Positions 1 to 64,000 of a stretch of DNA of 64,000 bases are shown piece after piece. Numbering within the stretch: position 1 is the first letter of the stretch; every line of letters begins with the position of its first letter. The position numbers were made by a program, and so were the translations under genes. Source of the stretch: Clostridia bacterium (lineage in GTDB: Bacteria > Bacillota > Clostridia > Oscillospirales > CAG-272); contig JAFTRY010000031.1 in the NCBI GenBank assembly GCA_017462035.1, positions 1 through 64,000 of the forward strand, given 5' to 3'. The notes beneath the pieces are model-generated. The model saw only the letters and a list, made by a program, of their open reading frames with translations. It was not told where the DNA came from and did not search any database.

Positions 1-14
1 GCGGGCGTTCACAG

Positions 15-1380
15 TGTATAGTGTAGTAACATAGTATACAGGTAGTGCAAGGACATAGTATACAGTTTTATGGTAAAATAAAGGCATCAAAAAATCCAAA
101 GGAGAAGTAAAGATGCCTTGGAAGGATAAAACTGTGGAAGAATTAAGGAAAGAGTTTGTAGAAGCTGCAAAAAGCTGCGAGAACCTCAGCGCATTATGCC
201 GAGAATTTGGAATAACCCGTGCAACAGGCTACAAGTGGATCAACAGGTACGAGAACCGAGAAGGATTTACAGATCGTAGCCGTCGTCCCAACATTACTGC
301 TAATAAAACCGCCGAGGAGACAGAACTACGCATAGTACAAACTCGAAGCATCCACCCCGGATGGGGAGCAAAGAAGATAAAAACTGTACTTGAGAACAAA
401 GGCGTTGAAATGCCTTGTGTGAAAACAGTCAACAACATCTTGAACCGTTACGGTTGTATCTCAAAAGAAGAATCTCTAAAACACAAACCTTTCACACGTT
501 TTGAGAAAGAACAGTGCAACGAGATGTGGCAGACGGATTTTAAGGGCGAATTCAGGATGCAAGACGGAAAATATTGCTTCCCCTTGGATATCTTTGACGA
601 TCACAGCAGATACGTCATTAAGATCAAACCGTCCACAAGTACATCAAATCTTGTATTACCCACTTTTAAGGAAGCTTTTTGTGAATTTGGTATGCCCAAT
701 TCAGTGCTCTCAGACAACGGAGCTCAATTTGCAGGCTTTCGTCAAGGCTATACGCAGTTTGAAAAGTGGCTTATGAAGCATGATGTTTTGCCAATCCACG
801 GACGCATCAAGCATCCTCAAACACAAGGCAAAATAGAACGGTTTCATAGGGCAATGAATCAGGAACTGTTAAAGTACTATACACCAATAGATATCAACGA
901 TGCGGAGCGAGTGCTCAACCATTGGCGGAACAGCTATAACGATGAACGACCTCATGAAGCATTGGGAATGAGGTGCCCTTCGGAGATATATACACCCAGT
1001 AATCGCACTTATTGTGACCAAGTTAAAAAGTATGAATATGGGGGAGAATATCACGTGATCAAAGTGAACTCTTGGGGGTATGTCAGATTTGACCGTTTTC
1101 AGATCTATTTGAGTGAAACGATGATAGATGAGCTCATAGAGTTCAGACCTAACCCCAATGGAGATACGTTTGTTGCTTGCTATCGCAATTTTGCGATCGG
1201 GGAGTTTGACGTACATACGGGTAAACTTCTCCACCGTAAAATCCGGCGTCTTTGAGCGGCTCGTAGCTTTGGAAAGCCTCTCTCCGCTACGCTCCGTTCG
1301 GCTTTCCAAAGCTATTAACTGTAATCCCAAATGTGTATACCATGTCCTTACACAGATTGTTTACAATGTTACTCTTGACA
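15..1380 (+). mobile_element. Complete IS481-type insertion sequence
   Basis: Left end begins TGTATAGTGTAGTAACATAG; the reverse complement of the right end begins TGTCAAGAGTAACATTGTAA. The ends align as imperfect inverted repeats with a 3-bp gap, and both continue into an internal AAGGACAT(A/G)GTATACA block. CACAG flanks both sides (10-14 and 1381-1385), read as a 5-bp target duplication. Joining the flanks restores the hairpin GGCGTTCACAGAACGCC, which is intact in other repeat copies at 11713, 18886, 30654 and 34331. One intact transposase lies inside. A 14-bp stem (AGCTTTGGAAAGCC, 1265-1313) follows the transposase. Boundaries are inferred from the repeat comparison. Confidence 0.85.
113..1255 (+). 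CDS. IS481-family transposase (DDE integrase core)
   Basis: This 380-aa DDE transposase would cut and join the ends of the surrounding element. Residues about 20-60 form a helix-turn-helix (LCREFGITRATGYKWINRYE). A second DNA-binding domain follows. The integrase core carries the acidic triad: Asp in WQTDFKGEF, Asp in LSDNGAQF and Glu in QGKIERFHRAM. The gene fills most of the element and is undisrupted, so the copy may be active. The start is the ATG preceded by AAAGGAGAAG. IS481 rather than IS3 is inferred from the single ORF without a frameshifted orfA/orfB and from the TGT-type ends. Confidence 0.92.
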   Translation: MPWKDKTVEELRKEFVEAAKSCENLSALCREFGITRATGYKWINRYENREGFTDRSRRPNITANKTAEETELRIVQTRSIHPGWGAKKIKTVLENKGVEMPCVKTVNNILNRYGCISKEESLKHKPFTRFEKEQCNEMWQTDFKGEFRMQDGKYCFPLDIFDDHSRYVIKIKPSTSTSNLVLPTFKEAFCEFGMPNSVLSDNGAQFAGFRQGYTQFEKWLMKHDVLPIHGRIKHPQTQGKIERFHRAMNQELLKYYTPIDINDAERVLNHWRNSYNDERPHEALGMRCPSEIYTPSNRTYCDQVKKYEYGGEYHVIKVNSWGYVRFDRFQIYLSETMIDELIEFRPNPNGDTFVACYRNFAIGEFDVHTGKLLHRKIRRL

Positions 1381-1850
1381 CACAGAACGCCCCTACGAGT
1401 TTGAGGAAATTTTCCTGTCTTCATCCTACGAAAATAAATAATTACCGAAAGATTCCGTCCGTCGGAATCCACGGCAATCCCACCAACCACCCGAAGGTGT
1501 TCGTATGAACCTTCGGGTGAGATTTTTCCATAGCAAAGCCTCCCCGGCGCATGGGGCGGTGGGGACGTAGGGGGGATTTTCAAGGGGGAACGCCTTGAAA
1601 ACGCTTTCTTCGCCATTCTTTGTCGTTTCACAAAGAATGGCATAAAACCTTCACCAAAGTAATTTTCCCATTCAGCAAAGAATGGCATAAAACCTTCACC
1701 AAAGTAATTTTCCCATTCAGCAAAGAATGGCATAAACCACATCAAAGTAACTTTACCATTCACCAAAGAATGGCATAAAACCTACACCAAAGTAACTTTC
1801 CCGTTTACCAAAGAATGGCATAAACATACACCGAAGTATCTTGTTCCGTT
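1381..1850 (+). repeat. Dispersed mosaic repeat, copy A (split by the IS)
   Basis: Modules in order: the tail of the GGCGTTCACAG/AACGCCCC hairpin (its first half is at 1-14, left of the IS); an AT-rich stretch ending in GGAATCCACGGCAATCCCACC; the palindrome ACCCGAAGGT-N10-ACCTTCGGGT (1489-1518); a GC-rich module starting near GCCTCCCCGGCGCATGG; TTTTCAAGG...CCTTGAAAA; the hairpin GCCATTCTTTG...CAAAGAATGGC; and a tandem array. The same modules recur at 10.7, 11.5, 18.8, 26.6, 30.5 and 34.0 kb. No real gene is seen here; open frames over it only follow the repeat. Confidence 0.9.
1631..1850 (+). repeat. Tandem ~45-bp repeat array (5 units)
   Basis: Units begin CAAAGAATGGCATAAA at 1631, 1676, 1721, 1764 and 1809, so the period is 45, 45, 43 and 45 bp. 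The rest of each unit is variants of ACACCAAAGTAACTTTCCCATT. Units abut with no unique spacers, so this is not a CRISPR array. Unit number differs between repeat copies: 1-2 at 11.7 and 19.1 kb, 6 at 26.85-27.09 kb. Confidence 0.9.
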
Positions 1851-1908
1851 TTTTACGATTCCTATGTTAAAAAAATCGCGTGCCCTCCCAAAAAATCTGA
1901 AAACCCCC

Positions 1909-1937
1909 TTGTTTCCCCCTGCGTATTGTGCTATAAT
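1909..1937 (+). promoter_or_regulatory. Promoter of the MATE gene
   Basis: TTGTTT (1909-1914), 17-bp spacer, TATAAT (1932-1937) with an extended -10 TGC just upstream. It lies 33 bp before the chosen ATG, which argues against the TTG at 1926 lying inside the promoter. Confidence 0.75.
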
Positions 1938-1970
1938 AAATTGAAAATCAGCAGGGAAGGCGGCAATGAT

Positions 1971-3350
1971 ATGAGCGGTGCGCTTAGGCAGTTGTTCAAT
2001 ACAAAAAAACGGGACGTGGATATGACCGCAGGAGGAATTTCCGGTCACTTGATCCGCTTTGCGATACCGTTGCTCCTTGGCAACATTCTCCAACAGCTCT
2101 ACAATATGGTGGATACCTGGGTGGTAGGAAACTACGTCAGCGGGGAGGCGTTTTCCGCCGTGGGAACCGTGGGACCTATCATCAATCTGCTGGTCGGCTT
2201 CTTTATGGGGCTTTCCTCCGGTGCCGGTGTGGTGGTTTCTCAGTATTACGGTGCCCATCGGGAAAAGGATGTCCGCCGTACGGTGCATACCGCCATGGCA
2301 GTAACCTTCATCGTCGGCGTGGTGCTCTCGATCATAGGCGTTCTCATGGTGCCAACTATGCTGGATCTGATCAAAACACCCGCGGAGGTTCGGGACGAGG
2401 CGGCTGTCTATCTGAACACCTATTTTTCCGGTCTTCTGGGGCTTGTGGTCTACAATATGGGGGCAGGTATTCTGCGCTCGGTGGGGGATTCCCAACGCCC
2501 CTTCTACTTCTTAGCCCTTTGCGCCCTTGCCAATACAGTGCTGGACCTTGTGTTCGTGCTTGCCTTTGATATGGGTGTCTTCGGCGTGGCACTGGCAACG
2601 ATCCTGTCTCAGGGTGTGTCCGCTCTGTTGGTGGTGATCACACTCATGCAGAGCAAAAACTGCGTCCGTTTTTCCTTCCGGGGTCTTCGGATCCATGGGG
2701 ACGTTCTCGGAAAGATCGTGAAGATCGGTTTGCCTACGGCACTGCAAATGGCAATCACCTCTTTTTCCAATATTTTTGTCCAGTCCTACGTCAATTACTT
2801 CGGCACAGCGGCAATGGGCGGCTGGACGGCATACGCCAAGATCGACCAGCTGGTGATGCTGCCCATGCAATCCCTGTCCTTAGCATGTACCACCTTTGTG
2901 GGTCAGAACCTGGGTAACGGAGACGTGACAAGAGCCAAGCGGGGTGTGCGGGTTGCCCTTGCCATTGCCTGCGGCGCAACAGCGGTGATCATCATACCCA
3001 TCGTGCTCTTTGCTCCCAGCTTGGTGATCTTCTTTAACGATGACCCGGAGATCGTTTCCTTCGGTACGCTTTTCCTTCGCTGGCTCACTCCCTTCTATAT
3101 CCTGTGTTGCGTCAATCAGATCTACGCGGGTGTCCTGAGAGGCGCGGGAAAATCGGCGGCGACCATGGTGATCACGCTCGCCTCCTTCGTGGGCTTCCGT
3201 CAGCTCTATCTGTTCATTACCGCAAACTTCATTTCCAATACTGTCATCCCCATCGCGATGGGGTATCCCGCGGGTTGGCTTCTGTGTAGCTGCTTGATGT
3301 TCTTCTATTATCGGTGCGTGAAGCTGGAAAAGGGAAGGATCGTTACGTAA
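1971..3350 (+). CDS. MATE family multidrug/metabolite exporter
   Basis: Predicted 459-aa polytopic membrane protein of the MATE family, which exports cationic drugs or metabolites in exchange for Na+ or H+. The N-terminal part reads GHLIRFAIPLLLGNILQQLYNMVDTWVVG and is followed by about twelve hydrophobic segments in two related halves, the usual MATE layout and length. The start is the ATG at 1971, with GGGAAGG about 11 bp upstream; the longer open frame begins inside the promoter. It is monocistronic, between a repeat and the SAM riboswitch. The substrate cannot be told from sequence. Confidence 0.9.
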   Translation: MSGALRQLFNTKKRDVDMTAGGISGHLIRFAIPLLLGNILQQLYNMVDTWVVGNYVSGEAFSAVGTVGPIINLLVGFFMGLSSGAGVVVSQYYGAHREKDVRRTVHTAMAVTFIVGVVLSIIGVLMVPTMLDLIKTPAEVRDEAAVYLNTYFSGLLGLVVYNMGAGILRSVGDSQRPFYFLALCALANTVLDLVFVLAFDMGVFGVALATILSQGVSALLVVITLMQSKNCVRFSFRGLRIHGDVLGKIVKIGLPTALQMAITSFSNIFVQSYVNYFGTAAMGGWTAYAKIDQLVMLPMQSLSLACTTFVGQNLGNGDVTRAKRGVRVALAIACGATAVIIIPIVLFAPSLVIFFNDDPEIVSFGTLFLRWLTPFYILCCVNQIYAGVLRGAGKSAATMVITLASFVGFRQLYLFITANFISNTVIPIAMGYPAGWLLCSCLMFFYYRCVKLEKGRIVT

Positions 3351-3387
3351 AACCTGCATAAAACCTCTGTAAAATTGAAAATACCTG

Positions 3388-3416
3388 TTGAAAAACGGTG
3401 TGGAATATGGTATAAT
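3388..3416 (+). promoter_or_regulatory. Promoter of the SAM riboswitch-metK transcript
   Basis: TTGAAA (3388-3393), 17-bp spacer, TATAAT (3411-3416), about 22 bp before the first riboswitch helix. Confidence 0.8.
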
Positions 3417-3438
3417 ATAATGAAACGATAATAAACGT

Positions 3439-3561
3439 CTTATCAAGAGTGGTGGAGGGACAGGCCCTGTGAAGCCACGGCAACCTGCCTCCGAGGGAGC
3501 GTAAGGTGCTAATTCCGGCAGATGAGAATTTTGATCTCCGGAGCAGTCCGGAGATTTTTTT
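3439..3561 (+). promoter_or_regulatory. SAM-I (S-box) riboswitch with terminator
   Basis: The aptamer shows the S-box signatures CTTATCAAGAG, GTGAAGCCACGGCAACCTGC and AAGGTGCTAATTCC, and closes with GATGAGA. The expression platform is the hairpin ATCTCCGGA (3534-3542)/TCCGGAGAT (3547-3555) with a seven-T run, a transcription terminator. High SAM should therefore stop transcription of metK, whose product makes SAM. Confidence 0.96.
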
Positions 3562-3580
3562 GTGAAAAAGGAGAAGAAAA

Positions 3581-4765
3581 ATGAAAAAAGTACTGTTTAC
3601 ATCCGAGTCGGTGACCGAGGGTCATCCCGATAAAATCTGCGATAAGATCTCTGACGCGATCTTGGACGAGCTACTTCGCCAGGATCCCATGTCCCGCGTG
3701 GCTTGCGAGACCTTCTGCACGACGGGGCTCGTGACCGTCATGGGCGAGATCACCACGAAGGCATACGTGGATTTCCAGACCATCGTCCGCGAGACGGTGC
3801 GCGAGATCGGCTACACCCGCGCCAAGTTCGGCTTTGACTGCGACAGCTGTGCGGTGATCAGCTCCATTCACGAGCAGTCTCCCGATATTGCTCTGGGCGT
3901 GGATAAGTCCCTGGAGGCGAAGGAGGGTACGCTTGACGACGGCTTGGATACCGGTGCCGGTGACCAGGGTCTGATGTTTGGATATGCCTGCAATGAAACC
4001 AAGGAGCTCATGCCCCTGCCCATTTCTCTGGCACATAAGCTGGCGCTCCGTCTGACGGAGGTTCGGAAGAACGGAACCCTCAGCTACCTCCGTCCCGACG
4101 GCAAGACCCAGGTGACGGTGGAATACCATGACGACCTCCCCGTTCGGGTGGATACGGTGGTCATTTCCTCCCAGCACGGTGCGGAGGTCGAACTGAAGCA
4201 GATCCGTGAGGACGTGATCCGAGAGGTCATTACCCCCGTGGTTCCCGCTGACCTCATGGACGAAAATACCAAGATCTATGTGAACCCTACGGGACGTTTT
4301 GTCGTTGGCGGTCCCGCGGGAGATACTGGGCTTACGGGACGGAAGATCATCGTGGACACCTACGGCGGATATTCCCGTCACGGCGGCGGAGCCTTCTCGG
4401 GTAAGGATCCCACAAAAGTGGACCGCTCCGCCTCCTACGCCGCCCGGTATATCGCGAAGAATATCGTAGCCGCCGGCGTGGCTGACCGCTGTGAGGTTCA
4501 GGTGGCATACGCCATCGGTGTGGCAAAGCCTGTGTCGGTGATGATCGATACCTTCGGAACGGGTAAGGCTTCCGAGGACGCGATCTCCCAGGCGGTGAGC
4601 CGCCTCTTCGACCTTCGTCCCGCCGCTATCATTCAGCGCTTTGATCTCCGCCGTCCCATCTATTGTCAGACCGCCGCGTACGGTCATATGGGCAGAGAGG
4701 ACATCGACCTTCCTTGGGAGAAGCTGGACATGGCGGAGGAGCTGAAGCGGGAGCTGGGACTCTGA
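3581..4765 (+). CDS. metK: S-adenosylmethionine synthetase
   Basis: Makes S-adenosylmethionine from ATP and methionine in the cytoplasm. The 394-aa length is normal. Signatures are the N-terminal [19 protein letters not shown] (ATP/methionine site), [12 protein letters not shown] and the P-loop-like [17 protein letters not shown]. The start is the ATG at 3581 after AAAAAGGAG. It is the only gene behind the SAM riboswitch, so its own product should repress it. A hairpin plus T-run follows. Confidence 0.98.
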
Positions 4766-4825
4766 GCGGCAGCTTCGGCTAAGAAAGGGTCAAAGGACTC
4801 GAAAAGAAATTTATTGTAAGAGACG

Positions 4826-4898
4826 TACTGACACAGCGCGAGGCGGAGTCGGCGGAGTGGCTGATTTGTGCCGCACTGTGTCAGTATCTGCTTTTTTT
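4826..4898 (+). terminator. Terminator after metK
   Basis: TACTGACACAG (4826-4836) pairs with CTGTGTCAGTA (4876-4886), followed by seven Ts (4892-4898). The 39-nt loop is long for an intrinsic terminator and is GC-rich. Confidence 0.6.
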
Positions 4899-4940
4899 CC
4901 GGGATAGAACGGGAAATCGTTAGGAAAGGAGGAAGACGGG

Positions 4941-7181
4941 ATGGAATCGGGAAGACGTGAGGACGTGTCCGGCTTGCACAAGCTGGAGGGGAGCGTGGAG
5001 CGTGTCATCTATGCCAACGAGGAGAACGGCTATACCATCTGTGACCTGGCTGCCTCCGAGGACGGAGAGATGATCACGGCGGTTGGGGTCATGCCCATGA
5101 TCGGTGCCGGGGATCATCTCTGCCTTTATGGCAAATGGGTGCATAATCCCAAGTACGGCAGACAGTTTGAGGTGAGCCAGTATGAGCGGGTCATGCCGGC
5201 GGATACCGCCTCCATGCTTCGCTATCTCGCCTCCCGCGCCATTAAAGGGATCGGACCTAAGACGGCACAGAGGATCATCGACGAGTTTGGGGAGGACAGC
5301 TTCGACGTGATGGAGAACCACCCCGAATGGCTGGCAAGCATCAAGGGAATCTCCATGAAGACGGCACTTGCCGCCTCGGAGAGCTTTCGGGAACAGGCGG
5401 GGATCCGCTTTGCCATGATGTTCTTTCGGGATTATTTCGGGGTTGCCACCACGGTGAAGATCTATAAAAAATGGGGAAGCGGCGCGGTGGATATTGCCAA
5501 GAAGAACCCCTACCGTCTTTGCAACGAGATCGAAGGAATTGGCTTCGAGAGGGCAGATGCCTTGGCGGAGGGCTTAGGCTTTCAGAATGACCACCTGGAA
5601 CGGGTCATGAGCGGCTTGCGGTACGTTCTCTCTCAAAACGCCATCCAGAACGGACACGTATGCCTGCCCCGTGAGAAGCTTCGGGACAGCGCGGCACAGC
5701 TGCTTCGGGTATCCCCCGAGCAGGCGGAGGAGGGAATCTCTCTGCTGCTGAAGAGCGGGGCACTGCATTACGTTCTCCGAGAAGGGAGAGCCATGATCTA
5801 CAACAAGATATCCTACGAGGCGGAAAAATACGTTGCCGAAAAGATGATTCTGCTGGATCGGATGTGCGCCTCCCTGGATCTGCGGGATATCGACCGTTTT
5901 ATCGAAAACGAGGAGGCAAAATGCGGGATCCGCTATGCCTCCTTGCAGAAAAAAGCCATATCGGACGCACTGCGCTACGGAGTCATGATCCTGACGGGAG
6001 GACCCGGAACGGGTAAGACCACAGTGGTTCGGGCACTGATCCATATTTTTGACAGCATGGGGTACGAGATCGCCCTGGCGGCTCCCACGGGACGGGCGGC
6101 AAAGCGGCTCTCCGAGGCAACCTCCATGGAGGCAAAGACGCTCCACCGTCTTCTGGAAATGTCCTTCGAGGGGGAGGAGCGGTCTGCCTTTAACCGAAAC
6201 GAGCATAATCTTTTGGATGAGCAGGTGATCGTGGTGGACGAGGCATCTATGATCGATAACGCCCTGATGTGCGCTCTTTTGAAGGCAATCAAGCCGGGGG
6301 CGAGACTGATCGTGATCGGTGACTCGGATCAGCTTCCCTCGGTGGGAGCGGGGAACGTGCTCCGCGACGTGATCGACAGCGGGCGGTTCGCCACGGTTCG
6401 CTTGAACGAGATCTTCCGCCAGGCAAGTCAAAGTCTGATCGTTACCAATGCCCATGCGGTCAACCGGGGGGAGATGCCCGACCTGACCGTGAAGGATAAT
6501 GACTTTTTCTTTCTGCGGCGCGGGGGAGATCGGGAGATCGCTCTCACCATTGCCGACCTCTGCCGAAATCGCCTGCCCAGAACCTACGGCAACCTGGCAA
6601 GAAACGGCATCCAGGTCATTGCCCCCTCTCGCAAGGGAGAAGCGGGAACCGAGAGCTTGAATCTGTTGCTTCAAGCAACCCTGAACCCTCCCAGCCGTTA
6701 TTTGCGGGAGCATAAATTTCGGGATCGGATCTTCCGAGAGGGAGATCGGGTCATGCAGACCAGAAATAATTATGACATTCTCTGGAGCAGAAGCTATGAC
6801 GATAAGACGGGAAGCGGAATCTTCAATGGTGACATTGGAATCATCGAGGAGATCAACGAGCCCGAGAGCTATATGACCATTCTCTTTGATGACAGACGGC
6901 TCCAGTACGATTTTTCCCTTTTGGAGGACCTGGAGCACGCCTATGCGGTAACGGTGCACAAAAGCCAGGGAAGCGAGTATCCCATCGTTATTTTGCCTAT
7001 GTGCACGGCGGCTCCCATGCTCCTGTCCCGCAATCTTCTCTATACCGCCGTAACCAGAGCGGAAAAAATGGTGATCTTAGTGGGACGGGAGGAGATCGTG
7101 GCGGAAATGGTGGCGAACAACCGCCAAACCATGCGCTATACGGGACTCTATGAGTGGCTCCGGGAGGAAGAAGGGAAATGA
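4941..7181 (+). CDS. recD2: RecD2-type 5'-3' DNA helicase
   Basis: A 746-aa superfamily 1B helicase of the RecD/TraA (RecD2) type, found in bacteria lacking RecBCD and thought to act in DNA repair and replication. The N-terminal third is the RecD2 extension with helix-hairpin-helix repeats (IKGIGPKTAQRIIDEFGED, IKGISMKTALAASE, IEGIGFERADALAEGLGF). Walker A is GGPGTGKTT, Walker B VVDEASMID, motif III IGDSDQLPSVGAG, and the C-terminal motif is AVTVHKSQGSEYP. GAAAGGAGG precedes the start. The stop overlaps the next start (ATGA), so it is translationally coupled to the comF gene, both DNA-handling functions. Confidence 0.95.
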   Translation: MESGRREDVSGLHKLEGSVERVIYANEENGYTICDLAASEDGEMITAVGVMPMIGAGDHLCLYGKWVHNPKYGRQFEVSQYERVMPADTASMLRYLASRAIKGIGPKTAQRIIDEFGEDSFDVMENHPEWLASIKGISMKTALAASESFREQAGIRFAMMFFRDYFGVATTVKIYKKWGSGAVDIAKKNPYRLCNEIEGIGFERADALAEGLGFQNDHLERVMSGLRYVLSQNAIQNGHVCLPREKLRDSAAQLLRVSPEQAEEGISLLLKSGALHYVLREGRAMIYNKISYEAEKYVAEKMILLDRMCASLDLRDIDRFIENEEAKCGIRYASLQKKAISDALRYGVMILTGGPGTGKTTVVRALIHIFDSMGYEIALAAPTGRAAKRLSEATSMEAKTLHRLLEMSFEGEERSAFNRNEHNLLDEQVIVVDEASMIDNALMCALLKAIKPGARLIVIGDSDQLPSVGAGNVLRDVIDSGRFATVRLNEIFRQASQSLIVTNAHAVNRGEMPDLTVKDNDFFFLRRGGDREIALTIADLCRNRLPRTYGNLARNGIQVIAPSRKGEAGTESLNLLLQATLNPPSRYLREHKFRDRIFREGDRVMQTRNNYDILWSRSYDDKTGSGIFNGDIGIIEEINEPESYMTILFDDRRLQYDFSLLEDLEHAYAVTVHKSQGSEYPIVILPMCTAAPMLLSRNLLYTAVTRAEKMVILVGREEIVAEMVANNRQTMRYTGLYEWLREEEGK

Positions 7182-7954
7182 AGCGGCAAATCGGAGATAC
7201 CTTGCCGGGACAGTACCTATTTGTCCATAAGTGTGCCGGATGCGGCAGGATCCTGAGACCCGAGGAGCGGAGAGAAGCCTTTTGCCCCGCCTGCCTTCTT
7301 CGATATCGGGCGGGAAGAGTGGAGAGCTGTCCCCGTTGCTTCCGGAGTGCTTGGGAATGCCGCTGTATGCCCTCAGAGCTCGCTCGGGCAGGTATGCTTT
7401 GCCTGCGCAAGGCGGTGTTCTACCATTCAGAGAAGCAGGGAGAACCCCAGAATCAGATCATCTACCGCCTAAAGCAATCACCCAACCGAAGAATGGCGGA
7501 GTTCTTGGCAAAGGAGATCTTGGGTGCCATAGAGGAGGAGCTTCGGATCCTTGGCTATGATGGGGAGCTTGGTGAGGTCAGACTGATGGGACTTCCGCGG
7601 AGCAGAAGATCGCGGAATCGCTATGGTTTTGACCAGGCATCCTTCATTGCCGGAGTGATCGGGGAGAAAATGGCGATCCCCTGCGTGTCTGCCATTGGGC
7701 GGAGATGGGGCGGCAGAGAACAGAAAAAGCTGGGAAGCCGACGGAGGCTCCGCAATATCCGGCACTCGTTCTTTCTTACAAAGGAAGGGGCGGAGGTGTC
7801 GGGACGGTGCGTGATCCTCTTTGATGACGTGGTGACCACAGGTGCCAGTATGGCGGCGTGTACGAAGCTCTTGCGAGAGGCGGGAGCGACAGCGGTCATC
7901 GGCGTTTGCGTGGGACAGAACAAAAGGGATCAGATCGGTAAAAGAACCTCTTGA
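7178..7954 (+). CDS. comF: ComF-family phosphoribosyltransferase-like protein
   Basis: A 258-aa protein of the ComF/GntX family. In competent bacteria ComF acts in uptake of single-stranded DNA; the exact activity is unclear. The N-terminus has a Cys-rich zinc ribbon (CAGC, CPAC, CPRC, CRC within residues 15-75). The C-terminus has the PRPP loop VILFDDVVTTGASM. The start is the ATG at 7178, overlapping the recD2 stop; the frame opens 24 bp earlier but lacks a better ribosome site. AAGAAGGGAA serves as the ribosome site inside recD2. The partner comFA is not in the window. Confidence 0.88.
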   Translation: MKRQIGDTLPGQYLFVHKCAGCGRILRPEERREAFCPACLLRYRAGRVESCPRCFRSAWECRCMPSELARAGMLCLRKAVFYHSEKQGEPQNQIIYRLKQSPNRRMAEFLAKEILGAIEEELRILGYDGELGEVRLMGLPRSRRSRNRYGFDQASFIAGVIGEKMAIPCVSAIGRRWGGREQKKLGSRRRLRNIRHSFFLTKEGAEVSGRCVILFDDVVTTGASMAACTKLLREAGATAVIGVCVGQNKRDQIGKRTS

Positions 7955-7979
7955 TTTTTTGAGAAAATCATTGTATAAT
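7951..7979 (+). promoter_or_regulatory. Promoter of mreB
   Basis: TTGATT (7951-7956), 17-bp spacer, TATAAT (7974-7979), 42 bp before the ATG. It overlaps the last codons of comF. Confidence 0.75.
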
Positions 7980-8021
7980 AGAAGCAGTGATGAAAAGTTA
8001 CCCTAACTGTTGGGGGGAAAG

Positions 8022-9068
8022 ATGTTTAAATTCAAAACGAAGCAACTGTTTTCCAAGGATATTGGAATCGACCTTGGCACGGCAACCGTCCTTGTGTTTG
8101 TGGAGGGAAAGGGGATCGTGCTCAATGAGCCGTCGGTGGTGGCGGTGGATAAGAATACGGATTGCATTGCCAAGATCGGCAAGGACGCTCAGGTCATGGT
8201 GGGGCGGAATCCGAACCATATCGAAATCGTCCGTCCCCTTCGGGACGGGGTGATCAATCGGTATGACGTGACCGAGAAGATGATCTCCTATTTTATTCGC
8301 AAGGCATGCGGAAGTGCCATGCTTCCGCCCCGGGTGGTGATTTGTGTTCCCACGGGCGTGTCGGAGGTGGAGACGAGAGCGGTTATGGACGCGGGTACTC
8401 ACGCCGGGGCAAGGAAGACCTATCTGGTGCCTGAGCCGGTGGCGGCGGCGGTAGGAGCCGGTCTTGATATTCACAGTCCCACGGGACATATGGTGGTGGA
8501 TATCGGCGGCGGTACCACCGACGTGGCGGTGATCTCCCTTGGGGGCATCGTGGTGTCCAAATCCATCAAGATCGCGGGAGATAAATTCGACGAGGCGATC
8601 ATGCGCTACGTGCGCAGAAAATATAATATTGCTATTGGGGAACGAACGGCGGAGCAGATCAAAATACAGATCGGTGCCGTGTACGAGCACGGAGAGGCAA
8701 AATATATGGAGGTCAAAGGACGGTGCCTGGTTCAGGGACTGCCTAAGGTGGTGACTCTGTCCTCGAAGGAAATGCTGGAGGCAATGATGGAGCCGATCTC
8801 CGCTATTTTCGACGCTGTTTGCTCGGTGATCGAAAAGACACCGCCGGAGCTGGTGGGAGATATCCTGAAGAACGGAATCGTCCTGACGGGCGGCGGCTGT
8901 CAGCTCTACGGTCTGGACCGCCTGATGGCGGACGTGATCGAGATCCGTACCCGAGTGGCAAAGGAGCCCGTGAAATGTGTTGCTCTCGGCACGGGGCGGA
9001 TCCTCCGTTACTTGGAACATATGCCGGACGGCGTGATCGACCTGTCACGGGTCAGAGCGAAAATGTAA
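8022..9068 (+). CDS. mreB: Rod shape-determining protein MreB/Mbl
   Basis: A 348-aa bacterial actin homologue that forms membrane-associated filaments and guides side-wall peptidoglycan synthesis. Nucleotide-binding motifs are DIGIDLGTATVLVFV (phosphate 1), VVDIGGGTTDVAVISLGGIV (phosphate 2) and GIVLTGGGCQLYGLD (adenosine). The amphipathic N-terminus MFKFKTKQLFSKD is typical. The start is the ATG at 8022, 5-9 bp after GGGGGGAAAG; an upstream TTG would bury that site. mreC and mreD do not follow. The first phosphate loop reads GTATVLV rather than the common GTANTLV, so a paralogue such as Mbl is possible. Confidence 0.93.
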   Translation: MFKFKTKQLFSKDIGIDLGTATVLVFVEGKGIVLNEPSVVAVDKNTDCIAKIGKDAQVMVGRNPNHIEIVRPLRDGVINRYDVTEKMISYFIRKACGSAMLPPRVVICVPTGVSEVETRAVMDAGTHAGARKTYLVPEPVAAAVGAGLDIHSPTGHMVVDIGGGTTDVAVISLGGIVVSKSIKIAGDKFDEAIMRYVRRKYNIAIGERTAEQIKIQIGAVYEHGEAKYMEVKGRCLVQGLPKVVTLSSKEMLEAMMEPISAIFDAVCSVIEKTPPELVGDILKNGIVLTGGGCQLYGLDRLMADVIEIRTRVAKEPVKCVALGTGRILRYLEHMPDGVIDLSRVRAKM

Positions 9069-9070
9069 AA

Positions 9071-9120
9071 AAGGGACTGCTTTATTTGGTGACTTCCCCG
9101 TCTAAATGAAGCAGCCCCTT
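9071..9120. other. Hairpin between mreB and pepD
   Basis: AAGGGACTGCTT (9071-9082) pairs with AAGCAGCCCCTT (9109-9120) with one A-C mismatch. A run of As precedes it, so as a terminator it would fit the minus strand better. It may still end mreB transcription imperfectly. Confidence 0.4.
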
Positions 9121-9172
9121 GTTGAGTCTTTGAAATCAGTGGGCAGAGAAGAACTGCCCGAAAGGAGTAGAT

Positions 9173-10603
9173 ATGTTGGTTGAAGGATTTGCGTACCCGA
9201 AGGTCATGCGTTATTTCGAGGAGATCTCCGCCATCCCCAGAGGCTCCTATCATGAGGAGCGGATCGCCTCTTATTTGGAGGAATTTGCCCGGGCGAGAGG
9301 ACTTGCCTGTTACCGCGACGAGCTTGGAAACGTGCTGATCAACTGCGATGCCGCCGAGGGCTACGAGGACAAAGAGCCGATTCTCATGCAGGGGCACACG
9401 GACATGGTCTGCGAAAAGAATGAGGACGTGATCCACGACTTTCTAAAGGATCCCCTGGAGCTCTACGTGGAGGAGGGATGGCTTCGCGCCAGAGGAACCA
9501 CCCTGGGGGCGGATAACGGCGTGGCAGTGGCGGTAATGCTGGCGATCCTTGACGGTGCCCTCGCGGGACACCCCGCCTTGCAATGCCTGTTTACTGTCAG
9601 TGAGGAGGTAGGGCTTGACGGAATCAAAGCCTTTGACCTGAATCGGATCTACGCGAGAAAAATGCTGAATATGGACAGCGCGGATGAGAATCTCATCGTG
9701 GTCGGATGCGCCGGCGGCATGAGATCGGAGCTGACGCTTCCCGTACGGAGAGAGCCCTGCGCCGCGCCTCTCTGGAATCTTCGCCTGACGGGACTGGCGG
9801 GGGGACATTCGGGGGAGGATATTCACCGAGGCAGAGCCAATGCCCATAAGCTGATGGGGCGGATCCTTTACGATTGGATGGCGAGAGAGCCGGGACTCCG
9901 CTTGGTGTCGCTTCGCGGAGGAAATAAGGATAACGCCATTCCCAGAGAAGCCGAGGCTTGCGTGGCGGCTTTGGGAGGAGCCGATGGCGTGGCGGCTATG
10001 GCGGAGGTGCTTCGAGGCGAGCTGTGTCCCGAGGACGGGGCATTTGCCCTGGAGGTATCCGAAGCGGAACCGTCGGAGCTTCTTCCCATGGACGCGGAGA
10101 GTACACAGCGGGTGATCTTCCTTGCGCAAACGGTGACCAATGGGGTCATTTCCATGTGCCAGGATCTGCCCGAGTTGGTGGAATTTTCACGGAATATGGC
10201 AGTGGTAAAGACAGAGGAGGAGCAGGTGCGGGTGATCTTTTCCTCCCGGTCTGCAAAGGATTCCCAGATCGACCGCTCGGCGGCAGAGCTGGATGCTTAT
10301 GCCGCGCTGCTGGGCGGTAGTACACGCCACTATAACCGCTATCCCGGCTGGAGCTTTGAGAAAGAGTCGGAGCTTCGGGAGGAATATACAGCGGCGTACC
10401 GTAAGCGGTTCGGCAGGGAGCCCGGACTTGAGATCATCCACGCGGGATTGGAGTGTGGAATCGTCAAGGAGGGAATTCCGGATATGGATATCCTGTCCTG
10501 CGGTCCCGTGATCACCGATCTCCATTCTCCCAACGAGGCAGTGCACCTGGGCTCCTGGGAGCGGTTTTTCTCGGTCATCAAGGAAATGCTGGAGGCGAAA
10601 TAA
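9173..10603 (+). CDS. pepD: Aminoacyl-histidine dipeptidase (M20 family, PepD-like)
   Basis: A 476-aa cytoplasmic di-zinc peptidase that splits dipeptides such as carnosine-type Xaa-His. Metal and catalytic motifs of M20C are visible: His-Asp in MQGHTDMVCEKN, Asp in LGADNGVAVAVML, Glu-Glu in TVSEEVGLDGIKA, Asp in MLNMDSADEN and a late His in IHAGLECGI. The dimerisation/lid region includes GGHSGEDIHRGRANA. Length is usual for PepD. The start follows GAAAGGAGTAG. It stands alone and ends in a strong terminator. Confidence 0.93.
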   Translation: MLVEGFAYPKVMRYFEEISAIPRGSYHEERIASYLEEFARARGLACYRDELGNVLINCDAAEGYEDKEPILMQGHTDMVCEKNEDVIHDFLKDPLELYVEEGWLRARGTTLGADNGVAVAVMLAILDGALAGHPALQCLFTVSEEVGLDGIKAFDLNRIYARKMLNMDSADENLIVVGCAGGMRSELTLPVRREPCAAPLWNLRLTGLAGGHSGEDIHRGRANAHKLMGRILYDWMAREPGLRLVSLRGGNKDNAIPREAEACVAALGGADGVAAMAEVLRGELCPEDGAFALEVSEAEPSELLPMDAESTQRVIFLAQTVTNGVISMCQDLPELVEFSRNMAVVKTEEEQVRVIFSSRSAKDSQIDRSAAELDAYAALLGGSTRHYNRYPGWSFEKESELREEYTAAYRKRFGREPGLEIIHAGLECGIVKEGIPDMDILSCGPVITDLHSPNEAVHLGSWERFFSVIKEMLEAK

Positions 10604-10613
10604 AAGCATTGCT

Positions 10614-10645
10614 CCCCGAAGGTCCCTCGCGACCTTCGGGGATTT
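10614..10645 (+). terminator. Terminator after pepD
   Basis: CCCCGAAGGTC (10614-10624) and GACCTTCGGGG (10631-10641) form an 11-bp stem followed by ATTTT. Confidence 0.85.
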
Positions 10646-10697
10646 TGCGTAGCCAATGCCGCTTGCGGCATTTCTCCCACAGGGGCAGGCTAAAAGA

Positions 10698-10775
10698 AAG
10701 TCCGTCGAAGGACATGGAAATCCTCCCAACCATCCACCCGAAGGTGCTCGTATGAACCTTCGGGTGAGACTTTTC
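10698..10775 (+). repeat. Dispersed mosaic repeat, copy G (partial)
   Basis: Only the segment GTCCGTCGAAGGAC and the ACCCGAAGGT (10736-10745)/ACCTTCGGGT (10756-10765) palindrome are present, without the GC-rich module or tandem units. From 10776 to 10925 I see nothing else. Confidence 0.8.
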
Positions 10776-10925
10776 TTTAGCCGCTGTTTCCGTTGGCATT
10801 TTTCTTGACAGCTACTGGTTTGATGAAAGACACTAAAACAATCGAAGCCGATAAAATGATGTGAGAAAGTATTTAATACATTCTTTGTTTCACAAGTAAT
10901 GTTTTTACCAAATTCTCAAGCTTTA

Positions 10926-10954
10926 TTGACAAATTGGCAGAAATGTGGTAGAAT
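10926..10954 (+). promoter_or_regulatory. Promoter of structured RNA copy 1
   Basis: TTGACA (10926-10931), 17-bp spacer, TAGAAT (10949-10954) with TGG just upstream (extended -10). Position 10961, the first base of the closing stem, lies 7 bp after the -10, so the RNA should begin with that stem. Confidence 0.85.
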
Positions 10955-10960
10955 ATACCC

Positions 10961-11118
10961 GTCACACGAATTGAATAGTTTTATCCCCAAAACGGGAAAA
11001 TACTTTGGTAAAAAGTGTTTTCTCTCTTTTCTCATTCCGTTATTGGGGAGCAATTCGTGTGACAACAATTGAGGGGGAAGCATTTTTTCGGTGCGTTCCT
11101 TTTGGAGCGCACCTTTTT
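10961..11118 (+). ncRNA. Structured pseudoknotted RNA, copy 1
   Basis: P1 is GTCACACGAATTG (10961-10973)/CAATTCGTGTGAC (11051-11063). P2 is CCCCAA-AACGG (10985-10995)/CCGTT-A-TTGGGG (11037-11048). A pseudoknot joins AAAAAGTGTTTTCTCTC (11010-11026) inside P1 to GAGGGGGAAGCATTTTTT (11071-11088) after it, with one bulge and several G-U pairs. The terminator hairpin GGTGCGTTCC/GGAGCGCACC (11090-11113) and five Ts end it. Two other loci share this plan with different stem sequences. The family was not recognised. Confidence 0.8.
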
Positions 11119-11137
11119 AGATGCTGATGGGAAATAT

Positions 11138-11290
11138 ATGAGCAATGATAATTCAAAAAAAGTAATAGATAGTATCGGCGTAGAACTCACGCCCGGAGAG
11201 CCTACCGTTTGCCTTGGCAACGGAGAGCAAGGCTTTGAATGTTGTTGCGATGAGTGCGACTACTATTTGCTTTGTTTTCCCGGAATTTGA
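11138..11290 (+). CDS. Cys-rich 50-aa micro-protein downstream of RNA copy 1
   Basis: The product is 50 aa with core PGEPTVCLGNGEQGF followed by ECCCDECDYYLLCFP; five of its six Cys fall in the last 20 residues, suggesting metal binding. It starts at the ATG at 11138, 20 bp past the terminator of the structured RNA, with GGGAAA as a weak ribosome site. A close relative is encoded on the minus strand at 25829-26046 behind RNA copy 2, which supports real coding: changes are mostly conservative (E/D, Y/F, L/F). Function unknown. It would be translated only on terminator read-through or from an unseen promoter. Confidence 0.75.
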   Translation: MSNDNSKKVIDSIGVELTPGEPTVCLGNGEQGFECCCDECDYYLLCFPGI

Positions 11291-11340
11291 TTCCAAAAGC
11301 AAAAGAAAGAATTAAACCAAAAACCCACACACCCTACTAT

Positions 11341-11375
11341 GACAAAAGTAACGCAAAGGTACTTTTGTCATTTTT
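11341..11375 (+). terminator. Terminator after the Cys-rich micro-protein
   Basis: GACAAAAGTA (11341-11350) and TACTTTTGTC (11360-11369) form a stem followed by ATTTTT. From 11376 to 11451 nothing is recognised. Confidence 0.7.
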
Positions 11376-11451
11376 ATATCAAAAGTACTTTTGTTTCTCG
11401 TTGTGGCTCGGTCATGCTCCAAGTACTGACTTGATGAAGGACAATGAGCAG

Positions 11452-11805
11452 GACGTGCCCCTTTCCTACCGGTTGGTGAATGGTCTTGATGTCTTCGACA
11501 ACTGCAATCCCCCACACCAACCACCCGAAGGTGTTCGTATGAACCTTCGGGTGAGACTTGCTCCATAGCAACGCCTCCCCGACGCATGAGGCGGCGGGGA
11601 TGTAGGGGGGATTTTCAAGGGGGAACGCCTTGAAAACGCTTTCTTCGCCATTCTTTGTCGTTTAACAAAGAATGGCATAAACCTACACCAAAGTAACTTT
11701 ACCATTTTTGGCTGGCGTTCACAGAACGCCCCTACGGGTTTGAGGAAATTTTTCTGTGTTCTTCTTACGGAAAACAAAGGATTACCGAAATATTCTTGCA
11801 AAGCT
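11452..11805 (+). repeat. Dispersed mosaic repeat, copy B
   Basis: Starts with a module resembling one in copies C and E (TACCGGTTGGTGAATGG, then GACAACTGCAATCCCC). The ACCCGAAGGT/ACCTTCGGGT palindrome follows (11523-11552), then the GC-rich module, the CAAAGAATGGC hairpin and one tandem unit. The order is unusual: the GGCGTTCACAGAACGCCCC module (11713) comes last rather than first. The end overlaps TATTCTTGCAAAGCTGTTCT, a short repeat also at 27191. Confidence 0.85.
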
Positions 11806-11852
11806 GTTCTTTAGAGTACGCTTCCATCCTTCGTCCTTTTTTGGCATCCCCG

Positions 11853-12842
11853 TCAACCGATCTCCCCCTTCCCATTTTCCCAATAGATGGCTTGGGTGCG
11901 GCGAAGGGGATAATGAACCAGCTCCGTCCCCTCCAGATCCTCATGAAAAAGCTGAACGGCATTGATCTGACTGTTCTCGTAGGTCTTGTAATAATAGATC
12001 CCTAAGTCGGTATTGCAACAGGAGGAATACTGGGTCCGCTCACACCCTTTGCCTGTCCGTACACACCCCTCTACCTGGGAAACCATGTCTAAAATATGAA
12101 AAAACTGCCCCACCGACGGAATCTCTTCCCTTGGGATCACCGAATTCCATTTGGCAAAGGATGCCCGAATAAAACGGGATGAGGAGGAAATATCGCCGGG
12201 CAGCCCCAGTGCCCCCATGCCTCGGCTTACAGAACGGAGAGAAAGCCCCGGAGCGAATCGATTCTCCGCCTCTCCCGCGCTCAGATTCATATACTCGTTG
12301 ATATGCTCCAGATGGTAGGGAAAGGGGGGATTGTTGGTGAGAACACCCATGGGATCGTCCCAAACCAGTACTCCCTCTGCTGTCGCCTCCAATACAGCCG
12401 ACTCCTCTCGGTCCGCGATCAGCCAATGGAGCTCCGCCAGAGGGATGTCCTCCCGAACGGGAAGGTTCAACAGAGAAAGGCGGGATAAAAGTTCCCGCGC
12501 CTCGGAAACGGTTCGGCAGGTTCCTAAAAGCCGAGGGATCAGCTCGTAAGGGGTCAGATTCTCCTTGCCCGCCGTGAGAGGGCGGTAGACCGCATTCCCC
12601 ACGAAGTTTAATCCGGCGACACTCAGCCCATACTCGTTGGTGCCGTCAAAATAAAGAGGATAGCCCTCCAACAGCGTCGCCATGCCCAGAAAGGCAAAAT
12701 GACGGAAATCGGTTTCCCCCGCCCGATAGGGAAGGGGAAAATTTCTCGGGGTCACGGTTACCTCCTCCCCAAAAGTACTCTCCCAATCTAAATTTCTTCC
12801 AAAATAATGATGCTTTCCGTGAAAGTCCAAAGCGGTACACAT
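11853..12842 (-). CDS. Choloylglycine hydrolase family (bile salt hydrolase / penicillin V acylase-like)
   Basis: A 329-aa N-terminal-nucleophile amidase, the family that deconjugates bile salts or opens penicillin V. Choosing the ATG at 12842 puts Cys at position 2 (MCTALDFHGKHHYFGRNLDWE), the expected nucleophile after Met removal; GGAGAGC precedes it. Arg16 and Asp19 match the catalytic Arg/Asp. Later motifs are TNEYGLSVAGLNF, LTNNPPFPYHLEHINEY and LPGDISSSSRFIRASFAKW, all close to known bile salt hydrolases. No signal peptide, so cytoplasmic. It is divergent from the rhamnosidase operon. Substrate choice between bile salts and N-acyl amides cannot be settled here. Confidence 0.9.
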   Translation of the reverse strand: MCTALDFHGKHHYFGRNLDWESTFGEEVTVTPRNFPLPYRAGETDFRHFAFLGMATLLEGYPLYFDGTNEYGLSVAGLNFVGNAVYRPLTAGKENLTPYELIPRLLGTCRTVSEARELLSRLSLLNLPVREDIPLAELHWLIADREESAVLEATAEGVLVWDDPMGVLTNNPPFPYHLEHINEYMNLSAGEAENRFAPGLSLRSVSRGMGALGLPGDISSSSRFIRASFAKWNSVIPREEIPSVGQFFHILDMVSQVEGCVRTGKGCERTQYSSCCNTDLGIYYYKTYENSQINAVQLFHEDLEGTELVHYPLRRTQAIYWENGKGEIG

Positions 12843-12923
12843 AAGCGCTCTCCTTTTTCTTTTTTTCAGTATGCTCCCCACCAAAAAAACTTATGCAAAT
12901 TCGGGAAAAAACGGGAAAGGTAC

Positions 12924-12951
12924 TTGATTTTTCTCCATTCTTTGATATAAT
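12924..12951 (+). promoter_or_regulatory. Promoter of the rhamnosidase operon
   Basis: TTGATT (12924-12929), 16-bp spacer, TATAAT (12946-12951), 28 bp before the ATG. Confidence 0.7.
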
Positions 12952-12979
12952 AAAATCAAGTAAGTATAAGGAGAAGACT

Positions 12980-15031
12980 ATGGAATTTTACTCAAAATGG
13001 ATCTGCCATCCGGATTTTCTGGGTGCCGAGTGCCCCGACCATTACTACAAGGAAACCAAAACAAAAAACCGCCTGGAGGAGACGGATCCCAGACAGAATC
13101 ATCACGTGTATTTCGCGAAGAAGATTACCGCTCGGAAGGGAGCGGACTACCTTGTCCGTGTCTCAGCCGACGACTACTATAAGCTCTACGTCAACGGTGT
13201 CTACGTTTGCCAGGGTCCCTCCCCGGCGTACCGACAGTTCTACGCCTATAACGAGGCGGATCTGACCCCTTACCTTCATGAGGGGGAGAACGTGATCGCC
13301 CTCCACGTGTATTATCAAGGACTCCTTAACCGTGTCTGGAACAGTGCCGACGGCAGAGAGGGAGCGATCTTAGACCTGTTTGAGAACGGTACTTACCTCT
13401 GCGGAACCGATGAAAGCTGGCTGTATCACCTCGCCGAGGAATATGAGGAAGGTCTGGTAATCGGCTATAAAACCCAGATTATGGAGAATCTGAACTTTAC
13501 CAAGAAAATTCCGGGGCTTCCTTTTCTGGAGGGAGAAGGCTGGCTGCCGGCGGCGGTGGATCCGAACCACGGACATACCTTCTGCGACTGCGTTCCCACC
13601 CTCGAGGTTTACGAAAGAAGACCCACTCAGGTTGTGGAGCGTGAGGATGGATATTTCTTTGATTTCGGTCAGGAGATCGTGGGACAGCTTTTCCTTCGCG
13701 CCAAGGGGAAGCGAGGCGAGACGGTAGAGGTGGTCTGTTCGGAGGAACAGGTGGAGGGAGATACCCGTTGCCTCGATCCCATGCGGACCAAATGCTCCTA
13801 CCGGGAGATCTGTACCCTGTCCGGCGGGGAAGATACCTTTGATTTTTATGATTACCGCGGCTTCCGCTACGCAAACCTCTATGTGGAACGTAAGTCTGTG
13901 ATCGATCTTTCCTCGGTCTGCGCCATCGTGCGCCACCACCCCTTCCCGAGAGAGAAGGGACTCTATCAGGGCAGTGATCCAAAGCTCGCCGCTCTGTGGG
14001 AGCTCTGCCGAAATACCATTCAGTATTCCACCCAGGAGCTCTTCCTGGATTGTCCTACCAGAGAAAAGGGGCAGTACCTGGGAGACTTTACAGTGACGGG
14101 ACTCGCCCATCTCTACCTGACGGACGACGGGGAGAAGTACCGCAAGACTCTCTTCGATTTTGCCCGCTCGTCCATGATCTGCCCCGGCATCATGGCGGTT
14201 GCTCCCGGCGCGTTTATGCAGGAGATCGCGGACTTTTCTCTCCAATACCCCTTGCAGGTTTGGAACTATTATAAGGTCACCGAGGACAAGGGAACCGTAT
14301 CCCGTCTCCTTCCCACCCTCCGGGGGCTCCTGTTCCACTTCGCGAAATTTGAAAACGAGCAGGGACTTTTGGTTGGGGTGAACGACAAGTGGAATATCGT
14401 GGATTGGCCCAAGAATCTTCGGGACGGCTATGACAACGAGTTGAATGTCATCATTGAGGAGGACTGCCTCCATAACGTAGTCAACGCGCACTATCTGGGT
14501 GCCCTGTTGGCCTTGGGGAAGCTGGAGGATGCCCTTGGCGAGCCCCGTATGTATTCGTCGGAGGAAATACAACGTCGGATCCAGGTGTTCGAGGACACCT
14601 TCTACGTGCCCGAGAGAGGGCTGTACGCGGATATGCCCCTGTCTCTTTACCGAGAAGAGGGTAGGGAGCCGCACTGCGCGCTTCACTCCAATGTGCTTCC
14701 CGCCTTCTACGGCTTCTCCGCAGAAGAGGCGAGAGAACCCATTCTTCGCTTGATAGACGAAAAAGGATTGAGCTGCGGCGTGCAGTTCTCTTACTTCGTT
14801 TTGAAGGCTTGCGGCGAGCTGGGGGACCGGGAGCTGGAATATCGGCTGTTGACCAACGAATCGGAGCATTCCTGGTTCAATATGCTTCGTGAGGGCGCTA
14901 CCACTACCTTTGAGGCGTGGGGGAAGGAGCAGAAGTGGAATACCAGCCTCTGCCATCCCTGGGCAACAGCACCCGTCATCGCCATCACGGAGGATTTTTC
15001 CCGCGATGATTGGAGAACGGAAGGGGTATGA
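12980..15031 (+). CDS. Alpha-L-rhamnosidase-like glycoside hydrolase (GH78-type)
   Basis: A 683-aa protein related to GH78 alpha-L-rhamnosidases, which release terminal rhamnose from plant glycans and glycosides. The N-terminal beta domain has the family-typical YLVRVSADDYYKLYVNGVYV. The (alpha/alpha)6 barrel carries LFLDCPTREKGQYLGDFTV, aligned with the GH78 DCPxRxExxGWxGD region. C-terminal motifs are FEAWGKEQKWNTSLCHPW. The start is the ATG at 12980 behind AAGGAGAAG; the longer open frame runs through the promoter. No signal peptide, so it acts on imported sugars. It overlaps the MATE start by ATGA. rhaBA at 61-63 kb would use the rhamnose. Confidence 0.85.
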   Translation: MEFYSKWICHPDFLGAECPDHYYKETKTKNRLEETDPRQNHHVYFAKKITARKGADYLVRVSADDYYKLYVNGVYVCQGPSPAYRQFYAYNEADLTPYLHEGENVIALHVYYQGLLNRVWNSADGREGAILDLFENGTYLCGTDESWLYHLAEEYEEGLVIGYKTQIMENLNFTKKIPGLPFLEGEGWLPAAVDPNHGHTFCDCVPTLEVYERRPTQVVEREDGYFFDFGQEIVGQLFLRAKGKRGETVEVVCSEEQVEGDTRCLDPMRTKCSYREICTLSGGEDTFDFYDYRGFRYANLYVERKSVIDLSSVCAIVRHHPFPREKGLYQGSDPKLAALWELCRNTIQYSTQELFLDCPTREKGQYLGDFTVTGLAHLYLTDDGEKYRKTLFDFARSSMICPGIMAVAPGAFMQEIADFSLQYPLQVWNYYKVTEDKGTVSRLLPTLRGLLFHFAKFENEQGLLVGVNDKWNIVDWPKNLRDGYDNELNVIIEEDCLHNVVNAHYLGALLALGKLEDALGEPRMYSSEEIQRRIQVFEDTFYVPERGLYADMPLSLYREEGREPHCALHSNVLPAFYGFSAEEAREPILRLIDEKGLSCGVQFSYFVLKACGELGDRELEYRLLTNESEHSWFNMLREGATTTFEAWGKEQKWNTSLCHPWATAPVIAITEDFSRDDWRTEGV

Positions 15032-16380
15032 CCGTGACACGGGACAAAGGCTTTTATCGCAACTTTTTCTCCCTGTGGTCCGTGTTGGTATTGAACAATG
15101 TGATCGTCCTCAGTGTCAATCTGGCGGATAACGTAATGCTTGGAAATTATAGTGAGGCGGCACTGTCCGGTGCCGCCACTTGTAATCAGCTCCAGTTCGT
15201 GTTCTCTCAGCTTCTCGTAGGACTGGGAGGAGGCGCGGTGATACTGGGAAGTCAGTACTGGGGACAGGGGCGAACCGACCGGGTAAAAAGGGTCGGTAGC
15301 TGGGCGATCCTTTGTAGCTTCGCCGTGGCGGCGGTTTTCTTTTTGGCGGCGGCACTTGTTCCCGAGGGACTTCTCAGACTCTTTACCGATTCTCCCGAGA
15401 TCGTGGAGGAGGGCGTACGGTATCTTCGGGTCATCAAGTACAGCTACCCTGTGTTTGCGCTGACCACCATGCTGTTGCAGATCCTCCGCTCGGTGGAGAG
15501 CGTCAAGATCGGCTTTTACGTGTCCCTTGCCGCTCTGGCGGTGAATATTGCCCTGAACTATTGCCTGATCTTCGGAAAAATGGGATTCCCGGTGCTGGGT
15601 GCCGAGGGCGCGGCTCTGGCGACACTGATCGCTCGGGTCGTTGAGCTTTTGGTGGTGGTGGGATACCTTTTCTTTTTTGAAAAGAGGCTTTGCTTCCGTC
15701 TTCGGGACGTGTGGAATAACGATACCGGTCTCCTTCGGGGATATTTCAGGCTCAGCCTTCCCATCATGATTACCGACGGACTCTTCGGCGTGTCCACCGC
15801 GCTGCAAACGGTGATCCTGGGGCACATGACCGATGCCGCTATTTCCGCCAATTCGGTTGCCACCACGCTGTATCAGCTTCTGAAGGTGGCTTCGGTAGGC
15901 TCCGCCGGCGCGGCGGCGGTGATCATCGGGAAGACCATCGGAGAGGGAAGAGAGGATAAAACCAGAGAGTACGCGAAAACCATGCAGATCATCTTCCTTT
16001 TCGTGGGCTTGCTGACCGGCGTGACGCTATTCTTCCTGCGAGCCCCCATCATTTCTTTGTACCGGATCACGGAGGAGGCGAAGACTCTGGCGGACGAATT
16101 CCTGCTCGTGCTGTGTGTGGCAGGAATGGGAATGGCGTACCAGATGCCTACCAATACGGGGATTGTCCGTGGAGGCGGAGACGCGAAATACGTGTTGCGC
16201 TTGGATCTGATCAGCATTTGGGGCATCGTTTTGCCCCTGTCTGCCCTGGCGGCATTTGTTTGGGGACTTCCCCCGGTGGCGGTGATCGCCTGCCTCAATG
16301 CCGATCAGGTGTTCAAATGTATTCCCGCGGTGATCAAGGTAAATCGATTCCGCTGGATCAAAAAACTGACCGAACAATGA
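15028..16380 (+). CDS. MATE family transporter (second)
   Basis: A 450-aa polytopic protein with the MATE fold: an N-terminal FFSLWSVLVLNNVIVLSVNLADNVMLGNYSE helix pair, GLGGGAVILGSQYWGQGRTDRV, and a second half starting near FRLSLPIMITDGLFGVSTAL. It starts at the ATG that overlaps the rhamnosidase stop (ATGA), with GGAGAACGGAAGGGG upstream, so translation is coupled. Operon context suggests export tied to glycoside breakdown, such as an aglycone; that is inference. Confidence 0.9.
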   Translation: MTVTRDKGFYRNFFSLWSVLVLNNVIVLSVNLADNVMLGNYSEAALSGAATCNQLQFVFSQLLVGLGGGAVILGSQYWGQGRTDRVKRVGSWAILCSFAVAAVFFLAAALVPEGLLRLFTDSPEIVEEGVRYLRVIKYSYPVFALTTMLLQILRSVESVKIGFYVSLAALAVNIALNYCLIFGKMGFPVLGAEGAALATLIARVVELLVVVGYLFFFEKRLCFRLRDVWNNDTGLLRGYFRLSLPIMITDGLFGVSTALQTVILGHMTDAAISANSVATTLYQLLKVASVGSAGAAAVIIGKTIGEGREDKTREYAKTMQIIFLFVGLLTGVTLFFLRAPIISLYRITEEAKTLADEFLLVLCVAGMGMAYQMPTNTGIVRGGGDAKYVLRLDLISIWGIVLPLSALAAFVWGLPPVAVIACLNADQVFKCIPAVIKVNRFRWIKKLTEQ

Positions 16381-16413
16381 AATTCATCCAACAACGAGTA
16401 AGGAGAAACGAAT

Positions 16414-17097
16414 ATGAAACTGGAAGGAAAATCCATTGCCTTTTTGGGAGATAGTATTACGGAGGGGTACGGTGTCAGTGACCGCGCCAACAATCGCTAC
16501 GACAACCGCTTGAAGCGGATGTGCGGCTTAAAGGCGGTTTACAATTACGGCATCGGCGGAACACGGCTGGCGCACCAGAGCACGCCCAGCGACAACCCCA
16601 GACACGACCTGTGCTTCTGCGGAAGAGCCTATAATATCACAAAGGAGGCGGACGTGATCCTGGTGTACGGCGGCGTGAACGACTACCTCCACGGTGATGC
16701 GCCCATCGGACAGTACGGGGACAAGACCCCAGCCACCTTCTGGGGAGGAGTCTATTTCCTTATGAGCTTTTTGAGAAAGACCTATTCCGACAAGACCCTG
16801 GTGTTCCTGGCACCCGCTCATTGCCAGAGAAAGACCTACTCCGACCTGGAGCCCTCGGACGCGCCCAGCAAGCGGGAGGACGCTATGCCTCTGCTGAACT
16901 ACGTTCAGATTATCCAACGCCAAGCACAGGATTTCGGGATCCCCGTGCTGTCTCTTTACGATTCTCTGGGACTGGATCCCAAGGATCCTGAGATCTACCG
17001 CACGTATACAGTGGACGGACTCCACTTTAACGACGAGGGACACGGAGTCCTGGCAAATTGTATTCGAGATTTTCTGGAAGCGTTGCCCGAGGCTTGA
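16414..17097 (+). CDS. SGNH/GDSL-family hydrolase
   Basis: A 227-aa esterase of the SGNH superfamily. Block I is IAFLGDSITEGYG (Ser nucleophile), block II NYGIGGTRLAHQS (Gly), block III VYGGVNDYLHG (Asn) and block V VDGLHFNDEGHGVLANCI (Asp/His). No signal peptide. RBS AAGGAGAAACG. It lies 33 bp after the MATE gene and 5 bp before the SDR gene, so is mid-operon. Such enzymes often remove acetyl groups from plant sugars, which fits the rhamnosidase neighbour; the substrate is not shown. Confidence 0.88.
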   Translation: MKLEGKSIAFLGDSITEGYGVSDRANNRYDNRLKRMCGLKAVYNYGIGGTRLAHQSTPSDNPRHDLCFCGRAYNITKEADVILVYGGVNDYLHGDAPIGQYGDKTPATFWGGVYFLMSFLRKTYSDKTLVFLAPAHCQRKTYSDLEPSDAPSKREDAMPLLNYVQIIQRQAQDFGIPVLSLYDSLGLDPKDPEIYRTYTVDGLHFNDEGHGVLANCIRDFLEALPEA

Positions 17098-17102
17098 GAC
17101 CA

Positions 17103-17996
17103 ATGATACGTACGAAAACCTTCCTTCATGCCTGTACCTCTTCCCTTGGCGGAAAGACTGTTGCCATTACGGGAAGTACGGGTGGGATCGGGGGAGAGCT
17201 TTGCCGGTATTTGGCTGTGCTTGGCGCTTCACTGATCCTTCTGGATCGAAATGAGGAGCGCTCCCATGCCCATCGGGAACGATTGATGGGGGAGTATCCC
17301 GGCGTAACGGTGGAATGTATTCCTCTGGATCTGGAGGATATCCGCTCGGTGAAGCGGGCGTGTGAGTGCCTTCATACGCGGACACTCGACGTGTTCATTC
17401 ACAACGCGGGAGCGTACAGTATTCCCCGTCATAAAACCTCCTGCGGGTATGACAACGTGTTTCAGATCAATTTTGCCTCCCCCTACTACATGATCGATTC
17501 GCTTCTCCCCCAGCTTCGGGAGAGGGGCGGAAGGGTCATTGCCGTGGGAAGTATTGCCCACCGCTATTCCCATATAGACCCCCATGACGTGGATTTCTCC
17601 GCTCGAAGCACTTCCTCCAAGGTGTACGGAAACGCCAAGCGCTATCTGATGTTTGGTCTGTGGGAACGGTTTCGAGGGGAGGAGGGGGCGGAGCTGGTGA
17701 TCGCTCACCCCGGGATCACGCTGACAGGGATCACCGCCCATTATCCTAAGGTGATCTTCGCTCTCATCAAGCACCCTATGAGGGTGATCTTCATGAAGCC
17801 CCGACGGGCATGCCTCGCTATCCTGTGGGGACTGTTTGAGGATTGTGGGTATGGGACCTGGTTGGGTCCCGGACTCTTTGACGTATGGGGATTGCCGAGA
17901 AAAAAGAGACTTGGCGGTTGCCCTTCGGCAGAGCGGGAGGAGATCGGGCGGCTTGCCGCGCGGGTATTGAAGCAATGTAAGGAGTGTGCTCAATGA
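17103..17996 (+). CDS. Short-chain dehydrogenase/reductase
   Basis: A 297-aa NAD(P)-dependent oxidoreductase. The cofactor motif is AITGSTGGIGGELCRYL near residue 20, followed by NNAG-like VFIHNAGAYSIP, active Ser in IAVGSIAHRYS and YxxxK in VYGNAKRYLMF. C-terminal ~60 residues extend beyond a minimal SDR. The frame is open 45 bp upstream, inside the SGNH gene, but the ATG at 17103 fits the 5-bp spacing. It overlaps the exonuclease III start by ATGA. Substrate unknown. Confidence 0.88.
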   Translation: MIRTKTFLHACTSSLGGKTVAITGSTGGIGGELCRYLAVLGASLILLDRNEERSHAHRERLMGEYPGVTVECIPLDLEDIRSVKRACECLHTRTLDVFIHNAGAYSIPRHKTSCGYDNVFQINFASPYYMIDSLLPQLRERGGRVIAVGSIAHRYSHIDPHDVDFSARSTSSKVYGNAKRYLMFGLWERFRGEEGAELVIAHPGITLTGITAHYPKVIFALIKHPMRVIFMKPRRACLAILWGLFEDCGYGTWLGPGLFDVWGLPRKKRLGGCPSAEREEIGRLAARVLKQCKECAQ

Positions 17997-18757
17997 AATT
18001 TATATCCTGGAACGTCAATGGATTCCGAGCCTGCCTGGAAAAAGGATTCCCCGAATTCTTTCGGGAGCAGGACGCGGACTTCTTCGCTATTCAAGAAACA
18101 AAAATGCAGCCGGGACAGGCGGAGTTTTCTCCCGAGGGCTATTACCAATATTTTTACAGTGCCGAGAGGAAGGGGTATTCGGGGACAGCAATCCTTACCA
18201 AGCATGAGCCCCTTTCGGTTCGATATGGCTTGGGAATTCCTGAGCATGATACCGAGGGACGCGCCATTACCCTGGAGTATGAGGACTTCTACTTGGTGAA
18301 CGTGTATACCCCGAACGCGAAGCAGGAGCTGGCGAGATTGCCCTACCGCATGGAGTGGGAGGATGCCCTTCGGAGGTATCTCGTATCCCTGGATGAAAGA
18401 AAACCGGTGATCTATTGCGGTGACCTGAATGTGGCGCACGAGGAGATCGACTTGAAGAATCCCAAGACCAATCGGGGGAATGCCGGCTTTTCCGATGAGG
18501 AGCGTGGCAAATTCACCGAGCTGCTTGCCTGCGGCTTTTCCGATACCTTCCGAAGCCTGTATCCCGAGCGAGTGGCATATTCCTGGTGGAGCTACCGCTT
18601 CCAGGCAAGGCAGAAGAACGCGGGGTGGCGGATCGACTACTTCGTGGTGTCAGACCGCCTTATGCCGCGGGTAAAGGATAGTATGATCTATGAATCGGTT
18701 ACGGGAAGCGATCATTGCCCCGTAGGCTTGGAGCTGAATGAAGCCGCGCCGGATTGA
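17993..18757 (+). CDS. xth: Exodeoxyribonuclease III (AP endonuclease)
   Basis: A 254-aa Mg-dependent AP endonuclease/3' exonuclease for base excision repair. Motifs in order: MKFISWNVNGFRACL, FAIQETKMQ (Glu metal ligand), YCGDLNVAHEEIDL, WRIDYFVVSDRL and the final GSDHCPVGLEL. Length and motifs match the ExoA/Xth type. Start at 17993 overlaps the SDR stop; GGAG lies 9 bp upstream. Its place at the end of a sugar-degradation operon seems incidental. Confidence 0.95.
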   Translation: MKFISWNVNGFRACLEKGFPEFFREQDADFFAIQETKMQPGQAEFSPEGYYQYFYSAERKGYSGTAILTKHEPLSVRYGLGIPEHDTEGRAITLEYEDFYLVNVYTPNAKQELARLPYRMEWEDALRRYLVSLDERKPVIYCGDLNVAHEEIDLKNPKTNRGNAGFSDEERGKFTELLACGFSDTFRSLYPERVAYSWWSYRFQARQKNAGWRIDYFVVSDRLMPRVKDSMIYESVTGSDHCPVGLELNEAAPD

Positions 18758-18789
18758 AAAATCACATAAAATGACATTAAAAGACAACA

Positions 18790-19250
18790 AACGTGAGGAG
18801 CTTCTCCCACCAGTTGGTAAACGGTTTTAGCGTCTATAACAACCGCAATACCCCACACCAAAACAACTTTCCCGTTTTTTTGCGGGCGTTCACAGAACGC
18901 CCCTACGGGTTTGAGGAAATTTTTCTGTGTTCTTCTTACGGAAAACAAAGGATTACCGAAAAATTCCGTCCATCGGAATCCACGGCAATCCCACCAACCA
19001 CCCGAAGGTGCTCGTATGAACCTTCGGGTGAGACTTTTTCCATAGCAACGCCTCCCCGACGCATGAAGCGGCGGGGACGCAGGGGGATTTTCAAGGGGGA
19101 ACGCCTTGAAAACGCTTTCTTCGCCATTCTTTGTCGTTTCACAAAGAATGGCATACATCTACACCAAAGTAACTTTACCATTCAGCAAAGAATAGCATAC
19201 ATCTACACCAAAGTAACTTTACCATTCAACAAAGAATGGCATATCTCGCC
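18790..19250 (+). repeat. Dispersed mosaic repeat, copy C (most complete)
   Basis: Modules in order: CAGTTGGTAAACGG...ACAACCGCAAT; GGGCGTTCACAGAACGCCCC hairpin (18884-18903); GGATTACCGAAAAATTCC; GGAATCCACGGCAATCCC; ACCCGAAGGT/ACCTTCGGGT (19000-19029); CCTCCCCGACGC...GCGGCGGGG; TTTTCAAGG...CCTTGAAAA; CCATTCTTTG/CAAAGAATGG; then about two tandem units. It fills the gap between xth and the threonine aldolase gene. No gene is supported in it. Confidence 0.9.
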
Positions 19251-19316
19251 AGAGCAATGACTCTCCCTCATAGTCACACCGAATTTCCACTGCCTGTGAA
19301 AAAAATAAAAACGCTG

Positions 19317-19345
19317 TTGAAATTTTAATTTTCATGTGCTATAAT
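19317..19345 (+). promoter_or_regulatory. Promoter of the aldolase-lipid kinase operon
   Basis: TTGAAA (19317-19322), 17-bp spacer, TATAAT (19340-19345) with TGC just before (extended -10). Confidence 0.8.
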
Positions 19346-19407
19346 AAAATGTGTAAAACGAAATTTGTCGAATCACGTAGATTTTCCGTGAAAAAGGAGA
19401 GAAAATA

Positions 19408-20463
19408 ATGGCGGAGCTGTCTTTTGAAAGCGATTACGTGGAGGGCTGTCACCCTCAGATTCTGAATCGGTTCATGGAAACAAACCTGGAAAAGTTGCCC
19501 GGCTACGGTATGGATCACTATTGCCAATCGGCAAAGGAAAAGATCAAGATGGCTTGCGGCGACCCCAAGGCGGAAGTATACCTGCTCACAGGCGGTACCC
19601 AAACCAACCAAATTGTGATCGATACCATGCTGGATTCCCACGAGGGCGTAATTGCCGCAGTGACGGGACATATTCAGTCTCATGAGGCGGGAGCGATCGA
19701 GTATACGGGTCATAAGGTGCTTACCGTGCCCCAAATTCTGGGAAAGCTCCAAGCTTCCGATCTTTCGGCACTCCTGGACGCTTACGAGGGGGACGCTAAC
19801 CGATACCATACCGTCTGCCCGAGAATGGTCTACCTCTCTCACCCCACCGAGTACGGTACTCTGTATACCCTGTCGGAGCTCACCGAGATCTCTCGGCTCT
19901 GCCGTGAAAGAGGGCTCTACCTCTTTTTAGACGGCGCACGCCTCGGCTACGGCTTAATGTCCCGTCAAACCGACGTAACCCTTCACGATCTGGCAAGACT
20001 CTGCGACGTGTTTTATATCGGTGGAACCAAGGTGGGCGCACTGTGCGGCGAGGCGGTGGTCTTTACCCATGGCTCGACCCCCGCGTATTTCTTCACGAAG
20101 ATCAAGCAACACGGCGCGCTCTTAGCAAAGGGAAGACTCCTGGGTATCTCCTTCGATACGCTCTTTACCGACGACCTCTACTTCAAAATCAGCCGCCACG
20201 CCATCGACATGGCGGAAAAAATGAAAACGATATTGAAGGAGGAGGGCTTCCGCTTTTTCCTGGATACTCCTACCAATCAGATCTTCATCGTCCTGGAGAA
20301 CACCTTCTATCAAAAACTGACGGAGCGAGTCCGCTGCGGCTTTTGGGAGATCTTTGACGAGAATCATACCGTGGTTCGCTTTGCCACAAGCTGGGCAACC
20401 TCGGAGGAAGACGTGGAGGCGTTTGCCGCCGTTCTGAAAGAACTGAAGCAGGTATCAATTTAA
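19408..20463 (+). CDS. Low-specificity L-threonine aldolase (beta-eliminating lyase family)
   Basis: A 351-aa PLP enzyme of fold type I that would cleave threonine/allo-threonine to glycine and acetaldehyde. Cofactor motifs: TGGTQTNQIVIDTML (phosphate), FLDGARLGYGLM (Asp) and YIGGTKVGALCGEAVVF (Schiff-base Lys). RBS AAAGGAGAG. The next gene follows by 22 bp. Glycine links it loosely to the glycine riboswitch-AGCS unit at 22.8 kb. Some relatives act on other beta-hydroxy amino acids. Confidence 0.88.
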   Translation: MAELSFESDYVEGCHPQILNRFMETNLEKLPGYGMDHYCQSAKEKIKMACGDPKAEVYLLTGGTQTNQIVIDTMLDSHEGVIAAVTGHIQSHEAGAIEYTGHKVLTVPQILGKLQASDLSALLDAYEGDANRYHTVCPRMVYLSHPTEYGTLYTLSELTEISRLCRERGLYLFLDGARLGYGLMSRQTDVTLHDLARLCDVFYIGGTKVGALCGEAVVFTHGSTPAYFFTKIKQHGALLAKGRLLGISFDTLFTDDLYFKISRHAIDMAEKMKTILKEEGFRFFLDTPTNQIFIVLENTFYQKLTERVRCGFWEIFDENHTVVRFATSWATSEEDVEAFAAVLKELKQVSI

Positions 20464-20485
20464 AATAAGATACGAGAGGTGCAAC

Positions 20486-21388
20486 ATGGGAAAGGCATAT
20501 GTACTTTATAACCCCTTGGCAGGAAACGGACGGTGTGCGGAGGATATTCATTTGCTGGATGGGATGATCTCCGATGAGAAGGTCCTTTGGGATATGACCG
20601 CGTCTGAGGATTACGGAGGACTTTTTGCCTCTATGGAGGAAGAGGACTATGTGATCCTTTGCGGCGGAGACGGCACGCTGAACCGTTTTATCAATCAGGT
20701 TACTGAGGAGATGTTGGAGCGGGAGATCCTGTATTTCCCCAGCGGAAGCGGAAACGACTTTGCCCACGACCTGGGACATCAGCATGGAGACGCTCCCTTT
20801 GCCATAGGAAAGTATCTTCGAGATCTGCCCACCGTGGAGATCCGGGGAAAGACCTGGCGGGTTCTCAATGGGGTAGGCTACGGCATCGACGGATACTGTT
20901 GCCAGGTGGGCGATCACCTGCGCGCGACATCCGATAAGAAAATCAATTATACGGGGATTGCCATCAAGGGACTGTTGTTCCACTATAAGCCGAAGAACGT
21001 GACCGTTACGGTGGACGGTGTGCCCCATACCTACCGAAAAGTGTGGCTGACCCCCACCATGCAGGGGCGTTACTATGGCGGCGGCATGATCCCAACTCCC
21101 GATCAGGATCGGTTGAATGAAGAGGGAAGCTTGTCTGTCATGGTGCTTCACGGCTGCTCCAAGTGGCGGGTGCTTACCATCTTCCCGTCGATTTTTAAGG
21201 GAGAACACGTAAAGTGTAAAAAGCAGGTGGAGATCCTGACGGGTCGAGAGATCACCGTCGAGTACGACGTGCCGACAGCGGCTCAGATCGACGGAGAGAC
21301 CGTTCTGGATGTGACGTCTCTCACAGTACGCGCCGCATCCCCTTGCGGTGCTAAGAAGGAATTGGCAACGCAAGAGGCGCAGGCATAA
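20486..21388 (+). CDS. Diacylglycerol kinase-like lipid kinase
   Basis: A 300-aa member of the DAGK/LCB5 family, which phosphorylates diacylglycerol or sphingoid lipids at the membrane. N-terminal NPLAGNGRCAED; catalytic GGDGTLNRFINQV near residue 57; PSGSGNDFAHDLG near residue 90. The C-terminal beta domain ends in DGETVLDVTSLTVRAASP. No membrane helix. RBS GAGAGGTGC. Co-transcribed with the aldolase gene; a 16-bp stem terminator follows. Confidence 0.88.
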   Translation: MGKAYVLYNPLAGNGRCAEDIHLLDGMISDEKVLWDMTASEDYGGLFASMEEEDYVILCGGDGTLNRFINQVTEEMLEREILYFPSGSGNDFAHDLGHQHGDAPFAIGKYLRDLPTVEIRGKTWRVLNGVGYGIDGYCCQVGDHLRATSDKKINYTGIAIKGLLFHYKPKNVTVTVDGVPHTYRKVWLTPTMQGRYYGGGMIPTPDQDRLNEEGSLSVMVLHGCSKWRVLTIFPSIFKGEHVKCKKQVEILTGREITVEYDVPTAAQIDGETVLDVTSLTVRAASPCGAKKELATQEAQA

Positions 21389-21392
21389 AGTA

Positions 21393-21430
21393 AAAAGAAA
21401 GGTCAAGAGGAGTTTCTTGACTTTTCTTTT
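21393..21430 (+). terminator. Terminator after the lipid kinase gene
   Basis: AAAAGAAAGGTCAAGA (21393-21408) pairs with TCTTGACTTTTCTTTT (21415-21430), 16 bp with one G-U. The 3' arm contains the -35 box of the next promoter. Confidence 0.8.
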
Positions 21431-21445
21431 GAAATGTGATAAAAT
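21417..21445 (+). promoter_or_regulatory. Promoter of the NahK-like kinase gene
   Basis: TTGACT (21417-21422), 17-bp spacer, TAAAAT (21440-21445) with TGA upstream. It overlaps the preceding terminator stem. Confidence 0.7.
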
Positions 21446-21491
21446 ACTTGTATTAAGATTTTGACTGTAACCAGGAAAGGAATATTCGGAT

Positions 21492-22595
21492 ATGCGGAAA
21501 CAATTTATAGAGCTTGCCCATATTTTTCAGATTCCGGGAGAGATTCGATCCATCGACGTGATCAGTAACGGGAATATCAATACCACCTATGACGTGACCA
21601 TTTGCGACGGGGGGACGGACCGCCGGTACGTGTTCCAGAAGGTCAACATATTTGTGTTCAAGAATCCCAAGCGGATCATGAAAAATATCGAAATGATCAC
21701 GACCCACGTTGCCAATAAGCTGGAGGCGGAGGGAAAGAGCCGGGACCTGGTTATGCACTTCGCCCATACAGCGGCAGGGAAAAACTATTATATGGAGGAT
21801 CAAGGCTTCTGGAGAGTCTCGGAATACGTGCCCAATACGGTGACCTATAATAGCTGTGAGGACCTGGAGCGCTTGAAGTCGGCGGGCAGAGCCTTCGGCA
21901 ACTTTCAGACCATGCTGTCGGATTTTGATGCCAGCAGTCTCTATGAGACCATTCCCAATTTCCATAATACCCGAAGCCGTATTGCCGTCCTGCTTCGCCA
22001 CGTCAACGAGGATCCCTGCGGACGGGTAGACGAGGTAGGGGAAGAGATCGAACGGATCCGTTCGATGAAACATCTGGCTTGCCGCCTCAATGAGCTTTTG
22101 GATTCTCAGGAGCTCCCCCTGCGAGTGACCCATAACGATACCAAAATCAATAACGTGCTCTTTGATCGGGACGGCGGAGAGGCAAAGACCGTGATCGATC
22201 TGGATACGGTTATGCCCGGCTTGGTCGCTCACGATTTTGGCGACGCGGTTCGCTTTGCCGCCAATACGTCTGCGGAGGATGAGCCCGATCTCTCTAAGGT
22301 CTCCCTGGATATGAATCGGTTCCGTGCCTTTGCCGAGGGCTTTATTCCCGAGGTGGCAAATTCCTTGACTCCTATGGAGGTAAAGACCCTTTCGTTGGGT
22401 GCCTTCACCATGACCTTAGAGCTGGCAGTGCGCTTCTTAGACGACTATATCACGGGTGATCAGTACTTTAAGACACTGTACCGGGGGCATAACCTGGTTC
22501 GTACCCGTTGCCAACTGAAATTGGCTGAGGATATGTTTGAGCATCTGGGTGAGATGAATAAGGTCGTAGCCGATATTTCCGGAATCCCGTTCTGA
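21492..22595 (+). CDS. N-acetylhexosamine 1-kinase-like phosphotransferase
   Basis: A 367-aa aminoglycoside-phosphotransferase-fold kinase. The catalytic loop is RVTHNDTKINNVLFD and the metal-binding motif IDLDTVMPGLVAHDFGDAVRFA, which closely follow NahK, the enzyme that makes GlcNAc-1-P/GalNAc-1-P in mucin-sugar salvage. N-terminal RYVFQKVNIFVFKNPKRIM is also NahK-like. RBS AGGAAAGGA. Standing alone, without an LNB phosphorylase gene nearby, it may serve general amino-sugar salvage. Confidence 0.82.
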   Translation: MRKQFIELAHIFQIPGEIRSIDVISNGNINTTYDVTICDGGTDRRYVFQKVNIFVFKNPKRIMKNIEMITTHVANKLEAEGKSRDLVMHFAHTAAGKNYYMEDQGFWRVSEYVPNTVTYNSCEDLERLKSAGRAFGNFQTMLSDFDASSLYETIPNFHNTRSRIAVLLRHVNEDPCGRVDEVGEEIERIRSMKHLACRLNELLDSQELPLRVTHNDTKINNVLFDRDGGEAKTVIDLDTVMPGLVAHDFGDAVRFAANTSAEDEPDLSKVSLDMNRFRAFAEGFIPEVANSLTPMEVKTLSLGAFTMTLELAVRFLDDYITGDQYFKTLYRGHNLVRTRCQLKLAEDMFEHLGEMNKVVADISGIPF

Positions 22596-22601
22596 ATCAT
22601 A

Positions 22602-22643
22602 CCGGTGATTCCTCCTGAAGCAGAGGAATCACCGGTGCTTTTA
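22602..22643 (+). terminator. Terminator after the NahK-like gene
   Basis: ACCGGTGATTCCTC (22602-22615) and GAGGAATCACCGGT (22624-22637), a perfect 14-bp stem, then GCTTTTA. Confidence 0.85.
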
Positions 22644-22786
22644 TTGGCAGTGTACGTACGAAAGGAGCCCCGTCCGCCGGCGGTTATGGTCGGTATCGGA
22701 GAGAAAATGGGTGCTTTTTTGACGTTGTTCGTTGATATGCCTTACTTTTTGAGGAAATGCGCCATGTTATTTGTGTAGATTGATTA

Positions 22787-22815
22787 TTGCAATTTGTCGG
22801 AATTTGTGATACAAT
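22787..22815 (+). promoter_or_regulatory. Promoter of the glycine riboswitch transcript
   Basis: TTGCAA (22787-22792), 17-bp spacer, TACAAT (22810-22815) with extended TGA. Confidence 0.75.
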
Positions 22816-22834
22816 ATCCACATAAACCGTTGAT

Positions 22835-22960
22835 GCCGACAGGACCGAAAGGAACCGGCGGCGGAGGGGCTCTGGAGAATCTCCGTAGGGAGTGCCGAAG
22901 GTGCAAGGTGAACGTTCACCGAATCTCTCAGGCAAAAGGACAGGGCGGACAAGACCGATG
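22835..22960 (+). promoter_or_regulatory. Glycine riboswitch (gcvT motif), apparently one aptamer
   Basis: The conserved core is GTGCCGAAGGTGCAAGGTG...GAATCTCTCAGG followed by CAAAAGGACAGGGC. P1 is GCTCTG/CAGGGC and the next helix GGAGA/TCTCTC. Only one full aptamer is visible; the upstream ACCGAAAGGAACCGGCGG may form a leader helix. The gene behind it is a Na+/alanine-glycine symporter, a known partner of this riboswitch. The downstream terminator suggests control of transcription by glycine. Confidence 0.92.
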
Positions 22961-23002
22961 AAGCTTTTTGGTTTGTGTCTGTAAATGTTTTACTCTTTGG
23001 AG

Positions 23003-23030
23003 CCGCTGAACGAGTTCAGCGGATTTTTTT
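23003..23030 (+). terminator. Riboswitch-linked terminator before the symporter gene
   Basis: CCGCTGAA (23003-23010) and TTCAGCGG (23015-23022) with loop CGAG, then A and seven Ts. It lies between the aptamer and the RBS TAGGAGG, so is the likely expression platform. Confidence 0.85.
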
Positions 23031-23045
23031 ATTTAGGAGGCGTAT

Positions 23046-24458
23046 ATGGAAGCATTACTCAAGGTAGTTCAGACATTGAACGCATATTTGTCTGACTACA
23101 TTCTCATCATTCTTTTGATCGGTACCGGTCTGTTTTATTCCTTCCGCACCCGCTTCGTGCAGGTTCGTTGCTTTGGCGAAGGCATGAAGAAGGTGTTCGG
23201 AAATCTGAGTCTTCGGGGCGGAAAGCAAACGGGCGGTCTTTCCTCCTTCCAAGCACTGGCAACGGCAATTGCCGCGCAGGTGGGTACCGGTAATATTGTA
23301 GGTGCCTCGGGTGCCATTCTGATCGGAGGTCCCGGCGCGATCTTCTGGATGTGGATCATTGCCTTCTTGGGAATGGCAACCATCTACGCCGAGGCGGTTC
23401 TGGCACAGGAAACCAGAGTAGTTGACGCGGAAGGCAACGTACAGGGCGGTCCCGTTTACTACATCAAGACAGCGTTTAAGGGCAAGTTCGGTAAATTCCT
23501 GGCAGGCTTCTTCGCCGTGGCTCTTACCCTGGCACTTGGCTTTATGGGTGCAATGGTACAGTCTAACTCCATTGCGGAGTCCTGTCATACGGCATTCGGT
23601 ATTCCCGGCTGGATCGTCGGTATCGTCATCGCCGCAGTCTCCGTCTTTATCTTCATTGGCGGTATTCAGAGAATTGCTTCGGTAACCGAAAAAATGGTTC
23701 CCCTGATGGCGTGTCTCTTCCTGGTAGGCGGTCTTGTGGTTCTGGCATTCCGGATCCAGTACATCCCCGCAACCTTCGGTATGATCTTTAAATATGCCTT
23801 GACTCCCAATGCCCTCATTGGCGGCGGTATCGGATATGCTCTGAAGACCGCCATCAGCCAGGGTGCCAAGAGAGGTCTGTTCTCCAACGAGGCGGGCATG
23901 GGCTCTACGCCTCACGCTCACGCCATGGCAAAGGTAGAGAAGCCTCACGACCAGGGCGTGGTTGCCATGATCGGTGTGTTTATTGATACCTTTATCGTTC
24001 TGACTATGACAGCATTGGTGGTGATCTCCACTCTCTACGTAGGCGACGGTGTTCTGGCAGGCGCGAACGCCGAGAACTACGGCGCGCTTCTGGCTCTGAA
24101 CAATATCTCCAAGACCAACGCTATGCAGACTGCCGTATCCTCCGTATTCGGTAGCTTCGGTAATATCTTTGTGGCGATCTGCTTGCTCTTCTTTGCCTAC
24201 TCTACCATCATCGGCTGGAACTTCTTTGGTAAGATCAACGTGCAGTACCTCTTCAAGAATAAGAAGAGCGCGGTGATCGTTTACTCGGTTCTGTCCGTTA
24301 TCTTCATCTTCTTGGGTTCCTTGCTCTCCAACGACCTGGTTTGGGAGTTGACCGACTTCTTCAACTACTTGATGGTCATTCCTAACGTCATTGCCCTCGC
24401 CGCTCTGTCCGGCATCGTGGTAAAGGCAAGCCGCTCGAATAAAAAGGATAAGAAATAA
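23046..24458 (+). CDS. Sodium:alanine/glycine symporter (AGCS family)
   Basis: A 470-aa membrane protein of the AGCS family, importing alanine or glycine with Na+. Family signatures: SSFQALATAIAAQVGTGNIVGASGA, GGPGAIFWMWIIAFLGMATIYAE and KRGLFSNEAGMGSTPHAHAMA. Around ten hydrophobic segments. The start is the ATG at 23046, 5 bp after TAGGAGG. The glycine riboswitch upstream points to glycine as the substrate, for uptake or for relief of glycine excess. A strong terminator follows. Confidence 0.95.
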   Translation: MEALLKVVQTLNAYLSDYILIILLIGTGLFYSFRTRFVQVRCFGEGMKKVFGNLSLRGGKQTGGLSSFQALATAIAAQVGTGNIVGASGAILIGGPGAIFWMWIIAFLGMATIYAEAVLAQETRVVDAEGNVQGGPVYYIKTAFKGKFGKFLAGFFAVALTLALGFMGAMVQSNSIAESCHTAFGIPGWIVGIVIAAVSVFIFIGGIQRIASVTEKMVPLMACLFLVGGLVVLAFRIQYIPATFGMIFKYALTPNALIGGGIGYALKTAISQGAKRGLFSNEAGMGSTPHAHAMAKVEKPHDQGVVAMIGVFIDTFIVLTMTALVVISTLYVGDGVLAGANAENYGALLALNNISKTNAMQTAVSSVFGSFGNIFVAICLLFFAYSTIIGWNFFGKINVQYLFKNKKSAVIVYSVLSVIFIFLGSLLSNDLVWELTDFFNYLMVIPNVIALAALSGIVVKASRSNKKDKK

Positions 24459-24474
24459 TAGAATACATTCTGAG

Positions 24475-24511
24475 GGACAAGGACGAAGAAGCTTCTTCGT
24501 CCTTGTCCTTT
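24475..24511 (+). terminator. Terminator after the AGCS gene
   Basis: GGACAAGGACGAAGAA pairs with TTCTTCGTCCTTGTCC (24475-24508) around GC, followed by TTTC. Confidence 0.8.
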
Positions 24512-24571
24512 CGCATGTGATCTGACGTGTACGCAGCACCCCGTCCCATTATCGATTACCCCGCTTTTTTC

Positions 24572-24600
24572 TTGACAAAACTTGGCGGCTGTGCTATAAT
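24572..24600 (+). promoter_or_regulatory. Promoter of the SGNH esterase gene
   Basis: TTGACA (24572-24577), 17-bp spacer, TATAAT (24595-24600), extended TGC: a near-consensus promoter. Confidence 0.85.
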
Positions 24601-24629
24601 GAGCGTAACGTCAAAAAAGGAGAAAGACC

Positions 24630-25712
24630 ATGGCACGTATTCAGGATTTGGATCCCAATTTTTCGGTACAGGCAGAGTTTGACCCAGAGGACTTTGAGTT
24701 TTATAACATAGAGTCCGCCCCCTTCGTCATCGAGGGACTTCTCAGAGAAGAGAAGGGCTTTTGCCGGATGCCCTCGGCGGTGGCAAATCAGGTAAGCCAG
24801 GGAGTCAGCGAGCTGAATTGGAAGACGGCAGGCGGTCTGGCTCGCTTTCGCAGTAATACCAAGCGCATGGTGCTGGTGACCAAGCAACATACCCTTACCA
24901 AGGTTCCGCATATGCCCCTCACCGGCTCCTGTGGCTTTGACCTGTACGCCATCTGGGACGCCAAGGAGGAGTACGAGGGAACCTTCGTGCCTCCTAAAGA
25001 CATCGAAAACGGGTATACCAGCTATTTGCAGCTGTACGCACATTATCTGTCCGATGGGAGAAAGGACGAGACGAGGGATATGATCCTCCGCTTCCCCCTT
25101 TACAGCGGAGTCAAGGAGGTCCTCATCGGACTGGAGAAGGGAAGCACGCTGGAGGCTCCCACACCCCGTACGCAGAATACACATATTGTCTATTACGGTT
25201 CCTCCATTACCCAGGGAGCCTGTGCCTCCCGACCGGGAAATAGCTACGAAAGTATCATCGACCGCCGCCTGGGATGCACGCACGTGAACCTGGGCTTTTC
25301 GGGAAACGCCAAGGGCGAGCTGATCATGGCGGAATACGTCAATCAGCTTCCCATGTCGCTGTTCGTTTACGATTATGACCATAACGCACCCGACGCGGTA
25401 CATCTGGAGAAGACTCACGAACCCTTTTTCAAGCGTGTCAGAGAGGCTCACCCCACCCTCCCCATCGTGCTTATGTCCATGCCCAAATCCCGCTTGAAGC
25501 CCAAGGAGGTACTTCGCCGAGAGGTGGTGGAGCGTACTTACCGCAACGCGCGGGCGGCAGGGGACGAGAACGTGTACTATATTGACGGAACCACGCTGAT
25601 GACCTACTGCGGCTGCGACGGAAGTGTGGAGCTGACCCACCCCAACGATTGGGGACTCGCGTCCATGGCAAAGGTCTTGGGGGACCTTTTGGAAACGATC
25701 CTTACCAAATAA
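24630..25712 (+). CDS. SGNH/GDSL hydrolase with N-terminal beta domain
   Basis: A 360-aa two-domain SGNH esterase. Residues 1-180 resemble the beta-sandwich N-domain of this hydrolase subgroup (FDLYAIWDAKEEYEGTF, ILRFPLYSGVKEVLIGL). The catalytic domain starts at IVYYGSSITQGACASRPG (Ser), then NLGFSGNAKGE (Gly), VYDYDHNAP (in place of the Asn block) and THPNDWGLASMA (Asp/His region). No signal peptide. RBS AAAAAGGAG. Probably a sugar or peptide esterase; substrate unknown. Confidence 0.85.
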   Translation: MARIQDLDPNFSVQAEFDPEDFEFYNIESAPFVIEGLLREEKGFCRMPSAVANQVSQGVSELNWKTAGGLARFRSNTKRMVLVTKQHTLTKVPHMPLTGSCGFDLYAIWDAKEEYEGTFVPPKDIENGYTSYLQLYAHYLSDGRKDETRDMILRFPLYSGVKEVLIGLEKGSTLEAPTPRTQNTHIVYYGSSITQGACASRPGNSYESIIDRRLGCTHVNLGFSGNAKGELIMAEYVNQLPMSLFVYDYDHNAPDAVHLEKTHEPFFKRVREAHPTLPIVLMSMPKSRLKPKEVLRREVVERTYRNARAAGDENVYYIDGTTLMTYCGCDGSVELTHPNDWGLASMAKVLGDLLETILTK

Positions 25713-25800
25713 ACGAACCTCAAACCCATAGAACAAACAAAAAGAGCCGTATTCTTAAAGACAGTTTTGCAACTTAAAGAGTACGGTATCTACCGACAAA

Positions 25801-25836
25801 AATGACAGAGAATACTTTACATTCTCTGTCATTTTT
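25801..25836. terminator. Bidirectional terminator
   Basis: AATGACAGAGAAT (25801-25813) and ATTCTCTGTCATT (25821-25833), a 13-bp stem flanked by As on the left and Ts on the right, serving the SGNH gene and the minus-strand micro-protein gene. Confidence 0.85.
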
Positions 25837-26046
25837 CTATTTGTTTTGTACGGTCATTTTTACCCATAGCAATATGTTCTTCTTTGCTTTTTTGATCAAA
25901 TTCGGGGAAACAAAGCAAAAAGTAGTCGCACTCGTCGCAACAACACGCAAAGCCTTGCTCTCCGTTACCGAAACAAACGGCAGGTTCCCCGGGCATAAGG
26001 TCTACACCGGTAATATCCATGCCCTTTTTTGAATGTTTTTGCTCAT
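25829..26046 (-). pseudogene. Cys-rich micro-protein gene behind RNA copy 2, frameshifted at its start
   Basis: The frame from an internal ATG at 26020 encodes GVDLMPGEPAVCFGNGEQGF then ACCCDECDYFLLCFP, closely matching the gene at 11138-11290. The natural start by homology is ATGAGC at 26046, 4 bp after TGGAGGATAT, but that frame ends after 14 codons. Adding one A to a six-A run (26025-26030) restores MSKNIQKKGMDITGVDL, alignable to copy 1. So this is a one-base deletion, a read error, or slippage. C-terminal residues extend about 15 beyond copy 1. Confidence 0.7.
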
Positions 26047-26066
26047 ATATCCTCCAGTCAGCATAT

Positions 26067-26276
26067 AAAAAGGTGCGTAGCCGAAGCCACGCACCGAAAA
26101 ACGCAAACTCCGATTGTTGTCACACAAACTAATCGGAATAGGAATATTTCAGCCATACCCAACTTGGAGGAGCTTGCGTTTTTACCAAGTCCCTAAAGTT
26201 GAGTATGTCAAAAAAAGGGCATAATATCCCTTGAAGCAGAAAATACATAAAATACCGATTATTCAGTTTGTGTGAC
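26067..26276 (-). ncRNA. Structured pseudoknotted RNA, copy 2
   Basis: Read on the minus strand. P1 GTCACACAAACT/AGTTTGTGTGAC (26265-26276 with 26119-26130), extended by AATCGG/CCGATT. An inner helix is CATACTCAACTT/AAGTTGGGTATG. The pseudoknot joins AAAAACGCAAGCTCC (26169-26183) inside P1 to GGAGTTTGCGTTTTT (26097-26111) after P1, 15 bp with one G-U. The terminator GGTGCGTGGC-TTCG-GCTACGCACC (26072-26095) and five Ts follow. Layout equals copies 1 and 3 with different stem sequence. Confidence 0.82.
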
Positions 26277-26282
26277 AATAAG

Positions 26283-26311
26283 ATTATATCATATTTTTAT
26301 CGAATTGTAAA
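26283..26311 (-). promoter_or_regulatory. Promoter of structured RNA copy 2
   Basis: On the minus strand: TTTACA (26306-26311), 17-bp spacer, TATAAT (26283-26288), ending 6 bp before the closing stem. Confidence 0.85.
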
Positions 26312-26427
26312 TACTTTTGGAGAAGCTTATAAAAAAATACTTTTCAAGAAAAGCGGTAATGTCATCTTATCGTTTCTTATAAGCATTGACTTAATTAAAG
26401 ACGTACTTATACTAAGAAGTCCCCGCC

Positions 26428-26628
26428 CGTGTCATCCTGAGCGAAGTAAAATTGCGCAGCGATTGCGAAGTCGAACCGCGTAGCGGTGCGAGGCATGAGC
26501 CGAGCAGGATCTGGGGCGAGTACAAGCGTAGTTACCTCTCGTAGATCCCGATGCGCTGCATCGCCCTACGGGTTCGACTACAGCGGAGACTCGCTCCGCT
26601 CCCTACCGCTTCCGCTCAGGATGACACG
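26428..26628. repeat. REP/MITE-like 201-bp inverted-repeat element
   Basis: Ends are a perfect 16-bp inverted repeat, CGTGTCATCCTGAGCG (26428-26443) and CGCTCAGGATGACACG (26613-26628). The inside holds further imperfect complementarity (GTCGAACCGCGTAG against CTACGGGTTCGAC). Lone halves occur near 30588 and 46788. No coding frame is supported. Confidence 0.8.
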
Positions 26629-27095
26629 AGGGCTTCCTACGGAAAATCAACGATTACCGAAAAATTCCGTCCGTCGAAGGACGAGGAAATCCCCCCACAC
26701 CAACCACCCGAAGGTGTTCGTATGAACCTTCGGGTGAGACTTGCTCCATAGCAAAGCCTCCCCGACGCATGGAGCGGCGGGGACGCAGGGGGATTTTCAA
26801 GGGGGGAACGCCTTGAAAACGCTTTCTTCGCCATTCTTTGTCGTTTAACAAAGAATGGCATACCTTTACACCAAAGTAACCTTACCGTTCAACAAAGAAT
26901 GACATAGAACCAAACTAAAGTAACTTTCCCATTCAACAAAGAATGGCATAAACCTACATCGAAGTAACTTTCCCATTCAACAAAGAATGGCATAAACCCA
27001 CATCGAAGTAACTTTCCCATTCAACAAAGAATGGCATAAACCCACACCAAAGTAATTTTCCCATTCACTAAAGAATGACATAGAACATTACTTTT
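26629..27095 (+). repeat. Dispersed mosaic repeat, copy D, with six tandem units
   Basis: Begins with GGATTACCG-like ACGATTACCGAAAAATTCCG, then the ACCCGAAGGT/ACCTTCGGGT palindrome (26706-26735), the GC-rich module, the CCATTCTTTG/CAAAGAATGG hairpin and tandem units starting at 26849, 26893, 26937, 26981, 27025 and 27068 (period 43-44 bp). It abuts the 201-bp inverted-repeat element. No gene is supported from 26047 to 27300 apart from the RNA. Confidence 0.9.
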
Positions 27096-27160
27096 GTCAT
27101 TTAAATTTGTAGTCCTTAATCCATTCTTGATAAGCACCGCCTTTGTGTCCACAAACGCAA

Positions 27161-27194
27161 AATACGGTATATCTCTTTCGAGATATACCGTATT
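27161..27194. other. 15-bp perfect palindrome
   Basis: AATACGGTATATCTC (27161-27175) and GAGATATACCGTATT (27180-27194) with loop TTTC. There is no T-run on either side. It is followed by TTCTTGCAAAACT, a short repeat also near 11790 and, on the other strand, near 25770. Confidence 0.6.
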
Positions 27195-27300
27195 CTTGCA
27201 AAACTTCCCTTTAGAGCACTGCTCTAATCGTTTAGCGTGATGTTCTTAACGGACGAATCCCGCTTAAACGGGGAGTATTTTATAATAGATTGAAATTCGC

Positions 27301-28848
27301 TTATTCAGCGGTCTCCTCAGCGGGAGCTTCCTCGGCAACTTCCTCAGCGGGAGCCTCCTCAACGGGTGCCTCCTCAGCAACTGCCTCAGCGGGAACCTCC
27401 TCAGCGGGAGCCTCCTCGGCAACAGCTTCGGCAGAAACCTCCTCAGCGGGAGCCTCCTCGGCAACTGCCTCAGCGGGAGCTTCCTCAGCGGGAGCCTCTT
27501 CTGCTACGGTTTCCTCGTCGGAACCGTCGTAGATGTAAGCACCGGTGACGATCTCACGGCGACGTTCCGCGCCGCTTGCGGCACACAGGGTCTTGCTCAG
27601 AATCATCATAACGATCTCCAGCGCGAAGAGGAGCACCAGACCTACAACAGCAGCGGTGTAGGCATTCTTGGTATCACCAACCAGCTCCAGCTTGAATTCC
27701 TCATGGTTCATGAGAACAAAGGGAAGAATTGCGGTGATCAGAGCGATCACACCGGTTACGATGTGAGAGTCAGACTTGCTCTTGGACATACAAGCGATGC
27801 GAGTTACGATCTGGCTCAAGTACTTGATCACAACGATGGTGAGAATCACGAACAGAACGGTAATCAGTACGGGAAGGAAGTCGGGCTCATTCTCGGTCTT
27901 GGTTATAGCGGAGCCGATAGCCTCAGCACCCTCCTTTACGGCATAGCTGCCCAGTCTCTTAAAGAGAACGTTCATGATGTCGGACTTGATGATATTGGTG
28001 AAGAAGATCAGGTAAGCAACCAGGCTGCCAACGGATACGATCTGTACGGTGTTCAGATATGTAAAGTCAGCCTTGTCGTAGTACTTCAGACGGGACACAA
28101 CGAGGTTTACGATCAGAGCGGCAACGCACATTCCCAGAATACCGGTTACGGCTCCGCCGAACTGAACCTGGGGAACCATGACCATAACCACCAGCAACAG
28201 GGGGAATACGGAGATGATGCTTCCCAGAGCCTTGGCGATCTTGTGGAATGCCTTGCCGGGATCGTTACGCTTGGTGATGATGGCAATCAGCGCGCGGATA
28301 GCGGCGATAACACAAACCAAGGGCAGAATAAATACTAAGAACATGAGCAACAGATTGCACAGACCGACCATCCAGTGGGTCTTGAAGCTTGCGATGAGAG
28401 CAAAGAAGAACACGATGAAGTTCACCAGATCCTGGGACAAAAGATCTTTGTCTTTGGACTTGTTCTTGGAGTCCTCCAGATCGTTCAGGGCTTCTTCGGC
28501 ATCCTCCAGGTTCTCAGCGTTGTTGAGCTTGTTGACGTTTTCCTGGGTTTCCTTCACGCTGTCAACAGCGGCACTGATCACGTCAGCCAAAGATCCGAAG
28601 GAGCGGATCACAAAGGGAAGGCTTACGTCGATCTTGTCGGGAATCTCGATTTTCTCGTCTCCGCTCTTCATGTCGTTCAACAGGTCGACAACGGAGGCTT
28701 TGGTTTCGGAATCAATGTCTACGTCCATAGAGAAGATGGTTCCGAAGCTGGCAAGTGCCATAACCACGATCAGAACGACACAAACGATGTTCTGGATCAG
28801 AGTCAGCATCTTGCCGGAAAGAATTTTTGCAAGGGCTTTACTGCGCAT
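27301..28848 (-). CDS. Polytopic membrane protein with Glu/Ala/Pro repeat tail
   Basis: A 515-aa protein of unknown function. Residues 17-40 form a first membrane helix (TLIQNIVCVVLIVVMALASF). A polar, partly coiled-coil stretch follows (residues ~45-150, including VKETQENVNKLNNAENLEDAEEALNDLE written in part). Then come about eight more membrane helices. The last ~75 residues are a low-complexity tail of EEAPAEE/AEAVAEE units, encoded by imperfect 24-27 bp DNA repeats. The start is the ATG at 28848 behind AGGAGG; the longer frame has no ribosome site. No family recognised. Confidence 0.8.
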   Translation of the reverse strand: MRSKALAKILSGKMLTLIQNIVCVVLIVVMALASFGTIFSMDVDIDSETKASVVDLLNDMKSGDEKIEIPDKIDVSLPFVIRSFGSLADVISAAVDSVKETQENVNKLNNAENLEDAEEALNDLEDSKNKSKDKDLLSQDLVNFIVFFFALIASFKTHWMVGLCNLLLMFLVFILPLVCVIAAIRALIAIITKRNDPGKAFHKIAKALGSIISVFPLLLVVMVMVPQVQFGGAVTGILGMCVAALIVNLVVSRLKYYDKADFTYLNTVQIVSVGSLVAYLIFFTNIIKSDIMNVLFKRLGSYAVKEGAEAIGSAITKTENEPDFLPVLITVLFVILTIVVIKYLSQIVTRIACMSKSKSDSHIVTGVIALITAILPFVLMNHEEFKLELVGDTKNAYTAAVVGLVLLFALEIVMMILSKTLCAASGAERRREIVTGAYIYDGSDEETVAEEAPAEEAPAEAVAEEAPAEEVSAEAVAEEAPAEEVPAEAVAEEAPVEEAPAEEVAEEAPAEETAE

Positions 28849-28885
28849 GATATGTTTTCCTCCTAATAAAAATTTATACAAAGTA

Positions 28886-30410
<1,525 letters not shown>

Positions 30411-30432
30411 CGGGAACTGTCATATACAAATG

Positions 30433-30463
30433 AGCTCCCCGGGGTCAATGACCTCGGGGAGCT
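30433..30463 (+). terminator. Probable terminator after eno
   Basis: AGCTCCCCGGGGTC (30433-30446) and GACCTCGGGGAGCT (30450-30463), a 14-bp stem with one G-U; the T-run is weak (TCGGCTTTG). Confidence 0.6.
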
Positions 30464-30504
30464 TCGGCTTTGCGGATACTCCCATTTTATCCATTTATTT
30501 ATAG

Positions 30505-30995
30505 GAAATGGGGTAAAATTACTTAGGTATGATTTTATGCTATTCTTTGGTGAACGAGTATGTTACTTTGGTGTAGGTTTTGCTTCGCTCAGGATGGCAC
30601 GGGCATGGACAAGGGATTTTTTCAATATCTCCGTTTTTTTCAATATCTCCGCAGGGGCGTTCTGTGAACGCCCGCCAAAAACGGTAAAATTACTTTAGTG
30701 TGGGTTTTGTGTCATTCTTTGTTGAACGGTAAAGTTACTTCGGTATAGATGTATGCCATTCTTTGTGAAACGACAAAGAATGGCGAAGAAAGCGTTTTCA
30801 AGGCGTTCCCCCTTGAAAATCCCCCTGCGTCCCCGGCGCTTCATGCGCCGGGGAGGCTTTGCTATGGAAAAATCTCACCCGAAGGTTCGTACGAGCACCT
30901 TCGGGTGGTTGGTGTGGGGGATTGCGGTTGTCGAAGACATCGAGACCATCTACCAACCGGTAGGGGAGGGGCACGCAAAAAACGGGAATGTTACT
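30505..30995 (-). repeat. Dispersed mosaic repeat, copy E (minus orientation)
   Basis: Read on the minus strand: GACAACCGCAATCCCC module, ACCCGAAGGT/ACCTTCGGGT palindrome (30877-30906), GC-rich module, CCATTCTTTG hairpin, two tandem units, the GGGCGTTCACAGAACGCCCC hairpin (~30653-30672), a lone TCAGGATGGCACG half of the 201-bp element, and more degenerate tandem units to 30505. Module order differs from copy C. It fills the gap between eno and the metallophosphoesterase gene. Confidence 0.85.
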
Positions 30996-31107
30996 TCGGT
31001 GGGATTGTTGCGGATTTCGATGGACAGAAATGCTTCGATTGCGTATTGTTTTGGGGCAGCGGAACCATACCGTTTTGCGCAAGTTTCTGCTTGTACGTTG
31101 TCAGCGG

Positions 31108-32226
31108 TCAATCCGTGTTCCCGTACGGAAGCCGATGGGTCTCGATCACCTCGTCTCCCCGGTTTGCTACGATCAGCGTATGATCGGCGGAAAATACGAA
31201 GCCGGAGCCCGTAAAGGTTTTTTGCTTTCGGTTGGGGGCGGCTCCTACCCAAACGGGGCAGGGCTGTCCTAAAGCGTCTGCCGAGCTCCCGGGCATGGAC
31301 AGGGAAAGGGTGTGCAGATGCCCGCAGATCATCAGATCAGGGTGAATATTCTCCCGAAGCAGAGCTGCCCACTCAGAAAACAGGGACTCTTCAATGTTGA
31401 AGGGAGGCTCATACCGACGGGTGAAGGGATTGTGAACCACTACCAGACGGCACCGAACACCGCCGTCTTCATATTCATCTCCTTTGCGGAGAATCAGCTC
31501 CTTCAAAAAATCCGTTTCCCGAAGGCGAAAGTGGTGACAGCAGTTGGTAAAGCCATATTCCGGATGGGAATCGTCCTTGTCCTCGCCGCAGTCCAGAATC
31601 ACTCCCCATATAGGTCCCAAGCGAAAGGAGAAATAGGGCTTCCCGTAATCTGTGGGGGTATAATCGGTCAGCTTCTCCGCACAGGCTCCCCGAGTGTCGT
31701 GGTTCCCTCGGGCGAATACCACGGGGATCTCCCCTCCGGTGATTTGCCAGGCGATCTCGTAAATGGCGGAGAAATGACGAATGTCCCCGCTGTGATCGAT
31801 CACGTCTCCGTTGAGAATGAGAAAATTCAGGGGACCGTAACGCTTCTCAAAGGCGCGGGCGGAAGCGACGGGGGCATCCACCATGCCGTGAGCGTCGGCA
31901 ATGTGGTATGCGCGAAGGGGAAAGTCTCCCACGGGTCGAAAGGAAAAGCGCTCCTCTACCGACTCGCCCGTCTCGGAGAAGTAGGGCTTTCGGCAGAGCA
32001 TTTCCCGATAGCACACGGTATATTCACGGGCGCGGTCCAAAGCCTCCGCGGGAACTGTCACGCGGTGTACGGATACCGAGGAGCGAAGAACACCGCCCGC
32101 GTCGTCGTGGTAGAGCTTTTCTCCTACCTTGACCCACATGAGGGTGGGAAGGGAGACGGGAATCAGGATCTGATAAGTATTTCCCACGGCAAATACCGTA
32201 GGCTTGAGGGAAAGCGCCTGGGACAT
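31108..32226 (-). CDS. Calcineurin-like metallophosphoesterase
   Basis: A 372-aa protein with the five metallophosphoesterase motifs: YHIADAHG (DxH), ILNGDVIDH (GD), ARGNHDTRG (GNHD), LVVVHNP (H) and ICGHLHT (GHxH). An N-terminal ~90-residue beta domain precedes the catalytic part. The start is the ATG at 32226 behind AGGAGG; the open frame upstream has no ribosome site. No signal peptide. The phosphoester substrate is unknown. Confidence 0.85.
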   Translation of the reverse strand: MSQALSLKPTVFAVGNTYQILIPVSLPTLMWVKVGEKLYHDDAGGVLRSSVSVHRVTVPAEALDRAREYTVCYREMLCRKPYFSETGESVEERFSFRPVGDFPLRAYHIADAHGMVDAPVASARAFEKRYGPLNFLILNGDVIDHSGDIRHFSAIYEIAWQITGGEIPVVFARGNHDTRGACAEKLTDYTPTDYGKPYFSFRLGPIWGVILDCGEDKDDSHPEYGFTNCCHHFRLRETDFLKELILRKGDEYEDGGVRCRLVVVHNPFTRRYEPPFNIEESLFSEWAALLRENIHPDLMICGHLHTLSLSMPGSSADALGQPCPVWVGAAPNRKQKTFTGSGFVFSADHTLIVANRGDEVIETHRLPYGNTD

Positions 32227-32492
32227 AACGGAACCTCCTGTTTTTTCTTTTGTTATTGCCGTTATAGCATCATTATAGTACATTTTCGTCCAAAAGGCAA
32301 GGGTATCCGCAAGTTTTTTCGAGGATTTCAAAGACTTCAAAGAATTCGAAGAAGTGAATGACTTCAATGACTCCTGTCGAGAATAGAAGAAAAAAGTGTC
32401 AAAGGAGAGAGGTCGGGGGTATACTGTTACTAACCAAATCAAATTGGTTGAGATTGATAGAATGGGTGAGGAGACTCACAAAAGGAGAATAT

Positions 32493-33245
32493 ATGAGGAT
32501 CGTATGGTTAACGGCACTGGGGGTAGGGGGAGCCACTGTCTTTGGGGCAATAATGGGCTTCCTGTTTCAAAAGACCTCAAGACGCTTTTCCGATGTGGTG
32601 CTGTCCTTCGCGGCGGGGGTGATGCTGGCATCTGCCATGCTGGGGCTGATCCTGCCGTCCCTGGAGTACGGAGGACGCTTCGGCTTTCTTTGGGCAACGG
32701 CGGGGATCTTTGGGGGAGCCTTCTGTCTGAATCGGTTGAATCGGTGCCTCCCAAGGATCTATCGCCTTATGGGCGTACCCGCCGAGGGCGAGGGGCATAC
32801 CAAGCTTGGACGGGTGCTCCTGTTCGTTACGGCAATTGCCATTCATAATTTCCCCGAGGGAATTGCCGCGGGGGTTGGCTTTGGTACGGGAGATGCCTCT
32901 CAGGCGATTGCCATTGCCGGAGGGATCGCCTTACAGAATATACCCGAGGGAATGGTGATGATCGCTCCCATGCTGGCGGTGGGGATCTCGCCCTCGAAGA
33001 CCTTTGTCTGTGCCGCGCTAACGGGGATGATCGAGGTGGCAGGAACGCTGTTGGGGTACATAGCGGTGCGGGCGGCAACTGCCATTTTACCCTTTGCCCT
33101 CAGCTTTGCGGGGGGAACCATGTTGTACGTGATCAGTGACGAGATGATTCCGCAGACTCACGAGGACGGAGGGGGACAGAGAGCAACCTACTCTTTGCTG
33201 TTGGGTGTTTGCCTAGTGCTCGTGATGGAGGCGTTTTTGGGATAA
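32493..33245 (+). CDS. ZIP family metal transporter
   Basis: A 250-aa membrane protein with about eight helices. Helices 4 and 5 hold the binuclear metal site: AIAIHNFPEGIAAGVGFG and GIALQNIPEGMVM. This is the bacterial ZupT/GufA type that imports Zn2+ and related divalent metals. The start is the ATG at 32493 behind AAAAGGAGA; the open frame upstream belongs to the leader. It is divergent from the phosphoesterase gene. Confidence 0.92.
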   Translation: MRIVWLTALGVGGATVFGAIMGFLFQKTSRRFSDVVLSFAAGVMLASAMLGLILPSLEYGGRFGFLWATAGIFGGAFCLNRLNRCLPRIYRLMGVPAEGEGHTKLGRVLLFVTAIAIHNFPEGIAAGVGFGTGDASQAIAIAGGIALQNIPEGMVMIAPMLAVGISPSKTFVCAALTGMIEVAGTLLGYIAVRAATAILPFALSFAGGTMLYVISDEMIPQTHEDGGGQRATYSLLLGVCLVLVMEAFLG

Positions 33246-33302
33246 AAAAGGCGGGACGGTTTTTGAGCGCATACGAGGGGGAGGGGCAATTTTGGAATCG
33301 TG

Positions 33303-33331
33303 TTGCAAAAACGGGGCGAATGTGATATAAT
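33303..33331 (+). promoter_or_regulatory. Promoter of the ECF S-component gene
   Basis: TTGCAA (33303-33308), 17-bp spacer, TATAAT (33326-33331), extended TGA. Confidence 0.75.
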
Positions 33332-33352
33332 AGTGTCACGAATACACAGCCC

Positions 33353-33380
33353 GGCAAAGAAGGGAAAGCCCTCTTTGTCC
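33353..33380 (+). promoter_or_regulatory. Leader hairpin of the ECF gene
   Basis: GGCAAAGAAGGG pairs with CCCTCTTTGTCC around AAAG, with one bulge on each side. It occupies most of the ~60-nt leader before the RBS GAGGTGAAAGG. Known S-component leaders often carry riboswitches, but no riboswitch class was recognised. Confidence 0.45.
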
Positions 33381-33398
33381 GAGGTGAAAGGCAACTCT

Positions 33399-33935
33399 AT
33401 GACACGACACAATTCTTTATACCGAATGGTACTGAGCTCCATGTTCCTCGCTCTTGCAATGTTGTTACCCTTTCTTGCCGGTCAACTTGAAAAAATTGGC
33501 AATATGCTCTGTCCTATGCATCTGCCCGTTCTGCTCTGCGGTTTTTTCTGCGGCTGGCAATGGGGGGCGGTACTGGGACTGGCGGCACCTCTGCTGCGCT
33601 CCCTGCTGTTTGGCATGCCGGTCTTGTTTCCCATGGCGGTATGCATGAGCCTGGAACTGGGATGCTACGGCTTTCTTTCCGGATTTTTATATCGGTACCT
33701 CCCTCAAAAGCGGAGCTCGGTCTACCTCTCCCTGGTGATTGCCATGGTAGCGGGAAGACTTCTGTGGGGCGGGGCACGGTTCCTGTGTGTGGGACTAGAT
33801 GCCGATCAATTCGGATTTGCCGCCTTTTGGAGCGATGCCGTGGTAACCGCCATTCCCGGGATCCTCATACAGTTACTTTTGATCCCTCCGCTGGTGATCT
33901 TGCTGAAGCGGAAGTCCCCAAGGAGGAATTGGTAA
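33399..33935 (+). CDS. ECF transporter S component
   Basis: A 178-aa integral membrane protein with about six helices, the size and pattern of the substrate-binding S component of energy-coupling-factor vitamin transporters. It begins RMVLSSMFLALAMLLPFLAG, followed by GNMLCPMHLPVLLCGFFCGW and LAAPLLRSLLFGMPVLFPMA, a layout seen in this family. The start is the ATG at 33399 after GAGGTGAAAGG. The shared EcfA/A'/T module is not in the window, so this is a group II type. Vitamin unknown. Confidence 0.85.
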   Translation: MTRHNSLYRMVLSSMFLALAMLLPFLAGQLEKIGNMLCPMHLPVLLCGFFCGWQWGAVLGLAAPLLRSLLFGMPVLFPMAVCMSLELGCYGFLSGFLYRYLPQKRSSVYLSLVIAMVAGRLLWGGARFLCVGLDADQFGFAAFWSDAVVTAIPGILIQLLLIPPLVILLKRKSPRRNW

Positions 33936-33952
33936 ATTGATAAAACAGAACA

Positions 33953-33990
33953 GCAGGAGACGAACGCCGCGGCGTTCGTCTCCTGCTTAT
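33953..33990 (+). terminator. Terminator after the ECF gene
   Basis: A perfect 34-nt palindrome: GCAGGAGACGAACGCC and its complement up to 33986, followed by TTATTG. Stem strength is high, the T-run poor. Confidence 0.65.
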
Positions 33991-34027
33991 TGTATTCTGA
34001 AAATCCCTTCATTGTTGAGGGGGAAAA

Positions 34028-34360
34028 TGTGTTTTTTCATTCTCTAGTGAATGGGAAAGTTACTTCGGTATAGATGTATGCCATTCTTTGTTGAACGACA
34101 AAGAATGGCGAAGAAAGCGTTTTCAAGGCGTTCCCCCTTGAAAATCCCCCTGCGTCCCCGCCGCTCCATGCGTCGGGGAGGCTTTGCTATGAAAAAAGTC
34201 TCACCCGAAGGTTCATACGAGCACCTTCGGGTGGTTGGTGGGATTGCCGTGGATTCCGACGGACGGAATTTTTCGGTAATCCTTTGTTTTTTTGTAGGAA
34301 GAACACAGGAAAATTTCCTCAAACCCGTAGGGGCGTTCTGTGAACGCCAGCTCCCGAGAG
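34028..34360 (-). repeat. Dispersed mosaic repeat, copy F (minus orientation)
   Basis: Minus-strand order equals copy C: GGCGTTCACAGAACGCCCC hairpin (~34331-34350), AAATTCCGTCCGTCGGAATC, the ACCCGAAGGT/ACCTTCGGGT palindrome (34203-34232), GC-rich module, CCATTCTTTG hairpin and about one tandem unit. It ends 25 bp from the stop of the next minus-strand gene. Confidence 0.88.
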
Positions 34361-34384
34361 GGGATGTATTTCCGGTCCCGAGGA

Positions 34385-35701
34385 TTACAGATCCATGTCG
34401 GCGAAAATGGGGTAATGGTCGGAGCCCGCGGTAGCAACCTCGTCTACCACAACACCGTATACGTTGACCTTTACCGATTCACCGTTAGCAAGAACGATGT
34501 GGTCTACACCACCTGCCAGGTCAATGGCGGCATCATCGTTTTCATCCGGCAGAACCATGTGCAGATCCTCGTGGAATACGGGATAGGGTCTGTGGTAGGT
34601 TCGCGCCTCGGAGCTGTGGAGCGTTGCCACGCCGTTGCGTCCGATATCCACGTATCCAACCTCGGGGGAGGTGAAATGTACGTAATTGGGCTGCGACCAA
34701 ACGGCGTTGTAATCACCGCCGATGATGATGGGGCACCGATATTCCGCCTGGAGCCTGTTGAACAGCTCAACGGCTTCGATTGCCTGAAGTCCCTTGACTC
34801 CGTTGCTTCGGGTACACATGTGGGTGGAGACCACGATATACCGCTTGCCGGTGGCGATGGTTTCAAAGACACCCCAGGTCAGAGCCTTGGAGGCACAGTC
34901 ACGGTTACTGCAATTATTTCTGTTTTCGTCGTCGATCTGATGGCGGTACCAGTAGTACTCACTGGCAATGCACCTCGTGGTGGCGATATTGTAGAAAAGG
35001 GGGGTATTGTTCGAATCCGAATAGAAGGTCTTCCCGTTTACGGTAACCTCTTCGATATTGTCAATGCCGTAACCTCCGTTCTCTACCGTGTCGGCGTTGT
35101 GAACCCAGGGATTGACGGTCTCCTGGTAGCCGATCTCGGCAAGGAGCTTGGCAAGGTCTCTGTCCTTGGCGCGGTCACGCTTGGAGCGGTTAAACTCCTG
35201 ACAGCCCAGTACGTCGGGCATATACTGCTTTACCGTCTCACGGTTCAGCACGTTTCTCAGAGAGGGAGCCGGATTGTAGAAGAGGACGTTGTAGAACATG
35301 GTTCGTATCTCGCCCTTCTTGTCGTAGGCGTAACGGTCAGATTCCTCCAGCTCGGAGAGAGAATCTAAGTAAGAGCCCTCTGCGGCAAAGCCGTGCCGGA
35401 GGGAGAGAAGATCAGCCGCCTCGTCGGTCTTCAAATACTTGGCAATGGCAAGGTAGCCGTAGTAGGTGCTGGCGGAGCAGGTGACGGTGTTGCCACTTAC
35501 CGCGACACTCCAACCACCGCGGGGCAGAGAACTGTCATCCTGCAAAAGGATCCGAGGCGAGCCCGCGTCCGCCTCCTCGTCAAAGCGCACCTCTTCGCCG
35601 GTGGCTTTGGAAAAGGCGACCTTTAACGTGTACGCCATCTGTCTTTGAATGAAATTTTCCTTGTCATAAACGACAGCACTTCCGTGAAATAGAGAACTCA
35701 T
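34385..35701 (-). CDS. Endonuclease/exonuclease/phosphatase (EEP) family protein
   Basis: A 438-aa protein. Residues ~130-438 form the EEP fold: RTMFYNVLFYNP, LGCQEFNRSKRD (Glu metal ligand), VVSTHMCTRSNG, IIGGDYNAVWSQ (Asp/Asn), GGVDHIVLANG and TAGSDHYPIFADM (final Asp-His). The first ~130 residues are an unrelated domain. No signal peptide. RBS AGAGGAGTAAAG. Unlike exonuclease III, such proteins are often phosphodiesterases of lipids or nucleotides; the substrate is unknown. Confidence 0.82.
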   Translation of the reverse strand: MSSLFHGSAVVYDKENFIQRQMAYTLKVAFSKATGEEVRFDEEADAGSPRILLQDDSSLPRGGWSVAVSGNTVTCSASTYYGYLAIAKYLKTDEAADLLSLRHGFAAEGSYLDSLSELEESDRYAYDKKGEIRTMFYNVLFYNPAPSLRNVLNRETVKQYMPDVLGCQEFNRSKRDRAKDRDLAKLLAEIGYQETVNPWVHNADTVENGGYGIDNIEEVTVNGKTFYSDSNNTPLFYNIATTRCIASEYYWYRHQIDDENRNNCSNRDCASKALTWGVFETIATGKRYIVVSTHMCTRSNGVKGLQAIEAVELFNRLQAEYRCPIIIGGDYNAVWSQPNYVHFTSPEVGYVDIGRNGVATLHSSEARTYHRPYPVFHEDLHMVLPDENDDAAIDLAGGVDHIVLANGESVKVNVYGVVVDEVATAGSDHYPIFADMDL

Positions 35702-35838
35702 GTTACTTTACTCCTCTTTTCTCATTCTTTATTGCGGAATAGGTCCGCTGAAGCTATGCACATTATATAATAAATTGCCGGGGGTGTCAAGGCAATTTGG
35801 GGGATTTTTTAATTGCTTTTCCTGTGCCGCACGATCCT

Positions 35839-36618
35839 TTACGGTCTGGTGCGAGTCAGCTGTTCTCGGTACACGGAGGGAGGAACCCCGGTCTGTTTTT
35901 TTACGAAGAGACTGAAATAATTGATGTTGTTAAAGCCGCACTTTTCGGAAATTTCCTCGATGGTGTAATAGTTGGATTGCAACAGCTCACGGGCATAGGT
36001 CATGCGGAGCTGATTGATGTATTTGAGAGGGGTCACCGAAAGGTGGGCGAGAAAGAGCTTGCGGAAATAGGTGTCGCTCATACCGCACTGACGGGCGAGA
36101 GAACTGACGGTCAGGGTGTGGTCGGTGAAGTGGTCGTGGATGTACTCTACCGCCTCCCTGAGCTTGTCGTTCCCTGAGATACGCTCCCGCTCGTTCCACT
36201 GATTTTCGATCTCAAGAAGGATCTTGTAGAGAATGGCGTTGCATTCATGGGCATATCCCGCCTGCTTTTTTGACCAGGCGCGGTACAGGTCGGTAAATTT
36301 CCGTTCAAAATATTCCGGGTTTTTCGGCGTAAATTTTTTTACCGAATGGGGCAGAGGGTCGTCGGCGGTGAAATGAACCACAAGAAGCCGCTCCGCTCCC
36401 GCTACCTGCGTGTAGGTCAGATTGGCGGGGACGAAGGCAATATCTCCCGTTTCAAAGATCACGCCCGAGTCGCCTGCCGCCTGCATGCTGGCATTTCCGC
36501 GAATGCGGAAAGAGAGCGCGTGGAAGGGACGGTAATCGGAGCGGTCATTCCGACCGTTCCACTCCAGCTGTAGGACACTCAGAATATGAAGGGTTATACG
36601 ATCAGATTCAAAAAACAT
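35839..36618 (-). CDS. AraC family transcriptional regulator
   Basis: A 259-aa regulator with an N-terminal cupin-like effector domain (SGVIFETGDIAFVPANLTYTQ) and a C-terminal double helix-turn-helix: LTVSSLARQCGMSDTYFRKLF and YTIEEISEKCGFNNINYFSLF. It is divergent from the 36.8-40.4 kb operon, with 155 bp between starts, and is its likely regulator. The ligand is presumably a sugar. Confidence 0.92.
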   Translation of the reverse strand: MFFESDRITLHILSVLQLEWNGRNDRSDYRPFHALSFRIRGNASMQAAGDSGVIFETGDIAFVPANLTYTQVAGAERLLVVHFTADDPLPHSVKKFTPKNPEYFERKFTDLYRAWSKKQAGYAHECNAILYKILLEIENQWNERERISGNDKLREAVEYIHDHFTDHTLTVSSLARQCGMSDTYFRKLFLAHLSVTPLKYINQLRMTYARELLQSNYYTIEEISEKCGFNNINYFSLFVKKQTGVPPSVYREQLTRTRP

Positions 36619-36773
36619 GCTTCATCACCTCGGAGACAGTATAGCATCTTTTGAAAGAGCTGTCAAGAGGGGAGTTTTGAAATGTATAAATTTCGTTTTG
36701 AAATCTGCATGGAGAAAGAAGAGAAGCCGTGATATGATATAGGCATAAAAATTATTTTCAGGAGGAAAATAAC

Positions 36774-37805
36774 ATGGCAATCAAGCATACCGCCGTAAGC
36801 TATTACGGGCTGAACTACGTCGAGCATGCGGAAAAGGATTTTATGGAGATGAAGGAGCACGGGTGCGATACCGTGATCCTTGCCATTACCGAGTTCGACA
36901 TGGATTTCTGGTTCCCCAATATCAACAACATCGTCAAGGCAGCCCATCGGCTGGGACTGCGGGTGATCGCCGACCCGTGGGGCATTGGTAAATACTTTGG
37001 AGGCGAGCAGGTCAGCCTGTTCCTGCAAAACAACATCCACCACCGCCAGGTATCCGCATATACGGGTGAGGTGTTGAACGCCGCTTGCTTTAACACCAAC
37101 GCCTTCCGCGACTACTTCCGAGGCATCTGCCTGAAACTGGCGAAGAATACGGAGGTAGACGGCTTTTTCTGGGACGAGCCTCACTATGCTTACCCCAAGT
37201 CTTACGCCTCCATTACCGGCGGCGCGGGAGACGATTGGGCGTGCCGTTGCCCCGAGTGCATGAAAAAGTTTGAGGCGTACTACGGTTATGAAATGCCTAA
37301 GTTCATGAATGACGACGTGAAGCAGTTCCGTTGGAGAGAGGCACTGGAAACTCTGACCGACGTCTCGAAGGCATTGAAGGAATACAATCCGAAGCTGGAA
37401 ATTACCTGCTGTGTGCACGCCACCCTGAACGGCTACTACGTCACCGAGCTTCGCGGCTACGACAACTGGGACATGGTAGCCTCCTGTCCCTACTTTGATG
37501 TGTTTTCCACCACCATCATCAACTGGAGCCTGCCTCGCAGCTTCTTCGAGGAGATCACCCAGCGTACGGTGGATATGGCGAAGAAATACGGTAAGCAATC
37601 CGAGCGTTGGCTGATGGGCTACAATAAGCGTCCCGACGATCTCTCACAGGTGGACGAGGTGGTCGATCTGTACGAGTCCATGGGCGTGGACCGTTTGGCT
37701 ACCTGGACCTACCGGGGCGGTTACGGTACCTCGGTTGCCGCAAAGGATCCCCTGGCACTTTGGGACCGTATCGGAGACAACTATAACCGTGTTTTGAAAA
37801 AATAA
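36774..37805 (+). CDS. Predicted TIM-barrel-like protein of unknown function
   Basis: A 343-aa cytoplasmic protein. The sequence alternates beta strands and helices as in a (beta/alpha)8 barrel: GCDTVILAITEFDMDFW, LGLRVIADPWGIGKYFGGE and DGFFWDEPHYAYPKSY. The WDEPH block gives acidic residues where glycosidases of this fold keep catalytic ones. A CxCPEC cluster (ACRCPECMKKFEAYYG) may bind zinc. RBS AGGAGGAAAA. First gene of an operon with SIS, unknown and Gfo/Idh genes, so probably a sugar-processing enzyme. No exact family recognised. Confidence 0.75.
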   Translation: MAIKHTAVSYYGLNYVEHAEKDFMEMKEHGCDTVILAITEFDMDFWFPNINNIVKAAHRLGLRVIADPWGIGKYFGGEQVSLFLQNNIHHRQVSAYTGEVLNAACFNTNAFRDYFRGICLKLAKNTEVDGFFWDEPHYAYPKSYASITGGAGDDWACRCPECMKKFEAYYGYEMPKFMNDDVKQFRWREALETLTDVSKALKEYNPKLEITCCVHATLNGYYVTELRGYDNWDMVASCPYFDVFSTTIINWSLPRSFFEEITQRTVDMAKKYGKQSERWLMGYNKRPDDLSQVDEVVDLYESMGVDRLATWTYRGGYGTSVAAKDPLALWDRIGDNYNRVLKK

Positions 37806-37830
37806 AAATACATAAAGGGAGAAAGAAGAA

Positions 37831-38583
37831 ATGCTGAACGATTTCGGATATTATAAGGCGATTATTGAAAACCTGGAGAAGGTGAACGCCACCCAGGAGG
37901 AAAATATTAAGAAGGCGGCGGAGCTTATGTGCGGTGCCATCAAGGAGGACCGTCTGATCCACGTGTACGGAGGAGGGGGACACACCACTCTGCCCGTAGG
38001 TGAGATGTTCTTCCGGGCAGGCGGACTTGCCTGTATCAATCCCGTTATGGAGACCGGACTTTCGGTGTTCAATCAGGCACTGAAATACCTGGAGCTGGAG
38101 CGGACGGTGAACTACGGAAGTGCCATTATGCGCTACTACGATCTTCAGCCTGACGACGTACTGATCATCTTCCATAACATCGGTATCAATCCTGCCACCA
38201 TCGATGCCGCTATGGAGGCGAAGAATCGGGGTGCCAAGATCATTGCCGTGTCTTCCGCGGCATGGCAGACCGAGATGCCGGAGGATCACTTCATCCGCCA
38301 TCCTAATAAGACCAACCTCTTCGACTATGCCGACGTGTGCATCGAGGACTTCAACCCCGTAGGAGATGCCGTGGTAACGGTTCCCGGCTTGGAGACTCCC
38401 ATTGCTCCTGTGTCCAACGTGGTGGACTTCTACATTGCTCACCTCTTGGAGATCGAGACCGTTCGCCAGTGCGTGGAGGCGGGAATCCAGCCCCCCGTCT
38501 GGTCCAGTGCCAATACCCCCGGCGGCGACGAAAAGAACGCCGCATACCTTGCCAAGTACAGACCTAGAGTCAAGATGCTCTGA
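37831..38583 (+). CDS. SIS-domain protein (phosphosugar-binding)
   Basis: A 250-aa protein with a sugar isomerase (SIS) fold: the phosphate-binding loop is IHVYGGGGHTTLPVGEMFFRAGG, with DDVLIIFHNIGINPATIDAA and AKIIAVSSAAWQTEMP. C-terminal FDYADVCIEDFNPVGDAVVT is typical of large SIS proteins such as DUF2529-like ones. RBS AAAGGGAGAAAG. It is 25 bp after the TIM-barrel gene and 44 bp before the unknown gene. It may bind or isomerise a phosphorylated sugar made by neighbouring enzymes. Confidence 0.82.
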   Translation: MLNDFGYYKAIIENLEKVNATQEENIKKAAELMCGAIKEDRLIHVYGGGGHTTLPVGEMFFRAGGLACINPVMETGLSVFNQALKYLELERTVNYGSAIMRYYDLQPDDVLIIFHNIGINPATIDAAMEAKNRGAKIIAVSSAAWQTEMPEDHFIRHPNKTNLFDYADVCIEDFNPVGDAVVTVPGLETPIAPVSNVVDFYIAHLLEIETVRQCVEAGIQPPVWSSANTPGGDEKNAAYLAKYRPRVKML

Positions 38584-38627
38584 TCAGGGAACATCAGATT
38601 GATAACGTAAGAAGGAGTTGATCCAAA

Positions 38628-39320
38628 ATGAAACAGTTGCAAGAAAAGCTGGATTTTCTGCTGAAAAAGTATTCAGTAGGGAGAAAAGCGATCATAAAAA
38701 ATGAAAATTGCGTGAATATCGACGGGAAGGATATTCCTCTTCTGTCTCACCGTTCCGAAAGACGGTTTGTGGAGCTGAAGAACGTGGCGCATAACGGCAC
38801 CTTGAAGGGAATCAGCGTGATGCGCAGTGCCAATATCGCGGTGAAGGGAAGCGACCTTTCCCGGATGCTCTACCGAGAGCTGGATCTCTGCCAGTGGATC
38901 CTGGAGGATCCCATTGTCAGTGTCTTTGCCGTAAATAACGGACCCACCATGAACGTCATCGCTCATACCCAGGGGGGATTGGTTTGTACCGTCGAGCTGT
39001 CGGCAACGCTGAGCCAGGGACAAAAGCCCATTGATAAGCATGAGATCATCTCTCAGCGCGGAATTGCCTGTGACAAGGTGGTGGATACTCAGATCATGCA
39101 AAATTCCATCTACCTCTACGGCGAGACCACTCAAGCGTATACCGACGTGGACTTCGAGTTGTATGGCTTGGAGATTCCCGAAATCGCGGTGGTCCGCCAG
39201 GCGTTTGCCGTGGCAAAGAACGGCAATGATGCCGAGCTGATCGAGGCAGATCATCGCCTGGAGCGGTTGGTGGCACTGGCTGAGGCATCGTTAGTAAGTG
39301 GTCAGAAGGAGGTTCTTTGA
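38628..39320 (+). CDS. Unknown protein in the SIS-Gfo/Idh operon
   Basis: A 230-aa soluble protein that I do not recognise. It is mixed alpha/beta: an N-terminal Lys-rich helix (LQEKLDFLLKKYSVGRKA), then FVELKNVAHNGTLKGISVMR, DPIVSVFAVNNGPTMNVIAH and GLVCTVELSATLSQGQKPIDKH. The last part resembles the C-terminal half of sugar oxidoreductases in style (EIISQRGIACDKVVDTQ), so it may be a split or companion domain of the next gene. RBS AAGAAGGAG. Its stop lies one base before the Gfo/Idh start. Confidence 0.7.
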   Translation: MKQLQEKLDFLLKKYSVGRKAIIKNENCVNIDGKDIPLLSHRSERRFVELKNVAHNGTLKGISVMRSANIAVKGSDLSRMLYRELDLCQWILEDPIVSVFAVNNGPTMNVIAHTQGGLVCTVELSATLSQGQKPIDKHEIISQRGIACDKVVDTQIMQNSIYLYGETTQAYTDVDFELYGLEIPEIAVVRQAFAVAKNGNDAELIEADHRLERLVALAEASLVSGQKEVL

Positions 39321-39321
39321 G

Positions 39322-40398
39322 ATGAAACCGTTGAAGATTGCCATGATGTCCATGACACACGGACATACCAGAAAATATTATCAGACTTTGAAGGAAAACC
39401 CAAAGCTTGAGTGGATCGCCGTCTCCACGGCAAACGATACCGTAAAGCAGGTGTTTCTGGACAGTGTCACGGGAATTCCTTGCTATGACAGTGACGAGGC
39501 GATGCTGGATGCTCATCCCGAGATCGAGGCAGTGGTCCTTGCCAGTGAAAACAAGGACCATCTGCGTCAGATGAAGCTCTGCGCCGAGAGAGGGATCCAT
39601 ATCCTCTCCATGAAGGTACCCAGCTTCGACATGGAGGAATATGACGAGATGATCCGCTTGGTGGAGAAAAACGATGTCATCTGCCAGATCGAGCTGGAGC
39701 TTCACTATAACCCCGTGGTAGTCCGCATGAAGGAGCTGCTCGCCTCGGGAGCCGTGGGGAAAATTCAGTCCTTTAACGCTACCAATATTACCCTTTCTCC
39801 CGTTTGGGCATTCCCCTGGCAGGGTGACCCGGAGAAGAGTTACGGCAGAGTCGAGAAGATCGCCGAGGGAGATCACCGCTTCCGCGGAGGTGCTCTCTGC
39901 GACCACCCCCATATCTTTGATATGATCTGCGAGATCACAGACAGTGATTTTGATACGATCTACGCCGAGGTAGCACCCAATATCCGTCCTGACATTCAGG
40001 TGGAGGATATGCTGTCCGTGGTTGGTAAAATGAAAAACGGCGTGATCTTCTCTCTGGACCCCTCCTGGTCCAAGATGGAGGAGAGATTGCCCGTTCCCGG
40101 TCCCGGCTGGGAGGTGTTCCCAAAGCGGATGGAGGTGAATATCACCGTCAACGGAGAGAAGGGAAGCTTGCTGACCGATTGCTTTGGACCCAACGTGTAT
40201 CACAACGGTCTTCCCAATGACCGTTATACGGTACAGTATACGTATTTCGACGAGTGGATCGGACTTGTGGATGAGTTTGTGGATAATATTCGCAACCATA
40301 AGCTGCCCAAGATCAACCTGGCGCGTCACAAAAAGACCATTGCCGCTATGAACGCGGTTTACGAAAGCATTGCCACCGGTAAGGTTGTCAAGCTGTAA
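39322..40398 (+). CDS. Gfo/Idh/MocA family oxidoreductase
   Basis: A 358-aa NAD(P)-dependent sugar oxidoreductase. The N-terminal Rossmann part begins LKIAMMSMTHGHTRKYYQTL, then AVVLASENKDHLRQMKLCAE and the EKP-like IHILSMKVPSFDMEEYDE, where Lys takes the place of the usual EKP. The C-terminal domain has GGALCDHPHIFDMICEI (His) typical of the family. The start is the ATG at 39322 after AAGGAGG. The nucleotide loop lacks the classic GxGxxG, as in some family branches. Last gene of the operon. Confidence 0.85.
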   Translation: MKPLKIAMMSMTHGHTRKYYQTLKENPKLEWIAVSTANDTVKQVFLDSVTGIPCYDSDEAMLDAHPEIEAVVLASENKDHLRQMKLCAERGIHILSMKVPSFDMEEYDEMIRLVEKNDVICQIELELHYNPVVVRMKELLASGAVGKIQSFNATNITLSPVWAFPWQGDPEKSYGRVEKIAEGDHRFRGGALCDHPHIFDMICEITDSDFDTIYAEVAPNIRPDIQVEDMLSVVGKMKNGVIFSLDPSWSKMEERLPVPGPGWEVFPKRMEVNITVNGEKGSLLTDCFGPNVYHNGLPNDRYTVQYTYFDEWIGLVDEFVDNIRNHKLPKINLARHKKTIAAMNAVYESIATGKVVKL

Positions 40399-40514
40399 GC
40401 TCTGTTCGTAAAATGCTGAACAATATTATAATTTATGTGAGCGTATTTTCGATTTTTTAGGTGAAATTGAACTAAAAAACTTTATTTTCAACAAAAAAAT
40501 CGATAAAAAAGCTA

Positions 40515-40543
40515 TGGACACGAATCATATTTTGTGATATAAT
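40515..40543 (+). promoter_or_regulatory. Promoter of the solute-binding lipoprotein gene
   Basis: TGGACA (40515-40520), 17-bp spacer, TATAAT (40538-40543), extended TGA. Confidence 0.75.
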
Positions 40544-40583
40544 CAAAACATCAAAATCGAAGAAAAATGGAGGTAGATTTTTC

Positions 40584-42056
40584 ATGAAGCGTATTCTGTG
40601 TTTGGCGTTGGTTCTTCTGATGCTCTTGCCTATGGCGGTTGCCTGCAAGAAGGAGAATGAGAAAGTCGACGCGAGTACCACGGGTGTTGCGGATGACACC
40701 ACCAACAGCGGTCCTGTGGATCTGTTGGACACCATTCCTGCCGGGAATTACAATGGAAAAGAATTTGTGATTTCCGTACAAGACGCGCACGAGCTGGAGG
40801 TTAAGGCTTCTGAGCTGACGGGAGATCTGAAGAATGACACGGTTTACTACTGGCTGGAGGAGATCAACTCGCGCTACGGTGTTCAGGTTCTCTCCCAGGT
40901 GCCTGACGGAAACTATTGGACGCACCAAGTAAATGAGACCTCCTCTGGTAACGTAACCACCTCGATCTACGGTCACCATGCCTTTGAACTGCACAGACCC
41001 GTTTCGTCGAAGATCTATAAGAACTGGAACGATATGGGTGATTACATTGATCTGGAGGCGGAGCGCTGGGATAAGACCATAAACGACGGAATTACCTGGA
41101 GCGGCGTATTTTTCGGCTTGTCGGGCGACCTTGGTTACTCGAAGCTTCAGGGAGCGATGGCGACCTTCTGCAACGTAGGTCTTTTGGACGAGATCGGCTA
41201 TACCACCGAGGATCTATACAAGATGGTTGATGAGAAGACGTGGACCTTTGAGGCGTTTGAGAATATCGTGAAGGACATTTACATTGACACTGACTACGAT
41301 AACAAAAAAAGTGCCGGGGATACCTTCGGTTACGTGGCTACCTCCGGTAACTCCCACGACATTTGGTTCACTCAGTTCGGTATTTCCATCACTGAAAAGG
41401 ACGAGTCGAACAATACCATTACTCCCACTCTGAAGAATGACCATAATATTGACCTGATCGAAAAGCTTTGGGCGTTCTACCATGAGAATCAAGGCGTGTT
41501 CTCTAACAACGGTGTGAAGGCATACGGTCCCGAGGATCGGTTCTTCTCCGAAGGTCGTGCGGCGATGATTACCACCCGCCTGTCCTATGCGTCTCAGTTC
41601 TCCGAGGATCTGGGTACCGATGCTTACGGTATTCTTCCCGCTCCCTTGCAGAATGAGGATCAAGAGGAGTATTACACGAAGCTGTACGACGAGTACATGA
41701 TCTGGGGTGTTTCCAAGTCTGTTTTGGACGCTGACGTTGACTTTATTGCTCACATTACTGATGCCCTGTGCGCCGAGTCCTCTCAGACTCTGTATCCCGC
41801 GTTCTACGATATTTTGTTGAAGCAGAGATACTCTAAGGACCCTGATACCGCTCGCATGGTCGACCTGGTCATGAAGAACGTGTCCATCGACAGCACCTTC
41901 ATTTACAATTCATATTTGGATACATATGCGACGTTGGTTCGCAATCTGTTGTGGGTAAACAGCAGCCCTGAGTTTACTTCCTCTTACGCAAGATTTGAGA
42001 CTTCGCTGCCCCAGAAGCTGGCAGATCTGTACAAGCTGCACGAGGAATATCATTAA
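40584..42056 (+). CDS. Extracellular solute-binding lipoprotein (paralogue 1)
   Basis: A 490-aa ABC-transporter-type solute-binding protein. The signal peptide MKRILCLALVLLMLLPMAVAC has a lipobox ending in Cys21, so it is a membrane-anchored lipoprotein. A Ser/Thr/Asp-rich linker follows, then DLLDTIPAGNYNGKEF. Family-like blocks include IYKNWNDMGDYIDLE, WTFEAFENIVKDIYID and FFSEGRAAMITTRLSYASQF. RBS ATGGAGGTAG. No permease or ATPase gene adjoins it. It is a clear paralogue of the minus-strand gene at 58363 (AHITDALCAESSQTLYPAFY identical in both). Confidence 0.88.
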   Translation: MKRILCLALVLLMLLPMAVACKKENEKVDASTTGVADDTTNSGPVDLLDTIPAGNYNGKEFVISVQDAHELEVKASELTGDLKNDTVYYWLEEINSRYGVQVLSQVPDGNYWTHQVNETSSGNVTTSIYGHHAFELHRPVSSKIYKNWNDMGDYIDLEAERWDKTINDGITWSGVFFGLSGDLGYSKLQGAMATFCNVGLLDEIGYTTEDLYKMVDEKTWTFEAFENIVKDIYIDTDYDNKKSAGDTFGYVATSGNSHDIWFTQFGISITEKDESNNTITPTLKNDHNIDLIEKLWAFYHENQGVFSNNGVKAYGPEDRFFSEGRAAMITTRLSYASQFSEDLGTDAYGILPAPLQNEDQEEYYTKLYDEYMIWGVSKSVLDADVDFIAHITDALCAESSQTLYPAFYDILLKQRYSKDPDTARMVDLVMKNVSIDSTFIYNSYLDTYATLVRNLLWVNSSPEFTSSYARFETSLPQKLADLYKLHEEYH

Positions 42057-42105
42057 AAAGTCGGAATCAGCGCGAGATTTGCAGATCATCTGATTCCATA
42101 AACAA

Positions 42106-42144
42106 AACTACCATAGACTCATTTCTGGGTCTATGGTAGTTTTT
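42106..42144 (+). terminator. Terminator after the solute-binding gene
   Basis: AACTACCATAGAC (42106-42118) and GTCTATGGTAGTT (42129-42141), a 13-bp stem with five Ts. Confidence 0.85.
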
Positions 42145-42246
42145 ATATACCGATATCGGGACCGTCCCGTTTCTCCTTTCGCCTCGCAGGGAAGAGAAGC
42201 CGCGCAATACAATCCAAAAACGGTACCATACCGATCAAAGCGTCCC

Positions 42247-43038
42247 TTATATTTCCGCAAGCCTGTGCCTGTATTCCGTGGGAGTGATCTTGTATATTTG
42301 AAGGAAGGAACGGTTAAAGCTGCGAATACATCCAAATCCCGACTCATATGCGATTTCCGAAAAGGTCAAATTTTGCATTTTGATCAGCTTTGCGGCATAG
42401 GTGCAACGGGCGTACTGCAAGTAATAGCTGAAGCCCAGTCCGGTTTGCTTGGAAAAAATCTTGCTGATGGTGACAGGATGCACGCCAACGGCAATGGCAA
42501 CACTCTCCAGGGTCAGCTCCTCTCGGAAGTGCGTGTTGACGTATTCCAAAATGCGGTAAGCGGTTTGGTCAAAGGCGGTCTTACGTGTCTCAAATTCACA
42601 GCCGTGAACAATGTCATAGCAGAGAGGTGCCAGAACAGCCTCCGCGCCGATGCAGTCCACCACGTTGTTTTCATCGGGTAAAATTTTGCCGGCAAGCTCC
42701 AGGGAGGCATTTGAAATAGGAAAAATATGTCTTTTAGGAGAATGTGTTTTCACAAACTCAAAAAAATAATTCACAATTTCACCGGAAAACATGAGCACGT
42801 GGCATTGATTGGGGTGTCGGGAATGAAACAGGTGCGGCTCAAGGGGGGCGATAAAGGTCCCGTATCCTTTTGGAATCGAGTATTCTTTCCCGCCGATGGT
42901 CATATGAAGCTCACCGTCGGTAACAAGAACGATTTCCATGGTGATGTGTATATGTGTCACACATTCCACGTCCGTGTGCTTGGCGGACGCGAAAAGAAAG
43001 GGGATATTTCCGTCTAAGAGCGTGATTTTCTGATCCAT
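42247..43038 (-). CDS. AraC family transcriptional regulator (second)
   Basis: A 263-aa regulator: N-terminal cupin (THIHITMEIVLVTDGELHMTIGGKEY, shown in part by TDGELHMTIGG) and C-terminal HTH pair LTLESVAIAVGVHPVTISKIF and LTFSEIAYESGFGCIRSFNRSF. It diverges from the DMT transporter/beta-helix operon by 100 bp and likely controls it. RBS GGAGGTAATGAAG. Confidence 0.92.
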   Translation of the reverse strand: MDQKITLLDGNIPFLFASAKHTDVECVTHIHITMEIVLVTDGELHMTIGGKEYSIPKGYGTFIAPLEPHLFHSRHPNQCHVLMFSGEIVNYFFEFVKTHSPKRHIFPISNASLELAGKILPDENNVVDCIGAEAVLAPLCYDIVHGCEFETRKTAFDQTAYRILEYVNTHFREELTLESVAIAVGVHPVTISKIFSKQTGLGFSYYLQYARCTYAAKLIKMQNLTFSEIAYESGFGCIRSFNRSFLQIYKITPTEYRHRLAEI

Positions 43039-43089
43039 ACTTCATTACCTCCGCGCTAAAATATGTCTTGCTATTATATCATAGATGAC

Positions 43090-43118
43090 TTGCAAATGTA
43101 AAGAGATTTTGATATAAT
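43090..43118 (+). promoter_or_regulatory. Promoter of the DMT transporter operon
   Basis: TTGCAA (43090-43095), 17-bp spacer, TATAAT (43113-43118), extended TGA. Confidence 0.8.
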
Positions 43119-43138
43119 TTAAAAAAAGTGAGGTAAAA

Positions 43139-44050
43139 ATGAGTATTGCACTTCTGTTTTTCATATCCTTTGCCGTTGGCGTGGGCGCCAAAGCCTTTTC
43201 CAAGCTGTGCAGTAATATGGTTGCGCAAAGCTCCGCGGCAAAATATTCACTGATTTTGGTGGTCAATAGCCTTGTGGCTTGCTTGTTCTTTTGGATTTCA
43301 AGCGGCTTTTCGCTTTCGGTAAACACATATACGCTGTGCTACTCGATCATCTATGCTCTGGTTGTCGCGATATCGATCCTATCGGGGGTCATCGCGTACA
43401 GATACGCGAGTATTTCCGACGTGAACGTGATATCCGGAGCCTGCGGCATGGTCTGTACCGCGGTGGTCGGGTGGAGCTTTTTTTCCGAGAGGGTAGAGAC
43501 GGTAGAGCTGTTACGGCTGGCTGTTATGCTTGCAGCAACCGGTTTTGTGTTTCTCGACCAAAAAAGAAAGGTGTCCGCTGAGCACGCGGCAACAGCTGTA
43601 AGAAAGAGAAATCTGGTCTCCCTGGTGGCGGTCATGGCAGTGATCGCGGCATGCGGATGTGCCAATACAATGGTTCTCAAATGCTTCGCCATGTCGAAAT
43701 CCGTGACGGATGAAATTTCTTTTTTCTTTTTTACGAACGTCGTTTTGTGCGTGGGAGCCGCCATGGTTTTTTGGGGGGCATGTCTGCGAAAAAAAAGAAA
43801 GCTTCGTGACGCGCTCCTGCTGTTATATCCTAAAAGACTGATCTCTATTGCCGGAAATACCGTTTGCTCCAATATTTCATCGGTGGTCAGTGTGCTGATC
43901 ATTGCCCAAATGGATGTGTCGATCTATTCGCCGATATCTTCCGCAATCGGTATTATGGTCGGCTTAGTCGGCTCACTGATCTTCCGGGAAAGACTGGGTG
44001 TTTTCTCATATGTCGCGGCGGCACTCGCCTGTGCGGCGGTCATTATATAG
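43139..44050 (+). CDS. DMT superfamily (EamA-like) transporter
   Basis: A 303-aa protein with ten predicted helices in two five-helix repeats, typical of drug/metabolite transporters. Ends of the halves show YRYASISDVNVISGACGMVCTAVVGWSFF and MDVSIYSPISSAIGIMVGLVGSLIF, the conserved substrate-path segments (read in part). RBS AAGTGAGG. It lies 21 bp before the beta-helix gene, so the pair is co-transcribed. May import or export the product of that enzyme. Confidence 0.85.
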   Translation: MSIALLFFISFAVGVGAKAFSKLCSNMVAQSSAAKYSLILVVNSLVACLFFWISSGFSLSVNTYTLCYSIIYALVVAISILSGVIAYRYASISDVNVISGACGMVCTAVVGWSFFSERVETVELLRLAVMLAATGFVFLDQKRKVSAEHAATAVRKRNLVSLVAVMAVIAACGCANTMVLKCFAMSKSVTDEISFFFFTNVVLCVGAAMVFWGACLRKKRKLRDALLLLYPKRLISIAGNTVCSNISSVVSVLIIAQMDVSIYSPISSAIGIMVGLVGSLIFRERLGVFSYVAAALACAAVII

Positions 44051-44071
44051 CACGTATTAAGGAGGTCTATT

Positions 44072-46120
44072 ATGTATCAACTTCGCAACTCCGCAACCAT
44101 CTATGTTTCCCAGACGCATGGGGACGATAAGCTGTACAGCGGTCTGGCACCTGTCGCCGACGATTACGGAAACGGTCCCTTCAAAACCCTGGAATATGCC
44201 CTGTCGGTCCTTCGGACCATCCGAAAGGCGGGTGTCGAACGCCCGATGACGGTGTCGCTTACCGAGGATTATTTCCTGACCGCCCCCCTTTCCTTGAGTG
44301 ACGGTATTCGGAGGGTGACCTTAGAGTCCTTCGGCTCTCGGAAAAGGATCATCGGAGGGGTGCGTATCGAGGGCTGGAGCCATGACCGTTTTAACGGCTT
44401 TCCGTGCTTTTCGGCAAAGCTTTCGCCCAAAGACGACGGAACACCGTGGAATTTCACGGATCTTTACGTCAATGGAAAGCGGGCATCCGCCACTCGGTAT
44501 CCAAAGACGGGAACGCTAAAGCTTTTGGATTCTGAGGATCAACAAAAAAGAGGAAGGCAGGTTCGTTGCTCTCACGTAGCGGGCTCCTCCAAGTGGTTGA
44601 TTGCCAATCCGGAGGATCTGGCATCCGTGGAACAGATCGAGGACGCGATGATCCATTACTACCATTATTGGATCGATGAGCATTCTCCGATAGAGAGCTA
44701 TGATCGAAGCAGCGGTAAGCTGGAGATGCTGTATTCCTCCCGCTTTACCGTCAGCACTCTTTGTGAGGCGAATTCTCACGGAACCACTTACTTTTTGACC
44801 AACGTGCCCAACACCTTCGATACCCCCGGCGAATGGTATCTGGATAAAAAGCGGGGAACCGTCTATTATATTCCCGAGGACGAAGATATGGCTCCCGAGA
44901 CGCTTGAGGTGTTTGTGCCTACCGTTTCTCATCTCATGGAGATCGAGGACAGTGACCTTCGTCTTCGCAATTTGGAACTTACGTGTACCCTGGGAGACTA
45001 CGCGAGTACAAAGACCTTCGACCCGGAGCAACAGTGCTTCGTGGACGGAGACATTCCGTACGGAGGGGATATTCAATCTGTTTGCTGGGCACCGGGTGCC
45101 ATTGTTTTCCGAAACGCGTTGCGGTGCGGAATGTTTGGCTGTCATTTGCACGGTGTGGGTGTTCACGGGATTGATATTCGGGAAGGGTGCCGTTACATTC
45201 GTATAGAAAACAACTGCATTGAGGATATCTGCGCGGGCGGGATCAAGGTCTTCGGAGGAGAGCCGGGCTCCGAGCCGTCCAAAGCGGTTTCGGATTGCCA
45301 AATTCGGAACAATCATATCTCCCATTGCGGTAAGCGTTACGCGGCGGGGTGCGGCATTTTGGTCTGCCATGCATCCAACAACGAGATTTCCGGGAATGAA
45401 ATTCATGATCTGGAGTATTCGGGCATTTCGGTTGGCTGGGTATGGGGCTATGGCGAAAGCCCCACCTACGGCAACGTGATTCGAGGTAACCATATTTACA
45501 ACGTCGGCAAGGGAAATTTGTCGGATATGGGAGGAATCTACCTGTTGGGAAAACAGCCGGGCACGGTGGTGTCGGAAAACAGGATCCATGACGTTACCTG
45601 CTTTCACGACGGCTACGGCGCATGGGGGATCTATCTGGACGAAGGCTCCAGCTATATTACGGTGGAACATAACGCGGTTTACCGAACGGGTCAAGAAAGT
45701 TTTCATTTGCACTACGGCTCTCACAATACCGTCCGCAATAATATTTTCTTTGGGCTTGGTTCGTCCTGCGTGAGAACGAGTAAGGAAGAGCTCCATGACG
45801 AGATCGTGTTCGAGCAGAATATTCTGATTACCGACGGTGCTCCGATCTACGGAGGCGGAAGGGCGAACCATACTCTGGGTGGACGGCGTAACCTTTTGTG
45901 GGATATCAGTAAAGCGGCTCCCACCCCCGGCGAGAGTCGGGAGGGGAAGCCCTACAGTCTTGAGGTATGGCAGAATGTTTTCGGACTTGAAAAAGGGAGT
46001 ATCGCTGAGGATCCCAAAATCAGCGGGCTCCTGAAATTCGATTTTACGCTTTCCGAGGATTCTCCCGCATTGTCTCTCGGCTTTACGCCTCTTGCGGACC
46101 ACGTAGCAAAAAACAAATAG
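44072..46120 (+). CDS. Right-handed parallel beta-helix protein, probable glycan-active enzyme
   Basis: A 682-aa protein without a signal peptide. N-terminal IYVSQTHGDDKLYSGLAP and GPFKTLEYAL are typical of beta-helix glycan enzymes. The middle has LTNVPNTFDTPGEWYLDKKRG. The core is a beta-helix with repeated NN/GN turns (RIENNCIEDICAGGIKVFGG, ISGNEIHDLEYSGISVGW, VIRGNHIYNVGKG). This resembles GH120/GH141-type enzymes, which split xylose- or fucose-containing links; the family is not certain. RBS AAGGAGGTC. Confidence 0.78.
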   Translation: MYQLRNSATIYVSQTHGDDKLYSGLAPVADDYGNGPFKTLEYALSVLRTIRKAGVERPMTVSLTEDYFLTAPLSLSDGIRRVTLESFGSRKRIIGGVRIEGWSHDRFNGFPCFSAKLSPKDDGTPWNFTDLYVNGKRASATRYPKTGTLKLLDSEDQQKRGRQVRCSHVAGSSKWLIANPEDLASVEQIEDAMIHYYHYWIDEHSPIESYDRSSGKLEMLYSSRFTVSTLCEANSHGTTYFLTNVPNTFDTPGEWYLDKKRGTVYYIPEDEDMAPETLEVFVPTVSHLMEIEDSDLRLRNLELTCTLGDYASTKTFDPEQQCFVDGDIPYGGDIQSVCWAPGAIVFRNALRCGMFGCHLHGVGVHGIDIREGCRYIRIENNCIEDICAGGIKVFGGEPGSEPSKAVSDCQIRNNHISHCGKRYAAGCGILVCHASNNEISGNEIHDLEYSGISVGWVWGYGESPTYGNVIRGNHIYNVGKGNLSDMGGIYLLGKQPGTVVSENRIHDVTCFHDGYGAWGIYLDEGSSYITVEHNAVYRTGQESFHLHYGSHNTVRNNIFFGLGSSCVRTSKEELHDEIVFEQNILITDGAPIYGGGRANHTLGGRRNLLWDISKAAPTPGESREGKPYSLEVWQNVFGLEKGSIAEDPKISGLLKFDFTLSEDSPALSLGFTPLADHVAKNK

Positions 46121-46361
46121 TGTGTGCTTATAGAAAGTAAAAAGAGAAGACCAAATGTCGAATTGTCACTCGCAATGCGAGTGACAATATATCGAGTTTG
46201 AGAGATTTGTGCCCGCAAATTCAGTGCTTTGCCTGTCTTAATTAAAGACATAAAATCGATTTCTGCTTGTTAGAGATAAGTAAAAACTTGCACCAAACTA
46301 AGCCTTCTCGTGGGAGAACGCTTAGTTTTACGTTTTTTCGATATAATGAATTAAAAACATC

Positions 46362-46390
46362 TTTACAAATTTCGAAAACGGTGTTATAAT
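46362..46390 (+). promoter_or_regulatory. Promoter of structured RNA copy 3
   Basis: TTTACA (46362-46367), 17-bp spacer, TATAAT (46385-46390), ending 7 bp before the closing stem, the same geometry as copies 1 and 2. From 46121 to 46361 nothing else is recognised. Confidence 0.85.
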
Positions 46391-46397
46391 AGATGTT

Positions 46398-46595
46398 GCC
46401 AAGCTAATCAAATAATGCAAAACAGGTATAATTTTCGTTTAGGGGAAGTATACTCTTTTTCCGCATATGCAAAATATGAATTTGATAAAATGCAAATTCC
46501 ACTTTGTATATGCGGTTATACCGATTTGCAAATGATTAGTTTGGCGACTACCGGAGTTTGCGTTTTTGTGCGTCTGCTTCGGTGGGCGCACTTTT
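46398..46595 (+). ncRNA. Structured pseudoknotted RNA, copy 3
   Basis: P1 GCCAAGCTAATCA (46398-46410)/TGATTAGTTTGGC (46533-46545), 13 bp with one G-U. Inner helices include GGTATAA/TTATACC and CCGCATAT/ATATGCGG. The pseudoknot joins AAAATGCAAATTCC (46487-46500) to GGAGTTTGCGTTTT (46553-46566), 14 bp with two G-U. The terminator GTGCGTCTGC-TTCG-GTGGGCGCAC (46568-46591) plus TTTT follows. P1 shares almost no sequence with copies 1 and 2, yet pairs fully. Confidence 0.82.
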
Positions 46596-46718
46596 ACTGT
46601 AAAACCTTCTGAGGCGTTTTGCAAGGTATGTCGCAACAGGATTCCCGATAGTGCAATGATTCCCCTGTGTGAAGACTGCATTGCGGAAGCGGTGAAGATT
46701 TATAATGAAAGAAAGTAA
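46566..46718 (+). pseudogene. CxxC-rich open frame behind RNA copy 3 (no good start)
   Basis: The open frame ends at TAA 46716-46718 and reads TVKPSEAFCKVCRNRIPDSA then MIPLCEDCIAEAVKIYNERK, two CxxC pairs 14 residues apart as in a zinc ribbon. No ATG lies before the first pair; the only start is a TTG inside the pseudoknot strand. It takes the same place as the Cys-rich micro-protein genes of copies 1 and 2 but is not clearly related in sequence. Possibly a decayed gene. Confidence 0.4.
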
Positions 46719-46721
46719 CGC

Positions 46722-46762
46722 AAAGGTACTTATGGCAAGTGATTTCCATAAGTACCTTTTGT
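46722..46762 (+). terminator. Terminator after cassette 3
   Basis: AAAGGTACTTATGG (46722-46735) and CCATAAGTACCTTTT (46746-46760). The sequence AACGCAAAGGTACTT also opens the terminator of cassette 1 (11350), a further sign of shared origin. After it, 46786-46811 holds a lone CGCTCAGGGTGACACG half-repeat. Confidence 0.75.
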
Positions 46763-46870
46763 TACCTTCCGGGTTGTGCGGTAACCCTTCGCTCAGGGTG
46801 ACACGGGCGTGATTTTGCTTTACAAAAATCTGCTTTATGGAAAGCTCCCATTCGAGTTGAATTTTTTGTT

Positions 46871-47030
46871 GGGGGTAAAAGGACAGCTTGAACCTGTTTC
46901 GCTTACGCTCAGCGGCAAGTTTGTTTTGACGGACATCGTCCGTCATTTGCTTCGCAAACCGCCAAACATTGCCTTCACCGAGGAACCCCGACCAGAACCT
47001 GAGGGTAATGTCACCTCGGTGAAAGATTTA
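46871..47030 (-). repeat. tRNA-Leu 3' half remnant, interrupted
   Basis: On the plus strand GGGTAAAAGGAC-AGC-TTGAACCT (46873-46895) is the 3' end of the tRNA-Leu complement. About 76 bp of unrelated sequence follows, then CCTTCACCGAGGAACCCCG and CCAGAACCTGA (46972-47002), one mismatch from the tRNA. The flank GGGTAATGTCACCTCGGTGAAAG also resembles that at 48400. Confidence 0.7.
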
Positions 47031-47453
47031 GCCTTTGCCGCCGATTATATCACGCGGACCGGTGCATTCTCCGGTTATAGAATTTACGCGTAAGCTTCCG
47101 TGTATAAATATAGGCTCCGAAGGTAATACTTCCCAACCCTCATAAAAGTGATGGTAAGGAGAACTTTGCACTTCTAGGCAGTAATATTCACTGTCCTCGG
47201 AAGGCTTTTCGGTTATGACAACCTTGTAAATGTACATTGTTCCTGCTGCACAATCCCGGCTCTCATCAATACCTGCTAAATAATCATCAGCAATTTTCCA
47301 TGCCATCTCGGCATTGATCGGATATTGACACGAAAGCTCAAAAGGCGAAAAACTAACCCACGTTTTACTGTTGTCACAATAATATGCACTATATTCTTCC
47401 TGCGTTACCTGGCGATCCTCAAGGTAATATTCCGCTGCCTCTACATACCATCT
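47028..47453 (-). pseudogene. Fragment of an unknown protein gene
   Basis: An open frame with no start codon until Met at 47306. It reads RWYVEAAEYYLEDRQVTQEE, later MAWKIADDYLAGIDESRDCA, GTMYIYKVVITEKPSEDSEYY and VNSITGECTGPRDII. It overlaps the end of the lipoprotein gene in another frame, and its 3' end runs into the tRNA-Leu remnant. It looks like the C-terminal part of a gene cut at both sides. Function unknown. Confidence 0.55.
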
Positions 47454-48028
47454 TTAAATTTTAACTTGTAAATTTCCTTAATAACTGCAAAAGAACCATC
47501 AAAGGTTATCTGATTTAAGCCCATTGTTTTTGCATCCGTTATTGAATCGCTATCAGTTGAGTACCAATAAAATGTTCCATCCGTGTTTAATCTGTAAAGG
47601 CTCTTTGAATCAAAGCTATAGCTGTAAATCTTGCCGTCATAGTAACGCAGAATAATATGATCTCTTTGGGGTGATTGTATAATGTATTCGTCGATCCCGT
47701 CGCCGTCCATATCCAATATTGCCTTATTGATAAACTCACATTCTCCAATGGTCACATTATTGGTAAGAAAGCGACAGTCATTTAAACTGATCTCACCCAT
47801 TTGTTCGTCAACAACGTATATTTCGTTACTTATTGCCGCTTCGTACATCGTCATAGCAATCTCGGCTTCGGAGGGCGAAGTAATATGATCATTTTTGATA
47901 TCATTATTTAAATCGGTTGAGCCGCTATTTTCGTTTGACGATAGATCATCTTGCGCTTCACTTGATTCACACGAAACCAGCGAAATTATCATTATCAAGC
48001 AAAACAAAAAAACAAAATATTTTTTCAT
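47441..48028 (-). CDS. Putative lipoprotein of unknown function
   Basis: A 195-aa protein. The signal peptide MKKYFVFLFCLIMIISLVSC ends in a lipobox Cys, so it is membrane-anchored. A Ser/Asp/Asn-rich linker follows, then an alpha/beta domain with LDMDGDGIDEYIIQSP, a DxDxDGxDE calcium-loop-like motif, and YYDGKIYSYSFDSKSLY with FYWYSTDSDS: short repeats of the integrin/VCBS style. RBS AAGGGGAGC. AT-rich compared with the genes at 51-57 kb, and located between tRNA-Leu remnants, so probably acquired. Confidence 0.75.
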   Translation of the reverse strand: MKKYFVFLFCLIMIISLVSCESSEAQDDLSSNENSGSTDLNNDIKNDHITSPSEAEIAMTMYEAAISNEIYVVDEQMGEISLNDCRFLTNNVTIGECEFINKAILDMDGDGIDEYIIQSPQRDHIILRYYDGKIYSYSFDSKSLYRLNTDGTFYWYSTDSDSITDAKTMGLNQITFDGSFAVIKEIYKLKFKDGM

Positions 48029-48186
48029 TAAGCTCCCCTTAAAATTCTTATATACAATACCACTATATCATATCAAAAAATCACTGTCAATAGGGTGGGG
48101 GAAAGTTTTTTAAAAGGCACTTTTTTGAGTCGAAGTGGTGGAAAAAACCAAAATGAGAAATACACACCATGAAATTTAGTACAAAT

Positions 48187-48309
48187 CAAGGCGTAAGCCT
48201 TGCATATCACCAATTCCGTCAAGAATTGCATATCATCAAGCCGCATAAATACACCTTCGGTGATGAAATACACGCTAAAGCGTGATGATATACCAAGCCT
48301 GCGGCTTGG
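48187..48309. repeat. Array of five small hairpins
   Basis: CAAGGC-gtaa-GCCTTG (48187-48202), CAATTC-cgtcaa-GAATTG (48211-48228), CACC-ttc-GGTG (48252-48262), CACGC-taaa-GCGTG (48271-48284) and CCAAGCC-tgc-GGCTTGG (48293-48309). Linkers are variants of GATGATATAC or CATATCA. Stem sequences differ while linkers are kept. No coding frame fits. From 48029 to 48186 nothing is recognised. Confidence 0.75.
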
Positions 48310-48313
48310 ATAG

Positions 48314-48343
48314 AAAAAAGACCGTTTTCGAACGGTCTTTTTT
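48314..48343. terminator. Bidirectional terminator
   Basis: AAAAAAGACCGTT-TTCG-AACGGTCTTTTTT, a 13-bp stem with A and T runs. Confidence 0.8.
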
Positions 48344-48345
48344 CT

Positions 48346-48399
48346 TGGTTCGGGTAAAAGGACTTGAACCTTCACCGAGGAACCCCGACTAGAACCTGA
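48346..48399 (-). repeat. tRNA-Leu 3' half, direct repeat of the intact tRNA
   Basis: 49 bp (48351-48399) are identical to the 3' half of the tRNA-Leu at 50425-50473, from the acceptor end to the anticodon loop. Including TGGT (the CCA complement) the match is 53 of 54. This is the classic footprint of an integrative element that used the tRNA gene as attachment site. No integrase gene lies between. Confidence 0.85.
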
Positions 48400-48492
48400 T
48401 GGTAACGTCACCTTGGTGAAAGGTTTTTCTACACCCTTTTTATATCAATCATAGATAGCATAAAAGGTGAAGAAAATCAAGTATATTTGGCA

Positions 48493-48954
48493 TTAATACT
48501 CGTCCAAGTCGTGATCTCTTACAAATCTTTCAAATTGCCATTCAGGTCCATCAAAAAGCAATTCAAGTAAGGCTTGTTGCAACTCGTTCTTTTTCATATG
48601 TCCAATATATGCCTGAACTCTATCGTAAAGTTCTTCTTCCCATGCTTCCTCTTCTTCTTGAGCTTTTAAACATTCCTGATGAAACCTGATCACCTCTTCG
48701 GGATATGCGGTAAAATAGGTTGCCACTATATGCTTACAAACAATACGCTTACCGTCTGCGTGAGGACAGTTACAGGTCGATTTTCTCGGATGTGCAGCAT
48801 CAAGATTTACAATATATGGTTCACTCGCCGTTCCAATAACGTCAGCAGTAAATATGCCATCGCTTATCTCTGTTAGGTTCTTAACTTTTTTATCTTCATA
48901 ATAGTCGCGACCGCGCCAAACAGATGCCGCGCTTGCACATTCAAGTAATCCCAT
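48493..48954 (-). CDS. SWIM zinc-finger protein
   Basis: A 153-aa protein with the SWIM motif CxCxnCxH: STCNCPHADGKRIVCKHIVA near residues 60-80. SWIM fingers bind DNA or proteins. N-terminal half: SVWRGRDYYEDKKVKNLTEI, common before SWIM motifs. The C-terminus is Glu-rich and helical (EEEEAWEEELYDRVQAYIGH). RBS GGAGAGC. It begins 12 bp after the Fic stop, so is third in that operon. Confidence 0.85.
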   Translation of the reverse strand: MGLLECASAASVWRGRDYYEDKKVKNLTEISDGIFTADVIGTASEPYIVNLDAAHPRKSTCNCPHADGKRIVCKHIVATYFTAYPEEVIRFHQECLKAQEEEEAWEEELYDRVQAYIGHMKKNELQQALLELLFDGPEWQFERFVRDHDLDEY

Positions 48955-48966
48955 AATAGCTCTCCA

Positions 48967-49677
48967 TTATTTTTTATATTCGTGCGGTCGTTCCACGTAA
49001 TCCTTGACCTTATAATCACCGATTTTTTCGTACTTTTCAGATTTTTTTTCCGCAATATTTTCTTCCGTATTATCCTCGTGAAGAATCGCATCAAAGAAAA
49101 TTCTCTCGATATATTGATACTCGGAGTACATTCCTTGCGATGCCCAGACCATCGCGTTGCGAACGTATGAGCTATGCACACGGAACAACTCGTGATCTAC
49201 CTCAAATCCGAGATGCTTTGCAAGAAGAACGGCAAATACAATTACAGTTTGAGTGTTGCCCTCACGGAACGGGTGTGTCTGCCATATAGCTGCAATAATT
49301 CTCGTCAAGCGAAAGACGATATCTCTGTCATTGTCGCCCGTGCGCTTCAGCTTACCGACCTCCTTCATGGTCTCGGTGAGCTGCTTTTTTATCTCCTTTG
49401 GATAAGCGTATCGAACGGTGTCACCGCCGAGAACATCCTCGGGCTTGGTCATCATAATAGTCCGGAACTCACCGCCCCATTCATAGATTTGACCGAATAT
49501 CGTTCGGTGGATGTCGAGCAGCGTATCCACATTGAATTTATCGTATTTTCTGTCATATATTGCCGTCATCGCAAGATTGGTAATATCCGCCTCGGCAGTT
49601 CTCAAAAGCTCGGTGTCCTTGATGTTCGCGCGATTTTTGAGAACGTCTGCGTCATCGTATAAATAGGGATCTCTCAT
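48967..49677 (-). CDS. Fic family protein with altered catalytic motif
   Basis: A 236-aa Fic-domain protein, similar in its N-terminus to VbhT-type Fic toxins (DPYLYDDADVLKNRANIKD). Fic enzymes usually attach AMP to target proteins. The core motif reads HPFREGNTQTVIVF; His and Glu-Gly-Asn are kept, but both Arg of the consensus HxFx(D/E)GNxRxxR are replaced (Gln and Ile/Val). Upstream, LLDIHRTIFGQIYEWGGEFRT is typical. Its ATG directly follows the stop of the 176-aa gene, whose end holds GGAGG. AMP transfer may be lost or changed. Confidence 0.88.
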   Translation of the reverse strand: MRDPYLYDDADVLKNRANIKDTELLRTAEADITNLAMTAIYDRKYDKFNVDTLLDIHRTIFGQIYEWGGEFRTIMMTKPEDVLGGDTVRYAYPKEIKKQLTETMKEVGKLKRTGDNDRDIVFRLTRIIAAIWQTHPFREGNTQTVIVFAVLLAKHLGFEVDHELFRVHSSYVRNAMVWASQGMYSEYQYIERIFFDAILHEDNTEENIAEKKSEKYEKIGDYKVKDYVERPHEYKK

Positions 49678-50208
49678 TTATCTGACCTCCACAGGAAAAC
49701 CGTATTTTTTGAGTGTGTTCTCATAAACCGAAAGAAAAGACACCTCTCCCGCGATCCACTTTCCGACCTCACTCTGCGTTTCAGTAGTTGCAAAAAATCC
49801 CTCGACAGCGTTCATAGCTCCCGCAAACGAGGATGCTTTTTGTCTCTCTTCCGCTGTCAGATGCTCCATCGGCATACACGCCTTCAAAAGTAACAGCTTG
49901 TTGTAAACCTTAGTATCGATCAACTTCGCCGCCGCTTCAAGCTCGGAAATACGAGCCTTTACACCTGACAATTCCTCACTTAACGAGGCACGTCTTGAAA
50001 GTCCGTCCTTGACCGACTCCATTTCATCATCTGAAATATACTTTCCAACGACTCTCTTACCCACACGCCGTTGCAGATAATACTGCGTCTTGCCGTGAAT
50101 AACTTTTTTTGAAATATATCCGTGTGGCAACACTTGAAGCTCGCGTTCAATATCCGAATGCTTCAAAAGCGCCTTTTTGTATTGTGCTTCTATGGAAATG
50201 CTCATCAT
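49678..50208 (-). CDS. Unknown 176-aa protein preceding fic
   Basis: A soluble protein often seen as the partner ahead of fic genes (family memory; not checked). N-terminal ALLKHSDIERELQVLPHGYI, then a basic beta pair KTQYYLQRRVGKRVVGKYI, a helical middle (SLSEELSGVKARISELEAAA) and a C-terminal EGFFATTETQSEVGKWIAGE. No (S/T)xxxE(G/N) inhibitory motif of Fic antitoxins is evident. Two tandem ATGs (50208, 50205) follow GGAGGTG; the second has the better spacing. Confidence 0.72.
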   Translation of the reverse strand: MMSISIEAQYKKALLKHSDIERELQVLPHGYISKKVIHGKTQYYLQRRVGKRVVGKYISDDEMESVKDGLSRRASLSEELSGVKARISELEAAAKLIDTKVYNKLLLLKACMPMEHLTAEERQKASSFAGAMNAVEGFFATTETQSEVGKWIAGEVSFLSVYENTLKKYGFPVEVR

Positions 50209-50254
50209 ATCACCTCCGTTTTTACTGATATTATTATTTATTATTATATCATAT

Positions 50255-50283
50255 TATAACCTACTTGTCAACACAATACAGCA
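50255..50283 (-). promoter_or_regulatory. Promoter of the fic operon
   Basis: Minus strand: TTGACA (50278-50283), 17-bp spacer, TATAAT (50255-50260). Confidence 0.8.
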
Positions 50284-50419
50284 AAATGTAGGTTGTATGA
50301 TGTAGGAATTGGCAGACACAGCACCTTTGCGAGCAAAAATATACTCGAGAGGTGATGTATCCGCCAATAATTTTCAAAAAAGAAAAGCCTCGAAAACGTA
50401 GTGTTTTCAAGGCTTTCAG

Positions 50420-50506
50420 TGGTGCGGGTAAAAGGACTTGAACCTTCACCGAGGAACCCCGACTAGAACCTGAATCTAGCGCGTCTGCCAATTCCGCCAT
50501 ACCCGC
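50420..50506 (-). tRNA. tRNA-Leu (CAG), CCA encoded
   Basis: Acceptor GCGGGTA/TACCCGC, D arm GGCGGAATTGGCAGACGC, anticodon stem-loop CTAGA-TTCAGGT-TCTAG with anticodon CAG, a long type II variable arm (CGGGGTTCCTCGGTG) and T arm GGTTCAAGTCC, then ACCA. The 3' half is duplicated at 48346-48399. Transcription probably comes from the promoter at 50660-50688, through a broken second copy. Confidence 0.95.
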
Positions 50507-50569
50507 GTATTGAGTTTTTGCTGTTAATTTTTACACGAAGCAGCTCTTCGAGGACGGGGCAACTAAAAT

Positions 50570-50634
50570 CAAGAACCGTTCACCAAGGTGTCGTTACCTG
50601 AAACTAGCGCGTCTGCCAATTCCGCCATACCCGC
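50570..50634 (-). pseudogene. tRNA-Leu pseudogene (intact 5' half only)
   Basis: The first 38 nt (50634 down to 50597) match the neighbouring tRNA-Leu through the anticodon (GCGGGTATGGCGG...GCTAGTTTCAGG). After the anticodon the sequence becomes TAACGACACCTTGGTGAACGG, which cannot form the anticodon or acceptor stem. That continuation resembles the flanks at 48400 and 47003 in the opposite orientation relative to the tRNA halves. Confidence 0.8.
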
Positions 50635-50659
50635 ATATTGTTCTTACCGAACGGATAAT

Positions 50660-50688
50660 ATTATACTACAAACCCCTGCGTTTGTCAA
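50660..50688 (-). promoter_or_regulatory. Promoter of the tRNA-Leu locus
   Basis: Minus strand: TTGACA (50683-50688), 17-bp spacer, TATAAT (50660-50665): consensus strength, 26 bp before the pseudogene half. Confidence 0.85.
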
Positions 50689-50769
50689 TAGGGTTTTTGA
50701 AATTTTTAAAAAAACTTTTCGGAGACTTGAAAACAGGGAAGAAAGGGAGGATCCTCCTTTTCGTTCTCG

Positions 50770-51483
50770 TTATATCGCAAAGCCTCCGTCTACGCCGATT
50801 ACCTGTCCGGTAATGAATCCGGCTTCTTTGGAGGCGAGAAATACAGCGAGGGAGGCAACATCCTCCGGTGTGCCAAGTCGACCTACAGGCGTTTCCTCTT
50901 TCAACTCCCGCAATGTATCTTCACTCAGCTCGCGATTCATGTCGGTCAGGATCACGCCGGGCTCAATGCAGTTCACTGTAATTCCGGACAGTCCCAGCTC
51001 CTTTGCCAGTGCCATGGTCATGCCTCGAAGCCCCGACTTTGCCGCGGAGTAGTGAACCTCGCAGGAAGCACCTACCTTTCCCCACATGGAGCCGATGAAG
51101 ATGACACGTCCGCTCTTCTGCGAGATCATGGGCTTAAGTGCCTCCCGAGTGACGTAAAAAGCCCCGGAAAGGTTGGTATTCAGCATATGACTCCAATCTT
51201 CGTCGGTTAGCTCCGTAAAGAGCTTGATCTGAGAGATTCCGGCGTTGTTGATCAGCACGTCGATCCCCCCCAATGCCAGAAGGGCGGCATCGGTGGCTCT
51301 TTTCGCGTCCTCAGCCTTTTCGATATCAGCGCGAATCCCCATAGCACCGGTATTCCGAGATATCTGTTCCGCAAGATCGGCGCGGTTATGATACAGAAAA
51401 GCGACTCGGTCTCCTTGCCTCGCGAAATATTCAACACAGGCGCGTCCGATGCCCCGGGTTCCGCCGGTAACTAAAACCCTCAT
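50770..51483 (-). CDS. SDR family oxidoreductase, FabG-like
   Basis: A 237-aa NAD(P)-dependent reductase resembling 3-oxoacyl-ACP reductase. Motifs: VTGGTRGIGRACVEYFA (cofactor), INNAGISQIKLF (NNAG), GRVIFIGSMWG (Ser), HYSAAKSGLRGMTMALAKEL (YxxxK) and the C-terminal GQVIGVDGGFAI. It is not in a fatty acid gene cluster, so the true substrate may differ. RBS AAAGGAGAAC. Monocistronic. Confidence 0.88.
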   Translation of the reverse strand: MRVLVTGGTRGIGRACVEYFARQGDRVAFLYHNRADLAEQISRNTGAMGIRADIEKAEDAKRATDAALLALGGIDVLINNAGISQIKLFTELTDEDWSHMLNTNLSGAFYVTREALKPMISQKSGRVIFIGSMWGKVGASCEVHYSAAKSGLRGMTMALAKELGLSGITVNCIEPGVILTDMNRELSEDTLRELKEETPVGRLGTPEDVASLAVFLASKEAGFITGQVIGVDGGFAI

Positions 51484-51606
51484 GCTGTTCTCCTTTCAAG
51501 CAATGCTGATAGGGTCATTATACCGCAAACCCGTCCTAAAATCAATGGATTTAAAGAAATTTATTGTTTTTTTGCGGAATTTCTTTGCGGAAAACGCAAA
51601 AAACTC

Positions 51607-51635
51607 TTGACAGGAGAACTAAAATATGGTATAAT
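51607..51635 (+). promoter_or_regulatory. Promoter of rpsF-ssb-rpsR
   Basis: TTGACA (51607-51612), 17-bp spacer, TATAAT (51630-51635). Confidence 0.85.
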
Positions 51636-51644
51636 CTTGTCTTG

Positions 51645-51722
51645 GTACGGGTTGTGGAACCGCACGCCCGTCTCCTTACTGTGCGTAAATTTTTGTATAC
51701 GATGCGCACGGTCTTAAGTCCA
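51645..51722 (+). promoter_or_regulatory. Structured rpsF leader, possible S6:S18 autoregulatory site
   Basis: Two stems: ACGGG...CCCGT (51647-51672 area, inner TGTG/CGCA) and GTGCGT...ATGCGCAC (51680-51711 area). In many bacteria rpsF leaders bind the S6:S18 pair for feedback. The match to that motif was not confirmed. Confidence 0.45.
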
Positions 51723-51738
51723 TAGGGAGGTGTAAAAA

Positions 51739-52128
51739 ATGGAAAAGGTTATCAATTCTTACGAAAGCCTGTTCATTGTTGATGTAACCAAGGGTGAAGC
51801 TGTCACCGATGCAACTGTGAACAAGTTCATGTCCTTGATCGAGGCAAATGCCGAGGTCGTTGACGTGGCAAAGTGGGGCAAGCGCCGTCTCGCATATCCC
51901 ATCGATGATATGCCCGAAGGCTACTACGTGGTCGTTACCTTCAAGGCAGATCCTACGTTCCCCAGTGAGCTGGAGCGTGTCTTCAACATTGATGAAACGA
52001 TCATGCGTTCCATGGTAATCAAGCTTGAGTACGATGCCGCTGAGAAGAAGGCTGCCAAGTTGGCTGCTGCCGAAGCTGCTGAGACCGAAGCTGTTGCCGA
52101 AGAAACCGTTGCTGCTGACGCAGAGTAA
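51739..52128 (+). CDS. rpsF: 30S ribosomal protein S6
   Basis: A 129-aa ribosomal protein binding 16S rRNA with S18. Core: NSYESLFIVDVTKGE, DVAKWGKRRLAYPIDDMPEGYY and RVFNIDETIMRSMVIKLEYD. The last ~30 residues are an Ala/Glu-rich acidic tail (AAAEAAETEAVAEETVAADA) common in Clostridia. RBS AGGGAGGTG. First gene of rpsF-ssb-rpsR. Confidence 0.97.
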   Translation: MEKVINSYESLFIVDVTKGEAVTDATVNKFMSLIEANAEVVDVAKWGKRRLAYPIDDMPEGYYVVVTFKADPTFPSELERVFNIDETIMRSMVIKLEYDAAEKKAAKLAAAEAAETEAVAEETVAADAE

Positions 52129-52154
52129 TCGTTCGCGTTCAGAGGAGGATTAAA

Positions 52155-52622
52155 ATGTCTGCTTTGAATTTGAACAAGGTTGTTCTGGCAGGTCGCATTA
52201 CCGCGGATCCTGAGCTGAAACAGACCCCCTCGGGAGTGTCTGTCGTTCGGTTCACACTGGCGGTCAATCGCAGATTTTCCAAGAGCAACGAGCAGGGTGA
52301 ACAGCAAACCGACTTCATCAGTATGGTTGCTTGGAGACAGACCGCTGAGTTTATTTCCAAGTACTTCAGAAAGGGCTCCGCACTGTGTGTGACGGGAAGC
52401 ATTCAGACCAGAAGCTGGACCGACCAGCAGGGTCAGAAACGCTACGGCACAGACGTGGTGGTGGATGAAGCAATGTTTGTGGACTCCCGCAGTGAAAGCA
52501 CCGGAGGGCAGGGTAATGCCTATGTTCCCGATGCTTACAGCACTACCCCTTCGTATTCCTCGGCTCCGAGCACCGCTCCGAACTTTGAGGAACTCAACAC
52601 CGACGACGATCTTCCGTTCTGA
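52155..52622 (+). CDS. ssb: Single-stranded DNA-binding protein
   Basis: A 155-aa SSB: OB fold from [20 protein letters not shown] to [16 protein letters not shown], with [14 protein letters not shown] and [16 protein letters not shown] Ser/Thr/Pro-rich linker leads to the acidic tip NTDDDLPF, which recruits repair and replication proteins. RBS AGAGGAGG. It is 26 bp after rpsF. Confidence 0.97.
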
Positions 52623-52663
52623 GGATCGCGCGGTATCAACAAGATTACAGGAGGTTATTGAAA

Positions 52664-52921
52664 ATGGATAGAACTGAAAACACCGCAGTACGCCCTCAGC
52701 GTCCTGTTGTTCGCAGAAGAAAGAAAGTTTGCATTTTCTGTGCAGACAAGGTTGATTTCATTGACTACAAGGATTCTGCAAAGCTGAGAAAGTTCATCAG
52801 CGAGAGAGGCAAGATTCTTCCCAGAAGAATCTCCGGCACCTGCGCGAAGCATCAGCGTGAGCTGAACACCGCGATCAAGCGTGCAAGACAGGTAGCTCTG
52901 CTTCCTTACGTTACCGACTAA
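52664..52921 (+). CDS. rpsR: 30S ribosomal protein S18
   Basis: An 85-aa protein: [40 protein letters not shown] and [20 protein letters not shown]. The CIFC...C.KH set marks the zinc-binding (C+) form. The ATG at 52664 follows AGGAGG by 8 bp; a TTG two codons earlier is less likely. Ends in a terminator. Confidence 0.97.
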
Positions 52922-52932
52922 TCAGTAGCGAA

Positions 52933-52973
52933 CAGGGGTTATTTCACTTCCGTGAAGTAACCCCTGCTTTTTT
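52933..52973 (+). terminator. Terminator after rpsR
   Basis: CAGGGGTTATTTCAC (52933-52947) and GTGAAGTAACCCCTG (52952-52966), 15 bp with one G-U, then CTTTTTT. Confidence 0.9.
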
Positions 52974-53005
52974 GTGTATGAGCGATATGAAAATCATCAA
53001 AAAAC

Positions 53006-53034
53006 TTGTTTTTTGAGAAAAAACATGATATAAT
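53006..53034 (+). promoter_or_regulatory. Promoter of the alpha/beta hydrolase gene
   Basis: TTGTTT (53006-53011), 17-bp spacer, TATAAT (53029-53034), extended TGA. Confidence 0.75.
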
Positions 53035-53089
53035 AATGCAGAGTTGACAGGCGGTGGGACCCGCTTGATTACAGGAAAGGAGTCATAAG

Positions 53090-53764
53090 ATGCATTTTGA
53101 GCAAATAGAGTGGCAGGGAATCGGCGCGTGGATCCGATATCCCGATGGATATGAGGAAGGGAAACGCTATCCCGTGATCCTGACGCTTCACGGGGCAGGG
53201 GGACGGGAGCTACCCCTGGAAAACGTGCTGAACCATACGTTTTTTGAAAAGGTGAACAAGCTTTCCGATTTTCCCTTTGTATCCATCGCCCCCCATTGTA
53301 ATGAAAATTCCTGGTTCGATATGTTCGAGCGCTTGAAACAATTTGTGCTTACCACACTGTCCCAGCCCTTCTGCGACGCCGAGAGATTCTATCTCATGGG
53401 TGCCAGTATGGGAGGATATGCCACCTGGCAGCTTGCCATGAGCATGCCCGAATGCTTTGCCGCCATCGTACCCATTTGTGGAGGCGGTATGTCCTGGAAC
53501 GGCGCGCGGCTGGCGAACGTACCCGTCTGGGCGTTCCACGGTGCGCTGGATACCACGGTTCACGTGGAGGAATCGGAGTGGATCGTAGCGCGGATCAATA
53601 AAAACGGTGGAAACGCCAAGCTGACCGTGTATCCTGAAAATGCCCACGATTCCTGGAGCGATACCTTTGCCAATCCCGAGGTGTATGCTTGGATGCTCAG
53701 CCACCGCAATCAAAACGAAAAGAAATTGATCGACATCTATAATAACGTAAAGGACTACGGTTGA
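53090..53764 (+). CDS. Alpha/beta hydrolase (esterase/peptidase-like)
   Basis: A 224-aa serine hydrolase. Oxyanion region VILTLHGAGGRELPLENV; nucleophile elbow FYLMGASMGGYATWQLA (Ser in GASMG); Asp in FHGALDTTVHVEES; His in ENAHDSWSDTF. Without a signal peptide or lid domain it resembles the small carboxylesterase/phospholipase group. RBS GAAAGGAG. Substrate unknown. Confidence 0.88.
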   Translation: MHFEQIEWQGIGAWIRYPDGYEEGKRYPVILTLHGAGGRELPLENVLNHTFFEKVNKLSDFPFVSIAPHCNENSWFDMFERLKQFVLTTLSQPFCDAERFYLMGASMGGYATWQLAMSMPECFAAIVPICGGGMSWNGARLANVPVWAFHGALDTTVHVEESEWIVARINKNGGNAKLTVYPENAHDSWSDTFANPEVYAWMLSHRNQNEKKLIDIYNNVKDYG

Positions 53765-53783
53765 TATAGGAATGGAGAACGAT

Positions 53784-53930
53784 ATGGAGATCAGAAGAAG
53801 GATCATCCCCATTGATAAAAAGGTTCCCGACTTGAAGGAACGGGAGTATATCTTCTTCGCCGTTTCCTTTAACCATTTCAGAGAGGTTATGAGGCGAGAG
53901 CCGATGCTTTGGTTCAATCGGTTCGTTTGA
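53784..53930 (+). CDS. Small hypothetical protein (48 aa)
   Basis: ATG at 53784 preceded by ATGGAGAACG and 19 bp after the hydrolase stop. It encodes MEIRRRIIPIDKKVPDLKER followed by EYIFFAVSFNHFREVMRREP and ends NRFV. Basic and hydrophobic; no family seen. Supported only by ribosome site, position and the terminator right behind it. Confidence 0.5.
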   Translation: MEIRRRIIPIDKKVPDLKEREYIFFAVSFNHFREVMRREPMLWFNRFV

Positions 53931-53947
53931 TACGATCCATGTCAGTT

Positions 53948-53989
53948 AAAAAGAGTATGCCGCGGAAAATTCCGCGGCATACTCTTTTT
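53948..53989. terminator. Bidirectional terminator
   Basis: AAAAAGAGTATGCCGCGGAA (53948-53967) and its complement (53970-53989), a perfect 20-bp stem with A and T runs. It serves the hydrolase unit and valS. Confidence 0.92.
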
Positions 53990-54006
53990 GAGTCTTGTGA
54001 GAGAAA

Positions 54007-56652
54007 TTATTTCATTTTCGCCAGAGCGGTAAGGACACCCTCCAGATTCTCGCGGTACTTGGCAAGCTTGGCGCGCTCACCCTCTACTACGGCGGCGGGA
54101 GCCTTTGCCACGAAGCCCTCGTTGGAAAGCTTCTTCTCCAAGCGCTCGATCTCACCGGTCAGCTTCTTCTGCTCTGCCTCCAGACGGGCGATCTCCTTTT
54201 CGGTGTCTACAATGTCGGAAAGAGGCAGAAGGATGGTTGCCGAATCGGTAACGATCTGTACCGCGTCGTCAGCGGACAGAATGCCCTCGAAGCTCTCGGC
54301 AATCTCCACCTCAGAGGCAGAAGCCAGACGGGTAAAGAAGACAGCTGTGCTCTCGTTGAAGGCATCGGTGTAGCGGGTCGCAATGTAAACCTTCGCCTTG
54401 CGGGAGGGAGCTACGTTCATCTCATTCCGACGGGCACGGATCGCCTTGATCGCGCCGATGACACGGTTCATCTTGGCGGCATCTGCCTTAAATACCAGAT
54501 CCTCGCGGAACTTGGGATAGGAGGAGATCATGATGCTTTCGTCATCGTGAGGCAACGCCTGGTAAATTTCCTCGGTAATAAAGGGCATGAAGGGATGCAG
54601 GAGCTTCAGGGTGCCGGTCAGTACGTAAGCAAGAACCTGCTGAGCCGTGCGGTTGCCACAGGACTCCTTGTCCGAAAGTCTGGACTTGGTCAGCTCAATG
54701 TACCAGTCGCAGAATACGTCCCAGGTAAAGTCATAGATGGATGCCAGAGCCACACCTACCTCGTACTTGTCCAGAGCAGCGGTAACACCTGCCGTCAGCT
54801 TGTTGAATTCGTGAAGGATCCACTTGTCCTCAGCGGCAAGGGTCGCTGTGTCGGGAAGCTTTACCTCGTCAATGGTCAGATTCATGCGGACGAAACGGGA
54901 GGCATTCCAAAGCTTGTTGGCAAAGTTTCTTGCCGCCTCGATCTTCTCGTCCGAGAAGCGCATGTCGTTTCCGGGGGAGTTGCCGGTTGCCAGTGCGTAA
55001 CGAAGAGCGTCCGCGCCGTACTTGCTGATGATCTCCAGAGGATCAATGCCGTTGCCCAAGGATTTGGACATCTTCCGTCCCTGCGCGTCACGAACCAAGC
55101 CGTGAATGAATACGGTGGAGAAGGGCTCTTTGTCCATGTGCTCCAAGCCGGAGAAGATCATACGGGCAACCCAGAAGAAAATGATATCGTAACCCGTCAC
55201 CAAGGCGCTTGTGGGGTAATATTTCTCGAGCTCCTCGGTCTTGTCAGGCCACCCCATGGTAGAGAAGGGCCAGAGGGCAGAGGAGAACCAGGTGTCGAGA
55301 ACGTCGTTTTCCTGATGAACAGCACCGCCGCAATCGGGACAGGTGTCTATGTCGGTCTTGGAAACGGTGATCTTGCCGCACTTGTCACAGTAGAAGGCAG
55401 GGATTCTGTGACCCCACCAGAGCTGACGGGAAATACACCAGTCATGGACGTTTTCCATCCAGTTTACGTAGGTCTTGCTGAATCGCTCGGGCACGAACTT
55501 CACCCGTCCGTCGCGAACGACCTCCAAGGCAGGCTTAGCCAAGGGCTCCATCTTGACGAACCACTGGTTGGAGGTAATAGGCTCCACGGTGGTTCCGCAG
55601 CGGTAGCAGGAACCTACGTTGTGCTTGTGGGGAACGGTCTTTACCAAATATCCCTCAGCCTCCAGATCGGCAAGGAGTGCCTTGCGGCAAGCATAGCGAT
55701 CCATGCCCTCGTACTTTCCGGCAAAGCCGTTCATGGTGGCATCGTCGTTCATGACCTTCACCTGCTCCAGACCGTGACGCTGACCGACTAAGAAGTCGTT
55801 GGGGTCGTGAGCGGGAGTGATCTTCACACAGCCGGTACCGAAGCCCATCTCAACGTACTCGTCAGCAATGACGGGAATCTCTCTTCCCACAATGGGAAGG
55901 ATCAGGGTCTTGCCGATCAGATGCTTCATCGCGTCGTCGTTGGGGTTCACCGCAACGGCAGTGTCGCCGAACATGGTCTCGGGACGGGTGGTTGCTACCT
56001 CTACATAAGCCTCCTCACCCTTGATGGGGTACTTGATGTGCCAGAAGAAGCCGTCCTGCTCGGAGTACTCCACCTCGGCATCGGATAGGGCAGTAATACA
56101 GTGAGGACACCAGTTGATGATGCGGTTTCCGCGGTAGATCAGCCCCTTGTCGTAAAGGTTTACGAAAACCTCGCGTACAGCGCGGGAACAGCCCTCGTCC
56201 ATGGTGAAGCGCTCACGGCTCCAGTCACAGGAGGCTCCCAGCTTCTTCAGCTGGCTGATGATGCGGTTGCCGTACTGATGCTTCCAGTCCCAGACACGCT
56301 CTAAGAACTTGTCTCTGCCTAGGTCGTAGCGAGTCAGCCCCTCGTTGACACGAAGCTGCTCCTCTACCTTGATCTGGGTGGCAATGCCCGCATGGTCGGT
56401 TCCGGGAACCCACAGGGTGTTGAAGCCCTGCATTCTCTTGTAACGAACTAGAATGTCCTGAAGGGTCTCGTCCAGGGCGTGTCCCATGTGAAGCTGACCC
56501 GTTACGTTTGGCGGTGGAATGACGATGGAAAAGGCGGGGGCGGGATTTTTTACGTCAGGGGTGAAATATCCCCTGTCGCACCAGTTCTGATAGATGCGAT
56601 CTTCAAATTCCGAGGGAGAATAGACCTTCGGAAGCTCGTTGTAGGAATTCAT
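54007..56652 (-). CDS. valS: Valyl-tRNA synthetase
   Basis: An 881-aa class Ia synthetase charging tRNA-Val. HIGH motif variant [13 protein letters not shown] near residue 50; editing (CP1) domain with [17 protein letters not shown] and [20 protein letters not shown]; zinc site FYCDKCGK...[13 protein letters not shown] in [14 protein letters not shown]. The C-terminal coiled coil ([20 protein letters not shown]) is typical. The start is the ATG at 56652 after ATGGAGG. A T-box leader lies upstream. Confidence 0.98.
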
Positions 56653-56760
56653 AATGACCTCCATAATAGAATATAGAATAAATAGAACACAAAAAGGGAG
56701 CAAGATACCGCGGGAGGAGCTCTCCTCATTCTTACCTCTTTTTTGCTTTTAGCGAAAAAG

Positions 56761-57000
56761 AAAAAAGCCCCAAGTCCCATATCAGGACGTGGAGCACGCG
56801 GTACCACCTGACTTTGCCTCTGCCTGAAAGGGAAGAAGGCACACTCAAATCCGATAACGGCGGAATCCGTCACGGGCTACCGCATCGGTCACCCGTACCA
56901 CTCCAAGGCGACTTCCATTCCACCCGACACGGACTCACACCAACCGTCCGCTCTCTTTGCCCGGGGAGAGAATGTACTACTCCTCATCACAGTGTTTCAA
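56761..57000 (-). promoter_or_regulatory. T-box leader of valS
   Basis: The T-box sequence CAGGTGGTACCGCG is at 56797-56810 (minus strand). Its terminator follows: GCTCCACGTCC...GGGACTTGGGGC (56767-56795) with TTTTTT. Stem I begins near GATGAGGAGTAGTAC with AGAGAGC (AG-bulge type). Uncharged tRNA-Val should stabilise the antiterminator. GAAGTCGCC contains a plausible GUC valine specifier; its place in the specifier loop was not proven. Confidence 0.93.
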
Positions 57001-57008
57001 CAAAGCAT

Positions 57009-57037
57009 ATTATAGCATAGCTTGACCCGTAAGTCAA
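57009..57037 (-). promoter_or_regulatory. Promoter of the T-box-valS transcript
   Basis: Minus strand: TTGACT (57032-57037), 17-bp spacer, TATAAT (57009-57014). Confidence 0.82.
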
Positions 57038-57075
57038 GAGAAAGGGAGAAATTTTCTCTTGATTTTGAGATCGGA

Positions 57076-57106
57076 TAAAAAAAGCAACCCGATCGGGTTG
57101 CTTTTT
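57076..57106. terminator. Terminator after tRNA-Thr
   Basis: GCAACCC (57084-57090) and GGGTTGC (57095-57101) with A and T runs on either side. Confidence 0.8.
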
Positions 57107-57181
57107 GGAGCTGGTAATCAGAATCGAACTGATGACCTCGTCATTACCAATGACGTGCTCTACCGACTGAGCCATACCAGC
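57106..57181 (-). tRNA. tRNA-Thr (GGT), CCA encoded
   Basis: Acceptor GCTGGTA/TACCAGC, D arm GCTCAGTCGGTAGAGC, anticodon stem-loop CGTCA-TTGGTAA-TGACG (anticodon GGT), variable AGGTC, T arm ATCAG-TTCGATT-CTGAT, discriminator T and CCA. Confidence 0.96.
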
Positions 57182-57200
57182 ATCGCCATGCGACTCTAAT

Positions 57201-57229
57201 ATTATACCAAATCATTTTTCATTTGTCAA
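57201..57229 (-). promoter_or_regulatory. Promoter of tRNA-Thr
   Basis: Minus strand: TTGACA (57224-57229), 17-bp spacer, TATAAT (57201-57206). Confidence 0.85.
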
Positions 57230-57350
57230 TAGGTTTTTAAGAACTTTTTTAAAAAATAAAATCTTTTTTATTTCTGGAAAAAGTGTAACCTTTTCACCAA
57301 GCTGCCGACTCTTTGAGTAAGAGGGAAACATCCCTGTAAGGAGGAAAAAG

Positions 57351-58292
57351 ATGAAAAACATGACCTGGAAGAAAATTTCGTGCCTATTTCTTTGCCTGTT
57401 CTTATTGTGCAGCATGCTTGCGTCCTGTGGAAAATCCGAATCCCTGAACGACGAAGAGGTGGAGATCATGAACGAATCCACGTCGGGAAGCACGGGAACG
57501 GATCATATGCTTACGGGCGATCAGATTGCGGACTCTGCTGAGGGAGAGAAGCAAGAGGATACGGCGAAGATCATCCGTACCGTGGGGCTGTACGCCGAGA
57601 CCCAGCATTTTGACGACGCAATCAGCGAGATTGAGACTGCGGTGACCGCTCTTGGGGGCTACGTGGGAACCTCAAATATTCAAGGAGCTAATTTGTATCA
57701 AAAAACAAATAAAAACAAGGTCGTGACTTGCTCTGCCGATTATACACTTCGGATTCCGGCAGAAAAGCTGGATGAGTTTCTGACTACGGCAGGGGAAGCG
57801 GTCCATATTACCTCCACGGAAAGTACCGCTACCGATGTTACAAGCGAATACTATGACATTGAGGCACGGCTGAGCGTCCTGGAAACCGAGCGGCAGGTGC
57901 TGGAGCGCATGCTGGCAGAGTCCACCAATGTGAGCAATATGATCTCGGTGGAGGAGAGGCTGTATGACGTAATCTATGAGATCGAGTCCTATGAGAGTGC
58001 TTTGCGAGTGTATGACCATAAGGTGGCTTACTCAACCGTTACACTGCATTTGCGGGAGGTGACCGACCTGACCGTGTCGGAGGAGAGCTTTGGAACTCGG
58101 GTAAAGAACGCCATCGCCGAGAGCTGGTCCAACGTAGTGGAAGGCGTACAGGATTTCTTCATTGCGCTAATCTACGGTTTTCCCGTTCTTCTGATCCTTG
58201 GTATTGCGGCGGGCGTGATCGTAACAATTGTTGTGAGAGCCATCAAGCGTAACCGGAATAAGAAATTTGACGGCGAAGGAATGAAAGATTAA
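57351..58292 (+). CDS. DUF4349-type lipoprotein
   Basis: A 313-aa membrane-anchored lipoprotein. Signal peptide with lipobox LCSMLASC. The DUF4349 domain runs from IIRTVGLYAETQHFDDAISE through GGYVGTSNIQG, YTLRIPAEKLDEFL and STESTATDVTSEYYDIEARL, with a coiled coil around TERQVLERMLAESTNVSNMI, and ends in a C-terminal membrane helix (FFIALIYGFPVLLILGIAAG) and basic tail. RBS AAGGAGGAAA. In other bacteria such proteins are envelope-associated; the function is unknown. Confidence 0.88.
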   Translation: MKNMTWKKISCLFLCLFLLCSMLASCGKSESLNDEEVEIMNESTSGSTGTDHMLTGDQIADSAEGEKQEDTAKIIRTVGLYAETQHFDDAISEIETAVTALGGYVGTSNIQGANLYQKTNKNKVVTCSADYTLRIPAEKLDEFLTTAGEAVHITSTESTATDVTSEYYDIEARLSVLETERQVLERMLAESTNVSNMISVEERLYDVIYEIESYESALRVYDHKVAYSTVTLHLREVTDLTVSEESFGTRVKNAIAESWSNVVEGVQDFFIALIYGFPVLLILGIAAGVIVTIVVRAIKRNRNKKFDGEGMKD

Positions 58293-58298
58293 ACAAGG

Positions 58299-58335
58299 AA
58301 TTCCCCGGAGCGCATATGCACCCCGGGGAATTTTG
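58299..58335 (+). terminator. Terminator after the DUF4349 gene
   Basis: AATTCCCCGG (58299-58308) and CCGGGGAATT (58323-58332), then TTGG. Confidence 0.7.
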
Positions 58336-58362
58336 GTTTAGAAAAACATATCTGATTGAATC

Positions 58363-59832
58363 TTATTGATTTCTTTTATACCCAAAAGTGTATAGGTTAT
58401 TTGCGTTTTGAAGCTTGCCCGAACCCAATTCCGATAGGAATTCACCCTCGCTAAATGCAGATTTATCAAGAGTGTTCCTAACGCTGGTTATATATTGGGT
58501 TATTTCAGCGGAAAAAATGGCAGTTCTGTCAACGGTGGCTTTTTGCATGATCAGGTCGATCATGCGAGCCATATCCTCATCCTTGGAGTATTTTTCTTTT
58601 AAAATATGATTATAAAACGCGGGATAAAGGGTTTGGGAGGATTCCGCACATAGGGCATCAGTAATGTGGGCAACAAAATCAATGTCCGCCTCAGGGGTTG
58701 CTTTGGAAACTCCCCAGGTCAAATAGTTGCTCGTAAGCTTGGTGCAGTAATCATTTTGATTTTTATCAAGTAGGGGAGCAGGCAAAATACCGAAACTGTT
58801 CGTTCCCAGTTCCTCGGCAAATCTCTCAGCGGAGGACAAGGTTCCGGTGATCATAGCCGCTTGATCATCGGCGAAAAAGTCATACTCTGTTTTTGTTATG
58901 GAAATATCATTGCTTGAAAGTACCCCCTCGTTTTTATGGAGAAATTTCCATAGTTTACCAACAAGCGACACCATTTCGGGTGTTCTGAGGGTGGAAACAA
59001 TGGTATCGCTTTCATCCAAGGCTATACTGTCAATTCCAAATTGTGTAAGCCAAACATCATGGGAGGATAGTGACTGTGCTACGTATCCGTAAACATCACC
59101 GTCCCCTTTCTTCTTATCCTTGTCCGCATCAAGGTAGGTGTTTTTGATCATCTTCTCAAATGCCTCAAAGGTCCAGTCCTTTTCGTCAACCATCTTTAGC
59201 AGATCGGCGGTAGAATAACCCAGGTCACTCATGATTTCCTTGTTATAATAGGTTACCATGGTGTTATCAATTTTGGAATAACCCAGGTCTCCGCTCAAAA
59301 CGTAGAGCTTATCCATCCAGGTTAATTTTTCATTGATATTCCTATCCCAGCGATCTGTATTCAGATTTATCATATTCCCCATCGTGTTCCAGTTTTTATA
59401 CAATTTGGCACGGATGGGCGTGGCAACGGAGATGAGTGTGCAACCGTAGAGGTGTACCGTCCCCTGTCCAGCGTCAATCTCATTTTTTTGTTTATCGAAG
59501 AACTCAGTATTGGATCTTGCTTCTCCTCTGATGGAAACGTCGTACCGCAAATTGATCTTTTCATACCATTTATAGACGGTATCGTTGACGAATTCGCCGG
59601 ATAAACTGTCACTACAAACTTCATCTTTGTTGCGTTCCGGTACCGCAATCAGAAATTCCTTTTTCGAATAAGAACCGGTAGGAATTGTGTCCAGCAAATC
59701 ATTTGATTCTTGATCTTCTGAGGATTGGACTTCCTGCTCTCCAGTCTGTGTGCTTCCCTCATCGTTTTTGCACGCGAACAACGTAGGCAGAAGCACGAGC
59801 ATAGCTAATATCAAACAAAAAATACGCTTCAC
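58363..59832 (-). CDS. Extracellular solute-binding lipoprotein (paralogue 2)
   Basis: A 489-aa paralogue of the gene at 40584. Signal peptide MKRIFCLILAMLVLLPTLFAC with lipobox Cys21. Shared blocks: DLLDTIPTGSYSKKEF, LYKNWNTMGNMINL, WTFEAFEKMIKNTYLDAD, AHITDALCAESSQTLYPAFY. Divergence elsewhere suggests a different ligand. No permease or ATPase genes adjoin it. RBS AAAGGAGAT. Confidence 0.88.
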   Translation of the reverse strand: MKRIFCLILAMLVLLPTLFACKNDEGSTQTGEQEVQSSEDQESNDLLDTIPTGSYSKKEFLIAVPERNKDEVCSDSLSGEFVNDTVYKWYEKINLRYDVSIRGEARSNTEFFDKQKNEIDAGQGTVHLYGCTLISVATPIRAKLYKNWNTMGNMINLNTDRWDRNINEKLTWMDKLYVLSGDLGYSKIDNTMVTYYNKEIMSDLGYSTADLLKMVDEKDWTFEAFEKMIKNTYLDADKDKKKGDGDVYGYVAQSLSSHDVWLTQFGIDSIALDESDTIVSTLRTPEMVSLVGKLWKFLHKNEGVLSSNDISITKTEYDFFADDQAAMITGTLSSAERFAEELGTNSFGILPAPLLDKNQNDYCTKLTSNYLTWGVSKATPEADIDFVAHITDALCAESSQTLYPAFYNHILKEKYSKDEDMARMIDLIMQKATVDRTAIFSAEITQYITSVRNTLDKSAFSEGEFLSELGSGKLQNANNLYTFGYKRNQ

Positions 59833-59922
59833 GGAAAATCTCCTTTCTAATGATTGAACTCGATTGATTTAATAAAGGTTTTCATGACTTTTTCGTTCCT
59901 TCACAGAGAACCTTTCATGCCA

Positions 59923-59951
59923 ATTTTGCCATATTTTTGATAATTTGTCAA
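59923..59951 (-). promoter_or_regulatory. Promoter of solute-binding paralogue 2
   Basis: Minus strand: TTGACA (59946-59951), 17-bp spacer, CAAAAT (59923-59928). Confidence 0.65.
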
Positions 59952-60001
59952 TGGCTTTGGGTGTGTTTATGCCGATATGGCTGATTCTCAAATGGTGTGT
60001 T

Positions 60002-60976
60002 TTATTTCTGTGCCTTTCGGTAAGCTCCGGGAGTCACGCTGTAGCGCTTTTTGAATTCCTTGTGAAAATAACTGCTGTTTTCATATCCCACACGGTTGAT
60101 GATGTCACCGATCGGCATGGCGGTGGTGCGGAGAAGATCCCGAGCGGCATCAAAACGCTCGTTCATCAGAAGCTCCTTAAAGGTCATGCCAAAGGATTGA
60201 CAAACGGTTCGGCTGAGATAGGAGGGGGAAAGCCCCATCATGTGCGCCGCCTCGGTGAGGGTAGCAGTGCTGTAAGAGGTACGTATGTAATTAAGGATCT
60301 TTTTTTTCAGCTTTTCCTCGTAGCTGTCCTGCGCGGCAGGCTCCTTCGCCTCTTCCATGGAGGCAAGATAACAGAGCAATAGATTGAGGGATTGCTGGAG
60401 AATATATCCGTCTCGGTTCCGCTCGCAAATGACGGAGTGGATCATGCTCTCCATCAGATTCCGTACGGGAAGACTGTCTGAGACATCGAATACGCAATAG
60501 GGAAGACCGCCTCGCTTGAGAAGATTCTCAAAGGTCTTTCCCGGAAGCTGAGAATTTTGACGCAGGGAATTGAGCAGTACCTCAAAGAGATCAGTAGAAA
60601 TGATCAGATTGATGCCGATATCGTTCTTTCCTGCGGCAAGAATGGAATGTTTGGTGTCTCTCCCCAAAACGATCAGCTCGTCGGTGTTGAGAACCAGCTT
60701 CTGTTTTCCGAATACGTGGGTGATCCGCCCACTGCATACGTACATGATCTCAATGAAATCGTGGGAGTGGGTGGGAAACTCACGAAAGCGGGGGTGAGGG
60801 CGCAGACAAATGGCGGCGGTGGATTCTCCAAAGGAAAGATGAGACATGTGCCTCCGCTCAATAATAAACCGCCCCGACTTGGCGTAGAGCGAACGGGGAG
60901 AGGGATTTTCGGGAATTAAAATATATTGCTCCTCCTCGGTGATCTCCGATAATTGCTCAATAATCTGTCTTTGCAT
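60002..60976 (-). CDS. AraC family regulator, likely rhamnose-responsive
   Basis: A 324-aa regulator. Cupin effector domain: FREFPTHSHDFIEIMYVCSG and LVLNTDELIVLGRDTKHS. C-terminal HTH pair: ATLTEAAHMMGLSPSYLSRT and MPIGDIINRVGYENSSYFHKEF. The start is the ATG at 60976 after GGAAGGAGAC; the open frame upstream is not translated by this reasoning. It diverges from rhaBA with 201 bp between starts, as RhaR/RhaS-type activators often do. Confidence 0.9.
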   Translation of the reverse strand: MQRQIIEQLSEITEEEQYILIPENPSPRSLYAKSGRFIIERRHMSHLSFGESTAAICLRPHPRFREFPTHSHDFIEIMYVCSGRITHVFGKQKLVLNTDELIVLGRDTKHSILAAGKNDIGINLIISTDLFEVLLNSLRQNSQLPGKTFENLLKRGGLPYCVFDVSDSLPVRNLMESMIHSVICERNRDGYILQQSLNLLLCYLASMEEAKEPAAQDSYEEKLKKKILNYIRTSYSTATLTEAAHMMGLSPSYLSRTVCQSFGMTFKELLMNERFDAARDLLRTTAMPIGDIINRVGYENSSYFHKEFKKRYSVTPGAYRKAQK

Positions 60977-61177
60977 GACCGTCTCCTTCCGTTTTTTTTG
61001 CGAGCGGTTTGTAGCTATTCTTATTGTAACACGTTTTTGGGGATCGCGCAATAGGAAAAGGCAAAAAAAGACACTTTTTAGGTAAAAAAGCGACCTTATT
61101 ATCAAGCCTGTGGTATGTTAAAATATAATCAGAGAACACTCGCAAAGATTCTACTTTATATTAAGGAGGAAACCCCA

Positions 61178-62569
61178 ATGAAAACCTATTATCTTGCAAT
61201 CGATATTGGCGCGTCCAGCGGCAGACACATTCTGGGCTGGATAGAGAACGGCAAGATCGAGTTGGAGGAAGTTTACCGCTTTCCCAACGGCACCTCGTTG
61301 AAGAACGGACACCAGTGCTGGGATCACGAGGGATTGTTTGAAAACATTGTAAACGGTATGAAGCGTTGCGCTGAAATCGGAAAGATCCCTTCCTATCTTG
61401 GAATCGATACCTGGGGCGTAGACTTTTTGCTGTTGGATGGCAACGGAAAGGTGATCGGTGACGCGGTAGGCTACCGTGATAACCGCACCGAAGGAATGGA
61501 TGCCAAGGTATACGAGCTGATCCCCGAGGCTGAGCTCTATGCCCGTACCGGTATCCAGAAGCAGATGTTCAATACGGTATATCAGATGATGGCTCTGAAG
61601 GAACAGAATCCCGAGCAGCTGGCAGAGGCAAAGACCTTCCTCATGATGCCCGACTTCCTCAACTACCGTCTGACCGGCGTTTGCCACCAGGAATATACCA
61701 ACGCGACTACCGCTCAGCTGGTGAACATCGAGACCGGCGAGTGGGATCTGGAGCTGATGGACAGGCTGGGTTACCCCACTCACCTTTTCGGTAAGCTGAG
61801 CATGCCCGGTGAAAAGGTAGGAAACCTGTTGCCCGAGATCGTGGAGAAGATCGGCTATGACCTGACGGTCATTCATCCCGCCTCTCACGATACCGGCTCT
61901 GCTGTTCTGGCAGTTCCCACCAACTCCGACAACGTGGCATATCTGAGCTCCGGAACCTGGTCGCTCATGGGCGTGGAGTCTCTGATTCCTAATTCCTCTC
62001 CCGAGGCTTGCGCGCATAACTTTACCAACGAGGGGGGCGTGGAGCACCGCTTCCGCTTCTTGAAGAACATCATGGGTCTGTGGATCATTCAGTCCATTCG
62101 CCGTGAGCTTGGCGGCAAGTATTCCTTTGCTGAGCTCTGCGATATGGCAACGGCTCTGGGTGATACCCCCTACCGCATCAACGTAAACGATCAGAGCTTC
62201 TTGGCTCCCGAGAGCATGATGGGTGCTATTAATAAATATTGCGGCACCGAGAATATGCCCCTGGATCATATGCTCTGCTGCGTATACCATAGCTTGGCTG
62301 AGTGCTACGCTACCACCATTGCCGAGATCACCGAGGTAACAGGCAAGAAGCCTGAGGCATTCCACATCATCGGCGGCGGAAGTAAGGATGACTACCTCAG
62401 CGAGCAGACGGCGAAGCTGCTGGACATTCCCGTTTACGCGGGTCCCACCGAGGCAACCGCCATCGGTAACCTGCTCGCTCAGATGCTGGGTACCGGCGTG
62501 TTCTCTTCTATTGCCGAAGCAAGAGAAGCCGTATTCGCTTCCTTCGACGTAAAGAAAATTGAAGCCTAA
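61178..62569 (+). CDS. rhaB: Rhamnulokinase
   Basis: A 463-aa FGGY-family kinase phosphorylating L-rhamnulose. N-terminal AIDIGASSGRHILGW (ATP-binding lobe 1), GIDTWGVDFLLLDGNG, VGYRDNRTEGMDAKV, FLMMPDFLNYRLTGVCHQEY, LSSGTWSLMGVESL and IIGGGSKDDYLSEQTAKLL. The start is the ATG at 61178 behind AAGGAGGAAA; an upstream open frame is in the leader. The -10 TATAAT (61124-61129) has no good -35, consistent with an activator. rhaA follows by 40 bp. Confidence 0.95.
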   Translation: MKTYYLAIDIGASSGRHILGWIENGKIELEEVYRFPNGTSLKNGHQCWDHEGLFENIVNGMKRCAEIGKIPSYLGIDTWGVDFLLLDGNGKVIGDAVGYRDNRTEGMDAKVYELIPEAELYARTGIQKQMFNTVYQMMALKEQNPEQLAEAKTFLMMPDFLNYRLTGVCHQEYTNATTAQLVNIETGEWDLELMDRLGYPTHLFGKLSMPGEKVGNLLPEIVEKIGYDLTVIHPASHDTGSAVLAVPTNSDNVAYLSSGTWSLMGVESLIPNSSPEACAHNFTNEGGVEHRFRFLKNIMGLWIIQSIRRELGGKYSFAELCDMATALGDTPYRINVNDQSFLAPESMMGAINKYCGTENMPLDHMLCCVYHSLAECYATTIAEITEVTGKKPEAFHIIGGGSKDDYLSEQTAKLLDIPVYAGPTEATAIGNLLAQMLGTGVFSSIAEAREAVFASFDVKKIEA

Positions 62570-62609
62570 ATTAAAAACATATATCAAAATTTGAAAGGAG
62601 TACAACATC

Positions 62610-63857
62610 ATGAATCAGGAATACGTAATCGCGAAAGAAAAATACGCGGCACAGGGTATCGATACCGATGCCGTGATCGCAAAACTGAAGGAAGTACCGG
62701 TTTCCCTCCACTGCTGGCAGGGTGACGACGTTGTGGGCTTTGACTTTAAGGGAGCTCTCAGCGGCGGTATTCAGACCACCGGTAACTATCCCGGAAAGGC
62801 AACTACTCCCGCACAGCTGATGGCTGATATCGATAAGGTTCTGAGCCTGGACGGCGGTAAGCATAAGCTGAACCTCCACGCTTGCTACGCAATCTTCGAG
62901 GAAGGCGAGTGGGCAGACAGAGACGCTCTGGAGCCCAAGCACTTCGCAAAGTGGGTAGAGTTCGCAAAGGAAAGAGGTATGGGCATCGATTTCAACCCCA
63001 CCTTCTTCTCTCACCCCAAGGCATCCGGTCTGACCCTGTCTTCTCCCAACGAGGAGATCCGTCAGTTCTGGGTACGCCACGGTCAGGCTTGTCTGCGCAT
63101 CGCTGAGTACTTCGCGAACGAGACTGGTGAGCCCTGCGTAATGAACATCTGGATTCCCGACGGATACAAGGATATTCCCGCTGACCGCTTCTCTCCCAGA
63201 GCTCGTTTTGCTCAGTCTGTGGACGAGATCCTGGGTATTGGCTACGATAAGAATAAGGTTTACGTAGCACTCGAGTCCAAGGTGTTCGGAATCGGTCTGG
63301 AGTCCTACACCGTAGGCTCTGCTGAGTTTGGTCTCGGCTACGTTCTCAGCCGTGGCATCACTCCTCTGATGGACAACGGTCACTACCATCCCACCGAGGT
63401 GGTTTCCGATAAGATCTCCTCCATGCTTCTGTTCTCCAAGAAGCTGGCTCTCCACGTAACCCGCTCGGTACGTTGGGACTCTGACCACGTGATCCGCTTG
63501 GATGACGAGACCAAGGAGATCGCGAAGGAGATCGTGGCAAGCGGAAGAATCGACGACATTGCCATTGCTCTTGACTACTTTGACGCAAGCATCAACCGTA
63601 TTGCTGCATGGACCGTTGGTCTGCGCAACTTCCGTAAGGCACTGCTGATTGCAATGCTGACTCCTCACGCTGAGCTTGCAAAGCTCCAGAAGGAGGACAA
63701 CTACACTGAGCTGATGGTTCGCCAGGAGGAGCTGAAAGGCTATCCTTGGGGTGCTGTTTGGAACGAGTACTGTGCGCAGTGCGGCGTAAAGGGCGGCGAG
63801 GAATGGTTCGAGGACGTAAAGGCTTACGAGCGCGACGTTCTTTCCAAGAGAGCATAA
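62610..63857 (+). CDS. rhaA: L-rhamnose isomerase
   Basis: A 415-aa metal-dependent isomerase turning L-rhamnose into L-rhamnulose. Motifs: VPVSLHCWQGDDVVGFDF, GKATTPAQLMADIDKVL, GIDFNPTFFSHPKA, NIWIPDGYKDIPADR, YVALESKVFGIGLESYTVGS (Glu ligand), LMDNGHYHPTEVVSDKISS (Asp/His). RBS GAAAGGAG. Second gene of rhaBA; rhaD (aldolase) is not seen before the window ends. Confidence 0.97.
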   Translation: MNQEYVIAKEKYAAQGIDTDAVIAKLKEVPVSLHCWQGDDVVGFDFKGALSGGIQTTGNYPGKATTPAQLMADIDKVLSLDGGKHKLNLHACYAIFEEGEWADRDALEPKHFAKWVEFAKERGMGIDFNPTFFSHPKASGLTLSSPNEEIRQFWVRHGQACLRIAEYFANETGEPCVMNIWIPDGYKDIPADRFSPRARFAQSVDEILGIGYDKNKVYVALESKVFGIGLESYTVGSAEFGLGYVLSRGITPLMDNGHYHPTEVVSDKISSMLLFSKKLALHVTRSVRWDSDHVIRLDDETKEIAKEIVASGRIDDIAIALDYFDASINRIAAWTVGLRNFRKALLIAMLTPHAELAKLQKEDNYTELMVRQEELKGYPWGAVWNEYCAQCGVKGGEEWFEDVKAYERDVLSKRA

Positions 63858-63882
63858 TCGGAACGGATCAATATATCAAAGC

Positions 63883-63916
63883 AAGTCCCCGAGACCAAAC
63901 GGTCTCGGGGACTTTT
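63883..63916 (+). terminator. Terminator after rhaA
   Basis: AAGTCCCCGAGACC (63883-63896) and GGTCTCGGGGACTT (63901-63914), a 14-bp stem, then TT. Confidence 0.88.
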
Positions 63917-63924
63917 GAATCATT

Positions 63925-63962
63925 TACTTCGGTGTGGATTTATACCGTTCTTTTTAGAACGG
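63925..63962 (-). repeat. Degenerate tandem unit of the mosaic repeat
   Basis: TTACTTCGGTGTGGATTTAT followed by ACCGTTCTTT matches, on the minus strand, the ~44-bp units of the dispersed repeats. It may be the edge of a copy that continues past the window. Confidence 0.55.
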
Positions 63963-64000
63963 TCAGGGCTGTCAAAATAGACAAGAGTTTTGGTCAAGCT

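Follow-up and report, generated by a model that had tools for sequence, protein, structure and literature searches.

The 64,000-nt window (the whole stretch of DNA that was analysed) was found to contain three copies, here called c1, c2 and c3, of one RNA family with the order promoter, closing stem (P1), pseudoknot and intrinsic terminator. Going beyond the sequence-only reading that had drawn attention to these loci, the RNA was found to be widespread, multi-copy and placed as a 5′ leader of downstream genes. Judged from comparative sequence analysis, it probably acts in cis as an attenuator which gates read-through into those genes. The features of the three loci are as follows, with their basis in brackets.

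10926–10954 (+): promoter of c1, -35 TTGACA at 10926–10931, -10 TAGAAT at 10949–10954, spacer 17 bp (sequence)
10961–11063 (+): RNA body of c1, short type, with hairpins inside P1 (10961–10973 / 11051–11063, arms GTCACACGAATTG/CAATTCGTGTGAC), 6 nt from the promoter (fold, cmsearch, covariation)
11010–11088 (+): pseudoknot of c1, 16 bp, loop and 3′ flank AAAAAGTGTTTTCTCT (11010–11025) with tail GGGGGAAGCATTTTTT (11073–11088)
11090–11118 (+): intrinsic terminator of c1 (sequence, fold)
11138–11290 (+): small Cys-rich ORF 3′ of c1 (MSNDNSKKVIDSIGVELTPGEPTVCLGNGEQGFECCCDECDYYLLCFPGI)
26283–26311 (-): promoter of c2, -35 TTTACA at 26311–26306, -10 TATAAT at 26288–26283, spacer 17 bp (sequence)
26119–26276 (-): RNA body of c2, long type, P1 at 26276–26265 / 26130–26119, arms GTCACACAAACT/AGTTTGTGTGAC, 6 nt from the promoter (fold, cmsearch)
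26097–26183 (-): pseudoknot of c2, 15 bp, AAAAACGCAAGCTCC (26183–26169) with GGAGTTTGCGTTTTT (26111–26097) (inverted repeat I7)
26067–26095 (-): intrinsic terminator of c2 (sequence, fold)
25829–26020 (-): small Cys-rich ORF 3′ of c2, with a frameshift near the usual start
46362–46390 (+): promoter of c3, -35 TTTACA at 46362–46367, -10 TATAAT at 46385–46390, spacer 17 bp (sequence)
46398–46545 (+): RNA body of c3, long type, P1 at 46398–46410 / 46533–46545, arms GCCAAGCTAATCA/TGATTAGTTTGGC, 7 nt from the promoter (fold, cmsearch)
46487–46567 (+): pseudoknot of c3, 14 bp, AAAATGCAAATTCC (46487–46500) with GGAGTTTGCGTTTTT (46553–46567) (sequence)
46568–46595 (+): intrinsic terminator of c3 (sequence)
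46596–46718 (+): zinc-finger-like ORF remnant at c3 (containing CKVCRNRIPDSAMIPLCEDCIAEAV), without a clear start codon

The earlier reading had described promoters with a 17-bp spacer at all three loci, a closing stem of 12–13 bp beginning 6–7 nt after the promoter and a 10-bp hairpin followed by Ts. All of these are present in c1, c2 and c3, the promoters being of sigma-70 type and the hairpin of ~10 bp with its T-run forming a terminator. Fold energies are -64.8, -80.6 and -77.7 kcal/mol, respectively (z of -7.9, -8.0 and -8.3 against dinucleotide shuffles), and cmsearch scores are 47.7 bits for c1 (model R1), 183.9 bits for c2 and 159.2 bits for c3. No further clear copy of the RNA was detected in the window by covariance-model search, and an Rfam scan of the window recovered a T-box, a SAM and a glycine riboswitch together with two tRNAs. 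REP-like intergenic palindromes of the type ACCCGAAGGTGTTCGTATGAACCTTCGGGT lie beside c1 and c2 (10735–10766, 11533–11555 and 26704–26736), and several near-repeats of TATGCCATTCTTTGTTGAATGGGAAAGTTACTTTGG occur upstream of c2 (26880–27080, minus strand).

The RNA is roughly 160–210 nt long and occurs in two size types which, with the terminator included, measure ~205 nt (long; c2 and c3) and ~155 nt (short; c1). The covariation claimed for the closing stem was suggestive in three copies and became strong with further homologues: across 77 distinct sequences 99.6% of P1 is paired, and 9 of the 11 pairs tested show compensatory changes on both sides. In the same alignment, which had been made to a model without any pseudoknot, the pseudoknot is 94–100% paired and double changes are found in 7 of its 15 pairs; no shuffles matched the observed values for P1 and pseudoknot. 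Fifteen long copies aligned separately gave compensatory double changes in 8 of 12 P1 pairs, and slid controls collapsed. The covariation takes in many GU pairs.

A pseudoknot had been proposed without its pairs, and these were located in all three copies between loop and tail. The tail, which links P1 to the terminator, pairs over ~15 nt with an apical loop A(4–5) and the nucleotides 3′ of that loop. Among 60 distinct loop-tail combinations the duplex begins with the first A of the A-run and extends over ~13–16 nt; its mean energy is -16.8 kcal/mol with a copy's own tail vs. -10.8 kcal/mol with the tails of other copies, a difference equalled by none of 10,000 permutations (the computed value for c1 is -15.4 kcal/mol). 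In 96 of 104 class-wide copies an unsupervised search located the duplex at this A-run loop; the set includes related copies, so this and the following counts are not counts of independent events. The U-tract of the pseudoknot abuts the terminator. An unpaired motif AATA follows the 5′ arm of P1 in 84/104 copies, an unpaired AC[AT]A or GC[AT]A stands on the 3′ side of P1 in 98/104, and a loop TTTG(G/A)TAAAA is conserved. With this covariation, a near-universal loop-tail pseudoknot and a wide distribution, the view that the loci encode a conserved structured RNA is upheld.

The family is confined to one class in the genomes sampled. A covariance-model search across Clostridia, which had been suggested as a check, gave matches in 91 of 391 genomes of the class; within the family the figure is 118 of 196, and all five genomes of this genus carry the RNA (the E-values of the covariance models are rough). 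The negative control, ~380 genomes of other classes within a phylum-wide sample of 398, gave no match. Ten genomes searched deeply hold 7–14 copies each, 14 being the most observed. The description of a three-copy family therefore stands for the window and fails for the genome, where, incomplete as it is, eight matches were found (one of them a weak fragment at a contig edge). Membership of a known Rfam family, which had been thought possible, was not borne out by Rfam 15, where the RNAs coincide with nothing more than weak chance matches (the best being Phe_leader with 33.4 bits against a cut-off of 55) and no covariance model scored at or near its gathering cut-off. No description of the family was found in the portions of the literature covered, and the 3161 candidates left unnamed by Fremin and Bhatt (PMC8040213) may include it. 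A Gut-1 RNA (RF01706, 56.3 bits) was seen near an RNA copy in a distant genome (L269:1383–1459, minus strand).

The position of the RNA relative to promoters and genes suggests a leader. In the class-wide copies, a -10 box with at least 5/6 matches was identified in 93/104, and in 73 of these 93 its distance to P1 is exactly 6 nt. An ORF with a Shine-Dalgarno sequence starts 10–30 nt after the terminator in 38/104 copies, whereas the divergent side gives 0/96 and shuffles give 0/104; up to a distance of 110 nt the figures are 73/104, 12/96 and 1/104 (the ORF calls follow a simple rule based on SD, start and length). A gap of 10–30 nt between terminator and start leaves little room for another promoter.

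The downstream genes differ widely and encode lipoproteins, secreted and BspA-like proteins, zinc-ribbon membrane proteins, SLOG, flavodoxin and SHOCT proteins and the small Cys-rich protein, with lineage-specific paralogue sets also among them. About half of 80 nearby ORFs are lipoprotein-like or have a signal/TM segment, a share estimated simply by counting residues. Between copies that precede different genes, similarity is limited to the stretch from promoter to terminator; given the diversity of those genes, promoter, RNA and terminator together are the common module. The ORF remnant at c3 gave a weak double-zinc-ribbon match. DUF6809-like genes follow two other copies in the same genome (L248:1489–1763 and L249:1447–1491), one frameshifted and one represented only by its end.

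A small Cys-rich protein is encoded after c1 and c2, and that of c1 belongs to no Pfam or NCBIfam family. When a 104-aa homologue from elsewhere in the same genome (L002) was used as query, 37 of the 196 family genomes proved to have relatives, and 129 relatives were found by scanning public genomes. The 80 retained of these 129 are all from metagenome-assembled genomes (MAGs) titled Oscillospiraceae or Clostridia bacterium and, where the titles among those 80 name a source, it is ruminant gut samples. Nearly every locus having the N-terminal part of the protein carries an RNA of this kind immediately upstream. In other genomes the C-terminal portion of the 104 aa (KRHKIRMNRLFRE..PFPEVD) stands alone (L036, L039, L057 and L060), in the last three of these after the end of a tyrosine-integrase-like gene. 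The c1 ORF has a single additional base near its 3′ end compared with its homologues; the genomes used are mostly MAGs, and assembly errors may account for some of the frameshifts. A phage or plasmid origin was rejected, as the protein has no match in phage or plasmid collections. Four IMG/VR contigs with an exact match to the tail motif hold no RNA copy.

On the computational evidence, transcription is predicted to start at or beside P1; P1 closes a long structured domain, and the 3′ tail pairs into the apical loop and leads directly into the intrinsic terminator, which in most copies has a Shine-Dalgarno sequence and start codon a short way beyond it. In the proposed role, most transcripts would stop at the terminator, and the folded P1-pseudoknot domain would set how often the polymerase reads into the gene, with a ligand, a factor or direct contact with RNA polymerase as candidate routes. 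The module would be coupled to many unrelated accessory genes, around half of which encode cell-surface or secreted proteins and others small Cys-rich and zinc-ribbon proteins. Two features of a transcriptional attenuator are found, namely a structured leader between a promoter and the adjacent coding region, and an intrinsic terminator. In the class-wide copies no upstream complement of the terminator arms exceeds shuffles (mean z of 0.08 for the 5′ arm and -0.52 for the 3′ arm), and a classical terminator/antiterminator switch is thus not visible. Tentatively, the family could represent an undescribed class of gene-control RNA in gut Clostridia, in which a 15-bp pseudoknot beside the terminator sets read-through without a conventional antiterminator, via a ligand or RNA polymerase. 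If the leader reading holds, many unrelated genes for surface, secreted and small proteins in many families of gut Clostridia would be under one unrecognised RNA element, which would provide a handle on a large gene set without known regulation. The missing conventional antiterminator makes the mode of control directly testable.

One form of the leader reading is an orphan riboswitch, in which a metabolite would stabilise the P1-pseudoknot core and thereby alter termination. The conserved unpaired motifs beside P1, the TTTG(G/A)TAAAA loop and the leader position are consistent with it, as is the competition of two structures for one strand: the loop-tail duplex at -18.0 kcal/mol and a small apical hairpin at -4.5 kcal/mol, which makes two states possible. 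However, no mutually exclusive antiterminator was found in the class-wide copies, the downstream genes have no common pathway and no ligand candidate emerged, which leaves this form possible and rather unlikely. Together with the RNA-only antiterminator considered below, it is one of two ways for the leader reading to be true, and the probabilities given to these two forms are not in competition with that of the leader itself.

In the genome under study, five of seven copies precede broken or absent ORFs with P1 and pseudoknot intact, and in general the quality of the structure does not depend on whether an ORF is nearby. These observations would also fit an RNA with a function of its own. On that account nearly all transcripts would end at the terminator as a stand-alone sRNA acting in trans, and the genes would merely profit from leaky read-through. 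The retention of structure where the ORF has decayed or is absent, the presence of several copies per genome and a predicted transcript running from P1 to a strong terminator, as in stable sRNAs (mean -13.7 kcal/mol, T-run of 5–6, class-wide copies), speak for it. However, it has no need of the clustering of SD and start at 10–30 nt past the terminator, and we consider it unlikely.

The other form of the leader reading is an RNA-only antiterminator of the HK022 put type, the leader binding RNA polymerase and carrying it past the adjacent terminator. It would suit a long structured leader with a pseudoknot strand abutting the terminator and no antiterminator, and the known protein routes are unlikely here. 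Of the 177 family genomes having a NusG match, all except one, the present genome included, have a single match; LoaP-dependent antitermination was therefore rejected as a general route, a second NusG paralogue being absent in nearly all family genomes. Control as an ANTAR-regulated leader was likewise rejected as a general route, since no ANTAR-domain protein was found in the five genomes of the genus, all of which carry the RNA. The argument for a put-type leader is, however, purely inferential, and its likeness to put and EAR was checked by the Rfam scan alone, with no match; it is regarded as improbable.

Imperfect inverted repeats of 38 nt (74%), at 25735–25772 and 27196–27233, enclose c2 together with a patchwork of shorter repeats. 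Related units at other loci have their 3′ end marked by AAAACTGTCCTTAAGAGTACG, with the inverse motif upstream, and at two loci (L103 and L129) the sequences outside the unit ends resemble the arms of a single intrinsic terminator.

A mobile or recombining intergenic unit, whose RNA would serve the movement of the unit and not gene control, is the least probable of the alternatives. Near-identical units of RNA and ORF with sharp common ends are found at different loci, c2 lies between the inverted repeats, and the RNA is missing at the orthologous site of c1 in four genomes of the genus and at that of c3 in the one genome of the genus where this could be tested. Vertical conservation at the same site was rejected for c1 and c3, as their orthologous sites are without the RNA. 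However, in distant genomes whose downstream genes differ, the copies have promoter, RNA and terminator in common and no shared ends, no linked recombinase was noticed (there was no dedicated search), and covariation with many GU pairs indicates that the sequence works as an RNA. An integron attC-like site, suggested by the variable inverted repeats, was set aside, as promoter, terminator and GU-tolerant covariation indicate an RNA.

Among known systems, 6S RNA has a size of ~200 nt and a long closing stem in common with the RNA described here, which differs in its pseudoknot, many copies and leader position; 6S RNA was rejected for want of a match to the RF00013 covariance model. Type III toxin-antitoxin systems (ToxIN and CptIN) show the same layout of promoter, pseudoknotted RNA, terminator and small gene. 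However, the present RNA has no visible repeat array and its downstream proteins vary between genomes; with these proteins diverse, no Pfam or NCBIfam toxin family and no ToxN-like endoribonuclease, this identity was also rejected. In put (HK022), EAR and LoaP-dependent leaders a leader RNA stands ahead of a terminator, as here, whereas the present RNA matches none of them in Rfam. The SAM, T-box and glycine leaders, which are also found in the window, are like the present RNA structured 5′ leaders with their own promoter and an intrinsic terminator shortly before the start codon. The RNA described here differs from them in having no Rfam match and no visible antiterminator, in being attached to many unrelated genes, and in possessing a 15-bp pseudoknot whose tail adjoins the terminator.

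Follow-up and report, generated by a model that had tools for sequence, protein, structure and literature searches.

The window, by which we mean the whole 64,000-nt stretch of DNA that was analysed, carries three copies of a leader RNA. The strands that matter for its pairing are numbered from the 5′ end: strand 1 is the 5′ arm of helix P3, strand 2 is its 3′ arm, strand 3 is the segment that follows P1, and strands 4 and 5 are the 5′ and 3′ arms of the terminator. The features are as follows.

10926..10954 (+): promoter of copy 1, with −35 box TTGACA (10926-10931), 17-nt spacer and −10 box TAGAAT (10949-10954); from sequence
10961..11118 (+): leader RNA of copy 1, type A, 158 nt, from P1 to the terminator U-tract; from homology and covariance model
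10961..11063 (+): P1 of copy 1, 10961-10973 with 11051-11063, 13 bp; from fold and covariation
10984..11049 (+): P2 of copy 1, 10984-10995 with 11037-11049; from minimum-free-energy (MFE) fold
10996..11022 (+): P3 hairpin of copy 1 (strands 1 and 2), 10996-11006 with 11012-11022, loop GGTAA; from fold and cognate-arm test
11010..11026 (+): pseudoknot 5′ strand of copy 1 (strand 2), AAAAAGTGTTTTCTCTC; from sequence and homologue pairing
11071..11088 (+): pseudoknot 3′ strand of copy 1 (strand 3), GAGGGGGAAGCATTTTTT; from sequence and homologue pairing
11071-11083 (+): antiterminator 5′ arm of copy 1, the 5′ part of strand 3; from homologue pairing
11091..11103 (+): antiterminator 3′ arm of copy 1 (strand 4), inside the terminator 5′ arm and loop; from pairing and fold
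11090..11118 (+): intrinsic terminator of copy 1, 11090-11099 with 11104-11113 (strands 4 and 5), U-tract 11114-11118
11138..11290 (+): ORF of copy 1, 50-aa Cys-rich protein MSNDNSKK...CCCDECDYYLLCFPGI; from sequence and relatives
26067..26277 (−): leader RNA of copy 2, type B, 211 nt
26183-26169 with 26111-26097 (−): pseudoknot of copy 2; terminator at 26095-26072
25828..26046 (−): Cys-rich ORF region of copy 2, start ATG at 26046-26044; read against intact relatives
46397..46595 (+): leader RNA of copy 3, type B, 199 nt
46487-46500 with 46553-46566 (+): pseudoknot of copy 3; terminator at 46568-46591

The pseudoknot strands that the earlier note had quoted for these three copies all match their positions in the window. 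Compared with its relatives, the Cys-rich protein of copy 1 has its last residues altered by an apparent 1-nt insertion, and the ORF of copy 2 shows an apparent frameshift near codon 8; downstream of copy 3 an intact ORF is not present.

Leaders of this kind fall into two size classes, a short one of ~140-170 nt (types A and C) and a long one of ~200-215 nt (type B), and they share a common order: a −10 box, P1-P2-P3, strand 3, an intrinsic terminator and, usually, an ORF with a Shine-Dalgarno sequence 15-30 nt further on. A −10-like hexamer is located upstream of P1 in 148/148 copies; 127 of these have 5 nt between the two, and 18 have 6 nt. Given this near-fixed distance, the first base of P1 is presumably where transcription begins. 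The P1 consensus, TGYSACACAA...TTGTGTSRCA, is conserved in sequence and also covaries, as 6/7 scored pairs change on both sides and 98% of cells are paired. The 5′ arm of P1 is followed by ATA in 138/148 copies, P2 leads into the apical hairpin P3 with a GGY-A-tract as its loop, and downstream of P1 come RCAA, the purine-rich strand 3 ending in U5-6 and then the terminator. The ATA, the GGY-A-tract and RCAA are conserved, keep a fixed frame and presumably stay unpaired; they may be aptamer-like or may equally be protein contacts. Where at least 240 nt of downstream sequence is available (189 copies), a Shine-Dalgarno ORF starts 10-45 nt past the terminator in 144, compared with 166/1504 random positions; over all 164 ORFs within 110 nt, the median distance from the terminator is 20.5 nt.

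A blastn search with copy 1 found matches in 38/146 genomes of the same family. For wider searches we built a covariance model, R1, from 31 type A copies, in which only the P1, P3 and terminator pairs were included and the pseudoknot was left out. R1 matches were found in 175/295 genomes and 54/71 genera of the family (E 1e-3), in 88/295 genomes of the order (E 1e-4) and in 71/291 genomes of the class (E 1e-4), with up to 10 per genome among the matches listed; the window's own genome has seven matches with E values up to 1, and for six the value is below 0.001. In a 299-genome sample of the phylum searched at E 1e-5, no genome matched beyond the window's own, and this result doubles as a negative control. 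A DNA-pattern search located the leader at 52 places in named genomes; every title is that of an Oscillospiraceae or Clostridia MAG, and most come from ruminant hindgut. Another pattern returned 38 contigs of viral collections, in 29 of which R1 confirms the leader, and a blastn search of one divergent prophage-type copy against INPHARED phages and PLSDB plasmids gave no match. When the window was scanned with Rfam 15 at the gathering threshold, the leader loci matched no family, and at a relaxed threshold copies 1 and 2, together with several relatives, gave only chance-level matches. The same window contains a SAM riboswitch (3437-3528, +), a glycine riboswitch (22862-22953, +) and a T-box (56780-56999, −), all above the Rfam gathering scores. 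The leader RNA, apparently undescribed, recurs within single genomes of many gut Clostridia and is absent from Rfam 15. No recognisable description of it was found in the main texts of three reports on noncoding RNA discovery (PMC8632094, PMC11109978, PMC8040213), and part of the family may already be listed without annotation among the 3161 models of PMC8040213.

The earlier note had proposed a conserved pseudoknot between the loop of P1 and the segment before the terminator. Against dinucleotide-shuffled 3′ strands, pairing as good as the native one occurred in 0/1000 cases for copy 2, which has the strongest pseudoknot, and in 2/1000 for copy 3. The pseudoknot of copy 1 was not exceptional by itself (95/1000) because both of its strands are of biased composition, and homologues were therefore needed. 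Across 148 distinct copies, the energy between the inner region and strand 3 is −17.2 kcal/mol for cognate partners and −13.3 kcal/mol for shuffled ones (z −15.1, 0/5000); the signal persists when partners are shuffled within sub-types (z −11.6) and in 93, 42 and 14 increasingly diverged representatives (z −12.7, −10.0 and −5.7; each 0/5000). In 142/148 copies, the pairing becomes weaker when strand 3 is reversed. Of 74 independent sister pairs, 44 differ, with the cognate combination better in 31 and worse in 13 (Wilcoxon 1.8e-4). Column by column, 87.7% of cells are paired in type A versus 85.9% after shuffling (0/500), and 94.8% versus 93.4% in type B (29/500), whereas slid registers fall to 54-72% and 33-61%, respectively; the per-column covariation is therefore modest, though positive, and the slid controls make the register clear. 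Individual loci illustrate the same behaviour: P3 and pseudoknot sequences change together in L023, the A-tract pairing of the pseudoknot is swapped for CAAAC/GTTTG in L227, and very different sequences such as L023, L227 and L206 retain all of the pairings. The contrary evidence named in the earlier note, homologues whose two strands drift apart and lose complementarity, was looked for among the 148 copies, and the outcome did not overturn the pseudoknot. Sequence comparison thus confirms the pseudoknot as real and conserved, although its 5′ strand is not a free P1 loop: in 148/148 copies it is the 3′ arm of P3, with a median overlap of 13 nt and a median P3 energy of −13 kcal/mol.

Strand 2 consequently has two partners, and the arms of P3 (1:2) coevolve as well (cognate z −19.8). 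A further alternative concerns strand 3, which can pair with the 5′ arm of the terminator as an antiterminator. Here the cognate energy is −13.9 kcal/mol, compared with −10.2 kcal/mol for shuffled partners (z −16.4, 0/5000; 148 copies), the value in 14 diverged representatives is z −6.0, reversed-strand controls are also beaten, and 34 sister pairs favour the cognate combination versus 14 that do not (Wilcoxon 1.1e-5). Examples are TAAAGG/CCTTTA (L016), CAAGGAG/CTCCTTG (L023), AATAGGAG/CTCTTATT (L026) and GGAAGG/CCTTCC (L227). The terminator itself (4:5) is distinguished from shuffled partners at z −20 (0/5000), and the pseudoknot, antiterminator and terminator pairings each hold in 93, 42 or 14 diverged representatives. 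On alignment A1, the antiterminator register has 86% of cells paired, compared with 37-71% when slid, while column shuffles give a weak signal (33/500). In MFE folds of transcripts cut after the terminator loop, calculated with programs whose model does not extend to pseudoknots, the antiterminator appears in 148/148, as does P1, whereas P3 appears in 120. When the terminator arms are swapped, 94% of the folds still show some antiterminator pairing, so the fold test by itself is not specific; together with the weak column covariation on A1, this means that support for the antiterminator rests on energies and register. MFE folds of the 148 full-length RNAs contain the terminator in 97 and still the antiterminator in 51, which suggests that the two states are close in energy.

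Comparison among homologues establishes the pairings, their coevolution, their mutual exclusivity and the leader position as properties of the sequences. On this basis, the leader is probably a cis-acting transcription attenuator that is transcribed from its own promoter and governs read-through into the following gene: it is a same-strand 5′ leader between a promoter and an ORF, an intrinsic terminator precedes the ORF, and a conserved antiterminator pairing excludes that terminator, with the column-wise test of this pairing being the weaker one. The five strands would form a ladder in which neighbours pair. In the ON state, P3 (1:2) and the antiterminator (3:4) would form and the polymerase would read through. 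In the OFF state, P1 would carry strand 3 to strand 2 so that the pseudoknot (2:3) forms, takes strand 3 from strand 4 and thereby allows the terminator (4:5) to form; the pseudoknot would thus serve as an anti-antiterminator. The conserved P1-P2-P3 body presumably reads a signal that tips the balance between 1:2 and 2:3. As P3 would also be compatible with a formed terminator, the antiterminator is best viewed as a kinetic competitor that would form before strand 5 is made and that the pseudoknot would remove. From this arrangement we infer that the leader switches in cells, which state the signal binds, and that many unrelated genes share this signal as a cellular cue. The earlier suggestion that the 3′ strand, by touching the terminator hairpin, could affect termination in the manner of a riboswitch or attenuator is supported by the leader position and the second coevolving pairing as far as attenuation is concerned, but the predicted link is strand exchange rather than contact.

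The genes downstream of the leader are unrelated to one another. Among 129 distinct downstream proteins, with most of the Cys-rich ones left out, BspA-type LRR (10), zinc ribbons (6), YspA/SLOG (4) and PASTA (4) are the most frequent Pfam families; AMP-binding (3), radical SAM (2), ABC transporter (2) and the copper amine oxidase N-terminal domain (3) are represented as well, and lipoproteins also occur behind the leader. In several genomes, at L154, L162, L169 and L174 and at L141 and L144, the leader stands ahead of AMP-binding enzymes and UPF0004/radical SAM proteins; elsewhere it precedes small ORFs. The Cys-rich miniprotein family (CLGNGEQGFECCCDECDYYLLCFPEFD; window 11138-11290 and 26046-25828) accounts for 24/159 downstream proteins, and no Pfam or NCBIfam entry was found for it. 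PADLOC and PHROGs scans of the downstream proteins gave scattered matches with no common theme.

Copy 1 and its closest relatives are 79-90% similar over ~240-470 nt, and the similarity ends at the edges of the promoter-leader-ORF unit (window ~10895-11310); the genes flanking this unit were not found at the other loci examined. Together, these two observations suggest that promoter, leader and ORF constitute a compact cassette dispersed between genomic sites. A REP-like dispersed palindrome, ACCCGAAGGTGYTCGTATGAACCTTCGGGTGAGACTT, is present at 10736-10772 and 11523-11559 of the window, flanking the copy 1 cassette, and also at 1489, 19000, 26706, 30870 and 34196; the genome holds ~27 copies, and others lie within ~0.5 kb of copy 2 and of L053. 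Some loci contain tandem arrays of two to four complete leader copies spaced ~200-640 nt apart (L099 1468-2369, L101 1295-1699, L136 1465-2039, L010 847-2606), several copies being without an ORF of their own. In several arrays, the terminator and the upstream 45 nt show greater similarity between copies than the RNA core does, and in most pairs the cores have diverged further than the promoters and terminators.

The attenuator reading has two narrower forms. In one, the leader is an orphan riboswitch, whose P1/P2/P3 body binds a small molecule that sets the pseudoknot; since the downstream genes share no pathway, the ligand would probably be a signalling compound. The conserved bases in their fixed frame, the switch-like platform and the placement of many copies in each genome before unrelated genes all fit this form, whereas no gene association points to a ligand and no Rfam aptamer is resembled. 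We regard it as a serious possibility that falls just short of an even chance, the leader being a candidate rather than an established riboswitch. In the other, binding of a protein or a trans-acting RNA at P1 (ACACAA/TTGTGT) or at the P3 loop selects the fold. The conservation of P1 in sequence as well as in pairing, and a gene set broad enough to resemble a regulator's regulon, argue for such a factor; however, no candidate regulator emerged from the analyses described here, the conserved single-stranded bases suit a ligand equally well, and we regard this form as possible but rather doubtful.

Two further readings dispense with attenuation of the gene behind. The discrete start and end of the RNA, and the tandem arrays of complete copies, several of them without an ORF, would suit a stand-alone trans-acting sRNA with its own promoter and terminator and only incidental ORFs behind it. 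This is nevertheless unlikely, given the Shine-Dalgarno ORF at short distance in most copies and the presence of a dedicated coevolving antiterminator, which makes little sense for a pure sRNA. The succession of promoter, pseudoknotted RNA, terminator and ORF is also the layout of a type III toxin-antitoxin system, in which the leader would be the RNA antitoxin and the ORF behind it the toxin. Such a system is matched neither by the many unrelated downstream families, with no ToxN, CptN or TenpN toxin among the 25 most frequent Pfam families listed, nor by the RNA, which is not made of short repeats and recurs in arrays as whole units, and we consider it highly improbable.

For the cis-acting attenuator, the nearest mechanistic relative is the fluoride (crcB) riboswitch RF01734, in which a pseudoknot strand is common to the expression platform and exchanges into the terminator, so that pseudoknot formation sets termination (PMC13273304). 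Both RNAs share a pseudoknot strand with the expression platform, but in the fluoride riboswitch the pseudoknot opposes termination, whereas the strand of the Clostridia leader swaps with an antiterminator and its pseudoknot is predicted to favour termination; the sizes and sequences of the two are unrelated, without an Rfam match. Like trp-type attenuators and the antiterminator-terminator platforms of riboswitches, the leader consists of strands with alternate neighbours that end in a terminator or an antiterminator. It differs from them in that no leader peptide is apparent and in that a long-range pseudoknot resolves its first alternative. The c-di-GMP riboswitches recur many times within a genome, in front of surface and accessory genes that are unrelated to one another. 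The Clostridia leader shares this genomic pattern, but no sequence or structure match to them appeared in the Rfam scans. T-box leaders are likewise transcription-attenuating leaders of clostridia; a T-box reading ranked low. The copy 1 locus has no T-box match, and the leader is not associated with amino-acid genes. Candidate structured RNAs from the human microbiome (PMC8040213), as far as their main text presents them, include leaders upstream of genes, Clostridiales among them, and resemble the present leader in this position, the two being set beside each other by description only.

Taken as a whole, we tentatively propose, at slightly less than even confidence, that these RNAs form a class-wide Clostridia family of signal-sensing leaders, possibly with thousands of copies, in which the pseudoknot would be the anti-antiterminator and which would have spread by compact promoter-leader-ORF cassettes among surface, accessory and prophage genes and would itself respond to an intracellular signal. 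The five-strand ladder offers exact and cheap predictions of base changes that would force the ON or OFF state, and a ready reporter for a signal hunt. If this reading is correct, the leader offers a clear instance of a pseudoknot coupled to an antiterminator instead of a terminator. A large share of gut Clostridia would then employ, many times in each genome, a regulatory RNA that so far lacks a family entry, and the surface, Cys-rich and prophage genes behind it, most of them uncharacterised, would make up its regulon.

Follow-up and report, generated by a model that had tools for sequence, protein, structure and literature searches.

The repeat copy under study is located at positions 18785–19243, on the plus strand, of the window, i.e. 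the whole stretch of 64,000 nucleotides that was analysed, which lies on contig C17 of a 1.74 Mb MAG, 86% complete (host genome, G000). According to the module map and the sequence, the copy consists of modules Z, a remnant of G, A, B, C, D, E, F, G and G, and is a dimer with an internal deletion. It folds 7.7 SD better than shuffled sequences. Module A (18886–18913) is a GTAG-tagged REP hairpin, read on the minus strand as GTAG-GGGCGTTC-TGT-GAACGCCC, in which GTAG adjoins an 8-bp stem with a 3-nt loop; GTAG REPs are defined by GTAG next to a stem of 5–13 bp with a short loop, in a survey that mentions no Firmicutes, and the likeness to them is confined to this module (PMC3733652). Relatives carry compensatory versions of the stem, GGGCGAAC/GTTCGCCC and GGGCGATC/GATCGCCC, at loci that were fetched by this motif. 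Module A is a REP independent of the core.

The core of the copy is formed by modules C to F, four hairpins designated P1 to P4, on the plus strand. P1 (module C, 18999–19030), CACCCGAAGGT...ACCTTCGGGTG, differs in sequence in the relatives yet still pairs; P2 (module D, 19050–19079) is GC-rich and is supported by the fold and by the relatives; P3 (module E, 19091–19109) reads TCAAGG-GGGAACG-CCTTGA, and P4 (module F, 19123–19152) has the loop CGTTTC. The strand AAACG that follows P3 (19110–19114) pairs with CGTTT in the P4 loop (19135–19139), forming a pseudoknot; P3, P4 and this helix are supported by covariation. The copy ends with two 44-bp G units in tandem, both containing a partial hairpin of P4 type (19153–19243; module map).

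The other window copies were delimited with the module map. On the plus strand, the copy at 1381–1842 (core 1481–1644) consists of the remainder of A followed by B-C-D-E-F-G(n), the one at 10726–10774 is a solo module C (P1 only), the one at about 11464–11795 (core 11515–11679) is a head-to-tail dimer, Z-C-D-E-F-G-A-B, with the second unit truncated after B, and the one at 26633–27082 (core 26698–26862) reads B-C-D-E-F-G(5). On the minus strand, the copy at 30512–31065 (core 30752–30914) has B- and Z-like arms, C-D-E-F-G-G-A and a degenerate G tail, and that at 34038–34351 (core 34077–34240) reads A-B-C-D-E-F-G. In agreement with the first-pass annotation, the seven window loci exist and have the named modules in common according to the module map, and both the module C count given below and the fold of the copy under study lie far outside what chance would give; the loci are present in both orientations (five plus, two minus), and none overlaps a called gene. 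The locus placed by that annotation at 1–1850 holds a copy at 1381–1842, while 15–1380 is an insertion sequence that split module A. It was inserted in the module A hairpin, has an rve-type transposase (ORF 113–1255) and is accompanied on both sides by a 5-bp CACAG duplication (10–14 and 1381–1385).

Additional features of the window are a choloylglycine (bile salt) hydrolase family gene (11853–12884) that adjoins a repeat copy, a gene for a 541-aa protein without Pfam match (27301–28926) that contains 15/12-bp tandem repeats, and a separate repeat of hairpin character (AAAGTAACGCAAAGGTACTT...; 11345–11392 and 46712–46759) unmatched by the element models. A tRNA-Leu gene and nearby partial repeats of its sequence are found at 50420–50640, 46972–47029 and 48369–48426, and the partial repeats are possibly attachment-site-like remnants of an integrative element.

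Unit plan and copies in the host genome

Alignment of module probes to 428 kb of the host genome yielded about 30 loci, with the unit plan (Z or A-B)-C-D-E-F-G(n) in the same order and on a single strand within each copy. Variation is limited to module A, to the 5' arm, which is Z or B, and to how many 44-bp G units are present (one to five or more). The shuffled module order previously proposed is contradicted by this constancy, and the terminal A-B of a copy described as having its first module last opens a second unit joined head-to-tail. Dimers of the form Z-C-D-E-F-G-A-B-C-D-E-F-G occur at several host loci, complete at C18:36736–37394 and C18:22108–22741 and truncated at others, including 11464–11795 and the copy under study. 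Since A is preceded by a partial G unit at most loci, it was taken as a marker of the junction between units. The differences in G-unit number and the truncation of dimers are probably due to recombination between repeats. The size of the element in the host loci ranges from about 25 to 660 bp, instead of the approximately 80 to 490 bp first reported.

The genome-wide count suggested as a check gave 26 copies of module C in the host genome versus 0 for a reversed-pattern control. Of these copies, 22 are on three contigs (C11, C17 and C18) that represent 19% of the assembly; contamination was rejected as the cause of this clustering, the tetranucleotide composition of the repeat-rich contigs being within normal variation. 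Contig C18 terminates within an element copy. Per-column identity of the core copies is about 92%, in an alignment that includes one diverged copy, and the amplification in the host thus looks recent. The host copies show no constant ends, which upholds the earlier statement that the repeat is unlike a simple MITE.

Covariation, pseudoknot and base-pair composition of the core

In 35 distinct P3–P4 sequences, 97.5% of the cells pair and 18 of 21 pairs show double changes; the covariation score was 0.632, versus 0.085–0.164 with the partners slid. The pseudoknot between the P3–P4 linker and the P4 loop was first seen by eye and is absent from the covariance models. Complementarity of at least 4 bp was found in 25 of 30 distinct linker/loop combinations (6.6 expected; 0 of 20,000 permutations), the permutations leaving relatedness in and about twenty different helix sequences occurring. 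A larger set, which includes the sequences of the first, gave 44 of 66 (9.4 expected), and order-level matches outside the model training set gave 24 of 41 (3.4 expected). The helix is AAACG/CGTTT in the host, and GGAA, GACA, CGTG, GGACG, CGAAT and others in relatives. At one host locus (L070:4991–5154; G000 C11:44991–45154) the P4 loop reads TTGAACGA versus the usual TCGTTCAA, i.e. it is inverted, breaking the pseudoknot. In the relatives G083 and G185, a second hairpin repeat sits between P3 and P4 (L119:6143–6298 and L233:15159–15317), and the syntenic positions differ.

Across many genera, modules C-D-E-F are kept together as a single co-linear structure, the core, with its covarying pseudoknot. 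The recombining hairpin modules of the first-pass annotation are therefore upheld as to their hairpin nature but not as to their independence within the core.

Among 207 distinct copies, P3 showed 7 G-U and 7 A-C in 1193 cells, and P4 showed 44 G-U, mostly at two columns, and 3 A-C in 2261 cells. Twenty-two tRNAs of the same loci had 46 G-U in 481 pairs; these pairs were obtained from ARAGORN, which marks allowed pairs only, so that its A-C count is meaningless. The host genome's own copies gave 16 G-U versus 6 A-C cells, corresponding to few independent events. Where both DNA strands have to form the structure, G-U pairs are expected to be rare; the counts over the 207 copies are indirect evidence and fit an element that would fold as DNA, on both strands.

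Distribution and head-to-head pairs in relatives

Two covariance models were used, R1 for the core C-F and R2, smaller, for P3-P4. R1 matches full-length homologues in other genera, in which the sequences differ and the four hairpins are kept. R2 matches 38 of 394 genomes and 26 of 168 genera of the order, which belongs to the Clostridia and is probably Oscillospirales; in a 398-genome sample of the phylum, at a stricter E-value, the only matches were the window genome and a single further genome, likewise from the order, with none outside it. Copy number is very unequal between genomes and reaches at least 150 in some relatives, including G185. The related MAGs derive from gut and rumen samples. 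No similar DNA was detected in plasmids (query, a window copy) or phages (query, a g55 copy). Neither in the window nor in the sampled relatives did any Rfam 15 family reach its gathering score at the element, and no relevant weak match was found; a literature search limited to open-licence papers retrieved no description of the element. The element, a miniature interspersed repeat, would constitute a large, apparently uncatalogued family.

In the genus g55, sampled as 466 kb of three genomes in regions picked partly for containing matches, 64 of 75 close neighbours are arranged head-to-head, with gaps clustering near 97, 200, 283 and 330 nt. The ends were classified as type a (P3 loop GGGAACG), type b (ATTAG-like) or unclassified. 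With typing rules fixed after inspecting examples, 33 of the 64 pairs were a+b (15.4 expected), none was a+a or b+b, and the others include an unclassified end. Similarity between the two halves of a pair is lower than between randomly paired copies (0.657 vs 0.692). Past P4, a P5 hairpin is common to many g55 copies, as is a tail resembling GTAGAAGAAGTTGT. Head-to-head pairs in other families have gaps of 124–330 nt, mostly about 285–296. In family f14 the ends share ACGCTCC/GGAGCGT inverted termini; elsewhere they are structured but not sequence-identical. One pair in G083 is missing from the syntenic spacer of G185, which is a different species, with flanks too diverged for a clean empty site. 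No clear target-site duplication was observed around ten pairs, and no ORF-bearing (autonomous) pair was present in the 466 kb of g55 sequence. As in MITEs, the element is short, multi-copy and without an ORF.

No head-to-head pairs were found in the host-genome sequence examined, which showed only single units and head-to-tail dimers. The P3 loop of the host is of type a; on the basis of this loop and of the absence of pairs, the host copies were called solo ends.

A search for the Y1/RAYT transposase (PF01797) was negative in the 86%-complete host genome and in seven of nine relatives, including G185 with its at least 150 copies. Y1/RAYT was consequently discarded as the general mobiliser.

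Interpretation and comparison with known repeats

The favoured reading, with a probability of about 0.6, is that the window repeats are copies of one end of a mobile DNA element, non-autonomous and REPIN/MITE-like, whose ends carry a pseudoknot. The full element, as in the relatives, would be of about 0.4–0.65 kb, with two different ends in inverted, head-to-head arrangement, each comprising P3, a linker pairing with the P4 loop, P4 and often P5 and a terminal motif. Such pairs would move as DNA, and a candidate enzyme acting in trans may recognise the ends as folded single strands, by analogy with Y1/RAYT on REP and IS200 hairpins. In the host, the one end type seen would have multiplied as single units and head-to-tail dimers, the second end being presumably lost; where two units meet, the GTAG-REP (module A) would have been acquired, and the 44-bp tail unit would have been amplified. 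Ordinary recombination between direct repeats may then have given the truncated forms taken for shuffled modules. The reading is favoured by the constant module order and the dimers, the covarying stems and pseudoknot, the multi-copy distribution over the order, the head-to-head pairing of unlike ends, the locus present in one species and absent from another, and the rarity of G-U pairs. Counting against it are the searches for a target-site duplication, an autonomous copy and a mobilising transposase, which gave none, the diverged flanks of the presence/absence locus, the negative Y1 results in the host and seven of nine relatives, and the amplification of a solo end in the host, where no pairs were seen.

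The main rival, considered unlikely, holds that the repeats are many copies of a structured RNA that serves the host as an attenuator, an mRNA-stability element or a small RNA. Conservation of a pseudoknot and of stems is typical of functional RNA, and 11 of 23 host copies are located downstream of a co-directional gene and face a convergent one. On the other hand, copies were found in all gene arrangements, five of them between divergent genes, G-U pairs fall far below their frequency in tRNAs and, in P3, are no more frequent than A-C, copy number differs greatly among genomes, and inverted pairs place one sense and one antisense structure on each strand. Lower still is the probability assigned to a BOX-like composite MITE moved by an ordinary DDE insertion sequence whose terminal repeats match those of the MITE, in spite of the inverted termini of family f14 and of composite modules and variable tandem units that resemble the boxA-boxB(n)-boxC plan (PMC3049150). 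The window genome shows no constant ends, and the ten pairs inspected gave no target duplication. Moreover, to our knowledge, transposases that recognise double strands do not need conserved pseudoknots in the ends. The view of independent hairpin modules recombining freely, in keeping with module A as an independent REP and with the existence of partial copies, is highly improbable: module order and strand do not change over the approximately 30 loci, which already contradicts it, and the core is conserved as a unit across genera.

In architecture, the mobile element proposed here comes nearest to REPINs/BIMEs, and its tandem units to BOX elements (PMC3116915, PMC3049150). With REPINs/BIMEs it shares high copy number, extragenic location, compensatory changes and predicted single-strand folding (PMC3116915, PMC3733652). 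Their replicative unit is an inverted pair with preferred spacings (PMC3116915, PMC3733652); such pairs were seen in the relatives, and single units and head-to-tail dimers in the window genome. REPs are single hairpins of 20–40 bp, in near-identical halves, with RAYT (PMC3116915, PMC3733652); in contrast, each end described here measures 80–165 nt and contains a pseudoknot, paired halves are of unlike type, and no Y1/RAYT accompanies them in the host or in most relatives. BOX of streptococci, compared by plan only, is likewise interspersed, composite and folded, and its tandem units vary in number; its ends resemble ISSpn2, and the part of the BOX account considered here describes neither a pseudoknot nor inverted pairing of unlike ends (PMC3049150). 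From its description as cited in PMC2267715, bcr1 is a similar multi-copy structured repeat of about 150–170 bp with mobile-element traits, set apart from the order-wide element by being specific to the Bacillus cereus group.

It can be put forward tentatively, as a rather doubtful extension, that the pairs represent an order-wide class of transposable elements with two unlike ends. The enzyme recognising these ends would act on single strands folded into a pseudoknot, and would belong neither to Y1/RAYT nor to the conventional DDE transposases that work on double strands. If true, the ends of this class would be defined by structure and not by sequence. The repeats would constitute a gut-bacterial family with at least 150 copies in some genomes and with ends set by a conserved pseudoknot instead of by sequence. 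The two end types, the fixed spacings and the covariance models are handles for finding the mobilising enzyme, and the element accounts for a class of intergenic repeats able to break assemblies, as at the end of contig C18.
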